Notes under the pieces: generated by a model
Databases searched by the model: none
The model's input: the letters and a program-made list of their open reading frames with translations, nothing else
What the model was told of the DNA's origin: nothing
From: Desulfuromonadales bacterium
Lineage (GTDB): Bacteria > Desulfobacterota > Desulfuromonadia > Geobacterales > Pseudopelobacteraceae
Assembly (NCBI GenBank): GCA_013349325.1
Contig: DUZX01000001.1
Location: forward strand, 1-64,000
Length of the DNA stretch: 64,000 nucleotides
Direction: 5' to 3'
Position numbers and translations under genes: made by a program
Shown: piece after piece, positions 1-64,000 of the stretch
How positions within the stretch are numbered: position 1 is the stretch's first letter
Layout of the letters: each line of letters begins with the position of its first letter

Positions 1-351
1 CCCATCACGGCAACCGTTACCAGTGGCCGCGCCATCATAGATACTAATGGCATGTGAGACAGATCTCCCCGGATAAGAACGTGAACTGTCGCTACACAAC
101 CGCAGCATTTACCGCTTCTCCTGAATCCGAGGAACTTCGTCATGTGGTGCTGACTTGCCCGGATGACGGCCTTGTATGCTGTTTCTGTTCGTCGGCTCAT
201 AGCTTTGCACTCGGGCTTCCTCCAGACCTCTCCTCGCGGAGACGCCCTTGCCGTCGGCTAGTACTTGGTTTACCCTGTCTTCGCGACAGTGACTGGATTC
301 TCGTACAGGGGACTTGCACCCAATAAGTTCACGCCCATGACGGGCGTACAC
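1..351 (-). mobile_element. Group II intron, 5' portion (domain I), runs off left edge
   Basis: Read on the minus strand, the segment starting at 351 opens with GTGTACGCCC, fitting the GUGYG-type 5' boundary of bacterial group II introns. It then carries the familiar GGGTGCAAGTCCC block (complement of 308-320) and, further on, GGGGAGATCTGTC (complement of about 59-71), a sequence usually found just ahead of the intron-encoded reverse transcriptase. No boundary or reverse-transcriptase reading frame appears before the window starts, so the rest of the intron, with any maturase gene, should lie to the left. Short open frames here on both strands are not credible genes. The assignment is from remembered consensus, not an alignment. 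Confidence 0.72.
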
Positions 352-365
352 CAGCCGGTTAGACA

Positions 366-476
366 CCGCCCCTAAAACCGGGCGGGTCAACCGGGCACCC
401 CGTTGGACAGAAAGAGAAAGACTCCTTATTTCTGTCTGACGGTGAGGCGCGGAGTCGCAAACTGGGAGGTCGGAAA
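366..476 (+). promoter_or_regulatory. Structured 5' leader of the lipoprotein gene
   Basis: Two hairpins precede the ribosome binding site of the small lipoprotein gene. The first pairs 366-371 (CCGCCC) with 380-385 (GGGCGG). The second pairs 406-413 (GACAGAAA) with 429-436 (TTTCTGTC). The loop of the second hairpin contains ACTCC (421-425), complementary to GGAGT at 451-455 just before the Shine-Dalgarno GGGAGG (464-469), so a pseudoknot next to the ribosome site is possible. This is the architecture of a cis-regulatory RNA. The sequence does not match the c-di-GMP (GEMM) consensus as I remember it. Function is inferred only from pairing potential. Confidence 0.35.
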
Positions 477-917
477 ATGAATGTAGTGAACTTGTTGCGA
501 GGAGGAGTGATATTATTGGCGCTTGGAATAGCTGGCTGTGGAGGGGGTGGCGGAGGGTCGTCAGCTCCTGCAACTCCGCCAAGCGTAGACATTACGGGGA
601 CGTGGAGAGGCTCAGTTACAGAAACCGCTTTTGGCACAAGCACACAGAGCTTGAATGCTGTTCAAACCAGAGCCAGTGTTACCGGGACTTACTCAAGTAT
701 TAACGGAACCGGTTCAGCAACTGGTTCTGTAAGCGGGAACACCTTGAGCTTCACAATCAGCCCAACAGGATGTACTGGAACATTGTCTGGAACAGGTACA
801 GTAACAACTAACGCAACAACCGGACAACAAAATATGGCAATTTCATTCAGTGGTACATACGTTTGCTCAGGGACAACAATCAACGACAGCGGAACCGGTA
901 ATCTCATAAAGCAATAA
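477..917 (+). CDS. Small Gly/Ser/Thr-rich lipoprotein
   Basis: Protein of 146 residues with a short lipoprotein signal peptide. A hydrophobic stretch (residues 9-20) ends in the lipobox I-A-G-C with the acylated cysteine at 21, followed by a run of glycines as linker. The remainder is rich in Thr, Ser, Gly and Asn with alternating beta-type pattern and two further cysteines (in SPTGCTG and TYVCSG) that could form a disulfide. It resembles small beta-sandwich lipoproteins common in Geobacter genomes, with no catalytic motif. The start is fixed by GGGAGG seven bases upstream. The gene is isolated between group II intron pieces and ends at a strong hairpin. Exact role unknown. Confidence 0.75.
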   Translation: MNVVNLLRGGVILLALGIAGCGGGGGGSSAPATPPSVDITGTWRGSVTETAFGTSTQSLNAVQTRASVTGTYSSINGTGSATGSVSGNTLSFTISPTGCTGTLSGTGTVTTNATTGQQNMAISFSGTYVCSGTTINDSGTGNLIKQ

Positions 918-922
918 TTTCA

Positions 923-960
923 AGCCGTGGAATCGCCTTTCGGCGATTCCACGGCTCATT
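923..960 (+). terminator. Hairpin terminator after lipoprotein gene
   Basis: A perfect 15-base stem (923-937 with 942-956) with a four-base loop TTTC starts five bases after the lipoprotein stop codon. The 3' tail (CATTATCTG) is only weakly T-rich, so termination strength is uncertain. Confidence 0.6.
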
Positions 961-1010
961 ATCTGCAAAAAAATATTGCGGCATAGTAACATACAAGATA
1001 CCATTACGCC

Positions 1011-1346
1011 ATGAGTTATAGAGTTGAAGAATATCTCCGCGAAGATGGAACAAGCCCTTATGAAGAGTGGTTCATGGGGTTGGACACCGTCGCTGCGGCA
1101 AAGATTACGATCGTGAAACTTAAAATGGAACAAGGCAATCTCTCCAACGTAAAATGGATTGGAGGGATTGGAGAATATAAGCTGGACTGGGGGCCTGGTT
1201 ATCGGGTCTACATCGGCAAGGACGGTGAGCGGCTAATCATTCTCCTTGGCGGTGGCACTAAAAAAGGGCAACAAAAGGATATCGACAAGGCAGAAGCAAT
1301 TTGGAAAGACTACAAACAACGAAAAGCCAATCAGAAAAAGAAATAG
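1011..1346 (+). CDS. RelE/HigB-type toxin of a type II toxin-antitoxin pair
   Basis: Protein of 111 residues of the family annotated as putative addiction-module killer (RelE/ParE superfamily, COG3657-like). Features visible are the N-terminal [14 protein letters not shown] segment, a central K[13 protein letters not shown] stretch forming the RelE-fold beta strands, the [14 protein letters not shown] segment typical of this family, and a very basic C-terminus. Members of the superfamily usually cleave mRNA on the ribosome; that activity is inferred from family. The toxin gene precedes its antitoxin by 28 bases, the HigBA-like order. The low-GC pair lies between group II intron remnants, in keeping with an accessory origin. 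Confidence 0.8.
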
Positions 1347-1374
1347 ATTTAAAGGGAATACAGGAGGCAAAAAA

Positions 1375-1695
1375 ATGGCACTTACAAGAGACTTCAAAGA
1401 AACGATAAAAAAGCGGGTTGAATGTGATCCTGATTTTGCCAAGTCGCTACTGCATGAAGCAGTTGATTTATTGCTGGATGGCGACTCAACAACCGCCAAA
1501 CTGATTCTACGTGACCTCATAAACGCAACCGTAGGATTCGAGAAATTGGCTGAAGAAGTTCAAAAACCGAGTAAAAGCCTTCATCGCATGCTTTCCACTT
1601 CCGGCAATCCTACCATGGAAAATTTGTCTGCTATTTTTGCCACCATCAAAAAAGCACTGCACGTACGGATAGATACAACCGTTACTGCTGTTTAA
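1375..1695 (+). CDS. HigA-like antitoxin (putative addiction-module antidote)
   Basis: The open frame extends upstream to 1246, but the start at 1375 is chosen because GGAGG precedes it by seven bases and the upstream part overlaps the toxin gene in another frame. The 106-residue product resembles the COG3636-type antidote family: an N-terminal TRDFKETIKKR segment and a C-terminal helix-turn-helix (about residues 60-100) with SKSLHRMLSTSGNPTMENL, the pattern of Xre-like DNA-binding antitoxins. It should bind the toxin and repress the shared promoter ahead of 1011. The role is inferred from family and gene pairing. Confidence 0.8.
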   Translation: MALTRDFKETIKKRVECDPDFAKSLLHEAVDLLLDGDSTTAKLILRDLINATVGFEKLAEEVQKPSKSLHRMLSTSGNPTMENLSAIFATIKKALHVRIDTTVTAV

Positions 1696-1747
1696 TGCCC
1701 ACTTTCCTGCCCCTCCGCACAAACAACAGAGAAAAATCGAGAGTCCA

Positions 1748-1818
1748 ATCGGGTAGCCGGGGGTTTTTCTCCCCCAGCCCCCACACCACCCGGCATGCGG
1801 GTCCGCACCGGGCGGTTC
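1748..1818 (-). mobile_element. Group II intron 3' remnant (domains V-VI)
   Basis: On the minus strand this reads GAACCGCCCGGTGCGGACCC, continues with an arm pairing back to it, then a G-rich/C-rich hairpin (CTGGGGG with CCCCCGG) and ends CTACCCGAT. These are the hairpins of domains V and VI and the AY 3' boundary of a bacterial group II intron. The upstream body of this intron (domains I-IV and maturase) is absent in this window, so this is a relic. Together with the 5' piece at 351 it brackets the lipoprotein and toxin-antitoxin genes in permuted order. Confidence 0.68.
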
Positions 1819-1846
1819 GATAGAATTACCGGGCCGTAGCCGGGTA

Positions 1847-1885
1847 GTTGCTCAGTTGCTCTGTGTTTCAAATGCTTTTTATGGG
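1847..1885. repeat. 39-base dispersed repeat, copy A
   Basis: This segment matches 24803-24841 with three differences in 39 bases; the shared core is CTCTGTGTTTCAAATGC. It abuts the group II intron remnant and is non-coding here. The other copy supplies the last codons and stop of a heptosyltransferase gene. Confidence 0.75.
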
Positions 1886-1929
1886 TTAAACGTCCGAACC
1901 GACCTGATTTACGAAGGGATTGACCACAA

Positions 1930-1968
1930 AAGGGACGACGTAACTAAAGCCGTCCCTTCGCATTTTTT
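1930..1968 (-). terminator. Bidirectional hairpin terminator downstream of cpoB
   Basis: AAGGGACG (1930-1937) pairs with CGTCCCTT (1951-1958). On the plus strand it is followed by CGCATTTTTT; on the minus strand it lies just beyond the stop codon of the CpoB-like gene and is followed by TT. It probably serves the minus-strand gene mainly. Confidence 0.65.
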
Positions 1969-1982
1969 GACTGTGAATTAAA

Positions 1983-2825
1983 CTATTTGATCTCTTTCAG
2001 CAGATCCTTGGCCCGCTTGGCCTCTTCACTTTTTGGAAACACTTCCACCAGCTTTTTAAGCACATACTTTGTGCTCTTGACATCCTTGATGGCACGGAAT
2101 GACATGGCCTGTTTCAGCATGGCCGCTGCCACCTTTTCTTTACCGGGATAATTTTTGATAACCTCCTGATAGGCAAGAATGGCGGATTCATAGTTCTTTT
2201 CACTGTAATGCGTCTCACCGATCCAGTAGTGGGCGTTGGCAGCCAGGTCATGACGGGGATTCTGCTCAACGAATTTCGTAAACTGATCACGCGCGGCAGG
2301 CATGTCGCCTGCTTTGTAGGTTTCCAGCCCTTTCATGTAGAGTGCGTCGGGAGTTAACGGGACGACAGCGGGCTCATCTTTTTTTACTTTTGTCAATTCG
2401 GTCATACGCTTGGTAAGATCCTCAAGCAGCGCCTGCTGCTTCAGAATACGATCCTCCAGAGCAATAATCCGTTTATCAGCATCTTCACGATAACGCGACA
2501 GATCTTCGGTCGGCTTTTTAATCGCAAGCATCGTATCGTCAAGTTTTCCGTTCAATGCCTGCATTTCATTTTTGGTGCTGTCAATCGTCGCCTGAATATC
2601 AGCCGATAGTTTGCGGACCGCCGTAACATCCTCTTTCAGCCCTTTTGCAACCGAGCTGACGCTTTCCTTCGATTCCTCTCGAACGCCGGTCAGATTACGC
2701 TCGACGGTAAAGAGACGGCCTTTGACTGCATCAATATCGTTGTGGACATTGTCCATAGCGCGTTGCGTGACACAGCCCGAAAGACAGACCATCATGACAG
2801 TCGGCAGTAGATAGATTAATTTCAT
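1983..2825 (-). CDS. cpoB: CpoB/YbgF-like TPR lipoprotein (Tol-Pal associated)
   Basis: Protein of 280 residues. A lipoprotein signal ends in L-S-G-C with the lipidated cysteine at 18. Residues about 25-140 form a long charged coiled coil, and residues about 157-280 contain three tetratricopeptide-like repeats (ALYMKGLETYKAGDMPAARD, ANAHYWIGETHYSEKNYESA and following). This is the arrangement of YbgF/CpoB, the periplasmic partner of Tol-Pal that coordinates outer-membrane constriction. E. coli CpoB is soluble, whereas a lipidated form is common in deltaproteobacteria. No tol or pal gene is adjacent. A BamD-like protein is an alternative, but the coiled coil plus C-terminal TPRs favour CpoB. 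Confidence 0.75.
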   Translation of the reverse strand: MKLIYLLPTVMMVCLSGCVTQRAMDNVHNDIDAVKGRLFTVERNLTGVREESKESVSSVAKGLKEDVTAVRKLSADIQATIDSTKNEMQALNGKLDDTMLAIKKPTEDLSRYREDADKRIIALEDRILKQQALLEDLTKRMTELTKVKKDEPAVVPLTPDALYMKGLETYKAGDMPAARDQFTKFVEQNPRHDLAANAHYWIGETHYSEKNYESAILAYQEVIKNYPGKEKVAAAMLKQAMSFRAIKDVKSTKYVLKKLVEVFPKSEEAKRAKDLLKEIK

Positions 2826-2960
2826 ACATTTCTCCCCGCTGAAAATTAAATTAATTCAGCACTCTATATAGCACGCCCATCAGGTGTTGACAAGTTTCCG
2901 CTCGGAACGGACATATAGACTCTGTATACGACACTACAGGCCGCATAATCGGAATTGAGC

Positions 2961-2989
2961 TTGACAAAACGGATCCGTTACTTTAACTA
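2961..2989 (+). promoter_or_regulatory. Sigma-70-type promoter candidate for hppA
   Basis: TTGACA at 2961-2966 is followed after 17 bases by TAACTA (2984-2989), about 70 bases upstream of the hppA start. The -35 is perfect and the -10 is moderate. Confidence 0.45.
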
Positions 2990-3061
2990 TCTACCGTTTT
3001 TGGGCCTGACTCATCAGAATGCCATCTATCGGCTATTCATATCACAGGAGGAATTTGAAAC

Positions 3062-5104
3062 ATGGAACAGTATGCAGTTGTTTTTGCCCTGGCGTGTGCC
3101 GCCGCAGCCGTTGCGTACGGCCTGATCACGGCACAGTGGATCCTGGGCCTGCCCCAAGGCAATGACCGGATGAAACAGATCGCCGCAGCGATCCAGGAAG
3201 GTGCCGGCGCCTACATGAAACGCCAGTACACGATCATCGCCGTTGTGGGCGTGATCATGTTCGTTGCCCTTTTCGCAACCCTTGGTGTCAAAACCGCAAT
3301 CGGCTTTGCCGTTGGTGCTATTTTCTCTGGCCTGACCGGCTTTATCGGCATGTTTGTCTCAGTACGCGCCAATGTGCGTACAACTGAGGCCGCCAAAAGC
3401 GGTATCGTCACCGCCTTGAATGTAGCTTTCAAGGGGGGTGCCATCACCGGTATGCTCGTTGTCGGCCTCGGACTTCTGGGTGTTGCCGGGTATTACATGA
3501 TCCTTTTGAAACTGATGCCGGGTGCACCGGTCAAGGAAGTCGTCAGCCAGCTAGTCGGTCTCGGCTTTGGCGGTTCGCTGATCTCCATCTTTGCCCGTCT
3601 GGGGGGCGGCATCTTCACCAAGGGCGCTGACGTCGGCGCGGACCTGGTCGGCAAAGTCGAAGCCGGCATCCCTGAAGATGACCCGCGCAATCCGGCCGTT
3701 ATTGCCGACAATGTTGGTGACAACGTCGGCGACTGCGCCGGTATGGCTGCCGACCTTTTTGAAACCTACGCAGTAACCCTGATTGCCGCCATGCTGCTGG
3801 GTGCCATGGCATTCAACAACTTCTCCGGCGCTGTCAGCTATCCGCTGATTCTGGGCGGTGTTTCGATTATAGCCTCCATCGTCGGCACCTACTTCGTCAA
3901 ACTCGGTTCCAGCGGCAAGATCATGCCTGCCCTCTACAAAGGCCTGATCGCCTCCGGCATCATCGCCTGCATCGCCTTCTATTTCATTACCGTTCAGATG
4001 TTCCCGGTCGGCAACCCGACCGGCTACTCGGCAATCAACATCTTTATCTCGGCTCTGGTCGGCCTGGCCGTTACCGGTGCCATCTTCTGGATCACCGAAT
4101 ACTACACCTCCACCGAATACGGCCCGGTTCAGCACATCGCCCAGGCTTCCACTACCGGTCACGGCACCAACGTCATCGCCGGTCTCGGTATTTCCATGAA
4201 AGCTACCGCTGCACCGGTTATCGTTATCGCAGCCGGTATCATCGTGGCCTACAAATGCGCCGGTGTCTACGGCATCGCCATCGCCGCCGTATCGATGCTC
4301 TCACTAACCGGTATCGTTGTTGCAATGGACGCCTACGGCCCGATCACCGATAACGCCGGTGGCATCGCCGAAATGGCTGAGCTTGATGAGTCTGTCCGCG
4401 CCGTTACCGATCCGCTTGATGCAGTCGGCAACACCACCAAGGCCGTTACCAAGGGCTACGCCATCGGCTCCGCCGGTCTGGCCGCCGTTATCCTGTTCAC
4501 CTCTTATGTTGACGAGCTGAAACTGGCCGGCAAGTCGATCACCTTTGACCTGTCCGACCCCTACATCATCGTCGGTCTGTTCATCGGCGGCATGCTGCCG
4601 TACTACTTTGCCGCCCAGTGCATGGAAGCGGTCGGCAAGGCAGGCGGCGCGGTTGTTGTCGAGGTTCGTCGCCAGTTCCGCGAAATCAAGGGCATCATGG
4701 AAGGCACCGGCAAGCCGGATTACGCTTCCTGTGTTGACATCGTTACCAAAACCGCTCTGAAAGAGATGGTTGTTCCCGGCCTGATTCCGATACTGGCTCC
4801 GGTTATCGTTGGCTTTACGCTCGGCCCCAAAGCTTTGGGCGGCGTCATCGTCGGCACCATCGTCACCGGTATCTTCGTGGCAATTTCCATGACCACCGGC
4901 GGCGGAGCCTGGGATAACGCCAAGAAATACATCGAAGACGGCCACCATGGCGGCAAAGGGGGCGACGCCCACAAGGCTGCTGTTACCGGCGATACCGTCG
5001 GCGATCCCTACAAGGATACTGCCGGTCCGGCCGTTAACCCGATGATCAAGATCATCAACATCGTGTCACTGCTGATCGTGCCGCTGCTGGCAAAAATGAT
5101 GTAA
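3062..5104 (+). CDS. hppA: Membrane-bound proton-translocating pyrophosphatase, K+-independent type
   Basis: Polytopic inner-membrane protein of 680 residues that hydrolyses pyrophosphate and pumps ions outward. The pyrophosphate-binding acidic signatures are present ([19 protein letters not shown] near residues 206-224, and [17 protein letters not shown]). The subtype determinant GNTTKAVT places lysine at residue 460 and threonine at 463, the combination of K+-independent H+-pumping enzymes; K+-dependent enzymes carry Ala at 460. The start is supported by AGGAGGA upstream. The gene is monocistronic: candidate promoter at 2961 and terminator at 5133. It can conserve energy from pyrophosphate released by biosynthesis, useful to an anaerobe on low-energy substrates. 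Confidence 0.96.
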
Positions 5105-5132
5105 TATTGCAATATATCGCATGAAACAGTTC

Positions 5133-5172
5133 AGGCGGTGCAGGGTTTTACCCGGCACCGCCTTTTTCTTTG
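5133..5172 (+). terminator. Rho-independent terminator of hppA
   Basis: A nine-base stem AGGCGGTGC (5133-5141) with GCACCGCCT (5155-5163) is followed by TTTTTCTTT. It starts 28 bases past the hppA stop. Confidence 0.88.
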
Positions 5173-5251
5173 CTTTACGTATCAAAAGATATATAATCCC
5201 CTGATTTCTGACACGCTGGGGGCCAGCCCATCCGAAAGGTTGAACAACATA

Positions 5252-7489
5252 ATGAGTACACCAGTAAGTAAAAAAATGCTGATCAACGTCATGCATCCTG
5301 AAGAAACCCGCGTTGCCATCGTGCACGACGGGCGCCTGATGGAACTGAATATTGAAATCAGTGGCAAAGAACAGATCAAGGGGAATATTTATAAAGGTAT
5401 CGTCCTGCGGGTTGAACCGGGACTTCAGGCCGCCTTTGTTGATATTGGTCGCGCTAAACCCGGCTTCCTCCAGATCGGCGAACTGCACCCCGACTACTTC
5501 CAGTGGCGCGACGATCTTCCCGAGGATCAGCGTAAACGCTTTCCCCGCATTCAGGAGGTGCTTCATCGCGGGCAGGAACTGCTGGTGCAGGTCGAAAAAG
5601 ACGAGCGCGACAACAAAGGCTCGGCCCTGACCACCTACATTTCTCTGCCGGGTCGCTATATGGTAACCATGCCGGGTAGCGATTCAAGCGGCATCTCCCG
5701 CAAAGTTGAACAGGAGGGTGCTCGCAAACGTCTCAAAGAGATCGTGGCCGGCATGAATATTCCTGCCGGAACCGGCTACATTATCCGTACTGAAGCGGTC
5801 GGCCGCGAACCGGAAGAGCTGCAGAAGGACCTGGATAACCTGGTTGAACTTTACGAATCCATCAAGCGCCACGCCTCAGAAATCGGTGGCACAGGAGAGG
5901 TCTACCGTGACAGCGGCCTGATCATCCGCACTATCCGTGACTATTTTTCGGATGACATTGATGAAGTTCTGGTGGACAGCAAGGATGCCTATCGTGAGGC
6001 CAAGGAGTTTTTTCACGACGCCATGCCGCGCTTTGAAAAAATCGTTAAACTGCACAAGGAAAAGCGGCCAATTTTTTCACGGTTCCAGCTGGAAGAGCAG
6101 ATTGACCAGATTTACGAAAAACGGGTTGCGCTTCCCTCAGGCGGCTCATTGATCATAGAACCGACCGAGGCGCTGGTTTCGATTGACGTCAACTCTGGCA
6201 AGTCAAGCGGCGAACGAGGTATTGAGGACACCGCCTTCAACACCAACCGCGAAGCGGCTGAAGAGGTGGCCCGTCAGCTGCGACTGCGTGATTTGGGCGG
6301 TCTGATCGTGATTGACTTTATCGATATGCGCGAAAACAAGCATAATGTCGAAGTCGAAAAAACCCTTAAAAACGCGCTTAAAATGGACAAGGCGCGTGTG
6401 AACGTAGGTCGCATCTCGCAGTTCGGCATGATGGAGATGTCGCGCCAGCGAATTGCCAAAACCCTGAATGATGCCATTCACCTGGCGTGCCCTCACTGTG
6501 AAGGACGCGGCAAGGTCAAGTCGGTTGAGGCCATGGCGGTTTCTTTTCTGCGCAAGGTCCATGCCGCTGCTGCCAAGGGAACAGTTGCCGAAGTCCATGG
6601 CGGACTGCCGTTGGAAGTCGCCTACTACCTGCTCAACCGTAAAAAACGTGAGTTGACCCAGATCGAAAACGATTACGAAATCGAAGTTACCGTAAAAGGC
6701 AAGACCTCGTTCCTGCTCAACCAGTTGGAACTTGAGATCGTTAAACGTGAAAAACCGCATACCGAAGATGTTCTCAAAAGCAAGGCTGAGGAACAGGAGG
6801 CCCACAAGACGGTTGTTCCTCCGGATGTTGTAAAATCTGTCGCGCCGGTTGCCGAAGAAGGACACACTGATGTTCCTGGCACCGCCGAAGGGGCCAAAAA
6901 GCGCAAACGTCGTCGCAAGAAGAAGAAAACCGTTACTGAAGCGGGAACCGTTACGGAGCTGACGGCAGGCGTGGAAGCGGCAGAACAGGACAATGTGGCC
7001 GCTGATATCAAGGATGAAACTGAATATGAAGCGGAAACCGCACCTGCTGCTGATGGCGAAACTTCTGCTGAAGCAGCATCAAAACCGAAAAAGCGCAAAC
7101 GGCGGCGGAGTCGTAAAGGGCCAAAAAGTACGGATGAGCCTACTGCTGTGACTGGCGACAGCACTGCCGTTGAAGTTGAGATCGCCTCGGCAGATCTTTC
7201 TGACAAGTCCGACGTGTCAGATGCAGCGACCGCTCCTGAGAAACCAAAGCGCCCTAAACCGGCTCGAACAAAGAAGAAACCGGCTGTTGAAGCGATGGAA
7301 GCCGTAGCAGTGCCGGTTGCCGAGGCTATAGTTGAAGTTGTCGCAGAGGTTGTTGCCAAGCCCCGCCGCCGTGCTGCTCCCAAAAAGGTTGCCACAGTGG
7401 AACTCACGGCAGGAGAAGCGGAAACCGCTCCTGAGAAACCGAAAGCGGCACCCAGGGCTCGGCGCAAGAAAAAAGAGGAAGAAAGTTAG
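5252..7489 (+). CDS. rng: Ribonuclease E/G family with long charged C-terminal tail
   Basis: The frame is open from 5138, but that part contains the hppA terminator, so the ATG at 5252 is chosen (745 residues). The N-terminal S1-like domain is followed by the RNase E/G catalytic region, with the metal-binding aspartates in LVSIDVNSGKSS and LIVIDFIDM and a Zn-link motif CPHCEGRG. From about residue 500 the protein is low-complexity, alternating Glu/Ala-rich stretches with four Arg/Lys-rich patches near residues 545, 610, 663 and 703. RNase G lacks such a tail and RNase E uses one as degradosome scaffold, so this protein may be functionally RNase E-like. It endonucleolytically processes rRNA and mRNA. 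Confidence 0.92.
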   Translation: MSTPVSKKMLINVMHPEETRVAIVHDGRLMELNIEISGKEQIKGNIYKGIVLRVEPGLQAAFVDIGRAKPGFLQIGELHPDYFQWRDDLPEDQRKRFPRIQEVLHRGQELLVQVEKDERDNKGSALTTYISLPGRYMVTMPGSDSSGISRKVEQEGARKRLKEIVAGMNIPAGTGYIIRTEAVGREPEELQKDLDNLVELYESIKRHASEIGGTGEVYRDSGLIIRTIRDYFSDDIDEVLVDSKDAYREAKEFFHDAMPRFEKIVKLHKEKRPIFSRFQLEEQIDQIYEKRVALPSGGSLIIEPTEALVSIDVNSGKSSGERGIEDTAFNTNREAAEEVARQLRLRDLGGLIVIDFIDMRENKHNVEVEKTLKNALKMDKARVNVGRISQFGMMEMSRQRIAKTLNDAIHLACPHCEGRGKVKSVEAMAVSFLRKVHAAAAKGTVAEVHGGLPLEVAYYLLNRKKRELTQIENDYEIEVTVKGKTSFLLNQLELEIVKREKPHTEDVLKSKAEEQEAHKTVVPPDVVKSVAPVAEEGHTDVPGTAEGAKKRKRRRKKKKTVTEAGTVTELTAGVEAAEQDNVAADIKDETEYEAETAPAADGETSAEAASKPKKRKRRRSRKGPKSTDEPTAVTGDSTAVEVEIASADLSDKSDVSDAATAPEKPKRPKPARTKKKPAVEAMEAVAVPVAEAIVEVVAEVVAKPRRRAAPKKVATVELTAGEAETAPEKPKAAPRARRKKKEEES

Positions 7490-7527
7490 TTCTTTTACGC
7501 ATGTCATCACAGCAACTGGAGATTCTC

Positions 7528-8691
7528 ATGGGGAAGTTTTTTTTATATATGTCTACTCTGTTTCTGCTGACCTGCATTGCCGCCTGCGGCAATGGATCTA
7601 CAACAAATGGAACTGCGAGTTATGATCTGCCGGTAAGCCTGGCTCCTTCAAATGCACACATCGGCGGATCTGTTCAGAGTGCAGCGTTGACACTCAGCAA
7701 CACTGTTTCAACGCTGGCCGGCAGCGCCGGAATCGCCAGTTGGCTGGATGGCACCGGCTCTACCGCTCGATTTAACCACGCAAACGACATTACTACGGAC
7801 GAAACCACTCTCTATGTCGCTGATTATCTTAACAACGCTGTGAGGATAATCGATATCGCAACCGGTGAAGTCTCAACTCTAAAAGATTCGGCAGGAGCCA
7901 CCATCGGCTTTAACCGTCCATCCGGCATAACAACTGCCGGCACTCAACTGTTCGTCGTAGATTCAGGTACTAACACGATCCGCACTATCGATCTCACCAC
8001 AAAAAAAGTTACCATTATCGGCAGCAGCAATAACCTGGCCGGTTCTACTGATTCAAAGACTCCAACCGATGTACTTTTCAATCAGCCGACCGGAATTACT
8101 ACTGATGGCGAAAATTTGTACGTGACCGACTCCGGAAACCACACCATTCGTCGGATTGTCATTGCAACCAGCGCCGTATCCACCCTGGCTGGCTCACCCG
8201 GTTCAATCGGCACAACTGACGGCACACAGATCAATGCTCGCTTTAATCTGCCAGCACGGATCACCACAGACGGAAAAACCCTCTTCCTGACCGACTTTCA
8301 GAACCGGACGGTCCGTACCATTGACATAAAAACAGGGTCTGTCTCAACATTGGCCGGCACCTCCGGCGCACTCGGAAGCGACGATGGCACACGTGATGGC
8401 ACTGGAACTGCCGCACGCTTTAACCAGCCCAACGGCATAACAACCGATGGTACGAACCTGTATGTGAGCGACTCTTACCAGAACATAATTCGTAAAATAG
8501 TCATCTCATCGGGTGTTGTTACAACGATATCCGGAATCTCCAGGCCCTCCAGTGACCTGAATATCGGTGTTGGTGGATCGGTTGATTCTCCAGGCATTCC
8601 GAGTTTTTATACTCCCGTCGGACTGACCACCGATGGAACCAGCCTGTTTGTCGCTGATAGCCAAAACAGCACGATCCGCAGGATACAATGA
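7528..8691 (+). CDS. NHL-repeat beta-propeller lipoprotein
   Basis: The start at 7528 is preferred over 7501 because GGAG precedes it at good spacing and it begins directly with the signal peptide. The lipobox I-A-A-C puts the lipidated cysteine at residue 20. The mature part repeats a unit of about 55 residues containing FNQPTGITTDG, LYVTDSGNHTIRRI and VSTLAG. About six such NHL repeats predict a six-bladed propeller. NHL propellers of this kind are widespread surface or periplasmic proteins in Geobacter-like genomes and usually mediate binding; no active-site residues are evident. It is 38 bases downstream of the RNase gene with no clear terminator between. Confidence 0.82.
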   Translation: MGKFFLYMSTLFLLTCIAACGNGSTTNGTASYDLPVSLAPSNAHIGGSVQSAALTLSNTVSTLAGSAGIASWLDGTGSTARFNHANDITTDETTLYVADYLNNAVRIIDIATGEVSTLKDSAGATIGFNRPSGITTAGTQLFVVDSGTNTIRTIDLTTKKVTIIGSSNNLAGSTDSKTPTDVLFNQPTGITTDGENLYVTDSGNHTIRRIVIATSAVSTLAGSPGSIGTTDGTQINARFNLPARITTDGKTLFLTDFQNRTVRTIDIKTGSVSTLAGTSGALGSDDGTRDGTGTAARFNQPNGITTDGTNLYVSDSYQNIIRKIVISSGVVTTISGISRPSSDLNIGVGGSVDSPGIPSFYTPVGLTTDGTSLFVADSQNSTIRRIQ

Positions 8692-8760
8692 ATCCTGAGA
8701 TTACAATAACTGTGATGCTGCGGAATTAGCTGGTGCAGCACCTAAACGTCCTTTTTTTTC

Positions 8761-8789
8761 TTGACGTACCGGGAAGTTAAAGATAATTT
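8761..8789 (+). promoter_or_regulatory. Promoter candidate for lysS and the following run
   Basis: TTGACG (8761-8766) and TAATTT (8784-8789) are spaced by 17 bases in the AT-rich gap ahead of lysS. A preceding imperfect hairpin (TGCTGC/GCAGCA near 8715-8740) and a run of eight T at about 8752 may end the NHL gene transcript. Both are weak matches judged by eye. Confidence 0.3.
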
Positions 8790-8852
8790 TAACGGCTTGT
8801 TTTCTGGAACATATTTTATATCATATCTGTTGTGAAAGGCTTACATACCCTC

Positions 8853-10331
8853 ATGGAAGAACTCAGTGAACTTCTGCTCCAACGTCGCCGCAAGGTTGAT
8901 GCAATCTGGGAAGCAGGTCTCAACCCCTACCCGAACGACTTCAAACCGTTACATACCTCAGCTGATATTGTTGCCACCTATGGTCCTGTTGAGGTGATCG
9001 ACGCTATTGATACAACTTGCAGCCTGGGAGGGCGGATTATGGCCCGCCGCTCCTTTGGGAAAGCTGCTTTTATTCAGCTTCAGGATCGTACGGGACGCAT
9101 CCAGCTGTATATCAAAAAAGACGAGATCGGAGCAGAGGCGTACTCTGTTTTTGAAAGCTTCGATATCGGCGACATCATCGGCGTTGAAGGGTATCCCTTC
9201 CGGACAAAAACCGGAGAGTTATCCCTGTATGTCAGCATGATCCGCCTGCTGGTAAAATCGTTGCTGCCGCTGCCAGAAAAGTTCCACGGCCTGACCGACA
9301 TTGAAACTCGTTATCGCCAACGCTATGTGGACCTGATCATCAACCCGGAAGTTCGCGATGTGTTTTACAAACGCTCACGTATCGTCAGCCTGATCCGGGC
9401 ATTTATGGTGGCGCGCGAGTTCCTCGAAGTCGAAACCCCCATGATGCATCAGATACCCGGCGGCGCGACTGCCCGCCCCTTCGTCACCCATCACAACACC
9501 CTCGATATGGAGCTCTACCTCCGTGTTGCTCCAGAGCTGTACCTGAAACGCCTGGTGGTAGGTGGTATGGACCGCGTGTTCGAAATCAACCGTAACTTCC
9601 GCAACGAGGGTATTTCTGTCCGTCACAATCCCGAATTCACCATGATGGAATTTTATCAGGCCTACGCGACCTATGAAGACCTGATGGATTTCACCGAAGA
9701 GCTATTCTGCACTATAGCTCAAGAGGTTCTCGGAACTCTTGATTTCAGCAATCAGGGACTTGATATCAGTTTCCAGCGCCCCTGGAAACGGCTGACCGTT
9801 CGCGACGCGATTCTGGAATACGGCGACATTGAAGCGCAGCAGCTGGATGATTACGATCTGGCGCTCTCCTATGCCCGCAGTATCGGCCTCAATCTGAATG
9901 ATGGCATCGGCTACGGCAAACTGGTGATGGAGATTTTTGACGAAGTGGTTGAGCATAAACTGATCCAGCCAACCTTTATCACCAGCTATCCGACCGAGGT
10001 TTCACCGCTGTCACGCAAAAACGACCAGAATCCCGAGATCGTTGACCGCTTTGAATTGATTATCGCCGGTCGTGAAATAGCCAACGCCTTTTCCGAATTA
10101 AATGATCCGGTTGATCAAAAAGAGCGCTTTCTGGCTCAGGTGGCTGAAAAAGACAAGGGTGATGAAGAAGCCCACTACATGGATGAGGATTACGTACGGG
10201 CTCTGGAATATGGCCTGCCCCCCACGGCCGGTGAAGGCATCGGCATTGATCGCCTGGTAATGCTGTTGACCGATTCACCTTCAATACGAGACGTTATTCT
10301 GTTTCCGCAGTTGCGTAAGGAAGCCAGATAA
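8853..10331 (+). CDS. lysS: Lysyl-tRNA synthetase, class II
   Basis: Charges tRNA-Lys with lysine in the cytoplasm. The ATG at 8853 (492 residues) is preferred to the GTG at 8832 because MEELSELLLQRRRKVDAI is the usual N-terminus; spacing of the upstream AAAGG is long, so the start is not certain. An OB-fold anticodon domain (about 55-165) precedes the class II catalytic core. Motif 1 contains RYRQRYVDL, motif 2 contains FEINRNFRNEGIS followed by HNPEFTMMEFYQAY, and motif 3 is GEGIGIDRLVMLL. Full length for the family. It heads a long co-directional run; lolC begins three bases after its stop. Confidence 0.96.
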   Translation: MEELSELLLQRRRKVDAIWEAGLNPYPNDFKPLHTSADIVATYGPVEVIDAIDTTCSLGGRIMARRSFGKAAFIQLQDRTGRIQLYIKKDEIGAEAYSVFESFDIGDIIGVEGYPFRTKTGELSLYVSMIRLLVKSLLPLPEKFHGLTDIETRYRQRYVDLIINPEVRDVFYKRSRIVSLIRAFMVAREFLEVETPMMHQIPGGATARPFVTHHNTLDMELYLRVAPELYLKRLVVGGMDRVFEINRNFRNEGISVRHNPEFTMMEFYQAYATYEDLMDFTEELFCTIAQEVLGTLDFSNQGLDISFQRPWKRLTVRDAILEYGDIEAQQLDDYDLALSYARSIGLNLNDGIGYGKLVMEIFDEVVEHKLIQPTFITSYPTEVSPLSRKNDQNPEIVDRFELIIAGREIANAFSELNDPVDQKERFLAQVAEKDKGDEEAHYMDEDYVRALEYGLPPTAGEGIGIDRLVMLLTDSPSIRDVILFPQLRKEAR

Positions 10332-10334
10332 CCG

Positions 10335-11597
10335 ATGCAATTTGAACTGTTTATCGGTCTACGCTATCTGAAGGCCAAGCGTAAATCGACCTTTATTTCG
10401 ATCATCACCTTTATATCAACCGCCGGTGTAACCTTGGGAGTTATGGCGCTGATTGTCGTACTGGCCGTTATGACCGGCTTCGAGGAGGATCTGAAAGAAA
10501 AGATCCTCGGCACCAATGCCCATATTGTTGTAATCCGCAGCGGCGCCCCGATGGAAGATTATCGTGCGGTACTGGAAAAACTGAAGGGGTTGAAAGGCGT
10601 GCAAGCGGCAACCCCCTTTATCTATAATCAGGTCATGCTTTCCTCCGGCAAAAACGTATCCGGAGTCGTCCTGCGCGGGGTTGACGTCGCTACCGACCGG
10701 AGCGTTACACGCCTCAGCCAGTCTGTCGTCGAAGGAAACATGGCAGATCTTGAACCAACCATGCGGAAGAGTGCCGGAACGCTGCCCGGACTGTTGCTCG
10801 GAAAAGAGCTGGCCAAACATCTCAACCTTTTTGTGGGGGACAAAGTCAATGTCATTTCGCCAATGGGCAACATTACCCCGCTTGGCATGATGCCGCGCAT
10901 GAAGCCGTTCAGGGTGGCAGGCATATTCAATACCGGCATGTTCGAGTATGACTCGACGCTGGCCTATATCAGCCTGAGCCAGGCGCAAAGCTTTTTTGAA
11001 CTGGGTGACACCGTCACCGGCATACAACTCAAAGTTGCAGATGTCTACCACACCGGTGACCTGGCAAGCACCATCAACCGCGAGATGGGGGCAGGCTTTT
11101 ATGCCCGCGACTGGATGCAGATGAACAAGAATATACTGTTTGCGCTGAAGACCGAAAAAGTGGTCATGTTCATTATCCTGACCCTGATTGTGCTCGTGGC
11201 TGCTTTCGGTATTGCATCAACGCTCTTTATGGTGGTCATGGAAAAGACCCGCGACATCGCCATACTGAAATCAATGGGCGCCACCGGCACCAGTATCTTG
11301 AAGATTTTTGTGCTGGAAGGGCTGATCATCGGCGTTATCGGAACTCTCCTGGGAGTCGCCTCCGGATTGCTGGTGGCCCTTAATCTGGAACCGATCATCG
11401 CCACTATCCAGAAGATCACCGGGCAGAATTTCTTCAGCAAGGACATCTACTATCTGGATCGTTTTCCATCGCTGGTAATCCCTTCTGACGTTGCCCTGAT
11501 ATCGGTAACTGCGGTTCTGATCTCGTTTTTGGCCACTCTCTATCCGGCCTGGCAGGCATCACGTATGCAGCCGGTTGAGGCGCTGCGCTATGAGTAA
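10335..11597 (+). CDS. lolC: Lipoprotein-releasing ABC transporter permease LolC/E
   Basis: Inner-membrane subunit (420 residues) of the LolCDE-type machine that extracts lipoproteins for transfer to the outer membrane. It starts with [20 protein letters not shown], the typical LolC/LolE N-terminus. One membrane helix (about 20-48) is followed by a large periplasmic domain and three C-terminal helices of the FtsX family (about 275-415), ending EALRYE as usual. Only one permease gene is present, so it probably works as a homodimer with LolD, as in many non-enteric bacteria (often called LolF). The last eight bases overlap lolD. Confidence 0.93.
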
Positions 11598-12270
11598 CCT
11601 GTTAGAGGTTACCGGCCTGAGTAAAACCTATTCGAGTGGACCGAACCGGATCGAAGTATTGAAAGAGATCGACCTGGCCCTGGAAGCGGGCACGACCACC
11701 GCTTTGGTGGGAGCTTCCGGTGCCGGAAAAAGTACCCTGATGCATCTGTTGGGGGCACTTGACCGTCCGACATCCGGTGCCATCCGTTTCCGTGGCGACA
11801 ATATTTTCAAAAAAAATGATCGTGATCTGGCAACGTTCCGTAACCGAAGTGTCGGGTTCGTATTTCAGTTTCATCATCTGTTGCCGGAATTTACCGCTCT
11901 CGAAAACGTCATGATGCCGGCTCTGATTGCCAGAACCGCTCGTGACCAAGCACTACAACAGGCCCGCGCACTTTTGGAAGACGTTGGCCTGGGAGAGCGT
12001 ATGACACACCGCCCCGGCGAACTATCCGGAGGTGAACAGCAACGGGTAGCAATCGCCCGCGCCCTCGTCATGGGCCCGGAACTGCTACTGGCAGACGAAC
12101 CGACCGGCAATCTTGACACACGCACCAGTGACGGTATCCACGCCATGCTGGCCGAACTGCAGATTAAAAAAGGATTGACGCTGGTAATAGTAACGCACAA
12201 TGAACACCTGGCAGCAGCAATGGGTTCAACGATACATCTCCTGGATGGTCGGCTTGAAAAAACTACGTGA
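11590..12270 (+). CDS. lolD: Lipoprotein-releasing ABC transporter ATPase LolD
   Basis: Cytoplasmic ATPase of 226 residues. The Walker A is GASGAGKST, the ABC signature [15 protein letters not shown] and the Walker [13 protein letters not shown], all intact. ATG at 11590 is chosen because it overlaps the lolC stop by eight bases, typical translational coupling, and gives the standard N-terminus. It energises lipoprotein release by the upstream permease. bamA follows 14 bases later. Confidence 0.95.
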
Positions 12271-12284
12271 TATTAGAGGGATAA

Positions 12285-14585
12285 GTGCCTAGTTTTAAAA
12301 ACATATGTCTAACCATCTCATGCCTGGCCGCTGTCGGTACGACAACCGCTTCGGCTGAGAGTGATAAACTGGTTGAAGTCAGGATACAGGGGAATAGACG
12401 CATAGAATCCGCCGTTATTCTGAATGCCGTAACGGTCCGGGCTGGCGATACACTCTTTGCTGAAAAGACCGATGCCGATATCCGCTCAATTTTCAAACTG
12501 GGATATTTTCAGGATGTCAAAGTGCGGACTGAACAGTCCGACAAGGGTACTGTCCTGGTCTACAGCGTGTCTGAAAAGCCGGTTATCCGCGAAATCACCT
12601 TCGAAGGCAACAAACAGCTGACGACCGAAAAACTGAAGGAAGCTCTTGAACTCCATCAGAACGCGATATTTTCCGCTAAAGACCTGACCAAGAGCATCGC
12701 TAAAATCAAGAAACTGTACGGTGATGACGGCTATTATCTCGCTGAAATCCAGCCACGGGTCATCACCAAACCCTCAGGTGATATCTCGGTACTCTTCAAA
12801 ATTGACGAAGGAAAAAAGGTACTGATCAGCGATATCCGCTTTGACGGCAATGTGGCTTTCAGCAACCGTAAGCTACGTGGGATTATGGAGACCAAAGAGG
12901 AGTGGTTTATGTCCTGGTTGACCGGGGCGGGAACCTACAAGGAAGAGGTACTCAAAAATGATGCTCTGCTGATTTCTGATTTTTACCTGAATAACGGTTT
13001 TATCAACGTCAAGGTTGGAGAACCTCGAGTCACGCTGAATCAGGCTAAAACCGCTCTTGATGTATCAATAGGTATTACCGAGGGGCACGCCTACCGTATC
13101 GGCGAGATTGATTTCAAAGGTGAACTGCTGGAAACAGCTGATACCCTGCGTACAAAAGTCAAGAGTGAACCGGGTGAAGTTTTCAGCCGCGCCATTATGC
13201 GCGGTGACATAGGAACTCTGACAGATGTGTATGGCGACAAAGGCTACGCCTTCGCCAACGTCACCCCCCAGACACGCCTCGATAATGACAAAAAGACCGT
13301 TGACGTAACCTTTGACATGGAAAAGGGTGAATTGGTATCCATCGAGCGCATCGCGATAGCCGGCAATCCCAAAACACGGGACAAGGTTATCCGCCGTGAG
13401 TTGCGGGTCACTGAAAACGAGCTCTACAGCGCAACCGGGTTGCGCCGCAGCAAGCAGAACCTGATGAACCTGGGGTTCTTTGAAGAAGCCAACATCGCCA
13501 CCGCCAGGGGCAGCGCCAGCAACAAACTAAACGTCACCGTTGACGTTAAGGAGAAAGCAACCGGCACCTTCAGTATTGGCGGCGGCTACAGCTCTCTGGA
13601 CGGTTTCATCGGTCAGGGTTCCATCCAGCAATCAAATTTTCTGGGTTTGGGACTCAAAGCAAACGTATCGGCATCTATCGGTGGTAAATCCCAGACCTAC
13701 TCAGTCGGCGTAACCGACCCTTACTTCATGGATACCAAATGGACGCTGGGGGGAGATATATACCGCTCTGCCCGTGATTATATCGATTACAGCCGCAGAC
13801 TTACCGGCGGTGATGTCAAGGGTGGCTATCCGATCAACGACTTTATCAGCACCTTTGTCATGTATAAATACGAAATCAAGGATATCTACAATCCTACCCC
13901 GGCTTACCAGACGCTGAATAACCGCGATATGGATAATTATCCACTCGGCGTTACGACCACCAGTTCGCTCTTTGGCAGTATCACCCACAACAATACCGAT
14001 TATCGTCTCGACCCGACCAGAGGCATGATTAATGCGGTTTCTGCCGAATATGCCGGTTTAGGTGGCGACAATAAATTTGCCCGTTTCACCACTGACCATA
14101 CCTGGTTTCATCCGGTCTACAAAAAACTGATCTTCTCAGCGAAAGCGACGCTGGGCTATGTTCAGGAAGTCGGCCAAACCATCCCGATCGACGAAAAGTT
14201 TTATCTGGGCGGCATTTTTTCACTGCGCGGCTATAAAGCCCGTACGGTCTCCCCCACCAAGATCGAGCTGACCAAAGATCTATACGGCAACCAGACAAAT
14301 GAGCAGATTTACCTGGGTGGTGACACGGAAGCCTTCGGCAACGCGGAACTGACCTTCCCACTTATATCGGAAGCCGGCATCAAGGGAGTCCTGTTCTTCG
14401 ACTATGGCAACTCAGTTGACGGACCCGGCAAGATTTTCAACAACGTGCTGATGAGTTATGGAGGCGGAATCCGCTGGAATTCACCCATTGGCCCGCTACG
14501 GCTTGAATATGGAATTCCACTCAATCCACGCGATATCGACAGCAAAAGCGGCAGATTTGAATTTTCTATCGGCAGTCTGTTTTAA
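12285..14585 (+). CDS. bamA: Outer-membrane protein assembly factor BamA
   Basis: Protein of 766 residues inserting beta-barrel proteins into the outer membrane. Signal peptide residues 1-24 (cleavage after ASA). Five POTRA-type modules follow (about 28-430), recognisable by repeats such as VRIQGNRRIES, ITFEGNKQLTTEKL, IRFDGNVAFSNRKL and IAIAGNPKTRDKVI. A C-terminal Omp85 barrel includes FYLGGIFSLRGYKARTVSP, whose RGY/RGF motif is the conserved lid-loop signature, and the chain ends in Phe as expected for a barrel. The start codon is GTG with GAGGG five bases upstream. The chaperone gene skp is immediately downstream. Confidence 0.96.
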   Translation: MPSFKNICLTISCLAAVGTTTASAESDKLVEVRIQGNRRIESAVILNAVTVRAGDTLFAEKTDADIRSIFKLGYFQDVKVRTEQSDKGTVLVYSVSEKPVIREITFEGNKQLTTEKLKEALELHQNAIFSAKDLTKSIAKIKKLYGDDGYYLAEIQPRVITKPSGDISVLFKIDEGKKVLISDIRFDGNVAFSNRKLRGIMETKEEWFMSWLTGAGTYKEEVLKNDALLISDFYLNNGFINVKVGEPRVTLNQAKTALDVSIGITEGHAYRIGEIDFKGELLETADTLRTKVKSEPGEVFSRAIMRGDIGTLTDVYGDKGYAFANVTPQTRLDNDKKTVDVTFDMEKGELVSIERIAIAGNPKTRDKVIRRELRVTENELYSATGLRRSKQNLMNLGFFEEANIATARGSASNKLNVTVDVKEKATGTFSIGGGYSSLDGFIGQGSIQQSNFLGLGLKANVSASIGGKSQTYSVGVTDPYFMDTKWTLGGDIYRSARDYIDYSRRLTGGDVKGGYPINDFISTFVMYKYEIKDIYNPTPAYQTLNNRDMDNYPLGVTTTSSLFGSITHNNTDYRLDPTRGMINAVSAEYAGLGGDNKFARFTTDHTWFHPVYKKLIFSAKATLGYVQEVGQTIPIDEKFYLGGIFSLRGYKARTVSPTKIELTKDLYGNQTNEQIYLGGDTEAFGNAELTFPLISEAGIKGVLFFDYGNSVDGPGKIFNNVLMSYGGGIRWNSPIGPLRLEYGIPLNPRDIDSKSGRFEFSIGSLF

Positions 14586-14624
14586 TACTACATTCAACGC
14601 ATAACAACCAAAGGAGAAGGTGAA

Positions 14625-15140
14625 ATGAAAAAATTGATACTGGCAGTTTTTGTGATGACACTCTTGACAGCGGCATCCGGCTTTGCCGCTGAGACCAAAC
14701 TCGGCTACATCGATATGCAGCGGGCGCTCAACGGTTCCGAAGCGGGCAAAGAAGCCAAAGAACAATTGGCAACACGGGTTAAAAAATACCAGGATGAAAT
14801 CAACGTAAAACAGGAAGATCTGAAACGATTGAAGGAAGAACTGGAAAAGCAGGGTATGCTGCTGTCTGAATCTGCGCGCGTAACCAAAGAGAAGGATTAT
14901 CAGAACAAGTTGAAAGACTTTCAGCGTTTCACCAAGGACGCTCAAGACGAACTGCAGGGTAAGGATGAAGAATTTACCCGCAAAATTCTGGAAGGAATGG
15001 AAAAAGTCATTCAGGAATATGGCCGTAAAAATGGCTACACATTCATATTTGTCAAAAATGAAGCCATGCTGTTTGTTGATGACAAAGCCGACCTGACCGA
15101 AGCGGTTTTGAAACTTTTCAACGCAAACCGAAAGAAGTAA
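14625..15140 (+). CDS. skp: Periplasmic chaperone Skp/OmpH family
   Basis: Protein of 171 residues with a cleavable signal peptide (residues 1-22, ending GFAAE). The mature part begins KLGYIDMQRALNGSEAGKEA, the classic OmpH/Skp start, followed by long charged helices (about 45-125) forming the tentacles of the trimer. It holds unfolded outer-membrane proteins for delivery to BamA, encoded just upstream. A strong ribosome site (AAAGGAGAAGG) sets the start. lpxD follows three bases after the stop. Confidence 0.93.
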   Translation: MKKLILAVFVMTLLTAASGFAAETKLGYIDMQRALNGSEAGKEAKEQLATRVKKYQDEINVKQEDLKRLKEELEKQGMLLSESARVTKEKDYQNKLKDFQRFTKDAQDELQGKDEEFTRKILEGMEKVIQEYGRKNGYTFIFVKNEAMLFVDDKADLTEAVLKLFNANRKK

Positions 15141-15143
15141 ATC

Positions 15144-16184
15144 ATGCCGATAACCAAAACTGTTGCAGAACTGGCCGAATTTCTTGGCGGCACCGTACGG
15201 GGAAATGCAGAGATAGTCGTTAATGGACTCGCTCCGCTGGAACGTGCCACTTCGGACAAAATAACCTTTCTGGCCAATCCTCGCTATGCCTCCAAGGTCG
15301 CCGATACCGGAGCCGGCGCCGTTTTGATGACACCGGGTGGTGAAAGCTACGGTCGAACTGTTATCGAGATGCCTAATCCGTACCTCGGATTTGCCAAGCT
15401 GCTGACACTTTTCCATACGGCTCCGCACCCGTACTTGGGTGTTCTGCCGGGCTCCCATATCGCGGAGAACGTGACCCTGGGTGACAGCATCAGCATCTAT
15501 CCGGGTGCCTGTATCGGTAATCGGGTTACCATCGGAGCCCGCACAGTTATCCATTCCGGAGCAGTTATCTATGAAGGCGTCTCCATCGGCGATGACTGCG
15601 TGATTCACGCCAACGCCGTTATCCGCGAGCGCTGCCGGGTTGGCAACCGCTGCATCGTTCAGCCAGGAGCTGTTATCGGGTCTGACGGATTCGGATACGC
15701 TCCAGACGGACGCGGCTATTACCGCATCCCGCAAATCGGCATAGTTATGCTGGAGGATGATGTCGAAGTCGGCGCTAACTGTACGATTGATCGCGCGGCG
15801 CTGGAAGTTACTTTAATCAGTCGGGGTACCAAACTCGACAACCTCGTGCAGATCGCCCATAACTGCCAGATTGGTGAAGACTGCATGATCGTTTCACAAG
15901 TCGGCATCTCCGGCAGCACGAAACTCGGCAATCACGTGACTCTGGGCGGTCAGGTCGGCATTGCCGGTCATCTGACCATCGGTGACAATGTTATGGTGGG
16001 TGCTCAGTCAGGCGTTCCCGGCTCTCTGGCTGCCAACGCCGTCTACAGCGGAACTCCAACCATGCCGCATAAAGAGTGGCTGAGGGCCATGGCGGTAGTA
16101 CCACGACTGCCGGAACTGAAAAAAAATATTTCCATCCTTGAAAAGAGAATCGCCGAGCTTGAAAACAGGCTGGCCGGCAACTAA
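15144..16184 (+). CDS. lpxD: UDP-3-O-acylglucosamine N-acyltransferase LpxD
   Basis: Lipid A enzyme of 346 residues adding the second acyl chain at the 2-amino group. The N-terminal uridine-binding domain (1-100) is followed by hexapeptide repeats forming a left-handed beta helix (about 105-300). The catalytic segment [14 protein letters not shown] carries the conserved histidine, and the C-terminal helix is typical for LpxD trimers. It lies three bases behind skp, the common bamA-skp-lpxD-fabZ-lpxA order. If the organism uses the 2,3-diamino sugar suggested by the gnn genes, its acceptor is correspondingly modified. Confidence 0.96.
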
Positions 16185-16200
16185 GAGAAGGAGCGTACCA

Positions 16201-16644
16201 ATGCAATTGGATATCAATGACATCATGAAGATACTACCCCACCGCTATCCTTTTCTGATGGTGGATCGTATCGTTGAACTTGATCACGGCGTTCGCTGTG
16301 TCGGGATCAAAAACGTTACCATCAATGAACCGTTTTTCCAGGGTCATTTTCCGGGGCACCCGGTCATGCCGGGGGTTCTGATTATCGAGGCAATGGCACA
16401 GGTGGCCGGCATCATGGCTTATCTGGCTTCTGACGAAGAAACCCGCTCAAAAGTGACCTATTTCATGTCGATCGATAATGCCAAGTTTCGCAAACCGGTA
16501 TTTCCCGGCGATCAGTTGCGAATTGAAATCACCACCACACTGCACCGGCGTGGCATTTGGGGTATCAAGGGCAAAGCCTATGTCGGAGAATCGCTGGTAA
16601 CCGAAGCGGATCTCAAGGCGACCTTTGCCGCCGCTGCTGTTTAA
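16201..16644 (+). CDS. fabZ: 3-hydroxyacyl-ACP dehydratase FabZ
   Basis: Hot-dog-fold dehydratase of 147 residues in fatty acid synthesis, drawing on the same 3-hydroxyacyl-ACP pool as LpxA and LpxD. The catalytic His49 lies in QGHFPGHPVMPG and Glu63 in LIIEAMAQ. Start at 16201 is set by GAAGGAG eight bases upstream; the longer open frame overlaps lpxD in another frame. Placement between lpxD and lpxA is the standard arrangement and probably helps balance membrane lipid and lipid A synthesis. Confidence 0.96.
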   Translation: MQLDINDIMKILPHRYPFLMVDRIVELDHGVRCVGIKNVTINEPFFQGHFPGHPVMPGVLIIEAMAQVAGIMAYLASDEETRSKVTYFMSIDNAKFRKPVFPGDQLRIEITTTLHRRGIWGIKGKAYVGESLVTEADLKATFAAAAV

Positions 16645-16694
16645 ATAACGAGACAGCGCACAGCAGACTGTGCCTGTGATCATGGAGATCGCTT

Positions 16695-17474
16695 ATGATT
16701 CATCCTACCGCAATCATCGATGCAACTGCCAGCCTGGCTTCCGACGTCGGAGTCGGTCCATACGCCATTATCGGTAAACACGTTACTATCGGCAAAGGTA
16801 CGTCTATCGGTGCTCATGCCGTCGTCGGAGACTGGACGGTACTCGGCGAGAATAATCAGATTTTCCACCAGTCATCGATCGGCGCCCCTCCCCAGGATCT
16901 TAAATATCGCGGGGAAGAGTGCTGGACACGAATTGGCAACAACAACACCGTCCGTGAATTTGCAACTATCCATCGCGGCACGGTTACCGGACACGCCGAG
17001 ACAGTCGTTGGAAATGACAACCTCTTTATGGCCTATTCGCATGTTGCCCATGACTGTATCATCGGCAACGGCGTCGTAATGGCCAATGTTGCCACTCTGG
17101 CCGGACATGTGACTGTCGAGGACAATGTTATCATCGGCGGGCTGGTCGCGGTACACCAGTTTTCGCGGATCGGAGCCTACGCCATGATCGGCGGAGGCAC
17201 CATGGTCGGTCTGGATATCCTCCCCTACACGATAGCAACCAATGGCAAACGGGACGCCAAGTTGCGCGGCCTGAACATGATCGGCCTGAAACGACGCGGC
17301 TTCAGTGATGAGACCATCACCAACCTGAAAACGGCCTACAAGACGCTTTTTATGGCTGATCTGAAACTCCCGGATGCCATCGCCCGCATCAACAGCGAAA
17401 TCAGCAATTGTCCTCAGGTTGATTACCTGCTGGCCTTTATCGATGCTTCGCAACGCGGATTCTGCCGAGGATGA
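16695..17474 (+). CDS. lpxA: UDP-GlcNAc (or GlcNAc3N) O/N-acyltransferase LpxA
   Basis: First enzyme of lipid A synthesis, 259 residues. N-terminal hexapeptide-repeat beta helix (about 1-185) with the catalytic histidine in AYSHVAHDCIIG, then a C-terminal helical domain including GLKRRGFSDETI. Its stop overlaps the start of gnnA. In Acidithiobacillus and Leptospira, LpxA enzymes encoded with gnnA/gnnB prefer UDP-GlcNAc3N and make an amide bond at position 3. The same may hold here, but substrate preference cannot be read from the sequence by eye. Confidence 0.95.
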   Translation: MIHPTAIIDATASLASDVGVGPYAIIGKHVTIGKGTSIGAHAVVGDWTVLGENNQIFHQSSIGAPPQDLKYRGEECWTRIGNNNTVREFATIHRGTVTGHAETVVGNDNLFMAYSHVAHDCIIGNGVVMANVATLAGHVTVEDNVIIGGLVAVHQFSRIGAYAMIGGGTMVGLDILPYTIATNGKRDAKLRGLNMIGLKRRGFSDETITNLKTAYKTLFMADLKLPDAIARINSEISNCPQVDYLLAFIDASQRGFCRG

Positions 17475-18415
17475 GCCGCCTGAGAACAGCAGTTATCGGC
17501 GTCGGCTACCTGGGAAACTTCCACGCACAGAAATACGCCGCCATCCCGGATGTTGATCTGGTCGGAGTCGTCGATAATGATCCGAAACGGGCAGCAGAGG
17601 TCGCCGCCGCACTCGGAACGGAGTCTTTTGCCGATCACCGCGACTTGCTCGGCCGGGTAGATGCCGTCAGCGTGGTCGTTCCCACCCAGTTTCACCACGC
17701 TGTCGCCAAAGATTTTCTGGCCGCCGGCGTTCATGTCCTGATTGAAAAGCCAATTACCGTCACAATCGAAGAGGCTGATGAGCTGATTGCGCTGGCCGAA
17801 CAGAGCGGTGCCGTCTTTCAGGTGGGCCACTTGGAACGATTTAATCCGGTACTGCTGGCGCTGGACGATGTTCTGCAGGCTCCGCTGTTTGTCGAATCTG
17901 TGCGGATCGCTCCTTTCAAACCGCGCGGTACCGATGTCAACGTTGTTCTGGACCTGATGATCCATGACATCGAAATCATTCAGCACATTGTCAAATCTCC
18001 GGTTGAGCGGGTGGACGCCATCGGCGCACCGGTCTTCACCGGTGAAGAGGATATCGCCAACGCCAGAATCCTCTTCGAGAACGGCTGCGTTGCCAACGTC
18101 ACCGCCAGCCGCATCAGCCTGAAGAGCGAACGCAAGATGCGCATCTTTCAACGCGACGCCTACATCACGCTTGATTTCCAAAACCGCAAGATGCTGGTGG
18201 CCCAAAAAGGGAGCGGCGAGCTGTTCCCGGGCGTTCCCAATGTTAAAGTTGTAGAACGTGAACTGGGTGAGTCAGATGCATTGCGCAGCGAAATAGAATC
18301 GTTCCTGACCGCCATCCGCACCGGCGTACCACCGGAAGTCAGCGGCCGTGATGGCAGGATGGCACTGGAAACAGCTCTTAAAATAAACGTCAGCCTGGGC
18401 AGGAGACCGTCATGA
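17471..18415 (+). CDS. gnnA: Gfo/Idh/MocA oxidoreductase, probable UDP-GlcNAc 3-dehydrogenase GnnA
   Basis: NAD-dependent oxidoreductase of 314 residues. Rossmann motif GVGYLGNFHAQKY at about residues 10-22; the family EKP motif occurs in HVLIEKPITV; a C-terminal beta-sheet domain carries DLMIHDIEI. The gene lies between lpxA and lpxB together with a PLP aminotransferase. That is the organisation of gnnA-gnnB in Acidithiobacillus ferrooxidans, where GnnA oxidises the 3-OH of UDP-GlcNAc and GnnB aminates it. It overlaps lpxA and gnnB by four bases each. A generic sugar dehydrogenase is the alternative, but context strongly favours GnnA. Confidence 0.85.
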   Translation: MSRLRTAVIGVGYLGNFHAQKYAAIPDVDLVGVVDNDPKRAAEVAAALGTESFADHRDLLGRVDAVSVVVPTQFHHAVAKDFLAAGVHVLIEKPITVTIEEADELIALAEQSGAVFQVGHLERFNPVLLALDDVLQAPLFVESVRIAPFKPRGTDVNVVLDLMIHDIEIIQHIVKSPVERVDAIGAPVFTGEEDIANARILFENGCVANVTASRISLKSERKMRIFQRDAYITLDFQNRKMLVAQKGSGELFPGVPNVKVVERELGESDALRSEIESFLTAIRTGVPPEVSGRDGRMALETALKINVSLGRRPS

Positions 18416-19506
18416 TTCCAATGGTGGATTTAAAAACGCAATATCATACGATGAAGAGTGAAATCGACGCTGCCGTACTGGGCGCCATTGAAAGCACCCA
18501 GTTTATTCTGGGGCCGAACGTGACCGCCTTCGAACAGGAAACAGCCGCCTATCTGGGCGTGCCGCACACCGTGGCGGTCGCTTCCGGCACCGACGCCCTG
18601 CACCTGGCAATACTGGCGGCCGGTATCGGACCGGGTGACGAAGTCATCACGACCCCCTTCACGTTTATCGCCACTGCCGAAGCGATCTGCTATGCCGGTG
18701 CCACGCCGGTCTACGTTGATATCGACCCCGCCACCTTCAACATTGATCCGGCACTGATCGAAGCCGCCATTACCCCGCGTACCAAGGCGGTCATTCCGGT
18801 ACATATCTTCGGGCAACCAGCTGACTTAACGACTATCGCTGCCATCTGCCAACGACACAACCTGCTGTTGATCGAGGATTGCGCCCAATCATTCGGTGCC
18901 GCTCTTGATGGCCACATGACCGGTTCAATCGGCATGCTGGGCTGTTTCAGCTTCTTTCCCAGCAAGAATCTGGGCTGCTATGGTGACGGTGGTCTGATCA
19001 GCTGCTCCACGGCAGAACTGGCCGAACAGGTCAAGGCGCTGCGCAACCATGGCAGCCACGTTCGCTACCACCACCACATTATCGGCTATAATAGTCGACT
19101 GGATGAAATTCAAGCCGCCATCCTGCGGGTCAAACTGAAACAGATCGATCAGTTCAATGCGGGACGACGACGCGTAGCGCAGTTGTATGCAGAACTGCTC
19201 TCCGACGTTGTGAGCGTACCCCATGAAGACAAGCTCGGCGTACATGTCTATCACCAATACACCCTGCTGACCGACCATCGCGACCGGATCATGGCCGCGC
19301 TCACAGAACAGAAAATCGCCTCGGCGGTCTACTATCCGATCCCGCTCCACAAGCAGGAAGTCTTTGCAGAAGCCTGCCAAGGGATCAGCCTGCCGGTGGC
19401 CGAAGCGGTCTCCGCGCGCTGCATGTCACTGCCGGTCTACCCCGAAATGCCGGAAGAATCCGTACGCCTCGTTGCTGCAACGATCAAAGAGGTTCTGGTT
19501 GGCTAA
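18412..19506 (+). CDS. gnnB: DegT/DnrJ/EryC1 aminotransferase, probable GnnB
   Basis: PLP-dependent sugar aminotransferase of 364 residues. Visible family features are IPMVDLKTQY at the N-terminus, the cofactor segment SGTDALHLAILAAGIGPGDE, ITTPFTFIATAEAI, and the Schiff-base lysine in FSFFPSKNLGCYGDGG. Paired with the oxidoreductase it is expected to convert UDP-3-keto-GlcNAc to UDP-GlcNAc3N with glutamate as donor. The product would allow lipid A with amide-linked acyl chains at positions 2 and 3. It overlaps gnnA by four bases and lpxB by eight. Confidence 0.86.
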   Translation: MIPMVDLKTQYHTMKSEIDAAVLGAIESTQFILGPNVTAFEQETAAYLGVPHTVAVASGTDALHLAILAAGIGPGDEVITTPFTFIATAEAICYAGATPVYVDIDPATFNIDPALIEAAITPRTKAVIPVHIFGQPADLTTIAAICQRHNLLLIEDCAQSFGAALDGHMTGSIGMLGCFSFFPSKNLGCYGDGGLISCSTAELAEQVKALRNHGSHVRYHHHIIGYNSRLDEIQAAILRVKLKQIDQFNAGRRRVAQLYAELLSDVVSVPHEDKLGVHVYHQYTLLTDHRDRIMAALTEQKIASAVYYPIPLHKQEVFAEACQGISLPVAEAVSARCMSLPVYPEMPEESVRLVAATIKEVLVG

Positions 19507-20683
19507 GCACCCCCGCCGTATCATGATCGTGGCCGGCGAGGCCTCTGGAGATATCTACGGAGCTGATCTGGTACGCGAGGCCCATAAACTGGATCCACAG
19601 CTGCATTTCTTCGGGATCGGCGGCCAGCGCATGCGCGAAACCGGGGCTGAGACGTTGATTGATTCGGCTGATATGGCTGTCGTCGGACTGGTGGAAGTAC
19701 TCAAACATTTTGATGTGATCGCTGCAGCCTTTCGCACACTGAAACAGATTCTGCTGAACGAACCTCCCGAACTGCTGATTCTGATCGATTATCCCGGCTT
19801 CAATCTCCGTCTTGCCAAAGTGGCCAAAAAGGCCGGCGTCAAGGTCCTCTACTACATCAGCCCGCAGATCTGGGCCTGGCGTCAGGGGCGTGTCACCAAG
19901 ATCGCCCGCCTGGTTGATCATATGGCCGTTATCCTCCCTTTTGAAGCCCCCTTCTATGAAAAAGCCGGACTACCGGTCAGCTTTGTGGGACATCCCATGC
20001 TGGACCTGGTCTCCGTCGATATGAGCCGATCAGCCGCAGCAGCCAGCTTCAACCTTGACCCCGGCAGACAGATAGTCGGTTTGTTTCCCGGCAGCCGCAA
20101 AAGCGAGATCGAGCGCCTGCTGCCGGTTATTGTAGGTGCCGCTGCAAAACTGAAAGAACGTTTCTCCGGTATTCAGTTCATTCTGCCGTTGGCTTCGACA
20201 CTCCGTGAGGATGACATTGCACCATTTTTCACGGCCGCTGGACTTAATGTTACGATCACGCATGAGCGCATCCATGACATGATTCGCGCCTGTGATGCCG
20301 TCATTTCGGTATCCGGCACGGTGACGCTTGAAATCGCCCTGGTGGGAACCCCCATGGTGATCATCTATAAGCTCTCGCCTCTCACCTATCAACTCGCCAA
20401 GCGATTGGTAAAGGTCCCCAATATCGGCCTCTGTAACATCGTCGCTGGTGAAACCGTCGTGCAGGAACTGATTCAGGACGATGCCAACCCGGAAAAGATA
20501 GCTGCCGAAGTTGGCAGACTACTGGTTGAACGCCCCTATCACTCAGCTATCGTCAGTAAACTTAGTGGGGTGCGTGCAAAACTGGGGTGCGGCGGTGCAT
20601 CAGTAAATGTGGCCCGACTGGCACTCACCTTGTGCGATCCCCGAACTGCTACCACCGCCAGCTATTCAGGAGTACATCCATGA
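19499..20683 (+). CDS. lpxB: Lipid-A-disaccharide synthase LpxB
   Basis: GT19 glycosyltransferase of 394 residues condensing UDP-diacyl-sugar with lipid X. Start taken as TTG at 19499, which overlaps the gnnB stop and is preceded by AAAGAGG; the ATG at 19523 would remove the first residues before IMIVAGEASGD. Conserved segments include VAGEASGDIYGA, YYISPQIWAWRQGR, FPGSRKSEIERLLP and the C-terminal SGTVTLEIALVGTPMVIIYK, which binds UDP. It overlaps the next gene by four bases. Full length for the family. Confidence 0.94.
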   Translation: MAKHPRRIMIVAGEASGDIYGADLVREAHKLDPQLHFFGIGGQRMRETGAETLIDSADMAVVGLVEVLKHFDVIAAAFRTLKQILLNEPPELLILIDYPGFNLRLAKVAKKAGVKVLYYISPQIWAWRQGRVTKIARLVDHMAVILPFEAPFYEKAGLPVSFVGHPMLDLVSVDMSRSAAAASFNLDPGRQIVGLFPGSRKSEIERLLPVIVGAAAKLKERFSGIQFILPLASTLREDDIAPFFTAAGLNVTITHERIHDMIRACDAVISVSGTVTLEIALVGTPMVIIYKLSPLTYQLAKRLVKVPNIGLCNIVAGETVVQELIQDDANPEKIAAEVGRLLVERPYHSAIVSKLSGVRAKLGCGGASVNVARLALTLCDPRTATTASYSGVHP

Positions 20684-21600
20684 AAGAGATTATCTGGCGG
20701 CTCCAGGCCGCTCTTTTCTATCTCTTCACACTGTTCGTTTCCGCCCTGCCCCGCTCAGGATCTTTCCGCATCGGCAGACGCATCGGCCTTGTTCTGTTTG
20801 CCATTCTCAAATCCCGCCGGGTGATTGCAATCGACAACATCAGCCAGGCGCTGCCGTTCATGAAAAACCACCCCGCCTGGACCGGCGAATTTGAAACGGC
20901 AGAGGAAATTGCCCGGACTACCTTTATCAATCTCGGAATTTCGATCGTTGAAGTCTGTCGCCTCTACCATGGCAAAGACGACCTGATCAATGCCATTGAG
21001 GTCGTCGGTGTTGAAAATCTGGAGTGTGCCCGTGAAAAACAGCGCGGTATGATCTGCCTGAGTGGCCATTGTGGTAACTGGGAGCTGATGTCGCTCTCAT
21101 TTAAACGCTTTTTTGATGTCAACGTCTGGGCTATCGCCCGAAAACTGGATAATCCGCACCTCAATTCCATCGTCGAGAAGATGCGCATGGGATACGGCAA
21201 CGGCGTGATATACAACAAATCGTCGATGCGACAGATTCTGACTGTCTTAAAAAGCGGTGGCGCCATCGGTATGCTGGCCGATCAGGCCGTCTTTGAAGAT
21301 AATGGTGCCCTGATCGAGTTTCTCGGCAGAAAAGCATGGGCCAACAAAGCCCCGGCCATCATAGCCCACAAAACCGGTGTTCCAATCCTGCCGGTTTTCA
21401 TCCACCGCTCGGCGCCAGCCGAGGATCGGCATGTACTGACAATCCACCCCGAATACACCTTGTGCGGTGACAAGTCAGAAGAGGGCATCTGCAAGGACAT
21501 CCAAATGTTTTCTCGCCTGCTGGAAGCGTTCGTCTGTGCCCATCCGGCCGACTGGTACTGGGTGCATCGCCGCTGGAAGCGCGCCGGACAGCCGATATGA
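20680..21600 (+). CDS. lpxL: Lipid A late acyltransferase, LpxL/HtrB family
   Basis: Inner-membrane acyltransferase of 306 residues adding a secondary acyl chain to Kdo-lipid A. N-terminal membrane anchor (about 8-40). The catalytic H-x4-E motif is seen in SGHCGNWELMS and further family blocks include GMLADQAVFEDNGALIEFLGR, split by normal variation, and ADWYWVHRRWK at the C-terminus. Start at 20680 is fixed by AGGAG upstream and the four-base overlap with lpxB; the longer frame is not used. Whether it acts before or after Kdo addition cannot be told. Confidence 0.9.
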   Translation: MKEIIWRLQAALFYLFTLFVSALPRSGSFRIGRRIGLVLFAILKSRRVIAIDNISQALPFMKNHPAWTGEFETAEEIARTTFINLGISIVEVCRLYHGKDDLINAIEVVGVENLECAREKQRGMICLSGHCGNWELMSLSFKRFFDVNVWAIARKLDNPHLNSIVEKMRMGYGNGVIYNKSSMRQILTVLKSGGAIGMLADQAVFEDNGALIEFLGRKAWANKAPAIIAHKTGVPILPVFIHRSAPAEDRHVLTIHPEYTLCGDKSEEGICKDIQMFSRLLEAFVCAHPADWYWVHRRWKRAGQPI

Positions 21601-22283
21601 TCAGTACTAAAGTACGCGATTTCACTTTTCCACTCATTTTCCTGATCACTGCAACCATTATCATCGCAGCGACCGGTGCCGACCTGAAACTGTCGGGACT
21701 CTTCTGCATTGATGGAAAGTGGCCGATCGGCGATCAACAACCGTGGCACCTGCTCTATCTGCTGGACCGGGGGCCGTCGATTGGCCTGGGTGTGGCCGGC
21801 TTGATTGCCTCCGTGACCGGAGTCATCTACAAGCAGCGCCGCAATTTGATCCGTCCGGGGATCTTTCTGGTAATCCTGCTGGTGTTTGGTCCGGGGCTGC
21901 TGGTCAATACCGTATTCAAGGAATACTGGGGCAGACCGCGGCCACGTGAAATTGTGGAGTTCGGTGGCAAAAAACAGTTTCTGCACCCCTGGCAGAAAGG
22001 GGTCGCTCATGGTGGACGTTCGTTCCCTTCGGGGCACTCATCGGCGGCCTTTTATCTCACGGCACCCTTTTTCATCTATCGACGCAAAAACCCTCGTATT
22101 GCACGTTTCTGGCTGATCGGTGGACTTTGTTTTGGTCTCATGATGAGTGTTGCCCGACTGGCACAAGGGGGGCACTTCCTGAGCGATAACCTCTGGGCCT
22201 GGGGTATGGTGCACCTGTTAGCTGTCAGCCTGTACTATCTGCTGCGGCTCGACCGGGATGAGACACCTCCGTCGATACCGTAG
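21597..22283 (+). CDS. PAP2-family phosphatase, candidate lipid A phosphatase
   Basis: Polytopic membrane protein of 228 residues with the three PAP2 phosphatase motifs: KEYWGRPRP (motif 1), FPSGHSSAA (motif 2) and SVARLAQGGHFLSD (motif 3). Five to six membrane helices are evident. Family members remove phosphate from undecaprenyl pyrophosphate, phosphatidylglycerol phosphate or lipid A (LpxE, LpxF, LpxT group). Its position between the late acyltransferase and waaA, with a four-base overlap, points to lipid A 1- or 4'-dephosphorylation or phosphate transfer. The exact substrate is not shown by sequence. Confidence 0.85.
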   Translation: MISTKVRDFTFPLIFLITATIIIAATGADLKLSGLFCIDGKWPIGDQQPWHLLYLLDRGPSIGLGVAGLIASVTGVIYKQRRNLIRPGIFLVILLVFGPGLLVNTVFKEYWGRPRPREIVEFGGKKQFLHPWQKGVAHGGRSFPSGHSSAAFYLTAPFFIYRRKNPRIARFWLIGGLCFGLMMSVARLAQGGHFLSDNLWAWGMVHLLAVSLYYLLRLDRDETPPSIP

Positions 22284-22294
22284 TACGGTGATTC

Positions 22295-23578
22295 ATGTTT
22301 TTTTTCTTCTACAACATACTTTCCATTTTCCTGCTGATTCCGGTTTTCCTGTTCAACATCTACCGTTCCATTCGCCTTGGCTGGCCTCCGGCGATCGCAG
22401 AACGCTTCGGCTTTGTTCCACGCCATAAACTGGCACAGATAGCCGGTCGCCCGGTCATCTGGCTGCACGCCGTTTCGGTCGGCGAAATTATCGCTGCCAG
22501 ACCGCTTCTGAAAGCGCTCCGCCTCCGCTATCCGAACCACGCCATTGTCGTGACGAACACGACTGAAAGCGGAAAAATAACCGCCTTCGGGTTCCCGGAG
22601 ATCGATCTCTGCCTGTACTTCCCGTTCGATTTTCTCCCTTCCGTCGCAATCATGCTAGGCGCTGTCAAACCGCGCATTATCATCATTATGGAGACTGAGA
22701 TCTGGCCTAATTTCTCACGGGAAGCAGCCAGACGCCAGATACCGCTGCTGCTGGCCAATGGTCGCATCTCGGACCGTTCTTTCAAGCGCAGCCTTGCGTT
22801 CAGCTGGTTTTTCCGTCCGGCACTGAGATGTTTTTCAGCAATTTGTATGCAGTCTGCCATCGGTAAAGAGCGAATTATCGCTCTTGGAGCAAACCACCAG
22901 ATCGTCAGAGTCACCGGCAACCTCAAAAATGACATACCTGCGTGTCCGGCAGGTGATGATGAACGCCTGCAGCTGCGCAACCGTTATACCATCCCGCCAG
23001 ACTGCTGCGTTCTGACCGCCGGAAGTACGCGAGATAATGAAGAACAGTATCTTATCTCCGCCTACACAGAGCTGGCTGCTGAGTTTAAAGATCTATTTCT
23101 GGTGCTTGTTCCCCGGCATACGGTACGTTCGGGAGAAATCGCCAGCCTGCTGGAAAAGGCCGGCTTACGCTATCAGCGACGCACGGATCTTTCCGCTTCC
23201 AAACCTCTACAGCGTGGGAACGTACTGTTAGTTGATACGGTCGGCGAAATGATGAGCCTCTATGCCCTGGCGGATCTGGCCTATGTTGGCGGCAGTCTGG
23301 TCCCGACGGGAGGACATAACCTGCTGGAACCGGCCTCGGTGGGCGTACCAAGCGTATTTGGCCCTTTTATGTCCAATTTCCGCGAGATTGAAGCATTGGT
23401 ACTTCAGTACGGTGCTGGAATTCAGGTGCAGAACCAACAGGAGTTAACCGCTGCCTTTCGGACTTTAATAACCAGTAACGAGCTTCGCAAGGTTTTAGGA
23501 CAGAACGGCCTGAAGCTGCTGCGCGATAACGGCGGCGCTACGGAACGGCATTTGGACACCATAAACGGATATTTATGA
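22295..23578 (+). CDS. waaA: 3-deoxy-D-manno-octulosonic acid transferase WaaA
   Basis: GT30 glycosyltransferase of 427 residues attaching Kdo to lipid IVA. An N-terminal membrane segment is followed by WLHAVSVGEIIAARPLLKAL, containing the catalytic glutamate, then ETEIWPNFSREA and the nucleotide-binding C-terminal region with YVGGSLVPTGGHNLLEPA. All are hallmark WaaA blocks. It overlaps lpxK by four bases. The number of Kdo units added cannot be predicted. Confidence 0.95.
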   Translation: MFFFFYNILSIFLLIPVFLFNIYRSIRLGWPPAIAERFGFVPRHKLAQIAGRPVIWLHAVSVGEIIAARPLLKALRLRYPNHAIVVTNTTESGKITAFGFPEIDLCLYFPFDFLPSVAIMLGAVKPRIIIIMETEIWPNFSREAARRQIPLLLANGRISDRSFKRSLAFSWFFRPALRCFSAICMQSAIGKERIIALGANHQIVRVTGNLKNDIPACPAGDDERLQLRNRYTIPPDCCVLTAGSTRDNEEQYLISAYTELAAEFKDLFLVLVPRHTVRSGEIASLLEKAGLRYQRRTDLSASKPLQRGNVLLVDTVGEMMSLYALADLAYVGGSLVPTGGHNLLEPASVGVPSVFGPFMSNFREIEALVLQYGAGIQVQNQQELTAAFRTLITSNELRKVLGQNGLKLLRDNGGATERHLDTINGYL

Positions 23579-24663
23579 ACGCATCCTGGCAGACATACTG
23601 GCGCAAACTCGCTTCCGGCACGCGGAGAGAACCGGTTGACAGGCTTCTGCTGTTCTGTCTCGTACCACCGGCGTGGTTGTATTCCTGCATCCTGCGGCTG
23701 CGGGCGCTACTCTATCAGGCCGGCATCATGAAAACAGCCCATCTGCCGCGCCCGGTAGTTTCAATTGGTAATATCACTGTCGGTGGTACCGGCAAAACTC
23801 CGGTTACTGCATTCATCGCCCGTATGCTGATGGTGCAGGGATATAAAGTTGCAGTTATTTCCCGTGGGTATGGCGGCGTACTTGAGGGTCAGACCTGTAT
23901 CGTCAGTGATGGTGACACCATTATGATGACTGCCCGCGAATGCGGCGATGAACCCTATCTGCTGGCTTCAACAATTCCAGGGCTGATGGTTGTAATCGGC
24001 ACAGATCGTTATGCCGCCGGTTTGATGGCCATGCAACAGCTCACGCCGGATATTTTCCTGCTCGATGACGGTTTCCAGCATCTGCGTCTGCATCGCGACC
24101 TGAATATCCTGCTGCTGGACTTCTCGCTCCCCTTCGGCAACGGCTGGACGCTGCCGGCAGGGATGCTGCGGGAAGCCACCTCGGCAATTCGCCGTTCGGA
24201 TCTGGTGATCTTTACGCGCACTCCCGAAGAAGCCGCCATTCCGATAGACACACGGGGGATCCCCCGTTGTCTGGCACGCCACACACTCACCGACCTGCTG
24301 CCACTGCATGGCGGTGCGCCGCTTTCGTTCAGCGACTGTCGAGAAAAAAAAGTGGCCGCCTGTGCCGGCATCGCCGATCCCGAGGCATTCTTCACGGCGC
24401 TGCGCAGTCAGGGTTTACAACTCGTACAGACATTTTCCTATCCGGATCATGTCGCCTACGATACGCAGCGATGTGCTGAACTTGCGGAGGCTCTGCAGGC
24501 AAACGGGGCGGACGTACTGGTGACAACGGAAAAAGACGGGGTCAAACTGAAGGGATGCACGCCGGAGATGGCGGCACGGACACTTCTTGCCAGGTTGGAG
24601 CTGACAATTGATACACCGGAGCTTTTGAAGGGAAAGCTGGCGGAACTACTTCAGCACTCATGA
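23575..24663 (+). CDS. lpxK: Tetraacyldisaccharide 4'-kinase LpxK
   Basis: Phosphorylates the 4' position of the lipid A disaccharide at the inner membrane; 362 residues. N-terminal membrane-associated helix, P-loop GNITVGGTGKTPVTAF at about residues 64-79, and the family motif LDDGFQHLRLHRDL. The C-terminal domain includes VLVTTEKDGVKL, also characteristic. It is the last gene of the plus-strand lipid A run; an inverted repeat pair and a minus-strand gene follow. Confidence 0.94.
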   Translation: MNASWQTYWRKLASGTRREPVDRLLLFCLVPPAWLYSCILRLRALLYQAGIMKTAHLPRPVVSIGNITVGGTGKTPVTAFIARMLMVQGYKVAVISRGYGGVLEGQTCIVSDGDTIMMTARECGDEPYLLASTIPGLMVVIGTDRYAAGLMAMQQLTPDIFLLDDGFQHLRLHRDLNILLLDFSLPFGNGWTLPAGMLREATSAIRRSDLVIFTRTPEEAAIPIDTRGIPRCLARHTLTDLLPLHGGAPLSFSDCREKKVAACAGIADPEAFFTALRSQGLQLVQTFSYPDHVAYDTQRCAELAEALQANGADVLVTTEKDGVKLKGCTPEMAARTLLARLELTIDTPELLKGKLAELLQHS

Positions 24664-24707
24664 TGAATGGGATTTTTTGAATAACTGCTCAGATAAAAAG
24701 TGTTCCC

Positions 24708-24790
24708 GTAGGAGCGGCATGTTGCCGCGATTGCTGCAATGGGCAATGCTGTTGGCTGTTGCGACAATCGCGCCTGCAAGGCGCTCCTAC
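24708..24790. repeat. REP-like inverted repeat pair (GTAGGAGCG type)
   Basis: GTAGGAGCGGCATGTTGCCG at 24708 and its inverted partner ending in GCGCTCCTAC at 24790 form a long imperfect stem with further internal palindromes. This is the GTAGGAGCG-type repetitive extragenic palindrome arranged as a pair, as in BIMEs of pseudomonads and other bacteria. It sits between convergent lpxK and the heptosyltransferase gene and could act as a transcriptional barrier. Confidence 0.75.
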
Positions 24791-24802
24791 GAGATTGTAA
24801 GT

Positions 24803-24841
24803 GTTGCTGATTTGCTCTGTGTTTCAAATGCTTTTTTTGGG
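24803..24841. repeat. 39-base dispersed repeat, copy B
   Basis: Matches 1847-1885 at 36 of 39 bases. Here the repeat overlaps the end of the minus-strand heptosyltransferase gene, supplying its last codons (PKKSI) and stop. Confidence 0.75.
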
Positions 24842-25864
24842 ATAGTTTGATCGCCAGACCTCGACTTTATCAAGCACATCACACTCCGAGATTCGCTGCA
24901 TACGATCGGGGCGATTTTCCATCGTAATCGGATACTCCTCCCCCGCTTCGCCGTAGGCGTCAATCATCAGATCACCAAATTTTCGGTACGGTCCGACCCG
25001 CTTCGGATTTGAATAGCCCATCAGGGAGATCACCGGGCGATCAAGTGCCACCGTGATATGCAGCGGACCGGTATCCAGCGAGACCACCAGCGCTGCCCCA
25101 TCCAGAATTCCGACCAGGCCACGCAAACCACCATTCCCGAGAGCAGAGAGCGGCTTTGTTTTTGTCCGCTCCATGATTACCCGCTCGCATTCCACTTCCA
25201 CGGCAGAACGACCACCAACAAGGATCGGTTGCAGACCAAAGTCAGAATAGAGCGCGTCACAGACTTCGGCCCAGCGCTCGGGGAACCAGTTTTTCTGCAG
25301 TTTGCTGGTAGCCACGACCAGCGCTACCGCCGGACGATCAAGGTGAGCATAAAACTCCCTCTGCCAAGACATTTCCTGCTCGTTCCAGGGACCAAGTTCC
25401 CAGGTTACCGGAGCGGTCGGCGCTCCCAGCCAGTCGCAGAATTCGAGATACTGATCCTGAACATGCTGCATGGCATGCGCCGGAATGCGGTGCGTGGTAA
25501 AGAGCCAGTTAAGATCACGGGCACGCGCAAAATCGAAACCGAGTTTTACCGTGGCGTTGATGAACGAGGTCACGATATTGGCCTTGAAATAGACCTGCAG
25601 ATCCAGCACCAGATCAAATTTCCGCGAGCGCAGCTGCTCACGCACAGCCAGGAAGCCGCGCAGACCCTGCGTACAGTCAAAGAGGATGATCTCATCCACC
25701 AGTCGATGCCCACGCACCAGCATGGCCGGTCCCGGCTGCAGTATCCAGGTAACCAGCATGGCCGGGTTCGCCTTTTTGAGGGCCTGCAGTACCGGCAGGA
25801 CGTGCACAGTATCACCTACGGCACTCATCATAACGATGCAGACTCGATCAGTTGCAACACGCAT
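24824..25864 (-). CDS. waaC: Glycosyltransferase family 9, WaaC-like heptosyltransferase I
   Basis: Cytoplasmic ADP-heptose transferase of 346 residues adding heptose to Kdo in the LPS inner core. N-terminal VCIVMMSAVGDTVHVLPVLQAL is the GT9 acceptor-site signature, FDLVLDLQVYFK follows, and the donor-binding part carries VVSLDTGPLHITVAL and PVISLMGYSNPKRVGPY. The C-terminal PKKSI lies within a dispersed repeat, so the natural end may have been altered. Its start overlaps by one base the end of the kinase-like gene upstream on the same strand. WaaC rather than WaaF is suggested because a WaaF-like gene is nearby at 27019. Confidence 0.85.
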   Translation of the reverse strand: MRVATDRVCIVMMSAVGDTVHVLPVLQALKKANPAMLVTWILQPGPAMLVRGHRLVDEIILFDCTQGLRGFLAVREQLRSRKFDLVLDLQVYFKANIVTSFINATVKLGFDFARARDLNWLFTTHRIPAHAMQHVQDQYLEFCDWLGAPTAPVTWELGPWNEQEMSWQREFYAHLDRPAVALVVATSKLQKNWFPERWAEVCDALYSDFGLQPILVGGRSAVEVECERVIMERTKTKPLSALGNGGLRGLVGILDGAALVVSLDTGPLHITVALDRPVISLMGYSNPKRVGPYRKFGDLMIDAYGEAGEEYPITMENRPDRMQRISECDVLDKVEVWRSNYPKKSI

Positions 25865-26649
25865 TATATATTCTCCCGGGCCAAGACTGCCAACCGCGCT
25901 AAATCATCTTCGCTAAACGCAAGTCCCCAGCGCTCACGCCATTTACGGGCCGAGCGCGCCACTCTCGAAAAATTGCGGCCAGCGACATCGCCGCCACCCG
26001 GAAATGTTACCCGGTCAACATCCAGAAGGTAAGCCACCACAGCTGATCCGCTGCCCACAATATAGATATTCTTGAGATTGAGGTCGGCATGCCATGCTCC
26101 GGCACCTGCAAGCGCCTTGAGCAGATTGGCCACAGCCACGAGCAGAGCTTCATGCCCGTCACTGTTCGATTTTTTCCAAGCTGCCGGCAGATCATCCCCG
26201 GCCGGCAGTCGCCGTGTCATGACATCGCTGCGGGCAAACATCCCGGCAACCGGATAGACGCCATAGGCGATGACTTCCGGCGTCGGAATCCCGGCAGCGG
26301 CCAGCCGCAGTGACGTAGCCAGTTCAAACGGGGCCCGCGTCGGAGCCAGAAAATACTCACCCGTAAGAGCACCCAGCAGCCCACCATGCCGATTTCTACG
26401 GACAACAACCGGTGTTGGCGGAAATGTCGGCAGATCAACCGCAAAAATAACGGCACGTCCGTGCATTTCCTCCCTCAAAGGCTGTAGAGCAGCCCATTCA
26501 TGGAGAGAGCCAACCGTAAGTGCCTCCGCAACCGCAGAAGCGGCCCATTCGAGAGCGACTGCCCGGTATCCAGATTTATAAAGAGGTATGTAACCGCACC
26601 GCTGTAAACCTGACGCTGAATGCTTTGCGGGAAAAGGGGGGACTGGCAT
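25864..26649 (-). CDS. Kdo/LPS-core kinase-like protein (KdkA/WaaP family)
   Basis: Protein of 261 residues resembling the lipopolysaccharide kinases that phosphorylate Kdo or heptose. Kinase-fold motifs seen are VVVRRNRHGGLLGAL near residues 80-95, the catalytic loop WHADLNLKNIYI (D and N of the HxDxxxxN motif) and a metal-binding-like LLDVDRVTF. The segment RHGGLLGALTGEYF is characteristic of KdkA-type enzymes. It forms a minus-strand pair with the WaaC-like gene and is transcribed away from the Trm112/waaF genes. Which core sugar is phosphorylated is an inference. Confidence 0.8.
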   Translation of the reverse strand: MPVPPFPAKHSASGLQRCGYIPLYKSGYRAVALEWAASAVAEALTVGSLHEWAALQPLREEMHGRAVIFAVDLPTFPPTPVVVRRNRHGGLLGALTGEYFLAPTRAPFELATSLRLAAAGIPTPEVIAYGVYPVAGMFARSDVMTRRLPAGDDLPAAWKKSNSDGHEALLVAVANLLKALAGAGAWHADLNLKNIYIVGSGSAVVAYLLDVDRVTFPGGGDVAGRNFSRVARSARKWRERWGLAFSEDDLARLAVLARENI

Positions 26650-26830
26650 GCTGTCTCGGAAGTTCAGGAAATTGTGATGAGTACTTTGTAAAACTACGGT
26701 ATTTAATGATTGTAAATATCACTCGTGCCAAAGCATCGTCAACATGAAACTGGAAATATACCGATAACTGCACGGTATTTACTTCAAAAATGCCGTCATG
26801 TATGGCATATTGTCCAATCAATTTTATGCC

Positions 26831-27022
26831 ATGGATACTATGCTGCCACGTGATTTAGTACAGATACTCGCCTGCCCGCTCTGCAAGGGTGAATTGATAC
26901 AAAGCAGCGATGCACGTTTTTTGCACTGTACAGCGTGCGATGCCATGTATCCTGTCGTAGAAGGCATTCCGGTTTTTTTACCTCTGCTGCAACCGTCAAC
27001 GACAAAAAGTGAGGCAACGTGA
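26831..27022 (+). CDS. Trm112-family small zinc-ribbon protein
   Basis: Product of 63 residues from the ATG at 26831 (another ATG at 26840 gives MLPRDLVQIL; neither has an obvious Shine-Dalgarno). Two zinc-binding cysteine pairs, ACPLCKGEL and LHCTACDAMYPVVEGIP, form the Trm112/YcaR fold. Bacterial members are small proteins commonly found in LPS gene clusters next to lpxK or waaF; eukaryotic homologues activate methyltransferases. It overlaps waaF by four bases, indicating co-translation. The 180-base gap before it should hold divergent promoters for the minus-strand pair. Confidence 0.85.
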   Translation: MDTMLPRDLVQILACPLCKGELIQSSDARFLHCTACDAMYPVVEGIPVFLPLLQPSTTKSEAT

Positions 27023-28080
27023 AAAGATTTCGTCACGATGCCATCCGTAGAATTCTGATCCGCTCGGTCAACTGGATCGGGGACGCTGTCATGACGACAC
27101 CGGCAATCAGTGTGATTCGTGAACATTTTCCCCAGGCAGAAATCACTATTCTGGCCAATGAGATGGTCTCGCAGCTTTTTTTGCATCACCCAGGAATTGA
27201 CCGCATCATTACCTTTCACCGCACGGGAAAGCACCACGGCGTTGCCGGACGGTTACGACTGGCAGCCGAACTGCGTAAGCATCATTATGATCTTGCGATC
27301 ATATTGCCAAATTCCTTCGACTCTGCCGTGGTTCCCTGGCTGGCCGGTATTCCTCGCCGAATAGGGAAATGCAGCGATGGCAGGACATTGTTGCTGAGTG
27401 GTCGCTATCAGGCGCAGAAAATTCAACCTTGCCATGAGGTAGAATACTACCTGAATCTGATGCGGTACTTTGGCATCACCGGAAGTTGTACGCAACCTCA
27501 TCTCTGCATTACTCCGGACGAGGAGTGCCGCACGACCGCTCTTCTGGCTGATCACGGCATACAATCACATGAATTCGTTATCGGCATCAATCCGGGTGCC
27601 AGTTACGGTTCAGCCAAGCGCTGGTACCCGGACCGCTTCGCAACAGTCGCCCGCAGACTGGCTGATGAGTGGTCTGCAAAAGTAGTTATCTTCGGTGGGC
27701 CTGGTGAAACCGATATAGCGACTGACATTGAAAACCGCCTTGAAGGGACAGCCGTTAATCTGGCCGGTAAAACTTCCGTCCGGGAACTGATGGCACTGAT
27801 CAGGCGCTGTAATTTTTTCATAACCAACGACTCCGGCCCCATGCATATCGCCGCCGCGTGTGATGTGCCTTTGGTGGCAATTTTCGGCTCGACTGATCAC
27901 ACCGGAACGTCTCCGTATAACCGTAACGCTGTGGTTGTAAGGAAAGATGTCGATTGTGCGCCCTGCAAGTTGCGGGAGTGTCCGACCGATCACCGCTGTA
28001 TGACGGAAGTGACAGAAGATGATGTCGTGCAGGCGGCGCTAAGATTACACGGGGCTCAACATAGTGGAGTAGAGAGATGA
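27019..28080 (+). CDS. waaF: Lipopolysaccharide heptosyltransferase II WaaF
   Basis: GT9 glycosyltransferase of 353 residues with a GTG start in the overlap with the Trm112 gene. The N-terminal RILIRSVNWIGDAVMTTPAI is the hallmark of WaaF, followed by YDLAIILPNSFDSAVVPWLAG and GINPGASYGSAKRWYPDRFA, which lines the donor site. The C-terminal TNDSGPMHIAAACDVPLVAI and a Cys-rich end (CAPCKLRECPTDHRC) are also typical. It adds the second heptose to the inner core. It overlaps the next gene by four bases. Confidence 0.94.
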   Translation: MKRFRHDAIRRILIRSVNWIGDAVMTTPAISVIREHFPQAEITILANEMVSQLFLHHPGIDRIITFHRTGKHHGVAGRLRLAAELRKHHYDLAIILPNSFDSAVVPWLAGIPRRIGKCSDGRTLLLSGRYQAQKIQPCHEVEYYLNLMRYFGITGSCTQPHLCITPDEECRTTALLADHGIQSHEFVIGINPGASYGSAKRWYPDRFATVARRLADEWSAKVVIFGGPGETDIATDIENRLEGTAVNLAGKTSVRELMALIRRCNFFITNDSGPMHIAAACDVPLVAIFGSTDHTGTSPYNRNAVVVRKDVDCAPCKLRECPTDHRCMTEVTEDDVVQAALRLHGAQHSGVER

Positions 28081-29240
28081 CGTACGATTTAATCAGGCAG
28101 CTATTGGCCCAAGGCGAAGGTGTTACCGTAGAATTTAAAACAGCTGACGCTCGTCCTGACTCTCTTGCGCGCGAGATGGTATCTTTTTCAAATACATATG
28201 GCGGCACACTCTTGATTGGGGTTACGGATGACGGAGCGATAAGCGGAATTACCCCGCATCTTTTTGAAGAGAAAATTTCAAACATATGCCGCCATAATGT
28301 TGTGCCTGCAATTGCCCCGCTTATTTCTCTGGTTGAAATAAATAATCTCTTTATGTGTGTCATACAGATTCCAAAAGGAACTCACAAGCCATATCAAACA
28401 CAAGATGGTAAGTTTTGGATACGGGTTGGTTCAACGAACCGACAAGCAACAAAAGATGAATTAAGCAGACTATTCCAGCAGGCCGGTCTTGTTCACTTTG
28501 ACATTGCTCCTGTTGAAGGCACAGATGAACGCGATCTTGATGCTGAGAAACTGCACCGTTATTGGCACGCCTGTTACGACATTAACTTTTTGGAAATGAA
28601 CCGTGATGAGCAAAACAATCTCCTGCACAATGCCGACATACTCGTATCGTATGAAGACAAATTTGTAGTTGGAGTTGGTGGTTTGCTGCTTTTTGGCCGC
28701 CAACCCCAGCGCCGAATGCCCCAAAGTTCTATCGTATTTGCGGTATTCAGGGGTACTGAAATCACCGATGAATTGATCGATAAAAAAGAGGTCTCCGGTA
28801 CATTACCTGAACTTATAGAAAATACTACGTCACTTGTGAGATTGTTTCTTCCACGGCCTTCGGAAATAAGCGGACTCAAGCGACAGGAGCAGGATTCCAT
28901 ATCTGTCAAGACCATCAGGGAGGCGCTCGTCAACGCTGTGTGCCATCGTGATTATTCTTTATCTACCCGCAAGACGACCGTATACATGTTTAATGATCGG
29001 CTGGAAATAACCTCACCTGGTGTTATTGCCAACTCTTTGACACTGGAAAAAATCAAGTGTGGTAATTCTGCCCCACGGAATATGTTTCTTTTGAAATACC
29101 TGGATAATCTACGTTATAGCGACGGCTTGGGACGTGGCATTCCCATGATGCTGAAAGCAATGGGCAACAGAATGATACTTGAAGAAATTGGCGATCTTTT
29201 TCGAATTACCCTGCAATATCGTTCCGACGCTTACGCTTAA
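28077..29240 (+). CDS. AlbA_2/Schlafen-domain ATP-binding regulator (RecG-like N-terminus, COG2865)
   Basis: Protein of 387 residues. The N-terminal AlbA_2 (Schlafen-like) domain, about residues 10-130, contains VEFKTADARPDSLAREMVSF and FSNTYGGTLLIGVTDDG. The C-terminal GHKL-ATPase-like half has REALVNAVCHRDYS and DGLGRGIPMM. The family is annotated as putative transcriptional regulator or ATP-dependent helicase-like and is common in accessory regions. It has no known LPS role, yet it overlaps waaF by four bases and sits ahead of msbA. Its codon use appears more AT-rich than its neighbours, hinting at insertion. Confidence 0.85.
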   Translation: MTYDLIRQLLAQGEGVTVEFKTADARPDSLAREMVSFSNTYGGTLLIGVTDDGAISGITPHLFEEKISNICRHNVVPAIAPLISLVEINNLFMCVIQIPKGTHKPYQTQDGKFWIRVGSTNRQATKDELSRLFQQAGLVHFDIAPVEGTDERDLDAEKLHRYWHACYDINFLEMNRDEQNNLLHNADILVSYEDKFVVGVGGLLLFGRQPQRRMPQSSIVFAVFRGTEITDELIDKKEVSGTLPELIENTTSLVRLFLPRPSEISGLKRQEQDSISVKTIREALVNAVCHRDYSLSTRKTTVYMFNDRLEITSPGVIANSLTLEKIKCGNSAPRNMFLLKYLDNLRYSDGLGRGIPMMLKAMGNRMILEEIGDLFRITLQYRSDAYA

Positions 29241-29267
29241 AAAAGAATGAAAGGAAAATGAGTTACA

Positions 29268-30986
29268 ATGCCTGTTGCTAAAAGACTACTGCTGTACATG
29301 AAACCATACTGGTGGCGCATCCTGCTGGCCGCTTTGGCCTCATCGGCCTACGGCGGACTCGATGCCGCGTTTGCCTATATGGTTGAACCGCTGCTCAAGA
29401 AGATCTTTATGTCAAAAGATATGTTCATTTTTTCGTTTCTTCCGTTTGCAATAATACTGATATTTGTATTTCGTGCTATCTGTCGCTACCTGAACGACTA
29501 TTTCATGAACACCGCAGCGCAACTGGCTGTGCAGGATGTACGTAACGAAATTTTCAGAAAAAACGTCTTCCTCGACCTGCAGTTTTTTAACCGCAATCAG
29601 ACCGGGTCACTCATGTCACGCGTTGTGACGGATGTGGCCGCAATGCAAAACGGAGTCGCTGAAACGATCTCGGGTGTTTTCAGAGACTCAATCGGCCTGG
29701 TTTCTCTCTTGGGCGTCATCTTCTATCGTGATTGGCAGTTGGCCATGATCTCGATATTGGTAATCCCTTTCACTATCTATCCGGCCAGCGTTCTCGGTAA
29801 AAAAATCAAGACCACTGCCAGAAAAGGTCAGGATGAGGCCGGTTATTTTGCCAGTATTCTGCAGGAAACACTCAGTGGGATAAAAGTTGTCAAAGCGTTT
29901 TCCCTTGAAAACAGCATGATCGAGCAGTTTACTCGCGCCAACCTGAAGTATTATCACTTCACGCGCAAGATGATAAAATACAACTCGTTATCATCACCAA
30001 TCTCGGAGGTTATCTCCTCGCTTGGTATTGCCGCAGTCATCTTTTTCGGCGGCAGCAAGGTTATGGCCGGCAAATTATCAGCACCGGAATTTTTCTCATT
30101 CATTACCGCCATGGCACTGGTATATTCCCCTCTCAAAAAGTTGATCGGCGCCTACGGGACAGCCCAGCGCTGCATCGGTTCCTCTGAGCGCGTATTTGAG
30201 ATAATTGACGCCGTTCCTGAAATCGTTGATGCTCCCAACGGATACACCCTCACCCCGGATGACAATCGCGTTGAATTTAAAAATGTCTATTTTAAATATC
30301 AGGATGATTACATCCTTGAGAACGTATCGCTTGTTGCCGAAAAAGGTCAGATGGTAGCACTGGTTGGGCCTTCAGGCGGTGGTAAAAGCACGCTGGTTTC
30401 ATTGATTGCCCGTTTTTTTGAGACCAGTGCGGGGCAGATACTGATCGGAACACACGATGTCCGCGAGATTGTTAAAGACAGCCTGATGCGCCATATCGCA
30501 CTGGTTGACCAAGAAACAATCCTTTTTCATGATACGGTTGCCAATAACATTCGCTATGGCAAACCGGATGCCAGCGACGACGAAGTAATCCGGGCGGCAC
30601 AGGCGGCCTATGCCCATGATTTTATCATTGACATGCCGGAAGGGTATCAGACCAGCATCGGTGACCGCGGTGTACGGTTATCCGGTGGACAGCGCCAGCG
30701 ACTCTGCATCGCGCGGGCGATCCTCAAAAATGCACCGATCCTTATTCTCGATGAAGCCACCAGTGCCCTGGATACCGAGAGCGAACAGATGGTTCAGAGG
30801 GCGCTCGATAACCTGATAGAAAATCGCACAACCTTCGTAATTGCTCACCGGCTTTCTACCGTTTTGCATGCTGATAAAATCGTCGTATTAGAGAATGGGA
30901 GTATTGTCGAAAGTGGGACACATCTGGAGTTAATTCAGAATAGTGGGCTGTATAGCCGACTGTGCGCGGTACAATTCAATTCGTGA
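29268..30986 (+). CDS. msbA: Lipid A flippase MsbA (ABC exporter)
   Basis: Half-transporter of 572 residues flipping core-lipid A across the inner membrane. Six membrane helices lie in about residues 12-300. The C-terminal ATPase has Walker A GPSGGGKST, signature LSGGQRQRLCIARAI, Walker B ILILDEATSALD and the switch region AHRLSTV. Preceded by AAAGGAAAATGAG. The gene sits downstream of waaF rather than beside lpxB, separated by the Schlafen-type gene. Confidence 0.93.
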   Translation: MPVAKRLLLYMKPYWWRILLAALASSAYGGLDAAFAYMVEPLLKKIFMSKDMFIFSFLPFAIILIFVFRAICRYLNDYFMNTAAQLAVQDVRNEIFRKNVFLDLQFFNRNQTGSLMSRVVTDVAAMQNGVAETISGVFRDSIGLVSLLGVIFYRDWQLAMISILVIPFTIYPASVLGKKIKTTARKGQDEAGYFASILQETLSGIKVVKAFSLENSMIEQFTRANLKYYHFTRKMIKYNSLSSPISEVISSLGIAAVIFFGGSKVMAGKLSAPEFFSFITAMALVYSPLKKLIGAYGTAQRCIGSSERVFEIIDAVPEIVDAPNGYTLTPDDNRVEFKNVYFKYQDDYILENVSLVAEKGQMVALVGPSGGGKSTLVSLIARFFETSAGQILIGTHDVREIVKDSLMRHIALVDQETILFHDTVANNIRYGKPDASDDEVIRAAQAAYAHDFIIDMPEGYQTSIGDRGVRLSGGQRQRLCIARAILKNAPILILDEATSALDTESEQMVQRALDNLIENRTTFVIAHRLSTVLHADKIVVLENGSIVESGTHLELIQNSGLYSRLCAVQFNS

Positions 30987-31000
30987 TCAAACCACATATT

Positions 31001-31084
31001 GTTTTAGGGTCTTTACTCCGGTAACAAAAGGTTTTGAAGCACCTAAAACATGTGATTGACAACAACGCCAGCTTTGAACAAAAT
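31001..31084 (+). promoter_or_regulatory. Inverted repeat and promoter candidate before glycosyltransferase cluster
   Basis: GTTTTAGG at 31001-31008 is repeated inverted at 31042-31049. TTGACA at 31056-31061 is followed after 17 bases by CAAAAT (31079-31084). This marks a likely transcription start for the AT-richer glycosyltransferase genes from 31165 on. Judged by eye. Confidence 0.4.
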
Positions 31085-31164
31085 CACGCTCAATTAATTA
31101 CTTTCATAGCATCATTGCAATAACAGCTACCCGGTGTACAACGATTCAAAAGTGAGTGTTACGT

Positions 31165-32121
31165 ATGGAGTTAGCTTCTCAAAACTGTAACGGGATAAGC
31201 ATTGTAATTCCAAATTACAATGGCGAGCAGCTTCTTCGCGATAACCTGCCATCCGTTTTTGCAGCAGTTGAACAGTGGAAAGGATCTTCTGAGGTAATTA
31301 TTGTAGATGATTGCAGCGCAGACGAAAGTTGCAAGCTCGTCAGAGAAATGTTTCCTTCTGCCAAGCTACTTATAAATCCTGTTAATTCCGGCTTTTCAAA
31401 GACATGTAATGCCGGAATGGCAATTGCTCAATTCCCAATTTTACTCTGCATCAACACTGATGTTAAGGTAGGGGCGAATTTACTAACTACGCTCGCATCA
31501 CACTTCGTTGACCCAGAACTCTTTGCTGTTACTCCCCGTATATTTGTAGAACGTGAAGGGAAAAACCAGGGTGCTGTTATTTCAGCATATCGAAGAGGTT
31601 TTATCAGAGGCGGGTTCATAAGGATGGATGAAGAACTCCCCGTACGGGAAAATCTTTATGCAATAGGTGCCTGTGTTGCCTATTCTGCTCAAAAGTATCG
31701 GGCACTAGGTGGGTATTGTGAGATGTATTCACCGTTCCTTTTTGAAGATGCTGATATATCATACAGGGCCTGGAAAAGAGGGTGGAAGAGTATTTACGAT
31801 CCATCTGCCACCGTTTGGCATTATTCCAATGCAACTCTCGGTAAAGACAAGGCGAAACTCCGACGTAACCACGTAATCTATTACAGAAACAGATTTTTAT
31901 TTCACTGGATCAACTTGACTGATCCGGCATTCATACTAAGAAATTTTCTGATTATTCTGTTTCGTTTGACTGTCAGCTTTCTGTGGTTGAATTTCACTTA
32001 TTACAAGGCTTTTTGGGAAGCGGCACACTACTGGAAAGACATTCAATTGTTACGCCGTGCTGAGCGCCCCTACAGAAAACTTGGCGATGCAGAGATACTT
32101 CGCAGGACATCATTGCAATAA
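31165..32121 (+). CDS. Family 2 glycosyltransferase (rhamnosyltransferase-like)
   Basis: GT2 enzyme of 318 residues from the ATG at 31165 (a GTG at 31156 is possible; no strong ribosome site for either). ISIVIPNYNGEQLLRDNLPS is the usual GT-A start, VIIVDDCSADES binds nucleotide, CINTDVKV is the DxD-type motif and PFLFEDADISYRAWKRGWK the acceptor/catalytic ED motif. A C-terminal hydrophobic segment (about 255-290) may attach it to the membrane. Sugar and linkage unknown. It opens an AT-rich run that probably builds the outer core or O-chain. Confidence 0.85.
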   Translation: MELASQNCNGISIVIPNYNGEQLLRDNLPSVFAAVEQWKGSSEVIIVDDCSADESCKLVREMFPSAKLLINPVNSGFSKTCNAGMAIAQFPILLCINTDVKVGANLLTTLASHFVDPELFAVTPRIFVEREGKNQGAVISAYRRGFIRGGFIRMDEELPVRENLYAIGACVAYSAQKYRALGGYCEMYSPFLFEDADISYRAWKRGWKSIYDPSATVWHYSNATLGKDKAKLRRNHVIYYRNRFLFHWINLTDPAFILRNFLIILFRLTVSFLWLNFTYYKAFWEAAHYWKDIQLLRRAERPYRKLGDAEILRRTSLQ

Positions 32122-32152
32122 TTTTTGGCATAGCCAATCTTGTTAATTACGA

Positions 32153-32767
32153 TTGGAATTGGAGGTTCATCTGACAAATCATCTTGACTTGGGGTGTGGT
32201 AAATTTCCGCGCAACCCATATAACCAAAAAAATCTTTACGGGATAGATGTAAGAGACATTAATCCTGACTTTTTTGTTGATGGTTTTTATTATAAGAGAG
32301 CAAATTTGTTTCTTGAACCGATTCCATATCCGGATAACTATTTTGATTCTGTCTCGGCATTTGATTTTTTGGAGCATATACCCAGGGTTCATATTGATGA
32401 AATGGGAAATGTACATTTCCTCTTTGTCAAACTTATGTCCGAAATCTACAGGGTTCTCAAACCTGAAGGCCGTTTTTTTGCACTCACTCCCTGCTACCCT
32501 AATCAGGAAGCCTTTCAGGACCCTACTCATGTCAATATTATCACCCGGAATACTCATCACTATTTCTGTGGTGAAAACCCGGACGGCTGTATGTATGGTT
32601 TTACAGGACGGTTTGAATGTATCAGGAGCCAACGTGCATACTCAAGCTATGCCAACAAAGAGCTATCATATACTATAAGTGAAAAATTAAAATGGTTCAG
32701 AAAATTACTAAAAAGACAGCTTTCTCACGTAGTATGGGAATTTATCGCTAAAAAACAGATCAATTAA
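32153..32767 (+). CDS. Class I SAM-dependent methyltransferase
   Basis: Product up to 204 residues with the SAM-binding motif HLDLGCGKFPRNPY at the very N-terminus and SVSAFDFLEHIPR plus YRVLKPEGRFFALTP further on, matching small methyltransferases of polysaccharide clusters. No ATG or GTG starts the frame: TTG at 32153 or 32159, or CTG at 32171, which lies five bases after a perfect GGAGG and yields a normal N-terminus TNHLDLGCG. The true start is therefore unusual. It probably methylates a sugar or a chain end of the local glycan; substrate unknown. Confidence 0.75.
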   Translation: MELEVHLTNHLDLGCGKFPRNPYNQKNLYGIDVRDINPDFFVDGFYYKRANLFLEPIPYPDNYFDSVSAFDFLEHIPRVHIDEMGNVHFLFVKLMSEIYRVLKPEGRFFALTPCYPNQEAFQDPTHVNIITRNTHHYFCGENPDGCMYGFTGRFECIRSQRAYSSYANKELSYTISEKLKWFRKLLKRQLSHVVWEFIAKKQIN

Positions 32768-32794
32768 CGAATCACCCACACAGGAAACATTTAC

Positions 32795-32965
32795 ATGATG
32801 AGTAAAATAGAAGCTCCGAAGCGCGCCCTTATTATTCGGGCGGGTAGACTAGGGGTCACCATCTGGGCTACAACCGTCATTGAGCCAATAAGAGCTTTCT
32901 TAGGAAAGGACACTCAAACTGACATCATTGTGGCACAGGGACTACATTGCCATGAACATATATAA
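32795..32965 (+). pseudogene. Truncated GT9 heptosyltransferase-like fragment
   Basis: An open frame of 56 codons encodes RALIIRAGRLGVTIWATTVI, clearly the first strand-loop-helix of a GT9 glycosyltransferase (compare GDTxWATPVI), then stops after a non-homologous tail ending CHEHI. Full-length relatives have about 340 residues. The conserved Asp after LG is replaced by Val. No continuation is visible in the following 100 bases, so this is a remnant. Confidence 0.7.
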
Positions 32966-33073
32966 ACTTCCAGTTCAAGCATAAGCTGAAGCAACCTTTA
33001 CTCCGGCTTTTCGGGACTAAATTTTAGATTAAAACGGGCATTATATTGAAATTTTTAATGAAAGTGTCAGACC

Positions 33074-33865
33074 ATGACCAAAGTACTTGCAAATAAGTCT
33101 CAAGCCATAGCAGCACATAGAGCATCTATGATGACTCTGCGTCGCAACATTGTTGTCCTCACTGCGACGATAGACCCGTCAGATGGAAACATTACTATTG
33201 CACTGAGCGACAAACACGAACGACTCCGTCAGTACCTCGAAAACATTAGAAATTTGATCCTGAAAACGGATTTCACTCACATAATTTTTTGCGAAAACTC
33301 TAACTACACGCATGATTTTAGTGAACTGATCTCACTTGCAAACAATAATTGTAAAGCTTTGGAGATTCTCTCTTTTACGGGTTCAAACGAAATCATCAAG
33401 GATAAGGGGAAGAGTTACGGCGAAGCTGAAATTTTAAATTTTGCTGTCGATAACAGCATGCATCTTGAGGATGATAACGTCACTTTCTATAAACTGACCG
33501 GTCGCATATTCGTTGATAATATTAACAAAATATTGCGAGAGAACTGTTGCGACAACATTTTTATCCGATGGGACGTTAGAAAAAAAGAGGTTGATACAAG
33601 ATTTTTCAAGGTTCAGACGAGGTTTTATAAAAAAAACCTGTACCGGTTGCTAGATCAGATGAACGAAAGCTGTGGGCTATCTATTGAAGAGGTTTATTTT
33701 AATCATTTGAAAGGCAATGCCACTATACATTCGTTCAAAACATATCCGGCAATCAGAGGAATATGTGCCAGCCTGGGTAAACCGTATGACCTTGGACTGT
33801 TCAAATCGATTTATAGAAAACTTCAGTTAAAAACAGGATTACTTGATTTACGCCGCTGTTCCTGA
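33074..33865 (+). CDS. Unrecognised protein in glycosyltransferase cluster
   Basis: Protein of 263 residues that I do not recognise with certainty. After a variable N-terminus (1-25) come NIVVLTATIDPS, a strand that could begin a GT-A-like fold, then THIIFCENSNY and the segment TFYKLTGRIFVDNIN. K-L-T-G-R motifs of this kind occur in poorly characterised glycosyltransferases of capsule and LPS clusters. It lacks an obvious DxD triad and has no signal peptide or membrane helix. Codon use is AT-rich, like its neighbours. A polysaccharide transferase is the best guess. Confidence 0.6.
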   Translation: MTKVLANKSQAIAAHRASMMTLRRNIVVLTATIDPSDGNITIALSDKHERLRQYLENIRNLILKTDFTHIIFCENSNYTHDFSELISLANNNCKALEILSFTGSNEIIKDKGKSYGEAEILNFAVDNSMHLEDDNVTFYKLTGRIFVDNINKILRENCCDNIFIRWDVRKKEVDTRFFKVQTRFYKKNLYRLLDQMNESCGLSIEEVYFNHLKGNATIHSFKTYPAIRGICASLGKPYDLGLFKSIYRKLQLKTGLLDLRRCS

Positions 33866-33892
33866 TCTTATTTCTGCACTACAGGTTTCTTG

Positions 33893-33969
33893 ATGCCCCC
33901 ATCTCAGTCGTAATCATAACTTTTAACGAGGAAAAAAATATCGAACGCTGCCTGCGGCCTCAATTTTAG
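33893..33969 (+). pseudogene. Duplicated start of the GT2 gene at 35378 (fragment)
   Basis: Bases 33893-33956 match 35378-35442, the first 21 codons of the downstream GT2 gene, with about three substitutions and one missing A that shifts the frame after the third codon. In the original frame a stop (TAG) follows at 33967. The copy is non-functional and marks a duplication around the ATPase gene. Confidence 0.82.
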
Positions 33970-33986
33970 ACAATATGCATTGTTTT

Positions 33987-34027
33987 ATGTAATATGAAGT
34001 TTGCAGTTGCTATTTACATATTTTGTG
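33987..34027 (+). repeat. Direct repeat, left copy, upstream of ATPase gene
   Basis: Contains ATGTAAT and TTTGCAGTTGC and resembles 35337-35375, the leader of the GT2 gene. It occupies the promoter region of the ATPase gene. The copies are 1,350 bases apart. Confidence 0.65.
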
Positions 34028-34040
34028 CTACCTTTAAATC

Positions 34041-35219
34041 ATGATTGAAAGAACCATAACACCTGTTTTAACCGAACTAGCCTCACAATTTCCGGTTGTT
34101 ACTATTACCGGACCTAGGCAGAGCGGCAAGACGACCTTGTGCCGCGCCACCTTCCCCCAGAAGCCATATATAAACCTGGAACAGCCTGAAACTCGCAGAT
34201 TTGCTATCGAAGATCCAAAGGCATTTTTATCGCACATACCTGATGGCGCGGTTATAGATGAGGTTCAACGCGCGCCGGAACTGCTTTCATATATTCAAGT
34301 GCTTGTTGACGAAAAAAAAATCTCCGGGCAGTTCATACTGACCGGAAGCCAACAATTTGAGGTTATTGATTCTGTCAGCCAGTCGCTGGCAGGCAGGACC
34401 GCTCTTCTTAAGCTATTACCGCTTAGCATTGAAGAGCTGCGGCGTTCAGATGCCCAATTCTCGGTAAACACGCTTATTTTAAATGGCTTTTATCCTCGCA
34501 TTTATGATCAGGCTCTTAATCCGACCCGTGTATTAGGGGATTATTTTGAGACCTACGTCGAACGGGATATCCGGCAACTGGTTTCGATCAAAAATCTTGG
34601 TCTGTTCGAGAAGTTTGTCAGGCTGTGCGCGGGGCGCGTCGGTCAGTTATTAAACCTGCAAAGCCTTGGCAACGATGTCGGGATTTCCCACACAACTGCG
34701 CGCGAATGGCTTACACTGCTTGAAGCCAGTTATATTGTTTTCCAACTGCGCCCGTGGTCTCGAAATATTTCAAAGCGTCTGATAAAGACCCCCAAGTTGT
34801 ATTTTTATGATGTTGGCTTGGCAAGCTATCTGCTTGGGCTTGAGGAAGAGCGTCATGTCGTTCGGGATCCGTTGCGGGGAAACCTGTTTGAAAACCTGGC
34901 GGTTATTGAGGCGCTAAAATATCGCTACAACAGAGGCGGCAAAAACAATCAGTTTTTTTATCGGGATAGTAACGACACGGAAGTAGACCTACTTCTTGAA
35001 ACCGGCCCGGATATTTTTCCTATCGAAATAAAATCTGCTGAAACAATAGCTCCTGATTTTTTCAAAGGATTAACAGCCTTCTCCCGAATCGTTCCGGCTA
35101 TGCCACATGGCACTGCCCTTGTGTATGGAGGGAGCGAACAGCAGAATCGGTCACAAACTCAAGTTTGGCCGGTGTTAAGAATGCACGAAATGCTCGATGC
35201 CGTTTATAATCACCGGTGA
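34041..35219 (+). CDS. AAA ATPase with DUF4143 domain
   Basis: Protein of 392 residues of the widespread AAA_14/DUF4143 family. N-terminal ATPase has Walker A TGPRQSGKTTLC (about residues 23-34), Walker B-like AVIDEVQRAPEL and sensor FILTGSQQFEV. The C-terminal DUF4143 region contains YFETYVERDIRQL, a helix-turn-helix-like GISHTTAREWLTLLE, and a PD-(D/E)xK-type end DTEVDLLLETGP...PIEIKSA. Biological role is unknown; family members are accessory, frequently multicopy and mobile. Its flanks carry duplicated sequence from the neighbouring GT2 gene, supporting recent arrival here. Confidence 0.88.
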   Translation: MIERTITPVLTELASQFPVVTITGPRQSGKTTLCRATFPQKPYINLEQPETRRFAIEDPKAFLSHIPDGAVIDEVQRAPELLSYIQVLVDEKKISGQFILTGSQQFEVIDSVSQSLAGRTALLKLLPLSIEELRRSDAQFSVNTLILNGFYPRIYDQALNPTRVLGDYFETYVERDIRQLVSIKNLGLFEKFVRLCAGRVGQLLNLQSLGNDVGISHTTAREWLTLLEASYIVFQLRPWSRNISKRLIKTPKLYFYDVGLASYLLGLEEERHVVRDPLRGNLFENLAVIEALKYRYNRGGKNNQFFYRDSNDTEVDLLLETGPDIFPIEIKSAETIAPDFFKGLTAFSRIVPAMPHGTALVYGGSEQQNRSQTQVWPVLRMHEMLDAVYNHR

Positions 35220-35336
35220 AGTTCAAGCAGCGCGACCAACGAGCGATGATGTTCCGTACACCTCCTACTAACTATGCCGGTGTGACTGTTGAACTGATAT
35301 CTTACGGTTGAAATGTACTTAGATAGATGTAATGCG

Positions 35337-35375
35337 ATGTTTGCAGTTGCAATCAGCATACTTTTTTATGGTGCC
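35337..35375 (+). repeat. Direct repeat, right copy, leader of GT2 gene
   Basis: Similar to 33987-34027 (shared TTTGCAGTTGC core with flanking partial identity). It ends a few bases before the ATG of the GT2 gene. The 117 bases between the ATPase stop and this repeat show nothing recognisable. Confidence 0.65.
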
Positions 35376-35377
35376 AG

Positions 35378-36145
35378 ATGCCCCCAATCTCAGTTGTAAT
35401 CATAACTTTTAACGAAGAAAGAAATATCGAACGCTGCCTGCGCTCCGTGCAGGACGTCGCCGACGAGATTGTTGTTCTGGACTCGCTCTCGACCGACCGG
35501 ACCGGGGAAATCTGCGAACAGTACCAGGCCAGGTTTATCGAGCAGCCGTTCCTCGGCTATGTCGAACAGAAAAACAAGGCGCTGGAATATGCCACGTATC
35601 CTCATGTGCTGTCGCTTGACGCCGACGAGGAACTCTCCGATGAGCTCAAGAAATCAATCCTCGGGATCAAGAATAATTGGCAGCATGACGGCTACTGTTT
35701 CAATCGCCTGACCAACTATTGCGGCACATGGGTGAAACATTGCGGCTGGTATCCGGATCGGAAACAGCGATTGTTCGACAAGCGTAAAGGAAGATGGAGC
35801 GGTGATACTATTCACGAACGGTACCTGTTGAACGATGGCAGCGCACCGCAGCATATATCCGGCGACCTTCTGCACTACTCCTACGATACGATTGATCAGC
35901 ATCTCGACCAGATCAAGAAGTTTACGACCATCATGGCGCAGGTGCAGTTCAAAAAGGGTAATTTTCCCGGTTTGTCAAAACTCGTACTGAATCCGCTCTG
36001 GTGTTTCATTCGCCAATATATTCTTCGACTCGGCTTTCTTGACGGCTATCATGGTCTGGTGATCTGCGTCCTTTCCGCCTGTGCCAATTTTGTTAAATAC
36101 TCAAAGACGCGGGAACTGTATGCAAATCAGGAGCAATCGGCGTGA
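35378..36145 (+). CDS. Family 2 glycosyltransferase, WaaE/KdtX-like
   Basis: GT2 enzyme of 255 residues. ISVVIITFNEERNIERCLRS is the classic N-terminus of the LPS core beta-1,4-glucosyltransferase group (WaaE/KdtX), with DEIVVLDSLSTDRT, LSLDADEEL as the metal-binding DxD region and the WYPDRKQRLFDKRKGRW segment typical of that group. It probably adds glucose to heptose I of the core. The end overlaps the next gene by four bases. A broken copy of its 5' end lies 1.5 kb upstream, so the gene was involved in a rearrangement yet remains intact. Confidence 0.87.
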   Translation: MPPISVVIITFNEERNIERCLRSVQDVADEIVVLDSLSTDRTGEICEQYQARFIEQPFLGYVEQKNKALEYATYPHVLSLDADEELSDELKKSILGIKNNWQHDGYCFNRLTNYCGTWVKHCGWYPDRKQRLFDKRKGRWSGDTIHERYLLNDGSAPQHISGDLLHYSYDTIDQHLDQIKKFTTIMAQVQFKKGNFPGLSKLVLNPLWCFIRQYILRLGFLDGYHGLVICVLSACANFVKYSKTRELYANQEQSA

Positions 36146-37155
36146 TTAGCAAGCTTATCATCAGCCGTACTGACGGCATCGGTGATGTTATCCTGTCCTT
36201 GCCGGTGGCCGGTCTGATGAAAAAGCTGCACCCCGGAATCAAAATCTGGTTTGTCGGTCGCTCGTACACCGCCCCGATCATTGCCGCCTGCGAACATATC
36301 GACAATTTTATAAACTGGGACGAAGTTTCTGCTTTTACATCCCACGAAAGAATCGAGTACTTCAAAGCGCTGCAGGCCGATGTCATTGTTCACGTTTTTC
36401 CTAACCGCGAACTGGCCCGGATTGCGTACACCAGCAACATACCGCTACGCATTGGGACATCGCACCGTTTCCATCACTGGTTGTACTGCAACCGCCTGGT
36501 ACATATCGGGCGGAAACGGTCGCCGCTGCACGAGAGCCAACTGAACGCCCTGCTCTTCCGTCATCTGGGTGTGCGTGTCGCGCCACCACTTGAAGAGTTG
36601 GCCGTTATGATGGGGCTTAGTAAACCAGTGGGACTCGACAACAGTTTTGCTGAATGGCTTGACCCGAAACGCTTCAACCTGATACTGCATCCGAAATCAA
36701 AGGGAAGTGCCCGCGAATGGGGCCTTGAGAACTTCAGTCAGTTGATCAGACTGCTTCCCAAAGATAATTATAAAATTTTTATCTCCGGCAGCACGGAAGA
36801 CGGCTTGGCTCTGCGCACGCGGATCGAAGCCTGGGGAAATGAAGTTACCGATATCACCGGCAAAATGCCGCTGGCGCAATTTATTGCTTTCATCAGTTGT
36901 GCCGATGGACTGGTTGCGGCCAGCACAGGACCGCTGCATATTGCTGCTGCGCTCGGAAAGGTGGCCGTCGGCCTGTATGCCCCAATGCACCCGATCCACC
37001 CCGGTCGCTGGGCGCCGTTAGGGATCAGAGCCGGATATCTCGTACGTGACAAACAGTGCCATATATGTCGACATACCAAACGCTGTGAGTGTATTGAAAG
37101 CATAAGCCCGTCGGATGTGATGCTGAAATTAGAACAACTTCAAACGCAGCAATAA
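36142..37155 (+). CDS. Family 9 glycosyltransferase (heptosyltransferase-like)
   Basis: Protein of 337 residues, GTG start overlapping the previous stop, with AGGAG nearby. N-terminal KLIISRTDGIGDVILSLPVA, central FNLILHPKSKGSAREWGLEN and C-terminal GLVAASTGPLHIAAALGKVA are the three GT9 blocks that contact acceptor and ADP-heptose. It is the third intact GT9 in the window after the WaaC- and WaaF-like ones, so it likely adds a third heptose or outer-core sugar. Specificity is not deducible. Confidence 0.88.
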   Translation: MISKLIISRTDGIGDVILSLPVAGLMKKLHPGIKIWFVGRSYTAPIIAACEHIDNFINWDEVSAFTSHERIEYFKALQADVIVHVFPNRELARIAYTSNIPLRIGTSHRFHHWLYCNRLVHIGRKRSPLHESQLNALLFRHLGVRVAPPLEELAVMMGLSKPVGLDNSFAEWLDPKRFNLILHPKSKGSAREWGLENFSQLIRLLPKDNYKIFISGSTEDGLALRTRIEAWGNEVTDITGKMPLAQFIAFISCADGLVAASTGPLHIAAALGKVAVGLYAPMHPIHPGRWAPLGIRAGYLVRDKQCHICRHTKRCECIESISPSDVMLKLEQLQTQQ

Positions 37156-37162
37156 AGCCCCT

Positions 37163-39004
37163 ATGCCCTTACGTATCCTGCACGTACTATCCTCAAATTT
37201 TTTCGCCGGTTCAGCCGCCTATGCCATCCAGCTGGCAGAGCGGCAAGCTGCCGATGGCCATGACGTGTACATGGTCACTGATCAGGCCGGGTTGTCAGAT
37301 AAGATCACCTGCCTGGCACTGCCGGTATCGAATCGCTCATTACTGCAGCGGGTTAAAAACATCTGGTTTCTGCGAAAAATCATACATGAACACGATATCA
37401 GCGTGGTGCATGCTCATTCGCGCGCCGCCAGCTGGATATCGTATTACGCACTCCTCGGAACTCGCGTGCCGCTGGTATCAACCATTCATGGACGCCAGGT
37501 CAAACACTCTGCTCTGAAATCAAACGCTATCTACGGCGAAAAAGTCATCGCTATCTGTCCGGAGCTGGTTGAACAGTTGACTCAAGAACTGCAGATGAAC
37601 AAGCACAAGGTCGCGTTCTTACCAAATCCGCTTGACTTTGAAGCACTACGAAACATCACGAGAAGCAGAACGGATAACAATCGTACAATAATTTCAGTCG
37701 TCGGTCGCCTGAATGGCCCCAAAGGCGCACATATATCAGAATTGGTAATTCAGGTATTTCCACACCTGCTAGAACGTCACCCCGACCTTACGATTCAGAT
37801 TATCGGTGGTGAATGGGAATCATTTCCGCGCGCAGGAAAAGATGCATTTGCCGATCTGCAATCCCGTTTCGGTGAACGTATCTGTTACCTCGGCTTTACC
37901 AGACAGGTTCTGGATTTAATGGCTGATTCCGATCTGGTCATCGGTGCCGGGCGGGTGGCCATGGAGGCACTGGCGCTGGATACCGCTGTTTTCGCGTTAG
38001 GTGAAGCATGTTGCATCGGCTTGGTCTCGGACACAAATCTAGCCGATGCTATCGCAACAAATTTTGGGGATATCCGCGCGGTCGCTGCTCCGTTTCGTCC
38101 AGATCCGGAAGCTATCACTCACGAGCTGGAAGCATTCCTGAGTGGAGAAGTTTCTCCCGCGATAAATTATGCCGAACTGTCACGGACCTACGATATCAAC
38201 AGAATCATACCGGAGATCCTGAGCACATATTCATCGGCAATCATGCGCAAACTTTCGCCCCGCCCCATCCCGGTTCTGATGTACCACCGCGTACCTGACC
38301 AACCTGTCATCACGAAACACCGCACCTTTGTCACACGACGAAATTTTGAAAAACATCTGCGCTTCTTTAGACTGCGTGGTTTACAGTCCATTACCTTTCA
38401 GGATTATCTGGATTTCTCCAACGGCAGCAGACCGCTTCGGGAATTCCCCAAAAAACCGTTTATCCTGACGTTTGATGACGGCTATCTGGATAATTTCCAT
38501 AATGCGCTTCCGCTTACGAAAAAATACGGATTTAAAGGGGTTCTGTTTCTGTTGGGAGACTTCTCCGCCGATGGTAATTTCTGGGATACCGGCGAAGATA
38601 TCGAAGCAAACCGGCTCATGACGACGGAACAGAAAAAAGCCTTTGTGGAATATGGCTGGGAAATTGGCGCCCACACGATGACGCACCCACATTTAACCGG
38701 AATGAGTGACCAAGAGGTACTCTACGAGCTGGCTGAAAGCAGGAAGCGTATCGAACAGGAATTGCAGACGAAAGTGATGTCATTTGCCTACCCGTTTGGC
38801 AGCTATGATGATCGCCTCAAAGCTCTGGTCAAGCAGACCGGGTTTACGTTCGGGATTGCCACCGATAACGGCGGCATGACCATTAAAGATGATCATTTTG
38901 CTGTTTTTCGCGTCAATATTTTTCCCGATGAAAGTCTGTTCAGCCTGTTTAAGAAGAGCTCCACATGGTATCGCGCCTACTACCACCGCAAACGTGGTAA
39001 ATAG
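37163..39004 (+). CDS. Fused GT4-type glycosyltransferase and polysaccharide deacetylase
   Basis: A single frame of 613 residues with two enzyme domains. Residues about 1-355 are a GT-B glycosyltransferase: ILHVLSSNFFAGSAAYAIQL, IISVVGRLNGPKGAHI and GAGRVAMEALALDTAVFALG. Residues about 370-605 are a carbohydrate esterase 4 deacetylase with LTFDDGYLDNF (catalytic and metal Asp), GAHTMTHPHL (metal His pair) and FAYPFGSYDDRL. The linker near SPRPIPVLMYHRV starts the second domain. No signal peptide, so the deacetylase acts in the cytoplasm, perhaps on the residue just transferred. It ends the core cluster, seven bases after the GT9 gene. Confidence 0.88.
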   Translation: MPLRILHVLSSNFFAGSAAYAIQLAERQAADGHDVYMVTDQAGLSDKITCLALPVSNRSLLQRVKNIWFLRKIIHEHDISVVHAHSRAASWISYYALLGTRVPLVSTIHGRQVKHSALKSNAIYGEKVIAICPELVEQLTQELQMNKHKVAFLPNPLDFEALRNITRSRTDNNRTIISVVGRLNGPKGAHISELVIQVFPHLLERHPDLTIQIIGGEWESFPRAGKDAFADLQSRFGERICYLGFTRQVLDLMADSDLVIGAGRVAMEALALDTAVFALGEACCIGLVSDTNLADAIATNFGDIRAVAAPFRPDPEAITHELEAFLSGEVSPAINYAELSRTYDINRIIPEILSTYSSAIMRKLSPRPIPVLMYHRVPDQPVITKHRTFVTRRNFEKHLRFFRLRGLQSITFQDYLDFSNGSRPLREFPKKPFILTFDDGYLDNFHNALPLTKKYGFKGVLFLLGDFSADGNFWDTGEDIEANRLMTTEQKKAFVEYGWEIGAHTMTHPHLTGMSDQEVLYELAESRKRIEQELQTKVMSFAYPFGSYDDRLKALVKQTGFTFGIATDNGGMTIKDDHFAVFRVNIFPDESLFSLFKKSSTWYRAYYHRKRGK

Positions 39005-39050
39005 AACATCTGATTTCCCAAAATAAAATACATTCAGGATACGACAACCA

Positions 39051-39830
39051 ATGGCACTGCATCGCTTCTCACGCACCGAACTCCTGATCGGCCAACAGGG
39101 GTTGGCAACACTGGCCGGCAAACATGTCATGATCTGCGGAATTGGCGGAGTCGGCAGCTATGCCGCCGAAGCGCTGGGGCGTGCTGGTGTAGGACGCATC
39201 ACGCTGGTCGATTTTGATGATATCTGCCTGACCAACATCAACCGCCAGATTCACGCACTTTCCAGCACTGTCGGAAAATCAAAAGTTGATTCCATGGCAG
39301 CCCGCCTGGCTGATATAAATCCAGCGGCCGAAATCAGAGCCTTCAAAGAGTTTTTTTCGGGCGAAAATGCCGAACGACTGCTGACACCACGTCCCGATTT
39401 TGTGTTGGACGCCATTGACCATTTTACCGCCAAAGCAGCCCTGATAACGTACTGCCGACAGCATGACATTCCGGTCATCTCCAGCATGGGGGCCGCCAAC
39501 AAGCTTGACCCTACCAAAATCCAGGTTGACGACATCTCGGCCACCCGCAACTGCCGCATGGCACGCAGCATGCGCAAGATTCTTAAAAATGCCGGCATCA
39601 CCTCCGGCGTGCAGGTCGTCTACTCAACCGAACTGCACCGCCCGCTCGACCCGGCCACGTCAGGCGGCTGCGGCACAGACTGCATCTGTCCCAACCGCAA
39701 TGAACAGACCTTCAGCTGCGAGCATCGCCGCGTAATTCTGGGGAGTATCTCGTATCTGCCGTCGATCTTCGGGCTGACCATGGCAGGAGTAGTGATCAAT
39801 GAACTATTGGCTCAGCCGACCGCTCTGTAG
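39051..39830 (+). CDS. tcdA: tRNA threonylcarbamoyladenosine dehydratase TcdA (ThiF/E1-like)
   Basis: E1-like ATP-dependent enzyme of 259 residues that cyclises t6A37 to ct6A in tRNA. ATP-binding motif GIGGVGSYAAEALGRAGVG at about residues 25-43, LVDFDDICLTNINRQ, and DAIDHFTAKAAL. Near the C-terminus GGCGTDCICPNR supplies cysteines seen in this family. Other ThiF/MoeB-like activators are alternatives, but length and the NRQIHALSSTVGKSK segment fit TcdA/CsdL. Followed by a small terminator hairpin. Confidence 0.88.
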   Translation: MALHRFSRTELLIGQQGLATLAGKHVMICGIGGVGSYAAEALGRAGVGRITLVDFDDICLTNINRQIHALSSTVGKSKVDSMAARLADINPAAEIRAFKEFFSGENAERLLTPRPDFVLDAIDHFTAKAALITYCRQHDIPVISSMGAANKLDPTKIQVDDISATRNCRMARSMRKILKNAGITSGVQVVYSTELHRPLDPATSGGCGTDCICPNRNEQTFSCEHRRVILGSISYLPSIFGLTMAGVVINELLAQPTAL

Positions 39831-39850
39831 AATGCAGAATACGGTTTTTA

Positions 39851-39871
39851 CGGCACGTTGTGCTGTTTTTT
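39851..39871 (+). terminator. Short terminator after tcdA
   Basis: CGGCAC (39851-39856) pairs with GTGCTG (39860-39865) over a three-base loop and is followed by TTTTTT. Confidence 0.6.
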
Positions 39872-39872
39872 G

Positions 39873-40147
39873 TTGACAAGCCCGAGAGTCACAGGGTAAC
39901 GTGGCTTCACCTCAGACAAGCACCCTGATTTTCGAACGTACTACCCCGTAAAAAACTTCTCACACGATGTTAGTACGAACCTCAGAAATGAATTCAAAAC
40001 TTACTTCTGCATACAGGATTTCCTATCCTCCTCAACAGAGTTATTCCATACCACGTAAAGGTCTTTTTTGAACATATCGCCAACTCCACATTCTACCCAA
40101 CCGAGTAATCCCTCTCATATCACGAGCGACTTCACGCAGGAGAACAG
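39873..40147 (+). promoter_or_regulatory. Promoter and long leader of rho
   Basis: TTGACA (39873-39878) and TAACGT (39897-39902) are spaced by 18 bases. The remaining 245 bases to the rho start contain no gene. CGTACTA (39937-39943) can pair with TAGTACG (39971-39977). A C-rich, G-poor stretch (about 40020-40140, CTCCACATTCTACCC-like) looks like an unstructured Rho-binding region. Autoregulation of rho through its leader is known in E. coli; here it is inferred from layout. Confidence 0.45.
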
Positions 40148-41395
40148 ATGAATTTACAGGAACTTAAAGGCAAAAAAATCAGCGAACTCAATAGTGTCGC
40201 GCGAGAACTCAATATCGAGGGTGCCTCCAGCCTCCGCAAACAGGACTTGATCTTCGCAATCCTGAATGCCCAGACTGAGCAGAACGGCTTGATATTCGGT
40301 GAGGGAGTTCTTGAAACGCTCCAGGATGGCTTCGGTTTTCTACGGGCCACCGATTACAACTATCTGCCCGGCCCGGATGATATTTATGTATCCCCCAGCC
40401 AGATCAGGCGCTTCAACCTGCGCACCGGCGATACCGTTTCAGGCCAGATCCGCCCCCCCAAAGAGGGTGAGCGCTATTTTGCGCTGCTCAAAGTTGAAGC
40501 GATCAACCACGAATCGCCGGAAGTTGCCCGCGACAAAATCCTCTTTGACAACCTGACACCGCTCTATCCGCAAGAGAAGCTGACCCTTGAGACCACCTCT
40601 GAAAACATGCCCATGCGCGTAATCGAACTGGTCGCTCCGATCGGCAAGGGGCAGCGTGGTCTGATTGTTGCGCCGCCACGTACCGGCAAGACGGTTCTGA
40701 TCCAGAACATCGCCAACTCGATCGCCGCCAATCATCCTGAGGTCTATCTGATCGTACTCCTGATCGACGAGCGACCTGAAGAGGTGACCGACATGCAGCG
40801 TTCTGTCAATGGCGAAGTAGTATCGTCCACCTTTGACGAACCGGCCACCCGCCACGTCCAGGTGGCCGAGATGGTCATCGAAAAAGCCAAACGCCTGGTT
40901 GAACATAAAAAAGATGTCGTCATCCTGCTTGACTCGATCACCCGACTGGCGCGCGCCTACAATACGGTGCTGCCCCCTTCCGGCAAGATCCTGACCGGTG
41001 GCGTGGATGCCAACGCCCTGCAGAAGCCGAAACGTTTCTTCGGCGCAGCCCGCAACATCGAGGAGGGCGGATCATTAACGATTATCGCCACGGCACTGGT
41101 CGATACCGGCAGCAAGATGGATGAAGTTATCTTTGAAGAGTTCAAGGGCACCGGCAATATGGAGCTGCACCTTGACCGCAAACTCGTCGAGAAGCGAACC
41201 TTTCCGGCCATCGATATCAACAAGTCCGGGACCCGCAAGGAAGAGTTGCTGATCGAAAAGAGTTCCCTTAATCGCATCTGGATCCTGCGCAAGATAATTC
41301 ATCCGATGAACGTAGTTGACAGCATGGAGTTCCTACTCGATAAACTCTCGGAAGCCAAGACCAATCAGGCATTCCTTGATTCAATGTCGAAGTAG
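40148..41395 (+). CDS. rho: Transcription termination factor Rho
   Basis: Hexameric RNA helicase of 415 residues. Rho N-terminal helical domain ([20 protein letters not shown]), cold-shock RNA-binding domain ([20 protein letters not shown]), then the ATPase core with Walker [15 protein letters not shown], Walker [16 protein letters not shown] and the Q/R-loop region [14 protein letters not shown]. Compact length without insertion. Start at 40148 is preceded by GCAGGAG. It is followed by rpmE, a common arrangement in this group. Confidence 0.97.
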
Positions 41396-41495
41396 CAAAT
41401 AAACAGTTGCAAAATATACGTAAAATAGTTACTATCACGCTTTGCTGTCCCAACTGATTACTTTACGCTGTAAAGCACTACTGAAGGAGGAAGAG

Positions 41496-41696
41496 ATGAG
41501 AGAAGGAATCCACCCGGAATATTCAGAAATTACTGTTAAGTGCCTGTGCGGTAATACATTCCAGACACGCTCCACCAAAAAAGAGATCAGCACCGAAATC
41601 TGCTCAGCCTGTCATCCGTTCTACACCGGTAAACAGAAACTGATTGATACTGCCGGACGTGTTGAACGCTTCAAAAAACGCTACGGCCAAGCTTAA
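41496..41696 (+). CDS. rpmE: 50S ribosomal protein L31, zinc-binding type
   Basis: Ribosomal protein of 66 residues. Start at 41496 follows GGAGGAAG; the longer frame upstream is not translated into family sequence. Zinc ligands are Cys16, Cys18, Cys36 and Cys39 in KCLCGN and CSACHPF, so this is the C+ form. [20 protein letters not shown] is the invariant block. A strong terminator follows. Confidence 0.96.
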
Positions 41697-41718
41697 TCTG
41701 GCGTTACGTAGAAACTCG

Positions 41719-41753
41719 AAGGGGCTTTGTCGCACGGCAAATCCCCTTTTTTT
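41719..41753 (+). terminator. Rho-independent terminator after rpmE
   Basis: AAGGGG (41719-41724) pairs with CCCCTT (41743-41748) with additional CTTTG/CAAA pairing inside, followed by TTTTTT. Confidence 0.85.
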
Positions 41754-41812
41754 GCACCAATTACCCCCATTTCTGAGCGATCCATAGTCTGGCTGGCTCT
41801 TTCCGGGACACT

Positions 41813-42508
41813 ATGAATAACGTCACGCTGATCGAACACACCCCCAACCCGGAACGCACGGTTGCACTGGCGGCACGTCTCTGCTACTCCCCATCATCAA
41901 TTTACGAACTGCGGGAAAAACTGGAGAGCGCCGACATCGAGTCGTTTCTGGACAAGATCATGTCGCTCGGGCACCACTCCGTGCTCGAACACGCCTCGTT
42001 TACCTTTGGTATTGAAGGTATCTCCCGCGTAACGACCCACCAGCTGGTCCGTCACCGCATCGCCTCATTTTCACAGCAATCACAGCGGTACGTGTCGCAC
42101 ACGGAAGAATTTACGTCCATCATGCCGGACACGATTGCCGACAACCCCGAAGCCAGACAGATTTTTGCGTTTATGTCGGAAACCGTCCATAAGGCCTACG
42201 CCCAGTTGATCGAAATGGGAATTCCGGCTGAAGATGCCCGCTATATCCTTCCCAACGCAGCTGAGACCAAGATTATCATGACCATGAACGCCCGCGAGCT
42301 GCTTCATTTTTTCGCCCTGCGCTGCTGCAGGCGTGCACAATGGGAGATTCGTGATATGAGTGTCGAGATGCTGCGACTGGTAAAAAAAGTTGCACCCGTC
42401 ATCTTTCGACAGGCCGGCCCGGGCTGCGTCGGCGGTCCCTGCCCGGAAGGAAAATTCTGCTGCGGCCAGACGACGGAAGTCAGAGAGTTTTTTAAACATT
42501 TGGAGTAA
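41813..42508 (+). CDS. thyX: Flavin-dependent thymidylate synthase ThyX
   Basis: FAD enzyme of 231 residues making dTMP from dUMP with methylenetetrahydrofolate. The ThyX signature R-H-R-x7-S-x-R is present as RHRIASFSQQSQRY, with HHSVLEHASFTF upstream and PNAAETKIIMTMNARELLHF containing further dUMP ligands. A Cys-rich C-terminus (GGPCPEGKFCCGQ) is typical of deltaproteobacterial members. The next gene starts seven bases downstream. No ThyA is seen in the window. Confidence 0.96.
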   Translation: MNNVTLIEHTPNPERTVALAARLCYSPSSIYELREKLESADIESFLDKIMSLGHHSVLEHASFTFGIEGISRVTTHQLVRHRIASFSQQSQRYVSHTEEFTSIMPDTIADNPEARQIFAFMSETVHKAYAQLIEMGIPAEDARYILPNAAETKIIMTMNARELLHFFALRCCRRAQWEIRDMSVEMLRLVKKVAPVIFRQAGPGCVGGPCPEGKFCCGQTTEVREFFKHLE

Positions 42509-42515
42509 TCATTTT

Positions 42516-43451
42516 ATGGACAAGATACATGTAGGCGGACAGGCGGTCATAGAAGGCGTTATGATGCGAGCCCCCCGCTCTGTTGCAATTGCCGTGCGCC
42601 GTGCCGATGGCGAGATAGTCGTCAAAAAAGAACTGAGCGTTCCGCTTTCCGAACGTTTTCCAATCGTAAAACTGCCGATTCTGCGCGGAGCGGTAGCACT
42701 CTTCACCTCTCTGATTATCGGTATCAAAGCGCTCAATTTTTCGGCCAACGAATCCATGACCGAAGATGAAAAAGAGAAGGAAAAGAGCGAGGGTAAAGAG
42801 AGCGGCAGTGAACTTTCTTCGTGGGCCATGGCCGGTACCATGACGGTCGCCTTCGGTTTCGGTATCTGCCTTTTTTTCCTGTTTCCGCTCTATCTGACCA
42901 AGTTGTTGACGCCGGTCATCGGCACCAACAACATCATTTTCAACCTGGTGGATGGCGTGATCAGGGTAATCGTATTCCTGCTCTATATCTGGGCTATTTC
43001 GCGCATGAGTGACATTCAGCGGGTCTTCCAGTACCACGGCGCCGAGCACAAATCTATTTTTGCTTTTGAGGCCGGCGATGACCTGTCCGTCGAAAACGTG
43101 CGCCGCTACAGCCGACTGCACCCGCGCTGTGGCACCAGTTTTCTGTTGATCGTCATGCTGGTCAGTATCGGAGTTTTCTCCGTAATTCCAAAGCTCTGGC
43201 CCTTCTACCTCAAAGCCGGCTCACGAATTTTTCTGCTGCCGATGATCGCCGGCATCTCATACGAGTTTCTCAAATGGAGCGCCTCACACGACAACCACCC
43301 ACTGGTAAAGATGATAATTACCCCCGGTCTGGCACTGCAGCGCCTGACAACCCGCGAACCGGATGACAGCCAACTGGAAGTTGCCATCAGCTCTTTGAAT
43401 GCAGCGTTGGAAGTCAATGCCGGCTACCGGGATGATCGAATAGTCGTCTGA
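42516..43451 (+). CDS. DUF1385 membrane protein
   Basis: Conserved protein of 311 residues. Start at 42516 is chosen for the family N-terminus MDKIHVGGQAVIEGVMMRAP, preceded by TGGAG. Four to five membrane helices (about 60-80, 108-130, 145-170, 215-240, 245-262) surround FQYHGAEHKSIFAFE and YSRLHPRCGTSFL, the invariant blocks of DUF1385. The family is widespread, usually next to rpmE and prfA; function is not established. The G-x-E-H and H-P-R-C motifs could bind a metal, which is conjecture. Confidence 0.9.
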   Translation: MDKIHVGGQAVIEGVMMRAPRSVAIAVRRADGEIVVKKELSVPLSERFPIVKLPILRGAVALFTSLIIGIKALNFSANESMTEDEKEKEKSEGKESGSELSSWAMAGTMTVAFGFGICLFFLFPLYLTKLLTPVIGTNNIIFNLVDGVIRVIVFLLYIWAISRMSDIQRVFQYHGAEHKSIFAFEAGDDLSVENVRRYSRLHPRCGTSFLLIVMLVSIGVFSVIPKLWPFYLKAGSRIFLLPMIAGISYEFLKWSASHDNHPLVKMIITPGLALQRLTTREPDDSQLEVAISSLNAALEVNAGYRDDRIVV

Positions 43452-43469
43452 TCCTGATCACCTGACCCT

Positions 43470-44348
43470 ATGCTTGCCTTTGAAATAACTGACCACGATC
43501 ACTGCCGACGCTTGGAAAGTTTTCTGCGTACGCTGATGCCGAATTCCCCGTTCGGCTACGCTCGTAAACTAATTAAAAACGGTGCCGCACTACGGAATGG
43601 CGCACTGGCAACTCCCGATACACTCCTTACCCGACATGACGTAATTTCACTCAAAGAGAGCGGAACGACGACCGGGTACATTTCTCCTCTCAGACCACTG
43701 CTCGACATACTCTACGAAGACAGCCTGATCCTGATTGCCAACAAACCCTCCGGTCTACCGATGCACCGTGCTGCTGAATGTGAAGACAACCTGGTAGAGA
43801 CAGGCCAGACATACCTGGTTCAGCGTGAAACCGCCTGCAAACTCTACCCGGTCAACCGCCTGGATCGCGGCACATCCGGGGTGGTCATCCTTGCCAAAAG
43901 CTCCAGTTCAGCCACCATCTACGGGCGCCAGGTCAAAGAGACCGGCCTCGACAAGCTCTATCTGGCTCTGGTGTGGGGAACCTGCAATGAGAGCAGAGTT
44001 GTCGACGAGGCACTGGATGGCAAGGAATCCGAAACCCGTTATACGAGCATAGCGTACGGGGACAACTGCTCTCTGCTGGCCGTGACACCAATCAGTGGGC
44101 GTATGCACCAGATCCGCCGACACCTCTCTTCAATCGGCCATCCCGTCGTGGGTGACAAACGCTATGGCGGCGGAGAGATGCCGGATCTTCCCGGGTTTGC
44201 CCTGCATTCGTTCCGTACCAGACTGGAACGCGCGGATGCGGGTCCTTTGACCGTCTGCGCCCCTCTGCCGGATGACCTGCTTAATCTGTGTGAGCGCAGG
44301 GGAATCGAGAGAGAACAACTGCTGGAAGCAGCCTGTCGATTAATATAA
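43470..44348 (+). CDS. RluA-family RNA pseudouridine synthase
   Basis: Protein of 292 residues. An N-terminal S4-like RNA-binding part (about 1-65) is followed by the RluA catalytic domain with the nucleophile Asp in NRLDRGTSGVVILAK, ILYEDSLILIANKPSGLPMH before it and GRMHQIRRHLSSIGHPVVGD after it. These are the motifs of enzymes isomerising uridines in 23S rRNA or tRNA. The specific target site (RluC, RluD or RluA type) is not evident. It lies 18 bases after the DUF1385 gene. Confidence 0.9.
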   Translation: MLAFEITDHDHCRRLESFLRTLMPNSPFGYARKLIKNGAALRNGALATPDTLLTRHDVISLKESGTTTGYISPLRPLLDILYEDSLILIANKPSGLPMHRAAECEDNLVETGQTYLVQRETACKLYPVNRLDRGTSGVVILAKSSSSATIYGRQVKETGLDKLYLALVWGTCNESRVVDEALDGKESETRYTSIAYGDNCSLLAVTPISGRMHQIRRHLSSIGHPVVGDKRYGGGEMPDLPGFALHSFRTRLERADAGPLTVCAPLPDDLLNLCERRGIEREQLLEAACRLI

Positions 44349-44473
44349 ATCCATTTTTGCAGCACTTCACGTTACCCCCCTTTGTGACAGGACGATTTTG
44401 CGACTTTTCCTCTTTGTAACGGGGGCTTTGATTTTGAAACTGACACCATCGTTTTGTCCGGAAGGAGCATTAC

Positions 44474-45622
44474 ATGAACGCGAGAACAGCACTCTTTTTT
44501 TCGCTTATAACAACACTCATCATCTGCTCTTGTCATAAAAATGACACCGTAAAAACAGCCGACCGGACCTCCAAACCACCGGTAGCCGTCGAACTTGCAA
44601 CGGCGACAACCTCGGGTGTATCGGCTGGCATTGAGGTAACCGGCAGTCTGGAGCCCAAGTTCTCGGTTGATGTAAAAACCCAGATACCAGGGCTGGTCAA
44701 ACAGGTCATGGTGACGGAATGGGTGCGCGTCAGGAAAGGTCAGCCGCTGGTTCGCGTTGATGTCGCCGAAACCGAGGCCCAGGTAAAACGCGCCGAAGCG
44801 GGTATCGTTTCAGCCAAAGCAAACCTGACCCAGGCACAGGTGTCGGTAAACCGCACGGAACGGGAGCTGGCCCGCTTGATCAAACTCAAAGAATCCGGTC
44901 TGGCCACGCAGCAGGCCCTTGATGATGCCCGCAGTGAAACGGAAGCGGCCAAAGCCAGAGTAGGCGTAGCAGCGGCTCAAATTAAAGTAGCTGAAGAAGA
45001 GCTGCGCCAGGGGTTAGCGCGTCAGGCAAAAGGACTAGTCGTGGCGCCGATTGACGGCATCGTGGCGCTGCGCGATGTCAATGTTGGCGACCTGGCCAGC
45101 GACGCGGCTGCAGCCAAGCCGATTTTCCGGATTGTCGACAATCGCCTGCTCAATCTGACGGTAACCGTATCTTCTGTCGATTCAGGACGCATAAAAACTG
45201 GCCAGCCACTTGAATTCAGCGTCGATTCACAGCCGGGCCGCACGTTCAGCGGCAATGTCACACATATCAACCCCGAGCTTTCTAACGCTGATCGTTCACT
45301 CAAAGTGATTGCCGAAGTACGCAACGTACCGGAAACGCTCAAAGGGGGCCTCTTTGCCAAAGGGCGCATCATTACCGGGGTCCGTACGGACGTTCTGCAG
45401 GTACGGCGCAGCGCTTTCGGAACCTTTGATCCGCAGTCAAAAAAGGGGTCACTGTTTGTCGTTGAAAACGGTGTCGTCCACAAACGGGAAATACAGAGCG
45501 ATGCCATAAATGGCGATCTGGTCGAGGTAACGTCCGGCCTCAAGCCTGGCGAACAGTACGTCATCCGGGGCGGGTTTAACTTAAAAGATGGCGATAAAGT
45601 CGCCGTGGCAACAGCGAAATAA
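44474..45622 (+). CDS. RND efflux periplasmic adaptor (membrane fusion protein)
   Basis: Lipoprotein of 382 residues linking inner-membrane pump and outer-membrane channel. The signal peptide ends in I-C-S-C with the lipid anchor at Cys20. A biotinyl-lipoyl-like half-domain (KTQIPGLVKQVMVTEWVRVR) precedes a long coiled-coil hairpin (about 95-175), then the second half-domain VVAPIDGIVALRDVNVGDL and beta-barrel domains. It begins an operon with an RND pump, PabBC and a TolC-like protein. Ahead of it lie 125 bases with no recognisable promoter. Confidence 0.93.
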   Translation: MNARTALFFSLITTLIICSCHKNDTVKTADRTSKPPVAVELATATTSGVSAGIEVTGSLEPKFSVDVKTQIPGLVKQVMVTEWVRVRKGQPLVRVDVAETEAQVKRAEAGIVSAKANLTQAQVSVNRTERELARLIKLKESGLATQQALDDARSETEAAKARVGVAAAQIKVAEEELRQGLARQAKGLVVAPIDGIVALRDVNVGDLASDAAAAKPIFRIVDNRLLNLTVTVSSVDSGRIKTGQPLEFSVDSQPGRTFSGNVTHINPELSNADRSLKVIAEVRNVPETLKGGLFAKGRIITGVRTDVLQVRRSAFGTFDPQSKKGSLFVVENGVVHKREIQSDAINGDLVEVTSGLKPGEQYVIRGGFNLKDGDKVAVATAK

Positions 45623-45634
45623 CAAGGACCGGAC

Positions 45635-48600
45635 ATGATTCTTTCCAACACTTCCATCAAACGCCCGATCTTTGCCACCGTCATGATACTGGCTCTGGTT
45701 GTACTCGGCATTTTTTCCTATCGGCGGCTTTCGGTCGAGATGTTTCCCAATGTCGAATTTCCGATCGTTTCGATTGTGACGACCTTTGTGGGGGCATCAC
45801 CGGAAACGGTCGAACGTGAGGTTTCGCGACGTATCGAGGAGGCGGTCAACCAGATTGCCGGCGTAAAACATGTTATCTCAACTTCGCGCGAGGGTGTTTC
45901 AACCGTGGTGGTGGAATTCCGCCTGGAGGAGAAGGTCAATGATGCGGCCCAGGAGGTACGTGCCAAGGTTTCCTCCATTCGCGGCACACTGCCGGAATCA
46001 ATTGATGAGCCGATCATTCAAAAGCTTGACTTTAATGCAGCACCGATCGCGGCGCTGGCGGTTGAATCGGCAACACTGTCCCCCCGTGAGCTGACAACGC
46101 TGGTCGAGAAGAAGATCAAGAAACGCTTTGAGAGTGTTGCCGGCGTCGGCAAGGTCGATATGGTTGGCGGACAGAAGCGCGAAGTAACCATCGAGCTAGA
46201 CCCGGTCAGACTGGATGCGCTCAAACTGGGGGTCAACGATATCGTGGCCGGTATCCGCTCCGAGAACACCAATACGCCGCTGGGGCGCATCACAAAAGGG
46301 ACTTCTGAATATCCGCTCCGGATTGAGGGCAAACCGGACCAGACCGATCAGTATCGCCGCATGACCATCGTCCAGAGGAACGGACGCCCGATCACGCTGG
46401 GTGAAGTTGCCAGGATCACTGACGGCATAGAAGAGAAACGGAAACTGGCGCTCGTAAACGGCAAGCCGGCTATCGGCCTGGATATCTACAAACAGTCAGG
46501 CGGCAACCAGGTCGAACTGGTTGATACGGTTAAAAAAGTGATGGGCAAGCTGCAAAAGGAGCTGCCACCCGGTGTGACCGTGTCTCTGGTGCGCGACGGC
46601 TCGATCATGACCCGCGAGTCATTGGCCGATGTCAAGGAGACACTGCTGATTGGTGGCATCCTGACGGTGCTGATCGTCTTCTGCTTCATCAACTCCTGGC
46701 GTTCGACGGTGATTACCGGCGTCACCCTGCCGATTTCGGTGATCTCCTCATTCATCATCATGAATGCGCTCGGCATGACCCTCAACGTCATGACGCTGAT
46801 GGCGCTCTCTCTGGCCATCGGCATGCTGATCGACGATGCCATCGTCGTGCGCGAGAATATCGTCCGCCATCTGGAGATGGGCAAAGATCATATGGAGGCG
46901 GCCCGCTTCGGCACCTCGGAAATAGGACTGGCGGTCTTTGCCACCTCCATGTCGATCATTGCCGTCTTTATACCGGTAGCCTTCATGAAAGGCATTGTCG
47001 GGCGCTTCTTTTACCAGTTCGGCATCTCGGTCGCCTTTGCAGTGCTGGTGTCGCTGTTTGTTTCGTTCACGCTCGATCCGATGCTCTCCTCCCGCTGGCA
47101 CGATCCGTCGATTCATCTGCAGGGGCAGCGCAGCGGAATTGCCCGCTGGCTGGAAAAATTCAACCTCTGGTTTGACAAAACCGCCGACAAGTATCGGGGT
47201 GCCATCGCCTGGGCGCTTGATCACCGAAAAAGCGTCATGCTGCTGGCTGCGGCCGCTTTCGTAGGTGGCATGTATATTTTCAGCACACTGGAATCATCCT
47301 TCATGGCCCCCGAAGATAAGGGGGAATTTCAAATCTCCTTTAAAACCGCGCCGGATGCATCGGTTGTTGAAACGGAAAATCGTATGAATGCCGTTTTGGC
47401 GGCGGTAACGTCGGCACCCGAAATAGATCACACCTACGCGACGATCGGCGCCGGGGATAGCGGAACGGTGCGGGACGGGCTGCTCTACGTCAAACTCAAA
47501 GAGCGGAATCTGCGCACAAAGAATCAGTTCCTGCTGCAGCGGGAAGTGCGCGAGCGTTTACAGAAGGTAGCCGGGATCACCTTTTCCATCGAAGAGGTCG
47601 GCCAGATCGGCGGGGCTCAGAAACCGCTCAACATCAATCTGAAAGGGGAGGACCTGACCGTTCTGAAGCAGCTCGGTGCGCGCCTGAAAGAGGAACTCTA
47701 CACGGTACGCGGCATCGTTGACCTCTCCATGACGCTTGAAAACGACATCCCTGAATACCGTCTACGGGTTGATCGGGATAAAGCGCTCTCCGCCGGTGTG
47801 ACGACCTCAGATATTGTCGCCGCGCTCGGACGTCTGGTGGGGGGCGAGGCGATTTCAACTTTTGAAGACGAGGATGGTGATGCCGTCAATCTGCGCGTCC
47901 GTCTGCCGGCCGGTCTACGGCAGTATGCGTCGCAGGTTCCCGATCTGAAGGTCTCCGTCCCTGACGGCAACGGTGGAATCAGACTGATCCCGATCTCGAG
48001 CCTGACCAGTACGATCGTTGCCGCTTCACCGACTGAAATTAACCGGCGTGATCTGGCCCGCCAGGTGACCGTCAGCGCCAACCTTGACCGTCTGCCGATC
48101 GGCACGGCGGCCACACACGTCGAGGCCGCTTCCAAACGCATCAACATGCCGCCCGGCTACTCGATCAACCTCTCGGGCGAAGCCGAAGATATGGCCGAAT
48201 CATTTGGCTATATGGGTGAATCGCTGCTGCTGGCGGTCCTGTTCGTCTACCTGATTCTGGCCGCCCAGTTTGAATCTTTTTTTGAACCGTTCGCCATCAT
48301 GCTCTCCCTGCCGCTCTCGATCGTCGGCATGGCCGGGATGCTCAAACTGACCGGTGATACGGTCAATATCATGTCGCTGATCGGCCTGATCATGCTGATG
48401 GGATTGGTGACCAAGAATGCTATTCTGCTGGTCGATTATGCCAAAGTTCTTCAGCAGCGGGATGGTATGAAACGCCGTGATGCGGTCATCCTGGCCGGTC
48501 GCACCCGTCTGCGACCAATAGTCATGACCACCCTGGCAATGATTTTCGGCATGATGCCGCTCTTTCTGGCGCTGGGCGCCGGGGCGGAGATGCGCGCTCC

Positions 48601-48745
48601 CATGGCCCGTGCCGTGGTTGGCGGTCTTTTGACATCCACCCTGCTGACACTGCTGGTAGTACCGGTCATGTATACCGTGATGGACGATCTGGCCGGCTGG
48701 CTGAAACGGAGATGGCAGGGTAAAGGTACCCAGAGTCATGCCTGA
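45635..48745 (+). CDS. RND multidrug-type efflux transporter (HAE1 family)
   Basis: Inner-membrane proton-driven pump of 1036 residues with 12 expected helices and two large periplasmic loops. The N-terminus [20 protein letters not shown] is typical. The proton-relay aspartates are in [16 protein letters not shown] and the relay lysine in [15 protein letters not shown]. Sequence pattern follows the AcrB/MexB hydrophobe group rather than heavy-metal CusA-type pumps, though substrate is unknown. Located 12 bases after its adaptor and overlapping pabBC by eight bases. Confidence 0.94.
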
Positions 48746-50480
48746 CGCGCCGACCGTTTTTTTTGATTCATTCGGTAGCAGCGATAATTCCTCATCCTGG
48801 CGATTTGGCGGCTATGTCACGACGCTCATGACGATTGTTCCCGAAGAAGTCGGCACCATCCTGCGCCAGGTAGAACGAGCAACAACAGGCGGTCTGTACG
48901 CCGCCGGTTTCGTCGCCTATGAAGCTGCAGCTGCACTCAATCCTGATCTCCCCGCACGACAGCCGGCTGAAGGGCTGCCGCTGGTCTGGTTTGCCCTCTT
49001 TCGGGAACGGCACTCCGTCACTGCCGGTGGCGGGATTCCGCTTTCTTCAACAGAAATTTCACTGACACCGCAGCAGACATTTGAAGAGTATACCGGGAAC
49101 GTAGAACGTATCCGCGACTACATCGCCGCCGGAGACTGTTATCAGGTTAATTACACCTTCCCGCTGCAGGGAACAGTAAAAGGCGATCTACCCGGGTTAT
49201 ACTCCCGGATTTCACACGCACAACAGGCACCCTTCTGCGCCTTGATCGACACGGGGCGTTTCACGATTCTCTCGGCCTCGCCGGAACTGTTCTTCTCATT
49301 GAAGGAAGGCATCATCACCACCCGTCCGATGAAGGGCACCGCCGCTCGTGGCTGCCGGGAGGATGAAGATCTCGATGCCATTCAGCAGTTACGGAACAAC
49401 TCCAAAGAGAAAGCCGAAAACGTGATGATCGTTGACCTTCTGCGCAGCGATCTCGGCAGTCTGGCTGAAACCGGCTCCGTATCGGTTGACGCCCTCTTTG
49501 ACGTGGAAACCTACCCGAGCGTGCACCAGATGACCTCGACCATATCGGCACAACTCCGCGCGGATACCGGGCTGACAGACATTTTTCGAGCACTGTTCCC
49601 ATGCGGATCGGTTACCGGTGCCCCCAAACGCCGCAGCATGCAGATTATTGACGAACGCGAAGCTGCAGCACGGGGTGTCTACTGTGGTGCCATCGGCTCT
49701 GTTGCTCCCAGGGGCGACGCCGTCTTTTCGGTTGCCATCCGCACCTTGATTCATGACGCCGAAACAGACGGACTCACGATGGGTATCGGCAGCGCCATCA
49801 CCTGGGATTCGCAGGCCGCATCCGAATACGCTGAATGCCTGAGCAAAGCTCTCTTTGTCACTCGGGCGAATAGTGACTTTAAGCTGGTGGAATCGCTGCG
49901 TCTGGAGCAGGGCACCTACACCCTGCTGGAGCGACATATGACACGCCTGCTCTCCTCGGCACGCTTTTTCGGCTTTCAGTTTGATGAAGCGGCTCTCCGC
50001 CGGTCACTTGCATCACACGCCGCTCAGACAGACGGGCTCCACAAGGTTCGTCTGCTGCTGACGGCAGATGCGACGGCTGAAATTACATCCGAACTTCTGC
50101 AGGATACCGCACAGCCACTGCGAACTGCCATCAGCGCTATCACCGTCAATTCCAAAGACACCCTGCGCTATCACAAAACCACCCGGCGCGAGCTGTTCGA
50201 TCGTGCCAGAGCCGAGCGCCCCGACTGCGACGAAGTGCTCTTGCTCAATGAAAACGGCCAGTTAACTGAGGGGAGTTATCATAATCTGGTGATACATCTC
50301 AATGGAGCATTACTGACGCCGCCGCTTGCGTGTGGGTTGCTGCCGGGCGTACTGCGGGAAGAACTGCTTGCTCAGGGGATAGTGACGGAACGACTCATCT
50401 CCCCGGAAGATCTGAAACGTGCTGATGAAATCTGGTTGATAAATTCCGTTCGCGGCTGGCGGCGCTGCGACGTTATCTGA
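48738..50480 (+). CDS. pabBC: Aminodeoxychorismate synthase component I fused to 4-amino-4-deoxychorismate lyase
   Basis: Bifunctional protein of 580 residues for p-aminobenzoate, the folate precursor. Residues about 1-345 form the chorismate-binding PabB domain: the active-site lysine in TTRPMKGTAARG, then GSVTGAPKRRSMQIIDE and GVYCGAIGSVAP. Residues about 365-580 form a class IV aminotransferase-fold PabC lyase with RYHKTTRRELFDRA (PLP region), LLNENGQLTEGSYHNL and CGLLPGVLREELL. PabB-PabC fusions are known. What is odd is the location: it overlaps the RND pump gene by eight bases and precedes the channel gene, so it is co-expressed with efflux. Confidence 0.92.
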   Translation: MPDAPTVFFDSFGSSDNSSSWRFGGYVTTLMTIVPEEVGTILRQVERATTGGLYAAGFVAYEAAAALNPDLPARQPAEGLPLVWFALFRERHSVTAGGGIPLSSTEISLTPQQTFEEYTGNVERIRDYIAAGDCYQVNYTFPLQGTVKGDLPGLYSRISHAQQAPFCALIDTGRFTILSASPELFFSLKEGIITTRPMKGTAARGCREDEDLDAIQQLRNNSKEKAENVMIVDLLRSDLGSLAETGSVSVDALFDVETYPSVHQMTSTISAQLRADTGLTDIFRALFPCGSVTGAPKRRSMQIIDEREAAARGVYCGAIGSVAPRGDAVFSVAIRTLIHDAETDGLTMGIGSAITWDSQAASEYAECLSKALFVTRANSDFKLVESLRLEQGTYTLLERHMTRLLSSARFFGFQFDEAALRRSLASHAAQTDGLHKVRLLLTADATAEITSELLQDTAQPLRTAISAITVNSKDTLRYHKTTRRELFDRARAERPDCDEVLLLNENGQLTEGSYHNLVIHLNGALLTPPLACGLLPGVLREELLAQGIVTERLISPEDLKRADEIWLINSVRGWRRCDVI

Positions 50481-50497
50481 AAAGGAGTCATGCGGGT

Positions 50498-51796
50498 ATG
50501 AAATGTATCGTAATACTGCTGGTCGTGCTGATGCCGGCGCTGTGTGCCGCCGAGTCCAGAATCCTGACACTTGAACAGGCGCTGGCGATCGCGCTGGATA
50601 AAAATCGCGACATCGAAAAAGCGCGCGAGTATGGGCAGTACGTTCAGGGGAAATATGTCGAGGAACGGGCTGCGGCACTGCCGCAACTGTCGTTAAACGG
50701 TTCGGCCCAGTTTTCAAAAGATGAAAGCCTCAGCCTGATGGGAATCACTGCGCAGCGTCAGTTTGGCCGGTCGCTTGATCTGACCGTCTCTCAACCGCTG
50801 TATACCTGGGGCAAACTGAACGCCGCCATTCGCGCCGCCGAAGTCGGCCTGAAAACCGCCGATCAACAACTGCGGCTGTATCGCCAAGCCGTTTACCGGG
50901 ATGTGACCACCGCCTATTACGATATCCTGCTGGCCAAAGACCTGCATCGCCTGGCGCAGGAAAACCGCGCCCAGAAGTTGCGCCACCTGGAAGAAGCAAC
51001 CCGCAAGCTTAGCGCCGGAGTAGCCACAGATTATGATGTCCTGGCAGCCGAAGTAAGTGCTGACAATAGCCGTCCCGAGGTCATTCGCACGGAAAACAAC
51101 ATCCGGATGGCACGTGAACGGCTTCGTTTTCTCCTCGTTGCAGGGGCTGTAGACTTAGATGTGGCCGGATCTCTGCAAACACCGACTACGACCACCCCTC
51201 TTCCGGCCTCATTTGACGAAGCCTTTACAACTGCGGGAAAACAGCGCCCGGAGCTGTCCGAGCTGCGCTTGCGCATCGGCATCTATGAAGAGCTGGTGAC
51301 TATCGCCGCAGCGGACGATAAGCCTCGCCTCGAAATGAGGGGCGCTGCCGGCTGGCGCTGGGCGAGCCTGAACGACCCTGGTCCGACGCGTGATGGCGAT
51401 GGCGCCGTCTGGAATGTAGGCGTTTATCTGACATTCCCGTTTTTCGATGGTTTACGGACACGCGGCCGCATCACCCAGGCGGAAAGCGACCTGCGCACAC
51501 AGCGGATCGCGGCAGCCAGGCTCCTGGATTCGATCGCACTGGAAGTTCGCCAGGCAGAATTTTCATTTCGGGAGGCAAGCGAGATATGTGCAGCACTGTC
51601 AGGAACGGTAAAACAGGCGGATCGTCTGGTTCAGATGGCAGAAAAGGGCTATGAGTTCGGCGTCAAGATCAGCCTTGAAGTGGAGGACGCTCAGGTAAAC
51701 CTGCTGCAGGCCAGGAGCAACCTGGCCAAGGCGCAGCGAGACTATCACGTTGCCAGAGTCACGTACCTCTGGTCACTGGGGGGAGCGGGGGAGTAG
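50498..51796 (+). CDS. TolC-like outer-membrane efflux channel
   Basis: Outer-membrane protein of 432 residues with a signal peptide (1-19, cleaving after CAA). Two repeated OEP domains rich in long helices (about 60-220 and 240-425) match TolC-family channels. It completes the tripartite system with the adaptor and pump upstream, 17 bases after pabBC. Its final 38 bases overlap the 3' end of the convergent histidine kinase gene. Confidence 0.9.
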   Translation: MKCIVILLVVLMPALCAAESRILTLEQALAIALDKNRDIEKAREYGQYVQGKYVEERAAALPQLSLNGSAQFSKDESLSLMGITAQRQFGRSLDLTVSQPLYTWGKLNAAIRAAEVGLKTADQQLRLYRQAVYRDVTTAYYDILLAKDLHRLAQENRAQKLRHLEEATRKLSAGVATDYDVLAAEVSADNSRPEVIRTENNIRMARERLRFLLVAGAVDLDVAGSLQTPTTTTPLPASFDEAFTTAGKQRPELSELRLRIGIYEELVTIAAADDKPRLEMRGAAGWRWASLNDPGPTRDGDGAVWNVGVYLTFPFFDGLRTRGRITQAESDLRTQRIAAARLLDSIALEVRQAEFSFREASEICAALSGTVKQADRLVQMAEKGYEFGVKISLEVEDAQVNLLQARSNLAKAQRDYHVARVTYLWSLGGAGE

Positions 51797-53789
51797 CTGC
51801 AGAGTCATTCACGCAACGCACCGGCAGCCATACGATAAACTGCGACCCTTTGCCGACAGTACTCTGGACGCTGATCTCACCTCCGTGTCGTTTGACAATA
51901 TTGAAGGTCAGCGCCAGGCCAAGTCCCAGCCCTTTACCGGTGGCCTTGGTTGTAAAGAACGGATCCCAGATCCGGTCGATGATATCAGGATCAATACCGC
52001 TGCCGGTATCGGAAACCTCTACATACACACGTGCCTCTTCGCGGTTGTACTGCGTCGATATCGAGACCTGCCCCCCCTTCTTGATGGCATGATGGGCGTT
52101 GATCAACAAATTCATGAAAACCTGCCGCAAGCCGGACGGGTCACCAAGCAGACTCGGCAGATTATCCTGTAAATCAACCACCAGATCTATCTGGTCATCG
52201 TAGGTCTGATGCCTGAGAAGTTCAAGAATTTCCATCAGAATGGAATTCAGATCAACATTGCCGATCAGACCGTCCGATTTACGACCGAAATTGAGCAGAC
52301 TGTCTATTATCGATTTGCAGTGATATGATTCGCGCACGATAACTTCCAGATACTTTTGAAAAGCATCCAGACGAGGATCGACACCCAGCGTGGGGTCGTC
52401 GCTGAAGCGACGCAGCAGCGCCTCGGCATACCCCGCCACCGATGTGAGCGGATTATTGATCTCATGCGCGACGCCGGTTGCCAGCACCCCGATACTCGAC
52501 ATTTTTTCCGTCTGTATCATCTGCAGTTCCTGAACCCTCTTCAGAGTCACATCCCTCAGAAAGACCAGAGCACGGGTCTTTTCCCCCAGCGAATCCTTGA
52601 TCGGATTGGCAGTGACGTCAATATATCGGGTTTCATGACCTTCCAGCGCATAGACCAGTGACGTTTCGACACGCTCACCGGCGAGTGCCCGCTCTACCGG
52701 ACAGGTATGCGGAGAATGCAGAATGCCATGATGAAAAATATCCCTGCAGGTGCCGTCCATCAGAACTGTTTCCGGGAAAAACTGCGGGCAGATATGATTA
52801 TGATGTTGGATATGACCGTCATTATCAAAGACGATTACCCCGTCATTAACCGAGTCAAAAATGGCCTGCAACTCATTTTTTTTATTGCGCAACTTGACTT
52901 CGCTCTGTTTACGTTCGGTTATATCCTGGGTCGTACCGTACAGTCGAACCACCTGTCTGGCAAAATTGACTGATGGCTCGACAATCGTATAGACCCACTT
53001 CATCGAGCCATCCTGCAGCAGCAGTCGGTGCTCGATTTCATAATTGATGCCCTGCTCTATTCCGCGCCGCAGATAACGCATAACGGTCTCACGGTCATCC
53101 GGATGAATCAGGGCTGCAAACATTTCCTGGGTCGCCTCATCACGCTTTAACCGCATAATGCGCAGCAACTCATCCGAAACGCCCAGATACCCCGACACAG
53201 GATTAGAACTCCAGGACCCGACATGCGACATGGCCTGTGCCTTGGTGAGGTTGTATTCGCTTTCCCGCAGAGCCTCTTCAGCCCACTTGCGCTCGGTGAT
53301 GTCAAGGAGTGCGGCATGACACTCATCCCCCGACTCGCTCGCCATCATATCGATACGCAGATACAGCGAAGGACCACTACTGTTGGCAAGCTTCAGGCGG
53401 CAGGTTTTTTTGTCACGGCAGGAAAAAACGGTCTTCAGAAAACCGGCAAAAGACGCACGGTCTTCAGCAGAGACAAACGGTTCAAAGCGCATCCCGTAGA
53501 GGGAAGAACGCTCCATGCCAAGCAGCGTGGCACCGGTCAGATTAGCGCTCTTGATGCAGCCGGCAGGATCGAGTGTCACATAGCCAATCGGCGCAACATC
53601 GTACAAAAAAGCGTACTTGTTGCGCGACATCTCCATTTCCAGATTGGATTTCCGCAGCTCTTCGATCTGCTGCTCCAGTTGAAGCACACGGATCTGATAT
53701 TTTTGCAGGAGTTCTGACGCCTTCTCGCTGGAGAAGGACGTATGCTCCGCAGCGTCCGGCAGCCGAAGAATATCCAGGTGGGATTCCAT
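51759..53789 (-). CDS. PAS-domain sensor histidine kinase
   Basis: Kinase of 676 residues without membrane helices, so a cytoplasmic sensor. After an N-terminal coiled coil (about 25-55) come three PAS regions (about 60-175, 180-300, 305-420), the second with PAC-type linkage TQDITERKQSE. The HisKA domain holds the phosphorylated His in ATGVAHEINNPLTSVAGYAEALL, separated here by the usual spacing from the HATPase domain DTGSGIDPDIIDRIWDPFFTT with G-box GLGLGLALTFNIV. No response regulator is adjacent, so it is an orphan in this window. It overlaps by one base the stop codon of the GldA-like gene and converges with the tolC gene. Confidence 0.91.
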   Translation of the reverse strand: MESHLDILRLPDAAEHTSFSSEKASELLQKYQIRVLQLEQQIEELRKSNLEMEMSRNKYAFLYDVAPIGYVTLDPAGCIKSANLTGATLLGMERSSLYGMRFEPFVSAEDRASFAGFLKTVFSCRDKKTCRLKLANSSGPSLYLRIDMMASESGDECHAALLDITERKWAEEALRESEYNLTKAQAMSHVGSWSSNPVSGYLGVSDELLRIMRLKRDEATQEMFAALIHPDDRETVMRYLRRGIEQGINYEIEHRLLLQDGSMKWVYTIVEPSVNFARQVVRLYGTTQDITERKQSEVKLRNKKNELQAIFDSVNDGVIVFDNDGHIQHHNHICPQFFPETVLMDGTCRDIFHHGILHSPHTCPVERALAGERVETSLVYALEGHETRYIDVTANPIKDSLGEKTRALVFLRDVTLKRVQELQMIQTEKMSSIGVLATGVAHEINNPLTSVAGYAEALLRRFSDDPTLGVDPRLDAFQKYLEVIVRESYHCKSIIDSLLNFGRKSDGLIGNVDLNSILMEILELLRHQTYDDQIDLVVDLQDNLPSLLGDPSGLRQVFMNLLINAHHAIKKGGQVSISTQYNREEARVYVEVSDTGSGIDPDIIDRIWDPFFTTKATGKGLGLGLALTFNIVKRHGGEISVQSTVGKGSQFIVWLPVRCVNDSAATPPLPPVTRGT

Positions 53790-54898
53790 CAGTTGACACT
53801 CAACTTGTACCGCATACCGAGTGCGTCAGCCGTTCTGATGGCAGCTGCCACCATATCGGAGGTAACGGTAAACCAGGTCGCATGAATGGTCTCCCCTTCA
53901 GCAACCGCTGCTGCCGCAACCTGACTTATCTCCTCCGGTGTCGGATCGACGATGTCCAGGTCCTCCAGACAGAGTGGCAATCCGACACTGAAACAGAAAT
54001 CCTGAACCTCTGTAATATCTCTGGCAGGTCGTCCTTCCAGTACCAGTTGTGCCAGCACTCCGAAGGCGACTTTTTCACCATGCAGCTTGTGCATGGCAGA
54101 TTTCAAGGTCGTCAAACCGTTATGAATCGAATGTGCGGCCGCGTGCCCGCCGTTTTCAGAGCTTAGACCGCTGAGCAGAGTATTGGCTTCTACAATCGAC
54201 TCGACCGCCGGGGTCACGACCTGTAACTCTACCGCCTGTTTTGCCTGAAGCCCTGCCTCCCGTAGTGTTTCGTAGCAGAGTCTTGCCAGCGCCCTGGTCG
54301 CCAGGGTGGGACTCACCCCGCCGGTCAGCGAATTTGGCTTGCCGCTTCGGAAACAGGTATCTGATTCCCAATAGGTCGCCAGCGCATCTCCCATCCCGGC
54401 TACAATAAATTTGGCGGGTGACCGCGCGACCAGCGACGTATCAACCAGCACACAATCAGGATTTTTCCGCAGGAACAGATAGCGCTCAAAGGTACCGGTT
54501 TCGCTATAAATAACCGACAATGCCGAACAGGGGGCATCGGTTGAAATAACAGTCGGCACGACTATTACCGGAACATTCATCTCATGCGAGACTGCTTTAC
54601 CGGCATCAATCGCAGCACCGCCACCCAGGGCGATAATGACATCCGCCCGGTGTGCGGCTGCAATCCCGGTCAGTCGTCTGATCTCCAGCTGGGACGATAC
54701 GCCCTGAAAACTCTCCTGATGGCAGGCGACATCTTTTTCGGCCAGGCTGTCAAAAATGTCAGTACCACACAGGGACAAAGCGGTCTTGCCACCGATAACC
54801 AGCGCGCTGGTTCCGATACGTGACGTATGCAGACCTATCTCCCTGATAGCACCAGCTCCCTGTACGTAGCGTCCCGGTGCAAGTAGCATGCGGCTCAT
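53789..54898 (-). CDS. gldA: Glycerol-dehydrogenase-like (GldA) oxidoreductase
   Basis: Metal-dependent polyol dehydrogenase of 369 residues. NAD-binding IIALGGGAAIDAGKAVSHEM, substrate segment VPTVISTDAPCSALSVIY, and metal ligands in ENGGHAAAHSIHNGLT and MHKLHGEKVAFGVLAQL fit GldA. The family converts glycerol to dihydroxyacetone using NAD; related enzymes act on other diols. Start at 54898 follows GGAGGG. It lies just downstream of the rubredoxin flavoprotein gene on the same strand (12-base gap). Confidence 0.88.
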   Translation of the reverse strand: MSRMLLAPGRYVQGAGAIREIGLHTSRIGTSALVIGGKTALSLCGTDIFDSLAEKDVACHQESFQGVSSQLEIRRLTGIAAAHRADVIIALGGGAAIDAGKAVSHEMNVPVIVVPTVISTDAPCSALSVIYSETGTFERYLFLRKNPDCVLVDTSLVARSPAKFIVAGMGDALATYWESDTCFRSGKPNSLTGGVSPTLATRALARLCYETLREAGLQAKQAVELQVVTPAVESIVEANTLLSGLSSENGGHAAAHSIHNGLTTLKSAMHKLHGEKVAFGVLAQLVLEGRPARDITEVQDFCFSVGLPLCLEDLDIVDPTPEEISQVAAAAVAEGETIHATWFTVTSDMVAAAIRTADALGMRYKLSVN

Positions 54899-54910
54899 AG
54901 CGGCCCTCCT

Positions 54911-56446
54911 CTAACTGTTTTCAATAAACGTAATAACTTCATGAACGTCAGGACGTGAGTGCAACAGGTCGGTACAGGAACTCTTTTTTTCGATCAGATT
55001 TTTGATAGCGGCAGCTAATTTCATATCTCCGAGTAAAATGGCACCGACCAGCTGACCGTCATGAAACATAAAATGAAAGTACTGCCCATTATTTTGAAGT
55101 TCAAACGACTGATAACTGCCGTCTTTGGTCTGCACCAGACCGATACTATAGAGCTCCAGTCCAAGCACTTTCAGCGTGTTGGAACGTGGAATACCGGCAA
55201 ATTCGGTTTTTTTGCCGATGGCGTTCAATCCGGCAATAACGCCCTGAAATTGAGCCGGTGCCCAAGTGCCGTAGCTTATTCCACGATGTTCGGCCAGATC
55301 ACCGGCGGCGAACAACTCTTCTCTGCTTGTCTGCAGCGTATCCGTCACCAGAACACCCTGGTTAACGTCGATATCCGCCCGGCGCAACAGCCAGCTGTTT
55401 GATCTGACGCCGGCAGTAACGATAACCAGTTCAGCCGGTATGCTTTCGCCCCCTTCCAGAACGATACTCCGGACGCGATCATCTCCATCAATCTGGGCTA
55501 TTTTCACGTTGGTTCGCACGGTGATGCCAAGCCCGACAGCGTAACCGGCCAACAGTTTTCCGGCGGCCTGGTTAAGCTGGAGCGGCATCAGCCAGCCGAA
55601 ACCCTCCAGCAACGTAACCGCTACACCACGACGCACCAGGGCGCCTGCGGTTTCCAGCCCCAGCACCCCTCCCCCGATAATGGCGCAGGGCAAACCGGGA
55701 CGACACTGTGCAATAATGGCATCTGCATCGCGGATAGTCCGCAATGTCGTCACATTTTCACGATGTATTCCCGGAATGGGAGGAACGAAGGGGTGTGCTC
55801 CCATGGCCAGAATCAGACGATCGTAGCTCAGAGTCTGATCATCTGACAACGTCAGGCACTTACTATCAGGATCAAGCTCGCGTAACTCCGTCGCCAAGCA
55901 GAGATTAATATCGTTGTCCTGATACCACTGCTGCGGGTGGATATTCAGATTCCCGACTGTCAGTTCCCCGGCAATATAGCGGGTCAGGTTAAGACGGTAG
56001 TAGGGGAGTTCAGGTTCTTTGCTCAGCACAGTAATAACGGCTGATGGTGAAGCGTTGCGGATTGACTCGGCTGCGGAAACGCCGGCAATACCCGCTCCAA
56101 CAATTACGATAGCGAGAACTTCTTCTGAGGAAGCGGTAACAGCAGGGATGAATCTGCCCGGTTTAAACTGATCTGACGGCAGGCCGCAGACCGGACAGGT
56201 TAGGGGTGGATCTGCCCCGAGGTGGATATAATCGCAGTTTAAACAGGTCCATTGATCAAAATCGATCAGCTCGTCGTGAGGAGCAGTGTGCGGGTGGAGT
56301 TCAAACAGATCCGGAGTCGCACCACAGATCGGACAGCATCCGGGTGTCTCCGTCCCTTGGTGAACATAACCGCACACCGCGCAGACCCAGCGATGTTCAG
56401 CAGGTATTACAACTGCTTCAGCTTTGTACCCGGAATCAATAGCCAC
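54911..56446 (-). CDS. Double-rubredoxin FAD/NAD(P)H oxidoreductase
   Basis: Protein of 511 residues. Two rubredoxin-like iron sites precede the flavoprotein: Cys22/25/38/41 (CAVCGY, CCPICG) and Cys68/71/84/87 (CLNCDY, CPVCG). From about residue 110 comes a two-dinucleotide-fold reductase with GAGIAGVSAAESI for FAD, ILAMGAHPFVPPIPGI, GGGVLGLETAGALVRRG for NAD(P)H and the FAD C-block LFAAGDLAEHRG. It resembles NADH:rubredoxin oxidoreductase with its electron carriers fused on. GTG start overlaps tpx by 11 bases, coupling it to a peroxidase, so it may donate electrons to peroxide or oxygen detoxification. Confidence 0.88.
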   Translation of the reverse strand: MAIDSGYKAEAVVIPAEHRWVCAVCGYVHQGTETPGCCPICGATPDLFELHPHTAPHDELIDFDQWTCLNCDYIHLGADPPLTCPVCGLPSDQFKPGRFIPAVTASSEEVLAIVIVGAGIAGVSAAESIRNASPSAVITVLSKEPELPYYRLNLTRYIAGELTVGNLNIHPQQWYQDNDINLCLATELRELDPDSKCLTLSDDQTLSYDRLILAMGAHPFVPPIPGIHRENVTTLRTIRDADAIIAQCRPGLPCAIIGGGVLGLETAGALVRRGVAVTLLEGFGWLMPLQLNQAAGKLLAGYAVGLGITVRTNVKIAQIDGDDRVRSIVLEGGESIPAELVIVTAGVRSNSWLLRRADIDVNQGVLVTDTLQTSREELFAAGDLAEHRGISYGTWAPAQFQGVIAGLNAIGKKTEFAGIPRSNTLKVLGLELYSIGLVQTKDGSYQSFELQNNGQYFHFMFHDGQLVGAILLGDMKLAAAIKNLIEKKSSCTDLLHSRPDVHEVITFIENS

Positions 56447-56996
56447 CGCACACGCCGTCCATAGGCACCTGCTTGATAGCTATCTGCGTAACTTTCGCGG
56501 CAGCCAGCACAGCGGCATAATCCGGTTCGGTCGTGATTTCAGGAACATGCTGTATGTAGCGGATAATATCATCGCCATCCAGCACGAAAATGGATCGGGA
56601 GAGCAGTTTCAGTTCTTTGATCAAAACACCGTAGGAGAGACCAAAAGCATGTTCCTGATAATCGGAGAGGGTTATCACCCGATCGATTCCAGCTGCGCCA
56701 CACCACCGTTTTTGGGCAAAAGGGAGATCCAGACTGACCGTCAGAATGACGGTCGTATCCGAAAGATCAGCTGCTTCCTGATTAAAGCGGCGTGTCTCGG
56801 TATCACAGACGGGTGTATCAAGTGATGGAACCGTGCTGATAATTTTCGTTTTACCTTTAAAGTCGGCCAGCGTTACTACAGCCAGACCATTGTCAACCAG
56901 GCTGAAGTCGGGAGCTTTATCACCGATATCAAGTTGCGGTCCGAGCAGTGTGACAGGATTACCTTTAAAGCTGGTGACTCCACTTCGTTCTTTCAT
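56436..56996 (-). CDS. tpx: Thiol peroxidase Tpx
   Basis: Atypical 2-Cys peroxiredoxin of 186 residues reducing hydroperoxides. Peroxidatic Cys64 lies in SLDTPVCDTETRRFN, resolving Cys99 in KRWCGAAG, and the N-terminal GNPVTLLGPQLDIGDKAPDF is the Tpx block. A short C-terminal extension GVCGGY has a further cysteine not usual in the family. Start is supported by GGGAGG. It is overlapped by the rubredoxin flavoprotein gene, its likely redox partner or co-regulated enzyme. Confidence 0.95.
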   Translation of the reverse strand: MKERSGVTSFKGNPVTLLGPQLDIGDKAPDFSLVDNGLAVVTLADFKGKTKIISTVPSLDTPVCDTETRRFNQEAADLSDTTVILTVSLDLPFAQKRWCGAAGIDRVITLSDYQEHAFGLSYGVLIKELKLLSRSIFVLDGDDIIRYIQHVPEITTEPDYAAVLAAAKVTQIAIKQVPMDGVCGGY

Positions 56997-57022
56997 AGTG
57001 ACGACCTCCCCGTGCAGTGCGA

Positions 57023-57274
57023 TTAGAGTAAAATCCCTGATCCTTCATGCGGCTTACCGATTTCATCAATACGTACGATTCCGTGACCACCTTCTACATT
57101 GGGTGCACTGTCAAGCAGATGAGCAGCACAGAGATTTTTTGAACTGTTGGCCTTGACGCCGCATTTTTTACATTCAACCGTCGGATTGTCGGAAAAACTT
57201 TTAATACAGTCGTCCATTCCCTGCCGCTTGAGTGCACACATATGCATCTGGTGATTTTTACTGTCGCAACTCAT
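57023..57274 (-). CDS. Small Cys-rich hypothetical protein
   Basis: Protein of 83 residues with seven cysteines, including CKKCG, spaced like a metal or Fe-S site, plus several histidines near the N-terminus (NHQMHMCA). Start follows GGGAG. Not assignable to a known family. It lies 26 bases upstream of tpx on the same strand and may belong to the same oxidative-stress unit. Confidence 0.7.
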   Translation of the reverse strand: MSCDSKNHQMHMCALKRQGMDDCIKSFSDNPTVECKKCGVKANSSKNLCAAHLLDSAPNVEGGHGIVRIDEIGKPHEGSGILL

Positions 57275-57307
57275 CTTTACTCCCTTTTATTTATATATTA
57301 CAACATG

Positions 57308-58750
57308 TTACCATTGGCTGCGCTCACTCGGGTGAAACGACCATTGACTACGTCCGCTTGGGTCAAAAACAGGTACCGTGTCGGCATGCGCACCTCGGTG
57401 ATAGTAGTCTTTTGGATCATAAACTTCGGCCGCTTTGGCCTCGCGTAACAGCTTCCTGTCGATCGGGTGGGCTGTATCGGCGTAAATATCGCGCAAGAGA
57501 TCTTCAACGACCAGACTCAGGTCGTCGACCGTCTTAACGACCTCGACTTTATCACAGTAGGAACCGTACACATCCATCAAACAGTCGCCACGGCTCCAGG
57601 TTTCGCGCTCTTCGGGTGTCAACCAGAGCATATAGCGGGCTTTCTCGCGGATCTCGTCCAGCACCCAGTCATTGGCTTCACCGTAGTTATTACGGGCATC
57701 ACCCAGAATGATAAAGGCCGGTCGACCTCGCAGATTATCCAGAAAACTTTTCTTGAACTTCAAAAAAACCTGACCGAAGCTGCTGTTCTCATCCAGATCG
57801 ACGATATCGCCCTTGTCGATGGTTTCCATCAAGTCATTTACCGGCATATTGGCCAGCATTTCTGTGATTTCTGCGACATCGCGATTGTAGATAAAACTGC
57901 GCACATCCAGCAGCTGATTATGCAAGGTATGCAGCAGCAACAGCATAAAACGGGCAGCGTGGCTGACGGAATAACTGACATCGCAGAGCACCACCAGGCG
58001 GGGTTTCTCACGACGTTTACGGCGAAGAGCGACTTGAAACGGCACCATATCGTGACGGTAATTCTTCTGAATCGTCTTGATGACGTGCAGCTTTCCGCGA
58101 TTCTGGTTGTTTTTCATGCGGCGCATATCTTTACGCAGCCGCAGCATCATCCGGGAGACGACATCCTGCATAGCTGCCTGTTCTTCCGGCGAAAAGATGA
58201 CACGGTGCTGATCAAAATTATTGCTCTTGTCAAGTTCAATCGTCAGCGGATTCTGCGTAAAGCGCCGCGTCGGGCGGGGCGGTTTCTTGGCCTTTCCGCG
58301 AAAGCCCTTCATCTGCACGGTAATTTCAATACCATCCACATCGTCAGGGTCGATCTCGGTCAGACTTTTGAGCTCCTGCAGATCTTCCGGGTTGACCTCG
58401 CTGTCAATTTTAACCAGCGGACCCTGCCCGTCATCGTGGTCATCCCTGACTTCGTTCAGGTAGGTGAATTCTCCCTCCATCTCCGTTATGGCAGCGTTCA
58501 GCAGATCAGGAATATTTACTTCCGGATCAACAAACTGGAACCGGTTGAAATAACGGTTGAATACTTCATTGAAGGCCGGAATGTCATTGACATTTTTAAC
58601 CAGCGTCAACCGCAGCAGTTGTCGTGTTGCCTTGCGCCCTTCCATACCGCAAAGACCGATCGCCTGCACGGCATCCAGACTCTCACCGGGCGAGACTCGA
58701 ATGCCGTTTTCACGGAGAGCAGCTACAAAGCCGGTGATAATCCTCTCCAT
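57308..58750 (-). CDS. VWA-containing CoxE-like protein
   Basis: Protein of 480 residues that partners with MoxR ATPases. An N-terminal region (about 1-180) is followed by a basic stretch and a von Willebrand A-like domain (about 240-450) with the MIDAS-like VVLCDVSYSVSHAARFML, which keeps D-x-S-x-S, and a later DLDENSSFGQVFLKF. The last residues repeat PSGRSQW and PSERSQW from a tandem DNA repeat, so the true end may have been shorter. The MoxR gene lies three bases upstream on the same strand. Function in this organism unknown; MoxR/VWA pairs act in protein maturation or metal insertion. Confidence 0.87.
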   Translation of the reverse strand: MERIITGFVAALRENGIRVSPGESLDAVQAIGLCGMEGRKATRQLLRLTLVKNVNDIPAFNEVFNRYFNRFQFVDPEVNIPDLLNAAITEMEGEFTYLNEVRDDHDDGQGPLVKIDSEVNPEDLQELKSLTEIDPDDVDGIEITVQMKGFRGKAKKPPRPTRRFTQNPLTIELDKSNNFDQHRVIFSPEEQAAMQDVVSRMMLRLRKDMRRMKNNQNRGKLHVIKTIQKNYRHDMVPFQVALRRKRREKPRLVVLCDVSYSVSHAARFMLLLLHTLHNQLLDVRSFIYNRDVAEITEMLANMPVNDLMETIDKGDIVDLDENSSFGQVFLKFKKSFLDNLRGRPAFIILGDARNNYGEANDWVLDEIREKARYMLWLTPEERETWSRGDCLMDVYGSYCDKVEVVKTVDDLSLVVEDLLRDIYADTAHPIDRKLLREAKAAEVYDPKDYYHRGAHADTVPVFDPSGRSQWSFHPSERSQW

Positions 58751-58753
58751 GAC

Positions 58754-59656
58754 TTAACTCAGTTCCTGTACAGCCAGTTCCGTCACTTTCTGAAGGTCTG
58801 TCTGATGTTTGGCGATCACACCGACGGTACTTGCAACGATCTCCGGTGTCAGCTGGTTTGCTTTCAGGATTGAGAGCACCTGAGCCCAGTCGAGAGTCTC
58901 GGAAACACTGGGCGGCTTACGCAGGTTCAGTTCGCGGGTTTTCCGCAGGAACGTAACCATCTGATGAGCCAGCGTTTCGCAGATTTCGGGGAACTTTGCC
59001 CGCACGATTGCGACTTCCCGATCAAGATCCGGATAGCCGATATAGAGATACAGACATCGGCGACGTAACGCATCCGAGATCATGCGGGTGCCGTTACTGG
59101 TCAAAATAGTCAATGGTTTGCGCTTTGCCTCAACAACCCCCAGTTCGGGGATTGACACCTGAAAATCGCTCAAACACTCCAGGAGCAGCGCTTCAAACTC
59201 ATCATCCGAGCGATCGATTTCATCGATCAGCAGCAGGGATCGCTTTTCTGAGAGGAAGCTGCGCAGAACCGGTCTCTGTACGAGGAAGTTTTTGGAGAAA
59301 AACAGACTCTCTTCAGCGGAGAGACGTTCGACAGCCTCACGCAGATCAGACGATACGGAGAGATAGTTGTCCAGCTGAGTACGCAGCAATTGAGTGTACA
59401 GCAACTGCTTGCCGTACTCCCAGTCATAGAGAGCCTTACCCTCATCAATCCCTTCGTAACACTGCAGACGCACCAGAGGAAAATCGAGAGCTGTAGAGAG
59501 CGCCTTGGCCAGTCCGGTCTTACCGACGCCGGGAGGGCCTTCAATAAGGATCGGCTTCTCCATGCGGATGGCCAGAAAAACAGCGGTAGCGATAGCGTCA
59601 TCAGCGATGTAACTTCCGGCACGGAGAAAATCCATGACCGCTTGTTGGGTAATCAT
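58754..59656 (-). CDS. MoxR-family AAA+ ATPase
   Basis: ATPase of 300 residues. Walker A EGPPGVGKTGLAKALS at about residues 39-54, Walker B LLLIDEIDRSDDEFEA, sensor ILTSNGTRMISDALRRRCLYLYI. It belongs to the AAA_5/CoxD-MoxR branch, chaperone-like ATPases that act with VWA proteins. First gene of a two-gene unit with the VWA protein. The 182 bases ahead of it on the minus strand (59657-59838) contain the alcohol dehydrogenase terminator. Confidence 0.92.
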   Translation of the reverse strand: MITQQAVMDFLRAGSYIADDAIATAVFLAIRMEKPILIEGPPGVGKTGLAKALSTALDFPLVRLQCYEGIDEGKALYDWEYGKQLLYTQLLRTQLDNYLSVSSDLREAVERLSAEESLFFSKNFLVQRPVLRSFLSEKRSLLLIDEIDRSDDEFEALLLECLSDFQVSIPELGVVEAKRKPLTILTSNGTRMISDALRRRCLYLYIGYPDLDREVAIVRAKFPEICETLAHQMVTFLRKTRELNLRKPPSVSETLDWAQVLSILKANQLTPEIVASTVGVIAKHQTDLQKVTELAVQELS

Positions 59657-59798
59657 ACGAAGCCTCGTCTTGAAATTGTATTTATTGATTTATTTCCGGG
59701 GTGTAACTGATACAAAGAAGCCGCTGATCTCCGTGCAAGATATAATCCAACACGGCGACAGCGGCATAACATAACATAGGCACACAATGTGAGAAGAC

Positions 59799-59829
59799 GA
59801 TCCCCATCCGGACACACCGGACGGGGATC
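59799..59829 (-). terminator. Terminator of the iron alcohol dehydrogenase
   Basis: Thirteen-base imperfect stem (59799-59811 with 59817-59829, GATCCCC with GGGGATC outermost) lies ten bases past the stop codon on the minus strand. The T tract is weak. Confidence 0.7.
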
Positions 59830-59838
59830 AGGATTATA

Positions 59839-61044
59839 TTACATGCACTGATGGAAGATGCCGATCATGTCCTGCAGACCTGTATCAGTTGGGTTACCTT
59901 CTGTACAGATATCGTTGACGGAGAAGCGCGACAGACCTTCAACGTCTTTCTCAAGCAGACCAAGATCCGTGAAGGTTTTGGTGATACCGAGATCAGCTTT
60001 CAGTTCCAGACAGGCATCAATGAATGCTCTACCGGCTTTCATATCGGACATTCCGCATGTATCAATACCGGCAGCCTGAGCCATCATCTTGAAGCGCTCT
60101 GGGCAAGCCGGGAGGTTGAAAGTCATGACAGGGCCAAGGCCGATAGCGTTGCAGAGGCCGTGAGGAGCATCGTACATGCCGCCCAGAGCGTGAGCCATAC
60201 TGTGAATCAGGCCGAGACCGGCGCTGTTGAAGCTGTATGCTGCAGCCATTTCAGCCCAAACCATAGCTTCGATAGCTTTGTCGTTGTTTCTGTTCATTGC
60301 TGACTGACGCAGGTTGCCGAAGATCAAGGAAATTGCGCTCAGACCAGGACCGTAAGCAGATATAACGCCCAAACGGGAAGTGATAGCTTCAACGCCATGT
60401 GCAAGAGCATCCATACCGGTGTAACCGGCGAGGTCACCAGGCATACACTGATGAATCAGCGGATCGTTGATGGATTTGCTTGGTGTACAGTTCGGATCGA
60501 ACAGAGCCATTTTGTATTTTTTGTCGGTGTGGTTGATGATCGAGAAACAGGAAACTTCTGATCCTGTTCCTGATGTGGTGTTGATTGCGAGCTGTGGAAT
60601 TGTGTTGGCTTTTGTTGCTTTGAAAGCGCCTTCGAATGTACGAACGTCCTGACCATCGTGGCTGTGAACAAGCTTGATTGCCTTACAGCAGTCGTGTGAG
60701 CTACCGCCGCCGAGGCTGATGATACCGTCAAATTTGCCGGCTGCCAGAACTTTTGCGCCTGCCATAACTTCGTGGTCTTTCGGGTTCGGTGTTACTTTAT
60801 CAAACACTTCGGAAGCAACCCCGGCAGCTTTCAGCACGCCCTGGATTGTCTCAACAATGCCGGTACCGCGCAGACCGGTGGTTACAATCAGGGCATTGGT
60901 CATACCAAGTGCTCTGGCATCATTACCAACCATTGTGTGTGCGCCCCAGCCGACATTTACGGAAGGATAAGCGTGCATCATTTTGATCGGGTATTCGAGT
61001 CTCTCGTTCTTAAGGGTCCGTTTAACGTCTTTATTGTGTGACAT
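59839..61044 (-). CDS. Iron-containing alcohol dehydrogenase
   Basis: Group III alcohol dehydrogenase of 401 residues. Start at 61044 (MSHNKDVKR) is chosen for GGAGG eight bases upstream; the frame extends a further 28 codons without a second good site. NAD-binding GGGSSHDCCKAIKLV, iron ligands in GMDALAHGVEAITSR and GLIHSMAHALGGMYDAPHG are intact. Substrate is probably a short primary alcohol or diol such as ethanol or propanediol; not deducible. Behind it on the minus strand is a good sigma-54 promoter (61268-61284). Strong ribosome site and regular codon choice suggest high expression. Confidence 0.93.
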   Translation of the reverse strand: MSHNKDVKRTLKNERLEYPIKMMHAYPSVNVGWGAHTMVGNDARALGMTNALIVTTGLRGTGIVETIQGVLKAAGVASEVFDKVTPNPKDHEVMAGAKVLAAGKFDGIISLGGGSSHDCCKAIKLVHSHDGQDVRTFEGAFKATKANTIPQLAINTTSGTGSEVSCFSIINHTDKKYKMALFDPNCTPSKSINDPLIHQCMPGDLAGYTGMDALAHGVEAITSRLGVISAYGPGLSAISLIFGNLRQSAMNRNNDKAIEAMVWAEMAAAYSFNSAGLGLIHSMAHALGGMYDAPHGLCNAIGLGPVMTFNLPACPERFKMMAQAAGIDTCGMSDMKAGRAFIDACLELKADLGITKTFTDLGLLEKDVEGLSRFSVNDICTEGNPTDTGLQDMIGIFHQCM

Positions 61045-61267
61045 GGGTACTACCTCCTTTTTGAGTGTGTGTTTTTTTGTACTGCTCTTTGATTGCATGA
61101 CATTTATCGTACTATCCAACAGATACAACGATGTAACCGTATGCTGTGCCCTTTTCTGTGGCTACCACCTCCTCATAACCTCGTTTTTTCGGCTCTCTTC
61201 ATAGAGGTGCAAAAGAACCTGATAACTTGTTTTGTTTTTGGTGTGTTCCGAGATACGTATTGTCTTT

Positions 61268-61284
61268 AGCAAGTAGGATGCCAA
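61268..61284 (-). promoter_or_regulatory. Sigma-54 (-24/-12) promoter of the alcohol dehydrogenase
   Basis: On the minus strand the sequence TTGGCATCCTACTTGCT matches the sigma-54 consensus (TTGGCAC-N5-TTGCT form) with GG and GC elements exactly one helical turn plus two apart, the obligatory spacing. It implies a start near 61257, about 213 bases before the coding start. An NtrC-type activator gene lies about 2 kb away in the same orientation. Confidence 0.8.
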
Positions 61285-61393
61285 CTTTTTATAACACATA
61301 ATTACAGTATGTTACACGTTTACCACGTCGTAAGACAGTTTTTGGGAGCAGATGTGGCGTAGACTTATGAAACGGTTTTCTATTGTATTGTGT

Positions 61394-61411
61394 GCAAAAG
61401 GTGCTTTTTGC
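61394..61411. promoter_or_regulatory. Palindrome, candidate activator binding site
   Basis: GCAAAAGGTGCTTTTTGC has arms GCAAAA/TTTTGC and lies about 110-140 bases upstream of the sigma-54 promoter, the usual distance for an enhancer-binding-protein site. The rest of the 61045-61547 gap holds the promoter, this palindrome, and the inverted repeat at 61477, with no gene. Confidence 0.5.
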
Positions 61412-61476
61412 GGTAGGGATATTATCCACACTGGGTACTTTTGCCACATCCTGCCGAATACTGAACAAAAACCTCA

Positions 61477-61581
61477 CCACAGAGTCACGGAGCACACAGA
61501 GATATTGAAGTACTCAGAATAGAGATGGGAAACGAATGAACACTTACTTAAGAGTTCTCTGTGATCTCAGTGACTCTGTGG
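61477..61581. repeat. Inverted repeat of the CACAGAGTCAC type
   Basis: Left arm 61477-61502 (CCACAGAGTCACGGAGCACA...) and right arm 61556-61581 are near-complementary over 26 bases. This family of palindromic repeats with CACAGAGTCAC is widespread in Geobacter-like genomes. The right arm lies inside the radical SAM reading frame and encodes its last residues. Confidence 0.8.
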
Positions 61582-62669
61582 CAGATGTTAGCCTGATAGA
61601 TTTTTTTCCGTATATCACAGCGATCATCAGCAGACATCAGATTTCCGTGACTACCCCAGGCTCGCCCCATACACCCCCCGGCACAGAGCTTTTTTCCGGT
61701 ACAGTCACGACATTCCGGAAGCTCCCCGGCTCTGCAGCTGCTGATTTTCATCAACTCGCTCCAGAGCGGAGCCGCTTCGACCAGCGCTACTGCCAACCCT
61801 TTTTGAAAGACAGATGCTACTGAAAATGGCTCCGCATGACAGAGCAGACAGGGGTACAAGTGACCATCAGCAGCCAGATAGGGATTTTCGGCAAAGGTGC
61901 AACACTCCTCACGAGCGGACTCTGATCGGCTCCATTCAATAGCCGCCACCATTCCGATCCGCAGATAGAGTTCACGAAAACTCGCGTCGTCGGCATAGCG
62001 CCGGAGCAACTGTATATATTGATCAGGTCCGGGGGGAGCACTACCCGACTCTTCCCCGGCACGCCCACACTGAACCAGCGTACCGGTAACGACCGATCCG
62101 ATCCCGCGCGCTGAAGCCAACTCCAACAGCTCGGGAATTTCCGCCAGATTATGTTGCATCTCGGTAAAGAAGATCATCGTCCGGTCGCCTAAACCGGCCA
62201 GCACCAACCTGTCGATACCGGCCAGCGCGCCAGCAAAGGCGCCGGCACCTCGCACCCGATCATGCGTAGCAGCAGTAGCGCCGTCCAGACTGATCTGAAT
62301 TGAAAGCTTTGAACAGCCAAGCTGACTCAGCGCACGTGCGTCGCCGTCCGTCAACAGCATACCATTGGTCTGAAGCAGAATTTCCGGAATTCCCCGTTGG
62401 ACGGCATAGCGCAGCAGCTCAAGCCAGGCGGGATGACAGAGAGGCTCTCCTCCGGTTATGCGCAACGCCTGCCCCTCCATGGCAGCAAAATCATCAATCA
62501 TACGCAGTAACGACTGCTGCCCGACATGGCCGACGGCGGAATCTGCACCGGCGGACACCCAGCAATGACTACAGACAAGATTACATACACCGGTTATGGC
62601 GATGGTAAGAGTTTTGGGAGCTCGCAGATTGAACTGCTGAAGAATTTTAAGCGGATCGGAGAAGGACAT
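61548..62669 (-). CDS. Radical SAM/SPASM-domain protein with repeat-derived C-terminus
   Basis: Protein of 373 residues from the ATG at 62669. The frame continues upstream, but only through a palindromic repeat, so this start is preferred, though no clear ribosome site is seen. The radical SAM cluster is CNLVCSHC (CxxxCxxC), followed by ITGGEP. The C-terminal SPASM-type cysteines appear in CCTFAENPY, CLLCH and CRDCTGKKLCAGGCMG for auxiliary Fe-S clusters. Family members mature peptides or enzymes; substrate unknown, and no precursor peptide gene is recognised nearby. The final residues HRVTEITENS come from an inverted repeat. Confidence 0.88.
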   Translation of the reverse strand: MSFSDPLKILQQFNLRAPKTLTIAITGVCNLVCSHCWVSAGADSAVGHVGQQSLLRMIDDFAAMEGQALRITGGEPLCHPAWLELLRYAVQRGIPEILLQTNGMLLTDGDARALSQLGCSKLSIQISLDGATAATHDRVRGAGAFAGALAGIDRLVLAGLGDRTMIFFTEMQHNLAEIPELLELASARGIGSVVTGTLVQCGRAGEESGSAPPGPDQYIQLLRRYADDASFRELYLRIGMVAAIEWSRSESAREECCTFAENPYLAADGHLYPCLLCHAEPFSVASVFQKGLAVALVEAAPLWSELMKISSCRAGELPECRDCTGKKLCAGGCMGRAWGSHGNLMSADDRCDIRKKIYQANICHRVTEITENS

Positions 62670-62708
62670 GATTGGATCTATCGTAGAGACATAAAAAATA
62701 AAATCAAC

Positions 62709-62796
62709 GTAGGGGCGACGCCGTCGGCTCGCCCTGGCCGCAATAGCCGGCTTTACTGTATTTTGCATCAGGGCGACCCACCGGGTGCGCCCCTAC
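62709..62796. repeat. REP-like inverted repeat pair (GTAGGGGCG type)
   Basis: Units at 62709-62735 and 62769-62796 start and end with GTAGGGGCG and CGCCCCTAC, each with internal palindromy (GGGCGACC/GGTCGCCC). The pair faces inward with a 33-base centre and forms a large stem. It lies just upstream of the radical SAM start. Confidence 0.75.
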
Positions 62797-62992
62797 AACA
62801 TTCGCCAGGACATTATGTAGACATTTTCCACATCGTAGACTTTAACCACATAGACAAAATAACACTACAACAACGGGTACTTACATTTTACTTACTCAGA
62901 AAACAACGCTAAGCCACCGTAAATTTTATATTTTTAGCGTGACACACAGCAACGGCACCATCCAATAGTGTAGATTTTTCCTACACCGTCCG

Positions 62993-64000
62993 TCACACCT
63001 CCAAACCATATCGCTCCAGCTTTGTGTAGAGCGTCTTTCGATCGATTTCGAGAAGTTTGGCGGCACGGCTTTTGTTGTTTTCAACCATCTGCAGCACCTT
63101 TACAATATGTTCGCGCTCGACCGCCCAGAGCGGCTCCGGAGTAAACGGCGCAGCCTGCTCGCCGCTCGAAACGGGAGTAGTGATGACCGGAGAATAGCTG
63201 GTCTTCGGTGGCGAAAACGGGAACAGGTCTGCGGTAATGATCGGCTCATTAGCCAGGATACAGGCCCGGCGGATGGTATTTTTCAGTTCGCGCACATTTC
63301 CGGGCCACTGATAGGCGGTCAGTGAAGCCAGCGCTTCGTCGGCAATCTCCCACTCTCGCGGGTCATTTTCTGTGCACTGCCGCATAAAAAACCAGGTTAA
63401 CGGTACAATGTCATCCGCTCGCTGGCGCAGCGGCGGCAGCTGAATCGGCAGCAGATTAATGCGGTGATAGAGATCCTCCCGGAACTCACCGCGGGCTACG
63501 CAATCACCCAGAACTTTGTTCGATGCGAAGACAAATCTGACGTTCACGCGGATGTCGTGGTTACCGCCCATACGCCGAAAGGTACTGGTTTCAATGATGC
63601 GCAGCATTTTAACCTGCACGTCGAGCGGCATTTCGGAGACCTCATCCATGAACAGGGTTCCGGTATCAGCCAGCTCAAACAGACCGGCTCTCCCCTTGTT
63701 GGCTCCGGTAAACGCCCCCTGCATATGCCCGAACAGTTCGCTCTCGGCGGTATTGGCATCAAAGCGACCACAGTTGACGGTTACAAACGGCTTATTGACC
63801 CTGCGACTGGCGTCATGGACCGCCCGGGCAACTAACTCCTTACCGGTGCCGCTTTCACCGGTAATCAGGACATGTTCATCAGTCGCCCCCCAGCGCTGAA
63901 CCGTGGCGAGAACTTTCTGGATGACCTGACTGCTGCCGACAATATGCTGATTTTCAAAACGTTTCATTTCATGACGCAGATTTATATTTTCCAGCCGTAA
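62993..64000 (-). CDS. Sigma-54-dependent (NtrC-family) transcriptional activator, partial at right edge
   Basis: The internal ATG at 63967 gives 324 residues, but the frame stays open to the window end with LENINLRHEM ahead of it, the usual linker after a receiver or sensor domain. The real gene therefore continues beyond 64000. The AAA+ domain has Walker A TGESGTGKE, the sigma-54 contact motif GAFTGA in HMQGAFTGANKG and Walker B TLFMDEV. A Fis-type helix-turn-helix ends the protein (NNKSRAAKLLEIDRKTLYTK). It is the plausible activator of the sigma-54 promoter at 61268. A weak hairpin (62968-62986) follows the stop. Confidence 0.92.
   Translation of the reverse strand, partial: LRLENINLRHEMKRFENQHIVGSSQVIQKVLATVQRWGATDEHVLITGESGTGKELVARAVHDASRRVNKPFVTVNCGRFDANTAESELFGHMQGAFTGANKGRAGLFELADTGTLFMDEVSEMPLDVQVKMLRIIETSTFRRMGGNHDIRVNVRFVFASNKVLGDCVARGEFREDLYHRINLLPIQLPPLRQRADDIVPLTWFFMRQCTENDPREWEIADEALASLTAYQWPGNVRELKNTIRRACILANEPIITADLFPFSPPKTSYSPVITTPVSSGEQAAPFTPEPLWAVEREHIVKVLQMVENNKSRAAKLLEIDRKTLYTKLERYGLEV

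Follow-up and report, generated by a model that had tools for sequence, protein, structure and literature searches.

A conserved sigma-54 promoter and upstream site suggest a local two-component regulon around an iron-containing alcohol dehydrogenase in a Desulfuromonadales bacterium

Introduction

Circuits of the type considered here are already known from the DVU2394-adh system and from AdhR. In Desulfovibrio vulgaris, DVU2394 is a sigma-54-type two-component response regulator with an adh operon nearby (DVU2405 onward; PMC3333781, PMC4641369), and the present locus would resemble it in that a regulator of this type controls an alcohol dehydrogenase operon encoded close by. The D. vulgaris operon, however, has heterodisulfide reductase genes, unlike this cluster (PMC3333781, PMC4641369), and those descriptions, as far as available to us and compared as descriptions only, mention neither an ErcA-like dehydrogenase in the regulator operon nor a divergent porin operon. 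In Clostridium beijerinckii, the sigma-54 activator AdhR turns on alcohol dehydrogenase genes by binding at sites upstream of them (PMC7017808), a combination of activator and upstream sites also proposed here; AdhR differs in having three such sites, in its connection with solvent production and in belonging to a Firmicute, and the part of that account available to us describes no two-component partner.

Two further systems share individual components with the locus. In the Pseudomonas ErcA-ErcS and YiaY-YiaZ (PP_2683) pairs, which belong to an alcohol-control system, the genes for an iron dehydrogenase and a histidine kinase are transcribed together, and such a pair has been proposed to sense short-chain alcohols (PMC12997753). 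A comparable gene pair occurs here, but the Pseudomonas systems are described with a kinase of hybrid type and a regulator of LuxR type (AgmR/ErbR; PMC12997753), whereas the kinase of this cluster has no hybrid receiver in a Pfam scan, the regulator is a sigma-54 activator of NtrC type and the dehydrogenase scores below the ErcA cut-off. In Geobacter sulfurreducens, an alcohol dehydrogenase is among the RpoN regulon genes supported by both transcriptome and promoter prediction (PMC2725144); the likeness lies in the link to RpoN and does not imply identity with the dehydrogenase studied here, and the relevant passage names no activator or site for that gene.

Results

The window, the whole 64,000-nucleotide stretch of DNA analysed, covers C1:1-64000, and coordinates beyond 64000 carry the prefix C1 (Table 1). 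Using the iron-containing alcohol dehydrogenase ADH1 as query yielded 79 named loci, of which 46 (L009-L054; at least 64% identical) were treated as close relatives. Three of these (L033, L050 and L054) had too little upstream DNA and were left out, leaving 43 for comparison; the distant loci L055-L087 were excluded from the promoter comparison. Promoters in relatives were sought as -24/-12 sites within 450 bp upstream.

Table 1 Coordinates of genes and sequence elements in and next to the window.
Feature	Position	Strand	Basis or remark
ADH1, iron-containing alcohol dehydrogenase, 401 aa	59839..61044	-	PF00465 and PF25137
GGAGGTG stretch, ADH1 leader	61166..61172	-	just after WARAAC-N3-GTTWK palindrome
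WARAAC-N3-GTTWK palindrome, ADH1 5' leader, about +70	61175..61188	-	fits pattern
Sigma-54 (-24/-12) promoter of ADH1, TTGGCATCCTACTTGCT	61284-61268	-	pattern match and conservation
Further conserved block, consensus AAAACTGTTTCAT	61366..61380	-	at most 2 mismatches in 30/41 upstream regions
GCAAAA-N6-TTTTGC palindrome, GCAAAAAGCACCTTTTGC	61394..61411	.	present; probably accidental
Conserved upstream site, proposed binding site (UAS) of the NtrC-type regulator	61412..61441	-	conservation and matrix
Radical SAM protein, 373 aa	61548..62669	-	between regulator and ADH1
Two adjoining sites resembling RTGTRG-N7-CTACAY	62815..62851	-	between regulator and radical SAM gene
Perfect-arm RTGTRG-N7-CTACAY copy, GTGTAGGAAAAATCTACAC	62968..62986	-	just past regulator gene
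NtrC-type response regulator, 463 aa	62993..64000 in window; whole gene C1:62993-64384	-	domain search
PAS histidine kinase	C1:64372-65589	-	just upstream of regulator gene
ADH2, iron dehydrogenase	C1:65589-66761	-	nearest model ErcA (NF041833)

ADH1 retains its candidate iron ligands within the iron-ligand motif, together with the Pfam domains of iron-containing alcohol dehydrogenases; it falls below every NCBIfam equivalog cut-off, so no substrate is assigned to it. The pattern TGGCAY-N5-TTGCW has a single match in the whole window, with the exact -24/-12 spacing claimed by an earlier sequence-only reading of this DNA, and at least one match was also found in 16 of 100 dinucleotide shuffles of the window; the window alone is therefore weak evidence for a promoter, and conservation decides. 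In 40 of the 43 relatives, the ADH1 ortholog is preceded by a site that deviates at one position at most; these relatives share kinship and are not independent samples. L048 has a two-mismatch site at best, L051 and L053 have none within 450 bp, and all three also lack the conserved upstream site described below and show no close copy of the regulator in the upstream DNA available. The -24/-12 region is the best-conserved stretch upstream of the gene, with a mean of 1.2-1.4 bits per base versus 0.04-0.12 beyond -176. Conserved GG and GC elements at fixed spacing, a distal conserved upstream element and an encoded rpoN (PF04552, 216.1 bits) are thus all present, and we conclude from this conservation that the promoter is real and is kept by close relatives. 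Transcription would start near 61257, placed 12 bases past the -12 C, which gives a leader of 213 nt to the ATG and recovers the earlier estimate of about 213 bases between promoter and gene. An Rfam search around the promoter gave three matches at E-values of 10 or less, each far below its gathering score.

The sequence-only reading had also pointed to an 18-base palindrome, GCAAAA-N6-TTTTGC, as the site of the activator and had proposed looking for it ahead of other sigma-54 promoters. The palindrome exists, but its proposed role did not hold up: it is exact in none of the 43 relatives and present within two mismatches in one. Inverted repeats with 6-bp arms and a spacer of at most 12 occur once in the 450 bp upstream (resampled mean 1.6), the exact palindrome occurs at three places in the whole genome versus two for a reversed control, and with up to two mismatches there are four matches in the window versus a shuffle mean of 4.95. 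For the patterns scanned, neither of the two other genomic copies has a sigma-54-like site closer than about 1.5 kb. We rejected the palindrome as an operator and consider it probably accidental; what is conserved instead is the site that directly adjoins it.

This adjoining site (consensus AAATTCCCCACTGTRGATAAAATCCATAGC) is found in 41 of 41 promoters, always 149-161 bp ahead of the -24 box. It agrees with the consensus, itself built from these sequences, at 20 to 29 of 30 positions, and at 24 in the window. With a matrix built from 34 distinct relatives' sites and omitting the window, the window's site scores 37.0 bits. Across 44 sources (817,077 bp), the matrix exceeds 11 bits at 66 places, 65 of which fall within the cluster's regulatory regions: 41 are the ADH1 upstream site itself (40 of them at training loci), 17 lie between the regulator and ADH1 and 7 in the gap between ADH2 and the divergent operon, leaving one elsewhere. 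Within the host genome, the window's site ranks first against the consensus, with one mismatch. Matches with up to three mismatches number 21, the same as in the control, with 4 of the 21 inside the cluster and those outside it at control level; at that scale, therefore, only the ranking favours the site. A further conserved block of the AAAACTGTTTCAT type is mostly found 95-98 bp ahead of the -24 box.

An NtrC-type activator gene about 2 kb away, as the sequence-only reading had it, is indeed present, although the window carries only the C-terminal part of the protein and the gene continues past its end. The whole protein has receiver, sigma-54 AAA+ and HTH_8 (Fis-type) domains, a GAFTGA motif and an aspartate at the expected phosphoacceptor position; it is thus a response regulator encoded beside a histidine kinase, and a role for it as a direct alcohol sensor would be hypothetical. 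The ADH2, kinase and regulator genes overlap or abut on the same strand, in that order, and likely form one operon. ADH2 adjoins the sensor kinase gene, and at 378.6 bits against an equivalog cut-off of 550 for NF041833 we call it only ErcA-like. The divergent operon encodes a 434-aa protein, an SCO4226-like protein (over cut-off) and an AmiS/UreI-like protein whose match is sub-threshold (21.4 bits versus 25). The 434-aa protein, which matches no Pfam or NCBIfam model, is predicted to be a porin.

Within the upstream DNA available, the regulator is encoded ahead of ADH1 (more than 55% identity) in 34 of the 43 relatives. Among the nine in which it was not seen, six (L018, L027, L034, L038, L047 and L051) have less than 5 kb of upstream sequence, just 4.7 kb for L051; L048 has a distant regulator (38%), and L029 and L053 have none within 10 kb upstream of ADH1. 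No match to the regulator was found among viral contigs. This linkage, together with the clustering of 65 of 66 matrix places, makes the activator look dedicated and the regulon local.

The gap between ADH2 and the divergent operon was compared in the window and the 31 relatives from which it could be excised. Allowing one mismatch, a sigma-54 site is present on the divergent side in 32 of 32 and on the ADH2 side in 27 of 32, the window included. The matrix trained on ADH1 sites averages 1.4 bits in this gap versus -17.7 for resampled sequence, with 14 of 32 gaps above the 99% quantile of the resampled sequence and the window's own score (-9.4) below it; the matrix matches here are weak, and shared control is accordingly likely, though less sure than control of ADH1. 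By eye, a sigma-70-like pair of the TTGAC...TATAAT type overlaps the ADH2 sigma-54-like site in L037, L039, L042, L043 and L052, in which ADH2 may therefore have two overlapping promoters.

A second PAS histidine kinase is encoded at 51759-53789, downstream of the ADH1 operon, and in many relatives a similar position is occupied by a homologue of the cluster kinase (about 51-61% identity to the query). Eight distant loci (L057, L066, L070, L072, L078, L081, L082 and L087) have distant iron dehydrogenases with a kinase homologue within about 2-3 kb downstream, so the dehydrogenase-kinase linkage may be wider.

A candidate sigma-54 promoter for the radical SAM gene was rejected, as no site with up to two mismatches precedes it in the window; in 5 of 34 relatives, one with no more than a single mismatch occurs somewhere between the regulator and ADH1. 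The RTGTRG-N7-CTACAY motif, simpler than the upstream-site consensus, was likewise rejected as a genome-wide regulon: allowing one mismatch, there are 57 genomic matches versus 48 for the control, and the longer upstream-site consensus is at control level outside the cluster. Copies without mismatch occur at three genomic places, two of them in the cluster. In some relatives (L009:6970-7977 and L012:7102-8079), a gene that appears MoaA-like by eye, absent from the window, lies between the regulator and radical SAM genes. Two copies of a G+C-rich element, whose conserved ends are CGCACCCGGTGGGTCGCCC ... AGGGCGAGCC.CCGGCGTCGCCCCTAC, occur on the minus strand (62709-62789 and C1:66782-66862), one preceding the radical SAM gene and the other ADH2; the element resembles small mobile or REP-type repeats.

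A second palindrome, WARAAC-N3-GTTWK, has 61 matches in the loci of the 43 relatives (727,077 bp) versus 13 for the reversed pattern. When sorted by hand, 53 of the 61 fall at three places: 22 before the ADH2 -24 box, 24 in the ADH1 leader and 7 rows, from six relatives, before the ADH1 -24 box. Both ADH1 copies fit the pattern in four relatives, 108-111 bp apart, and the window's ADH2 copy (C1:66907-66920) is a variant. A looser form is present in 39 of 41 leaders. In 29 of the 39, its distance from a fixed point at the -24 box is 97 or 98 nt, while the RNA between is hardly conserved. Each base of GGAGGTG is present in 62-72% of the 39 leaders, and the strict palindrome is combined with it in 17 of the 43 relatives and in the window; no reading frame was seen by eye after the window's GGAGGTG. 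Because the motif also precedes promoters, we favour a DNA operator, though it may act in RNA instead. The form TARAAC-N3-GTTWT was rejected as a wide regulon: five genomes contain 0 to 4 matches each, a total below that of the reversed control, and contexts outside the cluster look unrelated. One match of this type, in L146, lies ahead of a gene that we take to be AcoR-like.

Discussion

The arrangement that we consider likely is a small sigma-54 regulon, local and under two-component control, that serves the metabolism of alcohols or aldehydes, in which the regulator would act through the conserved upstream site on ADH1 and probably also on its own and the divergent operons. Sigma-54 polymerase would wait in closed form at the ADH1 promoter; the kinase would phosphorylate the response regulator, which would bind the upstream site and open the promoter through looping. 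The same regulator would probably drive its own operon (ADH2, kinase and regulator) and the divergent operon of porin-like, SCO4226-like and AmiS-UreI-like proteins; such a regulon would be small, would reinforce itself and would deal with a small alcohol or aldehyde. The signal is probably such a compound, because two dehydrogenases are encoded in the cluster and a comparable dehydrogenase-kinase pair of Pseudomonas is a proposed sensor of short-chain alcohols (PMC12997753, in the part available). The earlier description of the regulon as alcohol-responsive is accordingly plausible from gene content, while nothing was found in support of its other suggestion, solvent stress.

Other readings have to be weighed against this one. 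The version in which the activator binds GCAAAA-N6-TTTTGC has in its favour that the palindrome is present at a workable distance upstream of the promoter, but we give it very little credence given its chance-level frequency, both in the 450 bp upstream and in the genome, and its near absence from relatives. Bacteria like this one encode numerous activators of the same class, and the conserved site could be bound by one encoded elsewhere while the neighbouring regulator serves other genes; this would fit L029, which has promoter and upstream site despite having no regulator within 10 kb. We nevertheless consider this improbable, because the regulator is linked to ADH1 in most relatives, because matrix matches cluster around its own genes and because genome-wide matches outside the cluster are at control level. 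Hardly any credence goes to a third reading, in which an ordinary sigma-70 promoter provides most ADH1 transcription and the sigma-54-like site matters little: the overlapping sigma-70-like pairs seen by eye at ADH2 in some relatives would fit it, but the -24/-12 elements are the most conserved stretch upstream of ADH1.

More speculatively, ADH2 might be a sensor enzyme that, by binding or turning over alcohol, drives the co-transcribed kinase and, through it, the regulator, which would then call up ADH1 as the working enzyme along with a dedicated uptake operon. A second protein would bind WARAAC-N3-GTTWK before the ADH2 -24 box and near +70 in ADH1, with six relatives offering it a further site ahead of the ADH1 -24 box, and would perhaps shut the promoter by looping. 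We regard this extension as doubtful.

Relative to the known systems, what is new in the local regulon that we prefer is the upstream site, the presence of an ErcA-like dehydrogenase gene within the regulator's operon and the second conserved palindrome. No paper naming the cluster was found among titles and abstract openings, a scope outside which most subscription papers lie; the available parts of PMC3543383 and PMC12316311 hold nothing on it, and no paper treating ErcA together with Geobacter was found in the literature covered.

For an alcohol dehydrogenase conserved among Geobacter/Pelobacter-type anaerobes, these results provide a defined promoter, a site and a candidate regulator. The role of such dehydrogenases in alcohol sensing is stated to be unknown in the part of the Pseudomonas account available to us (PMC12997753). 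Here, a Pseudomonas-like dehydrogenase-plus-kinase pair is joined to a different class of regulator, and the alcohol-sensing question therefore becomes testable in another lineage.
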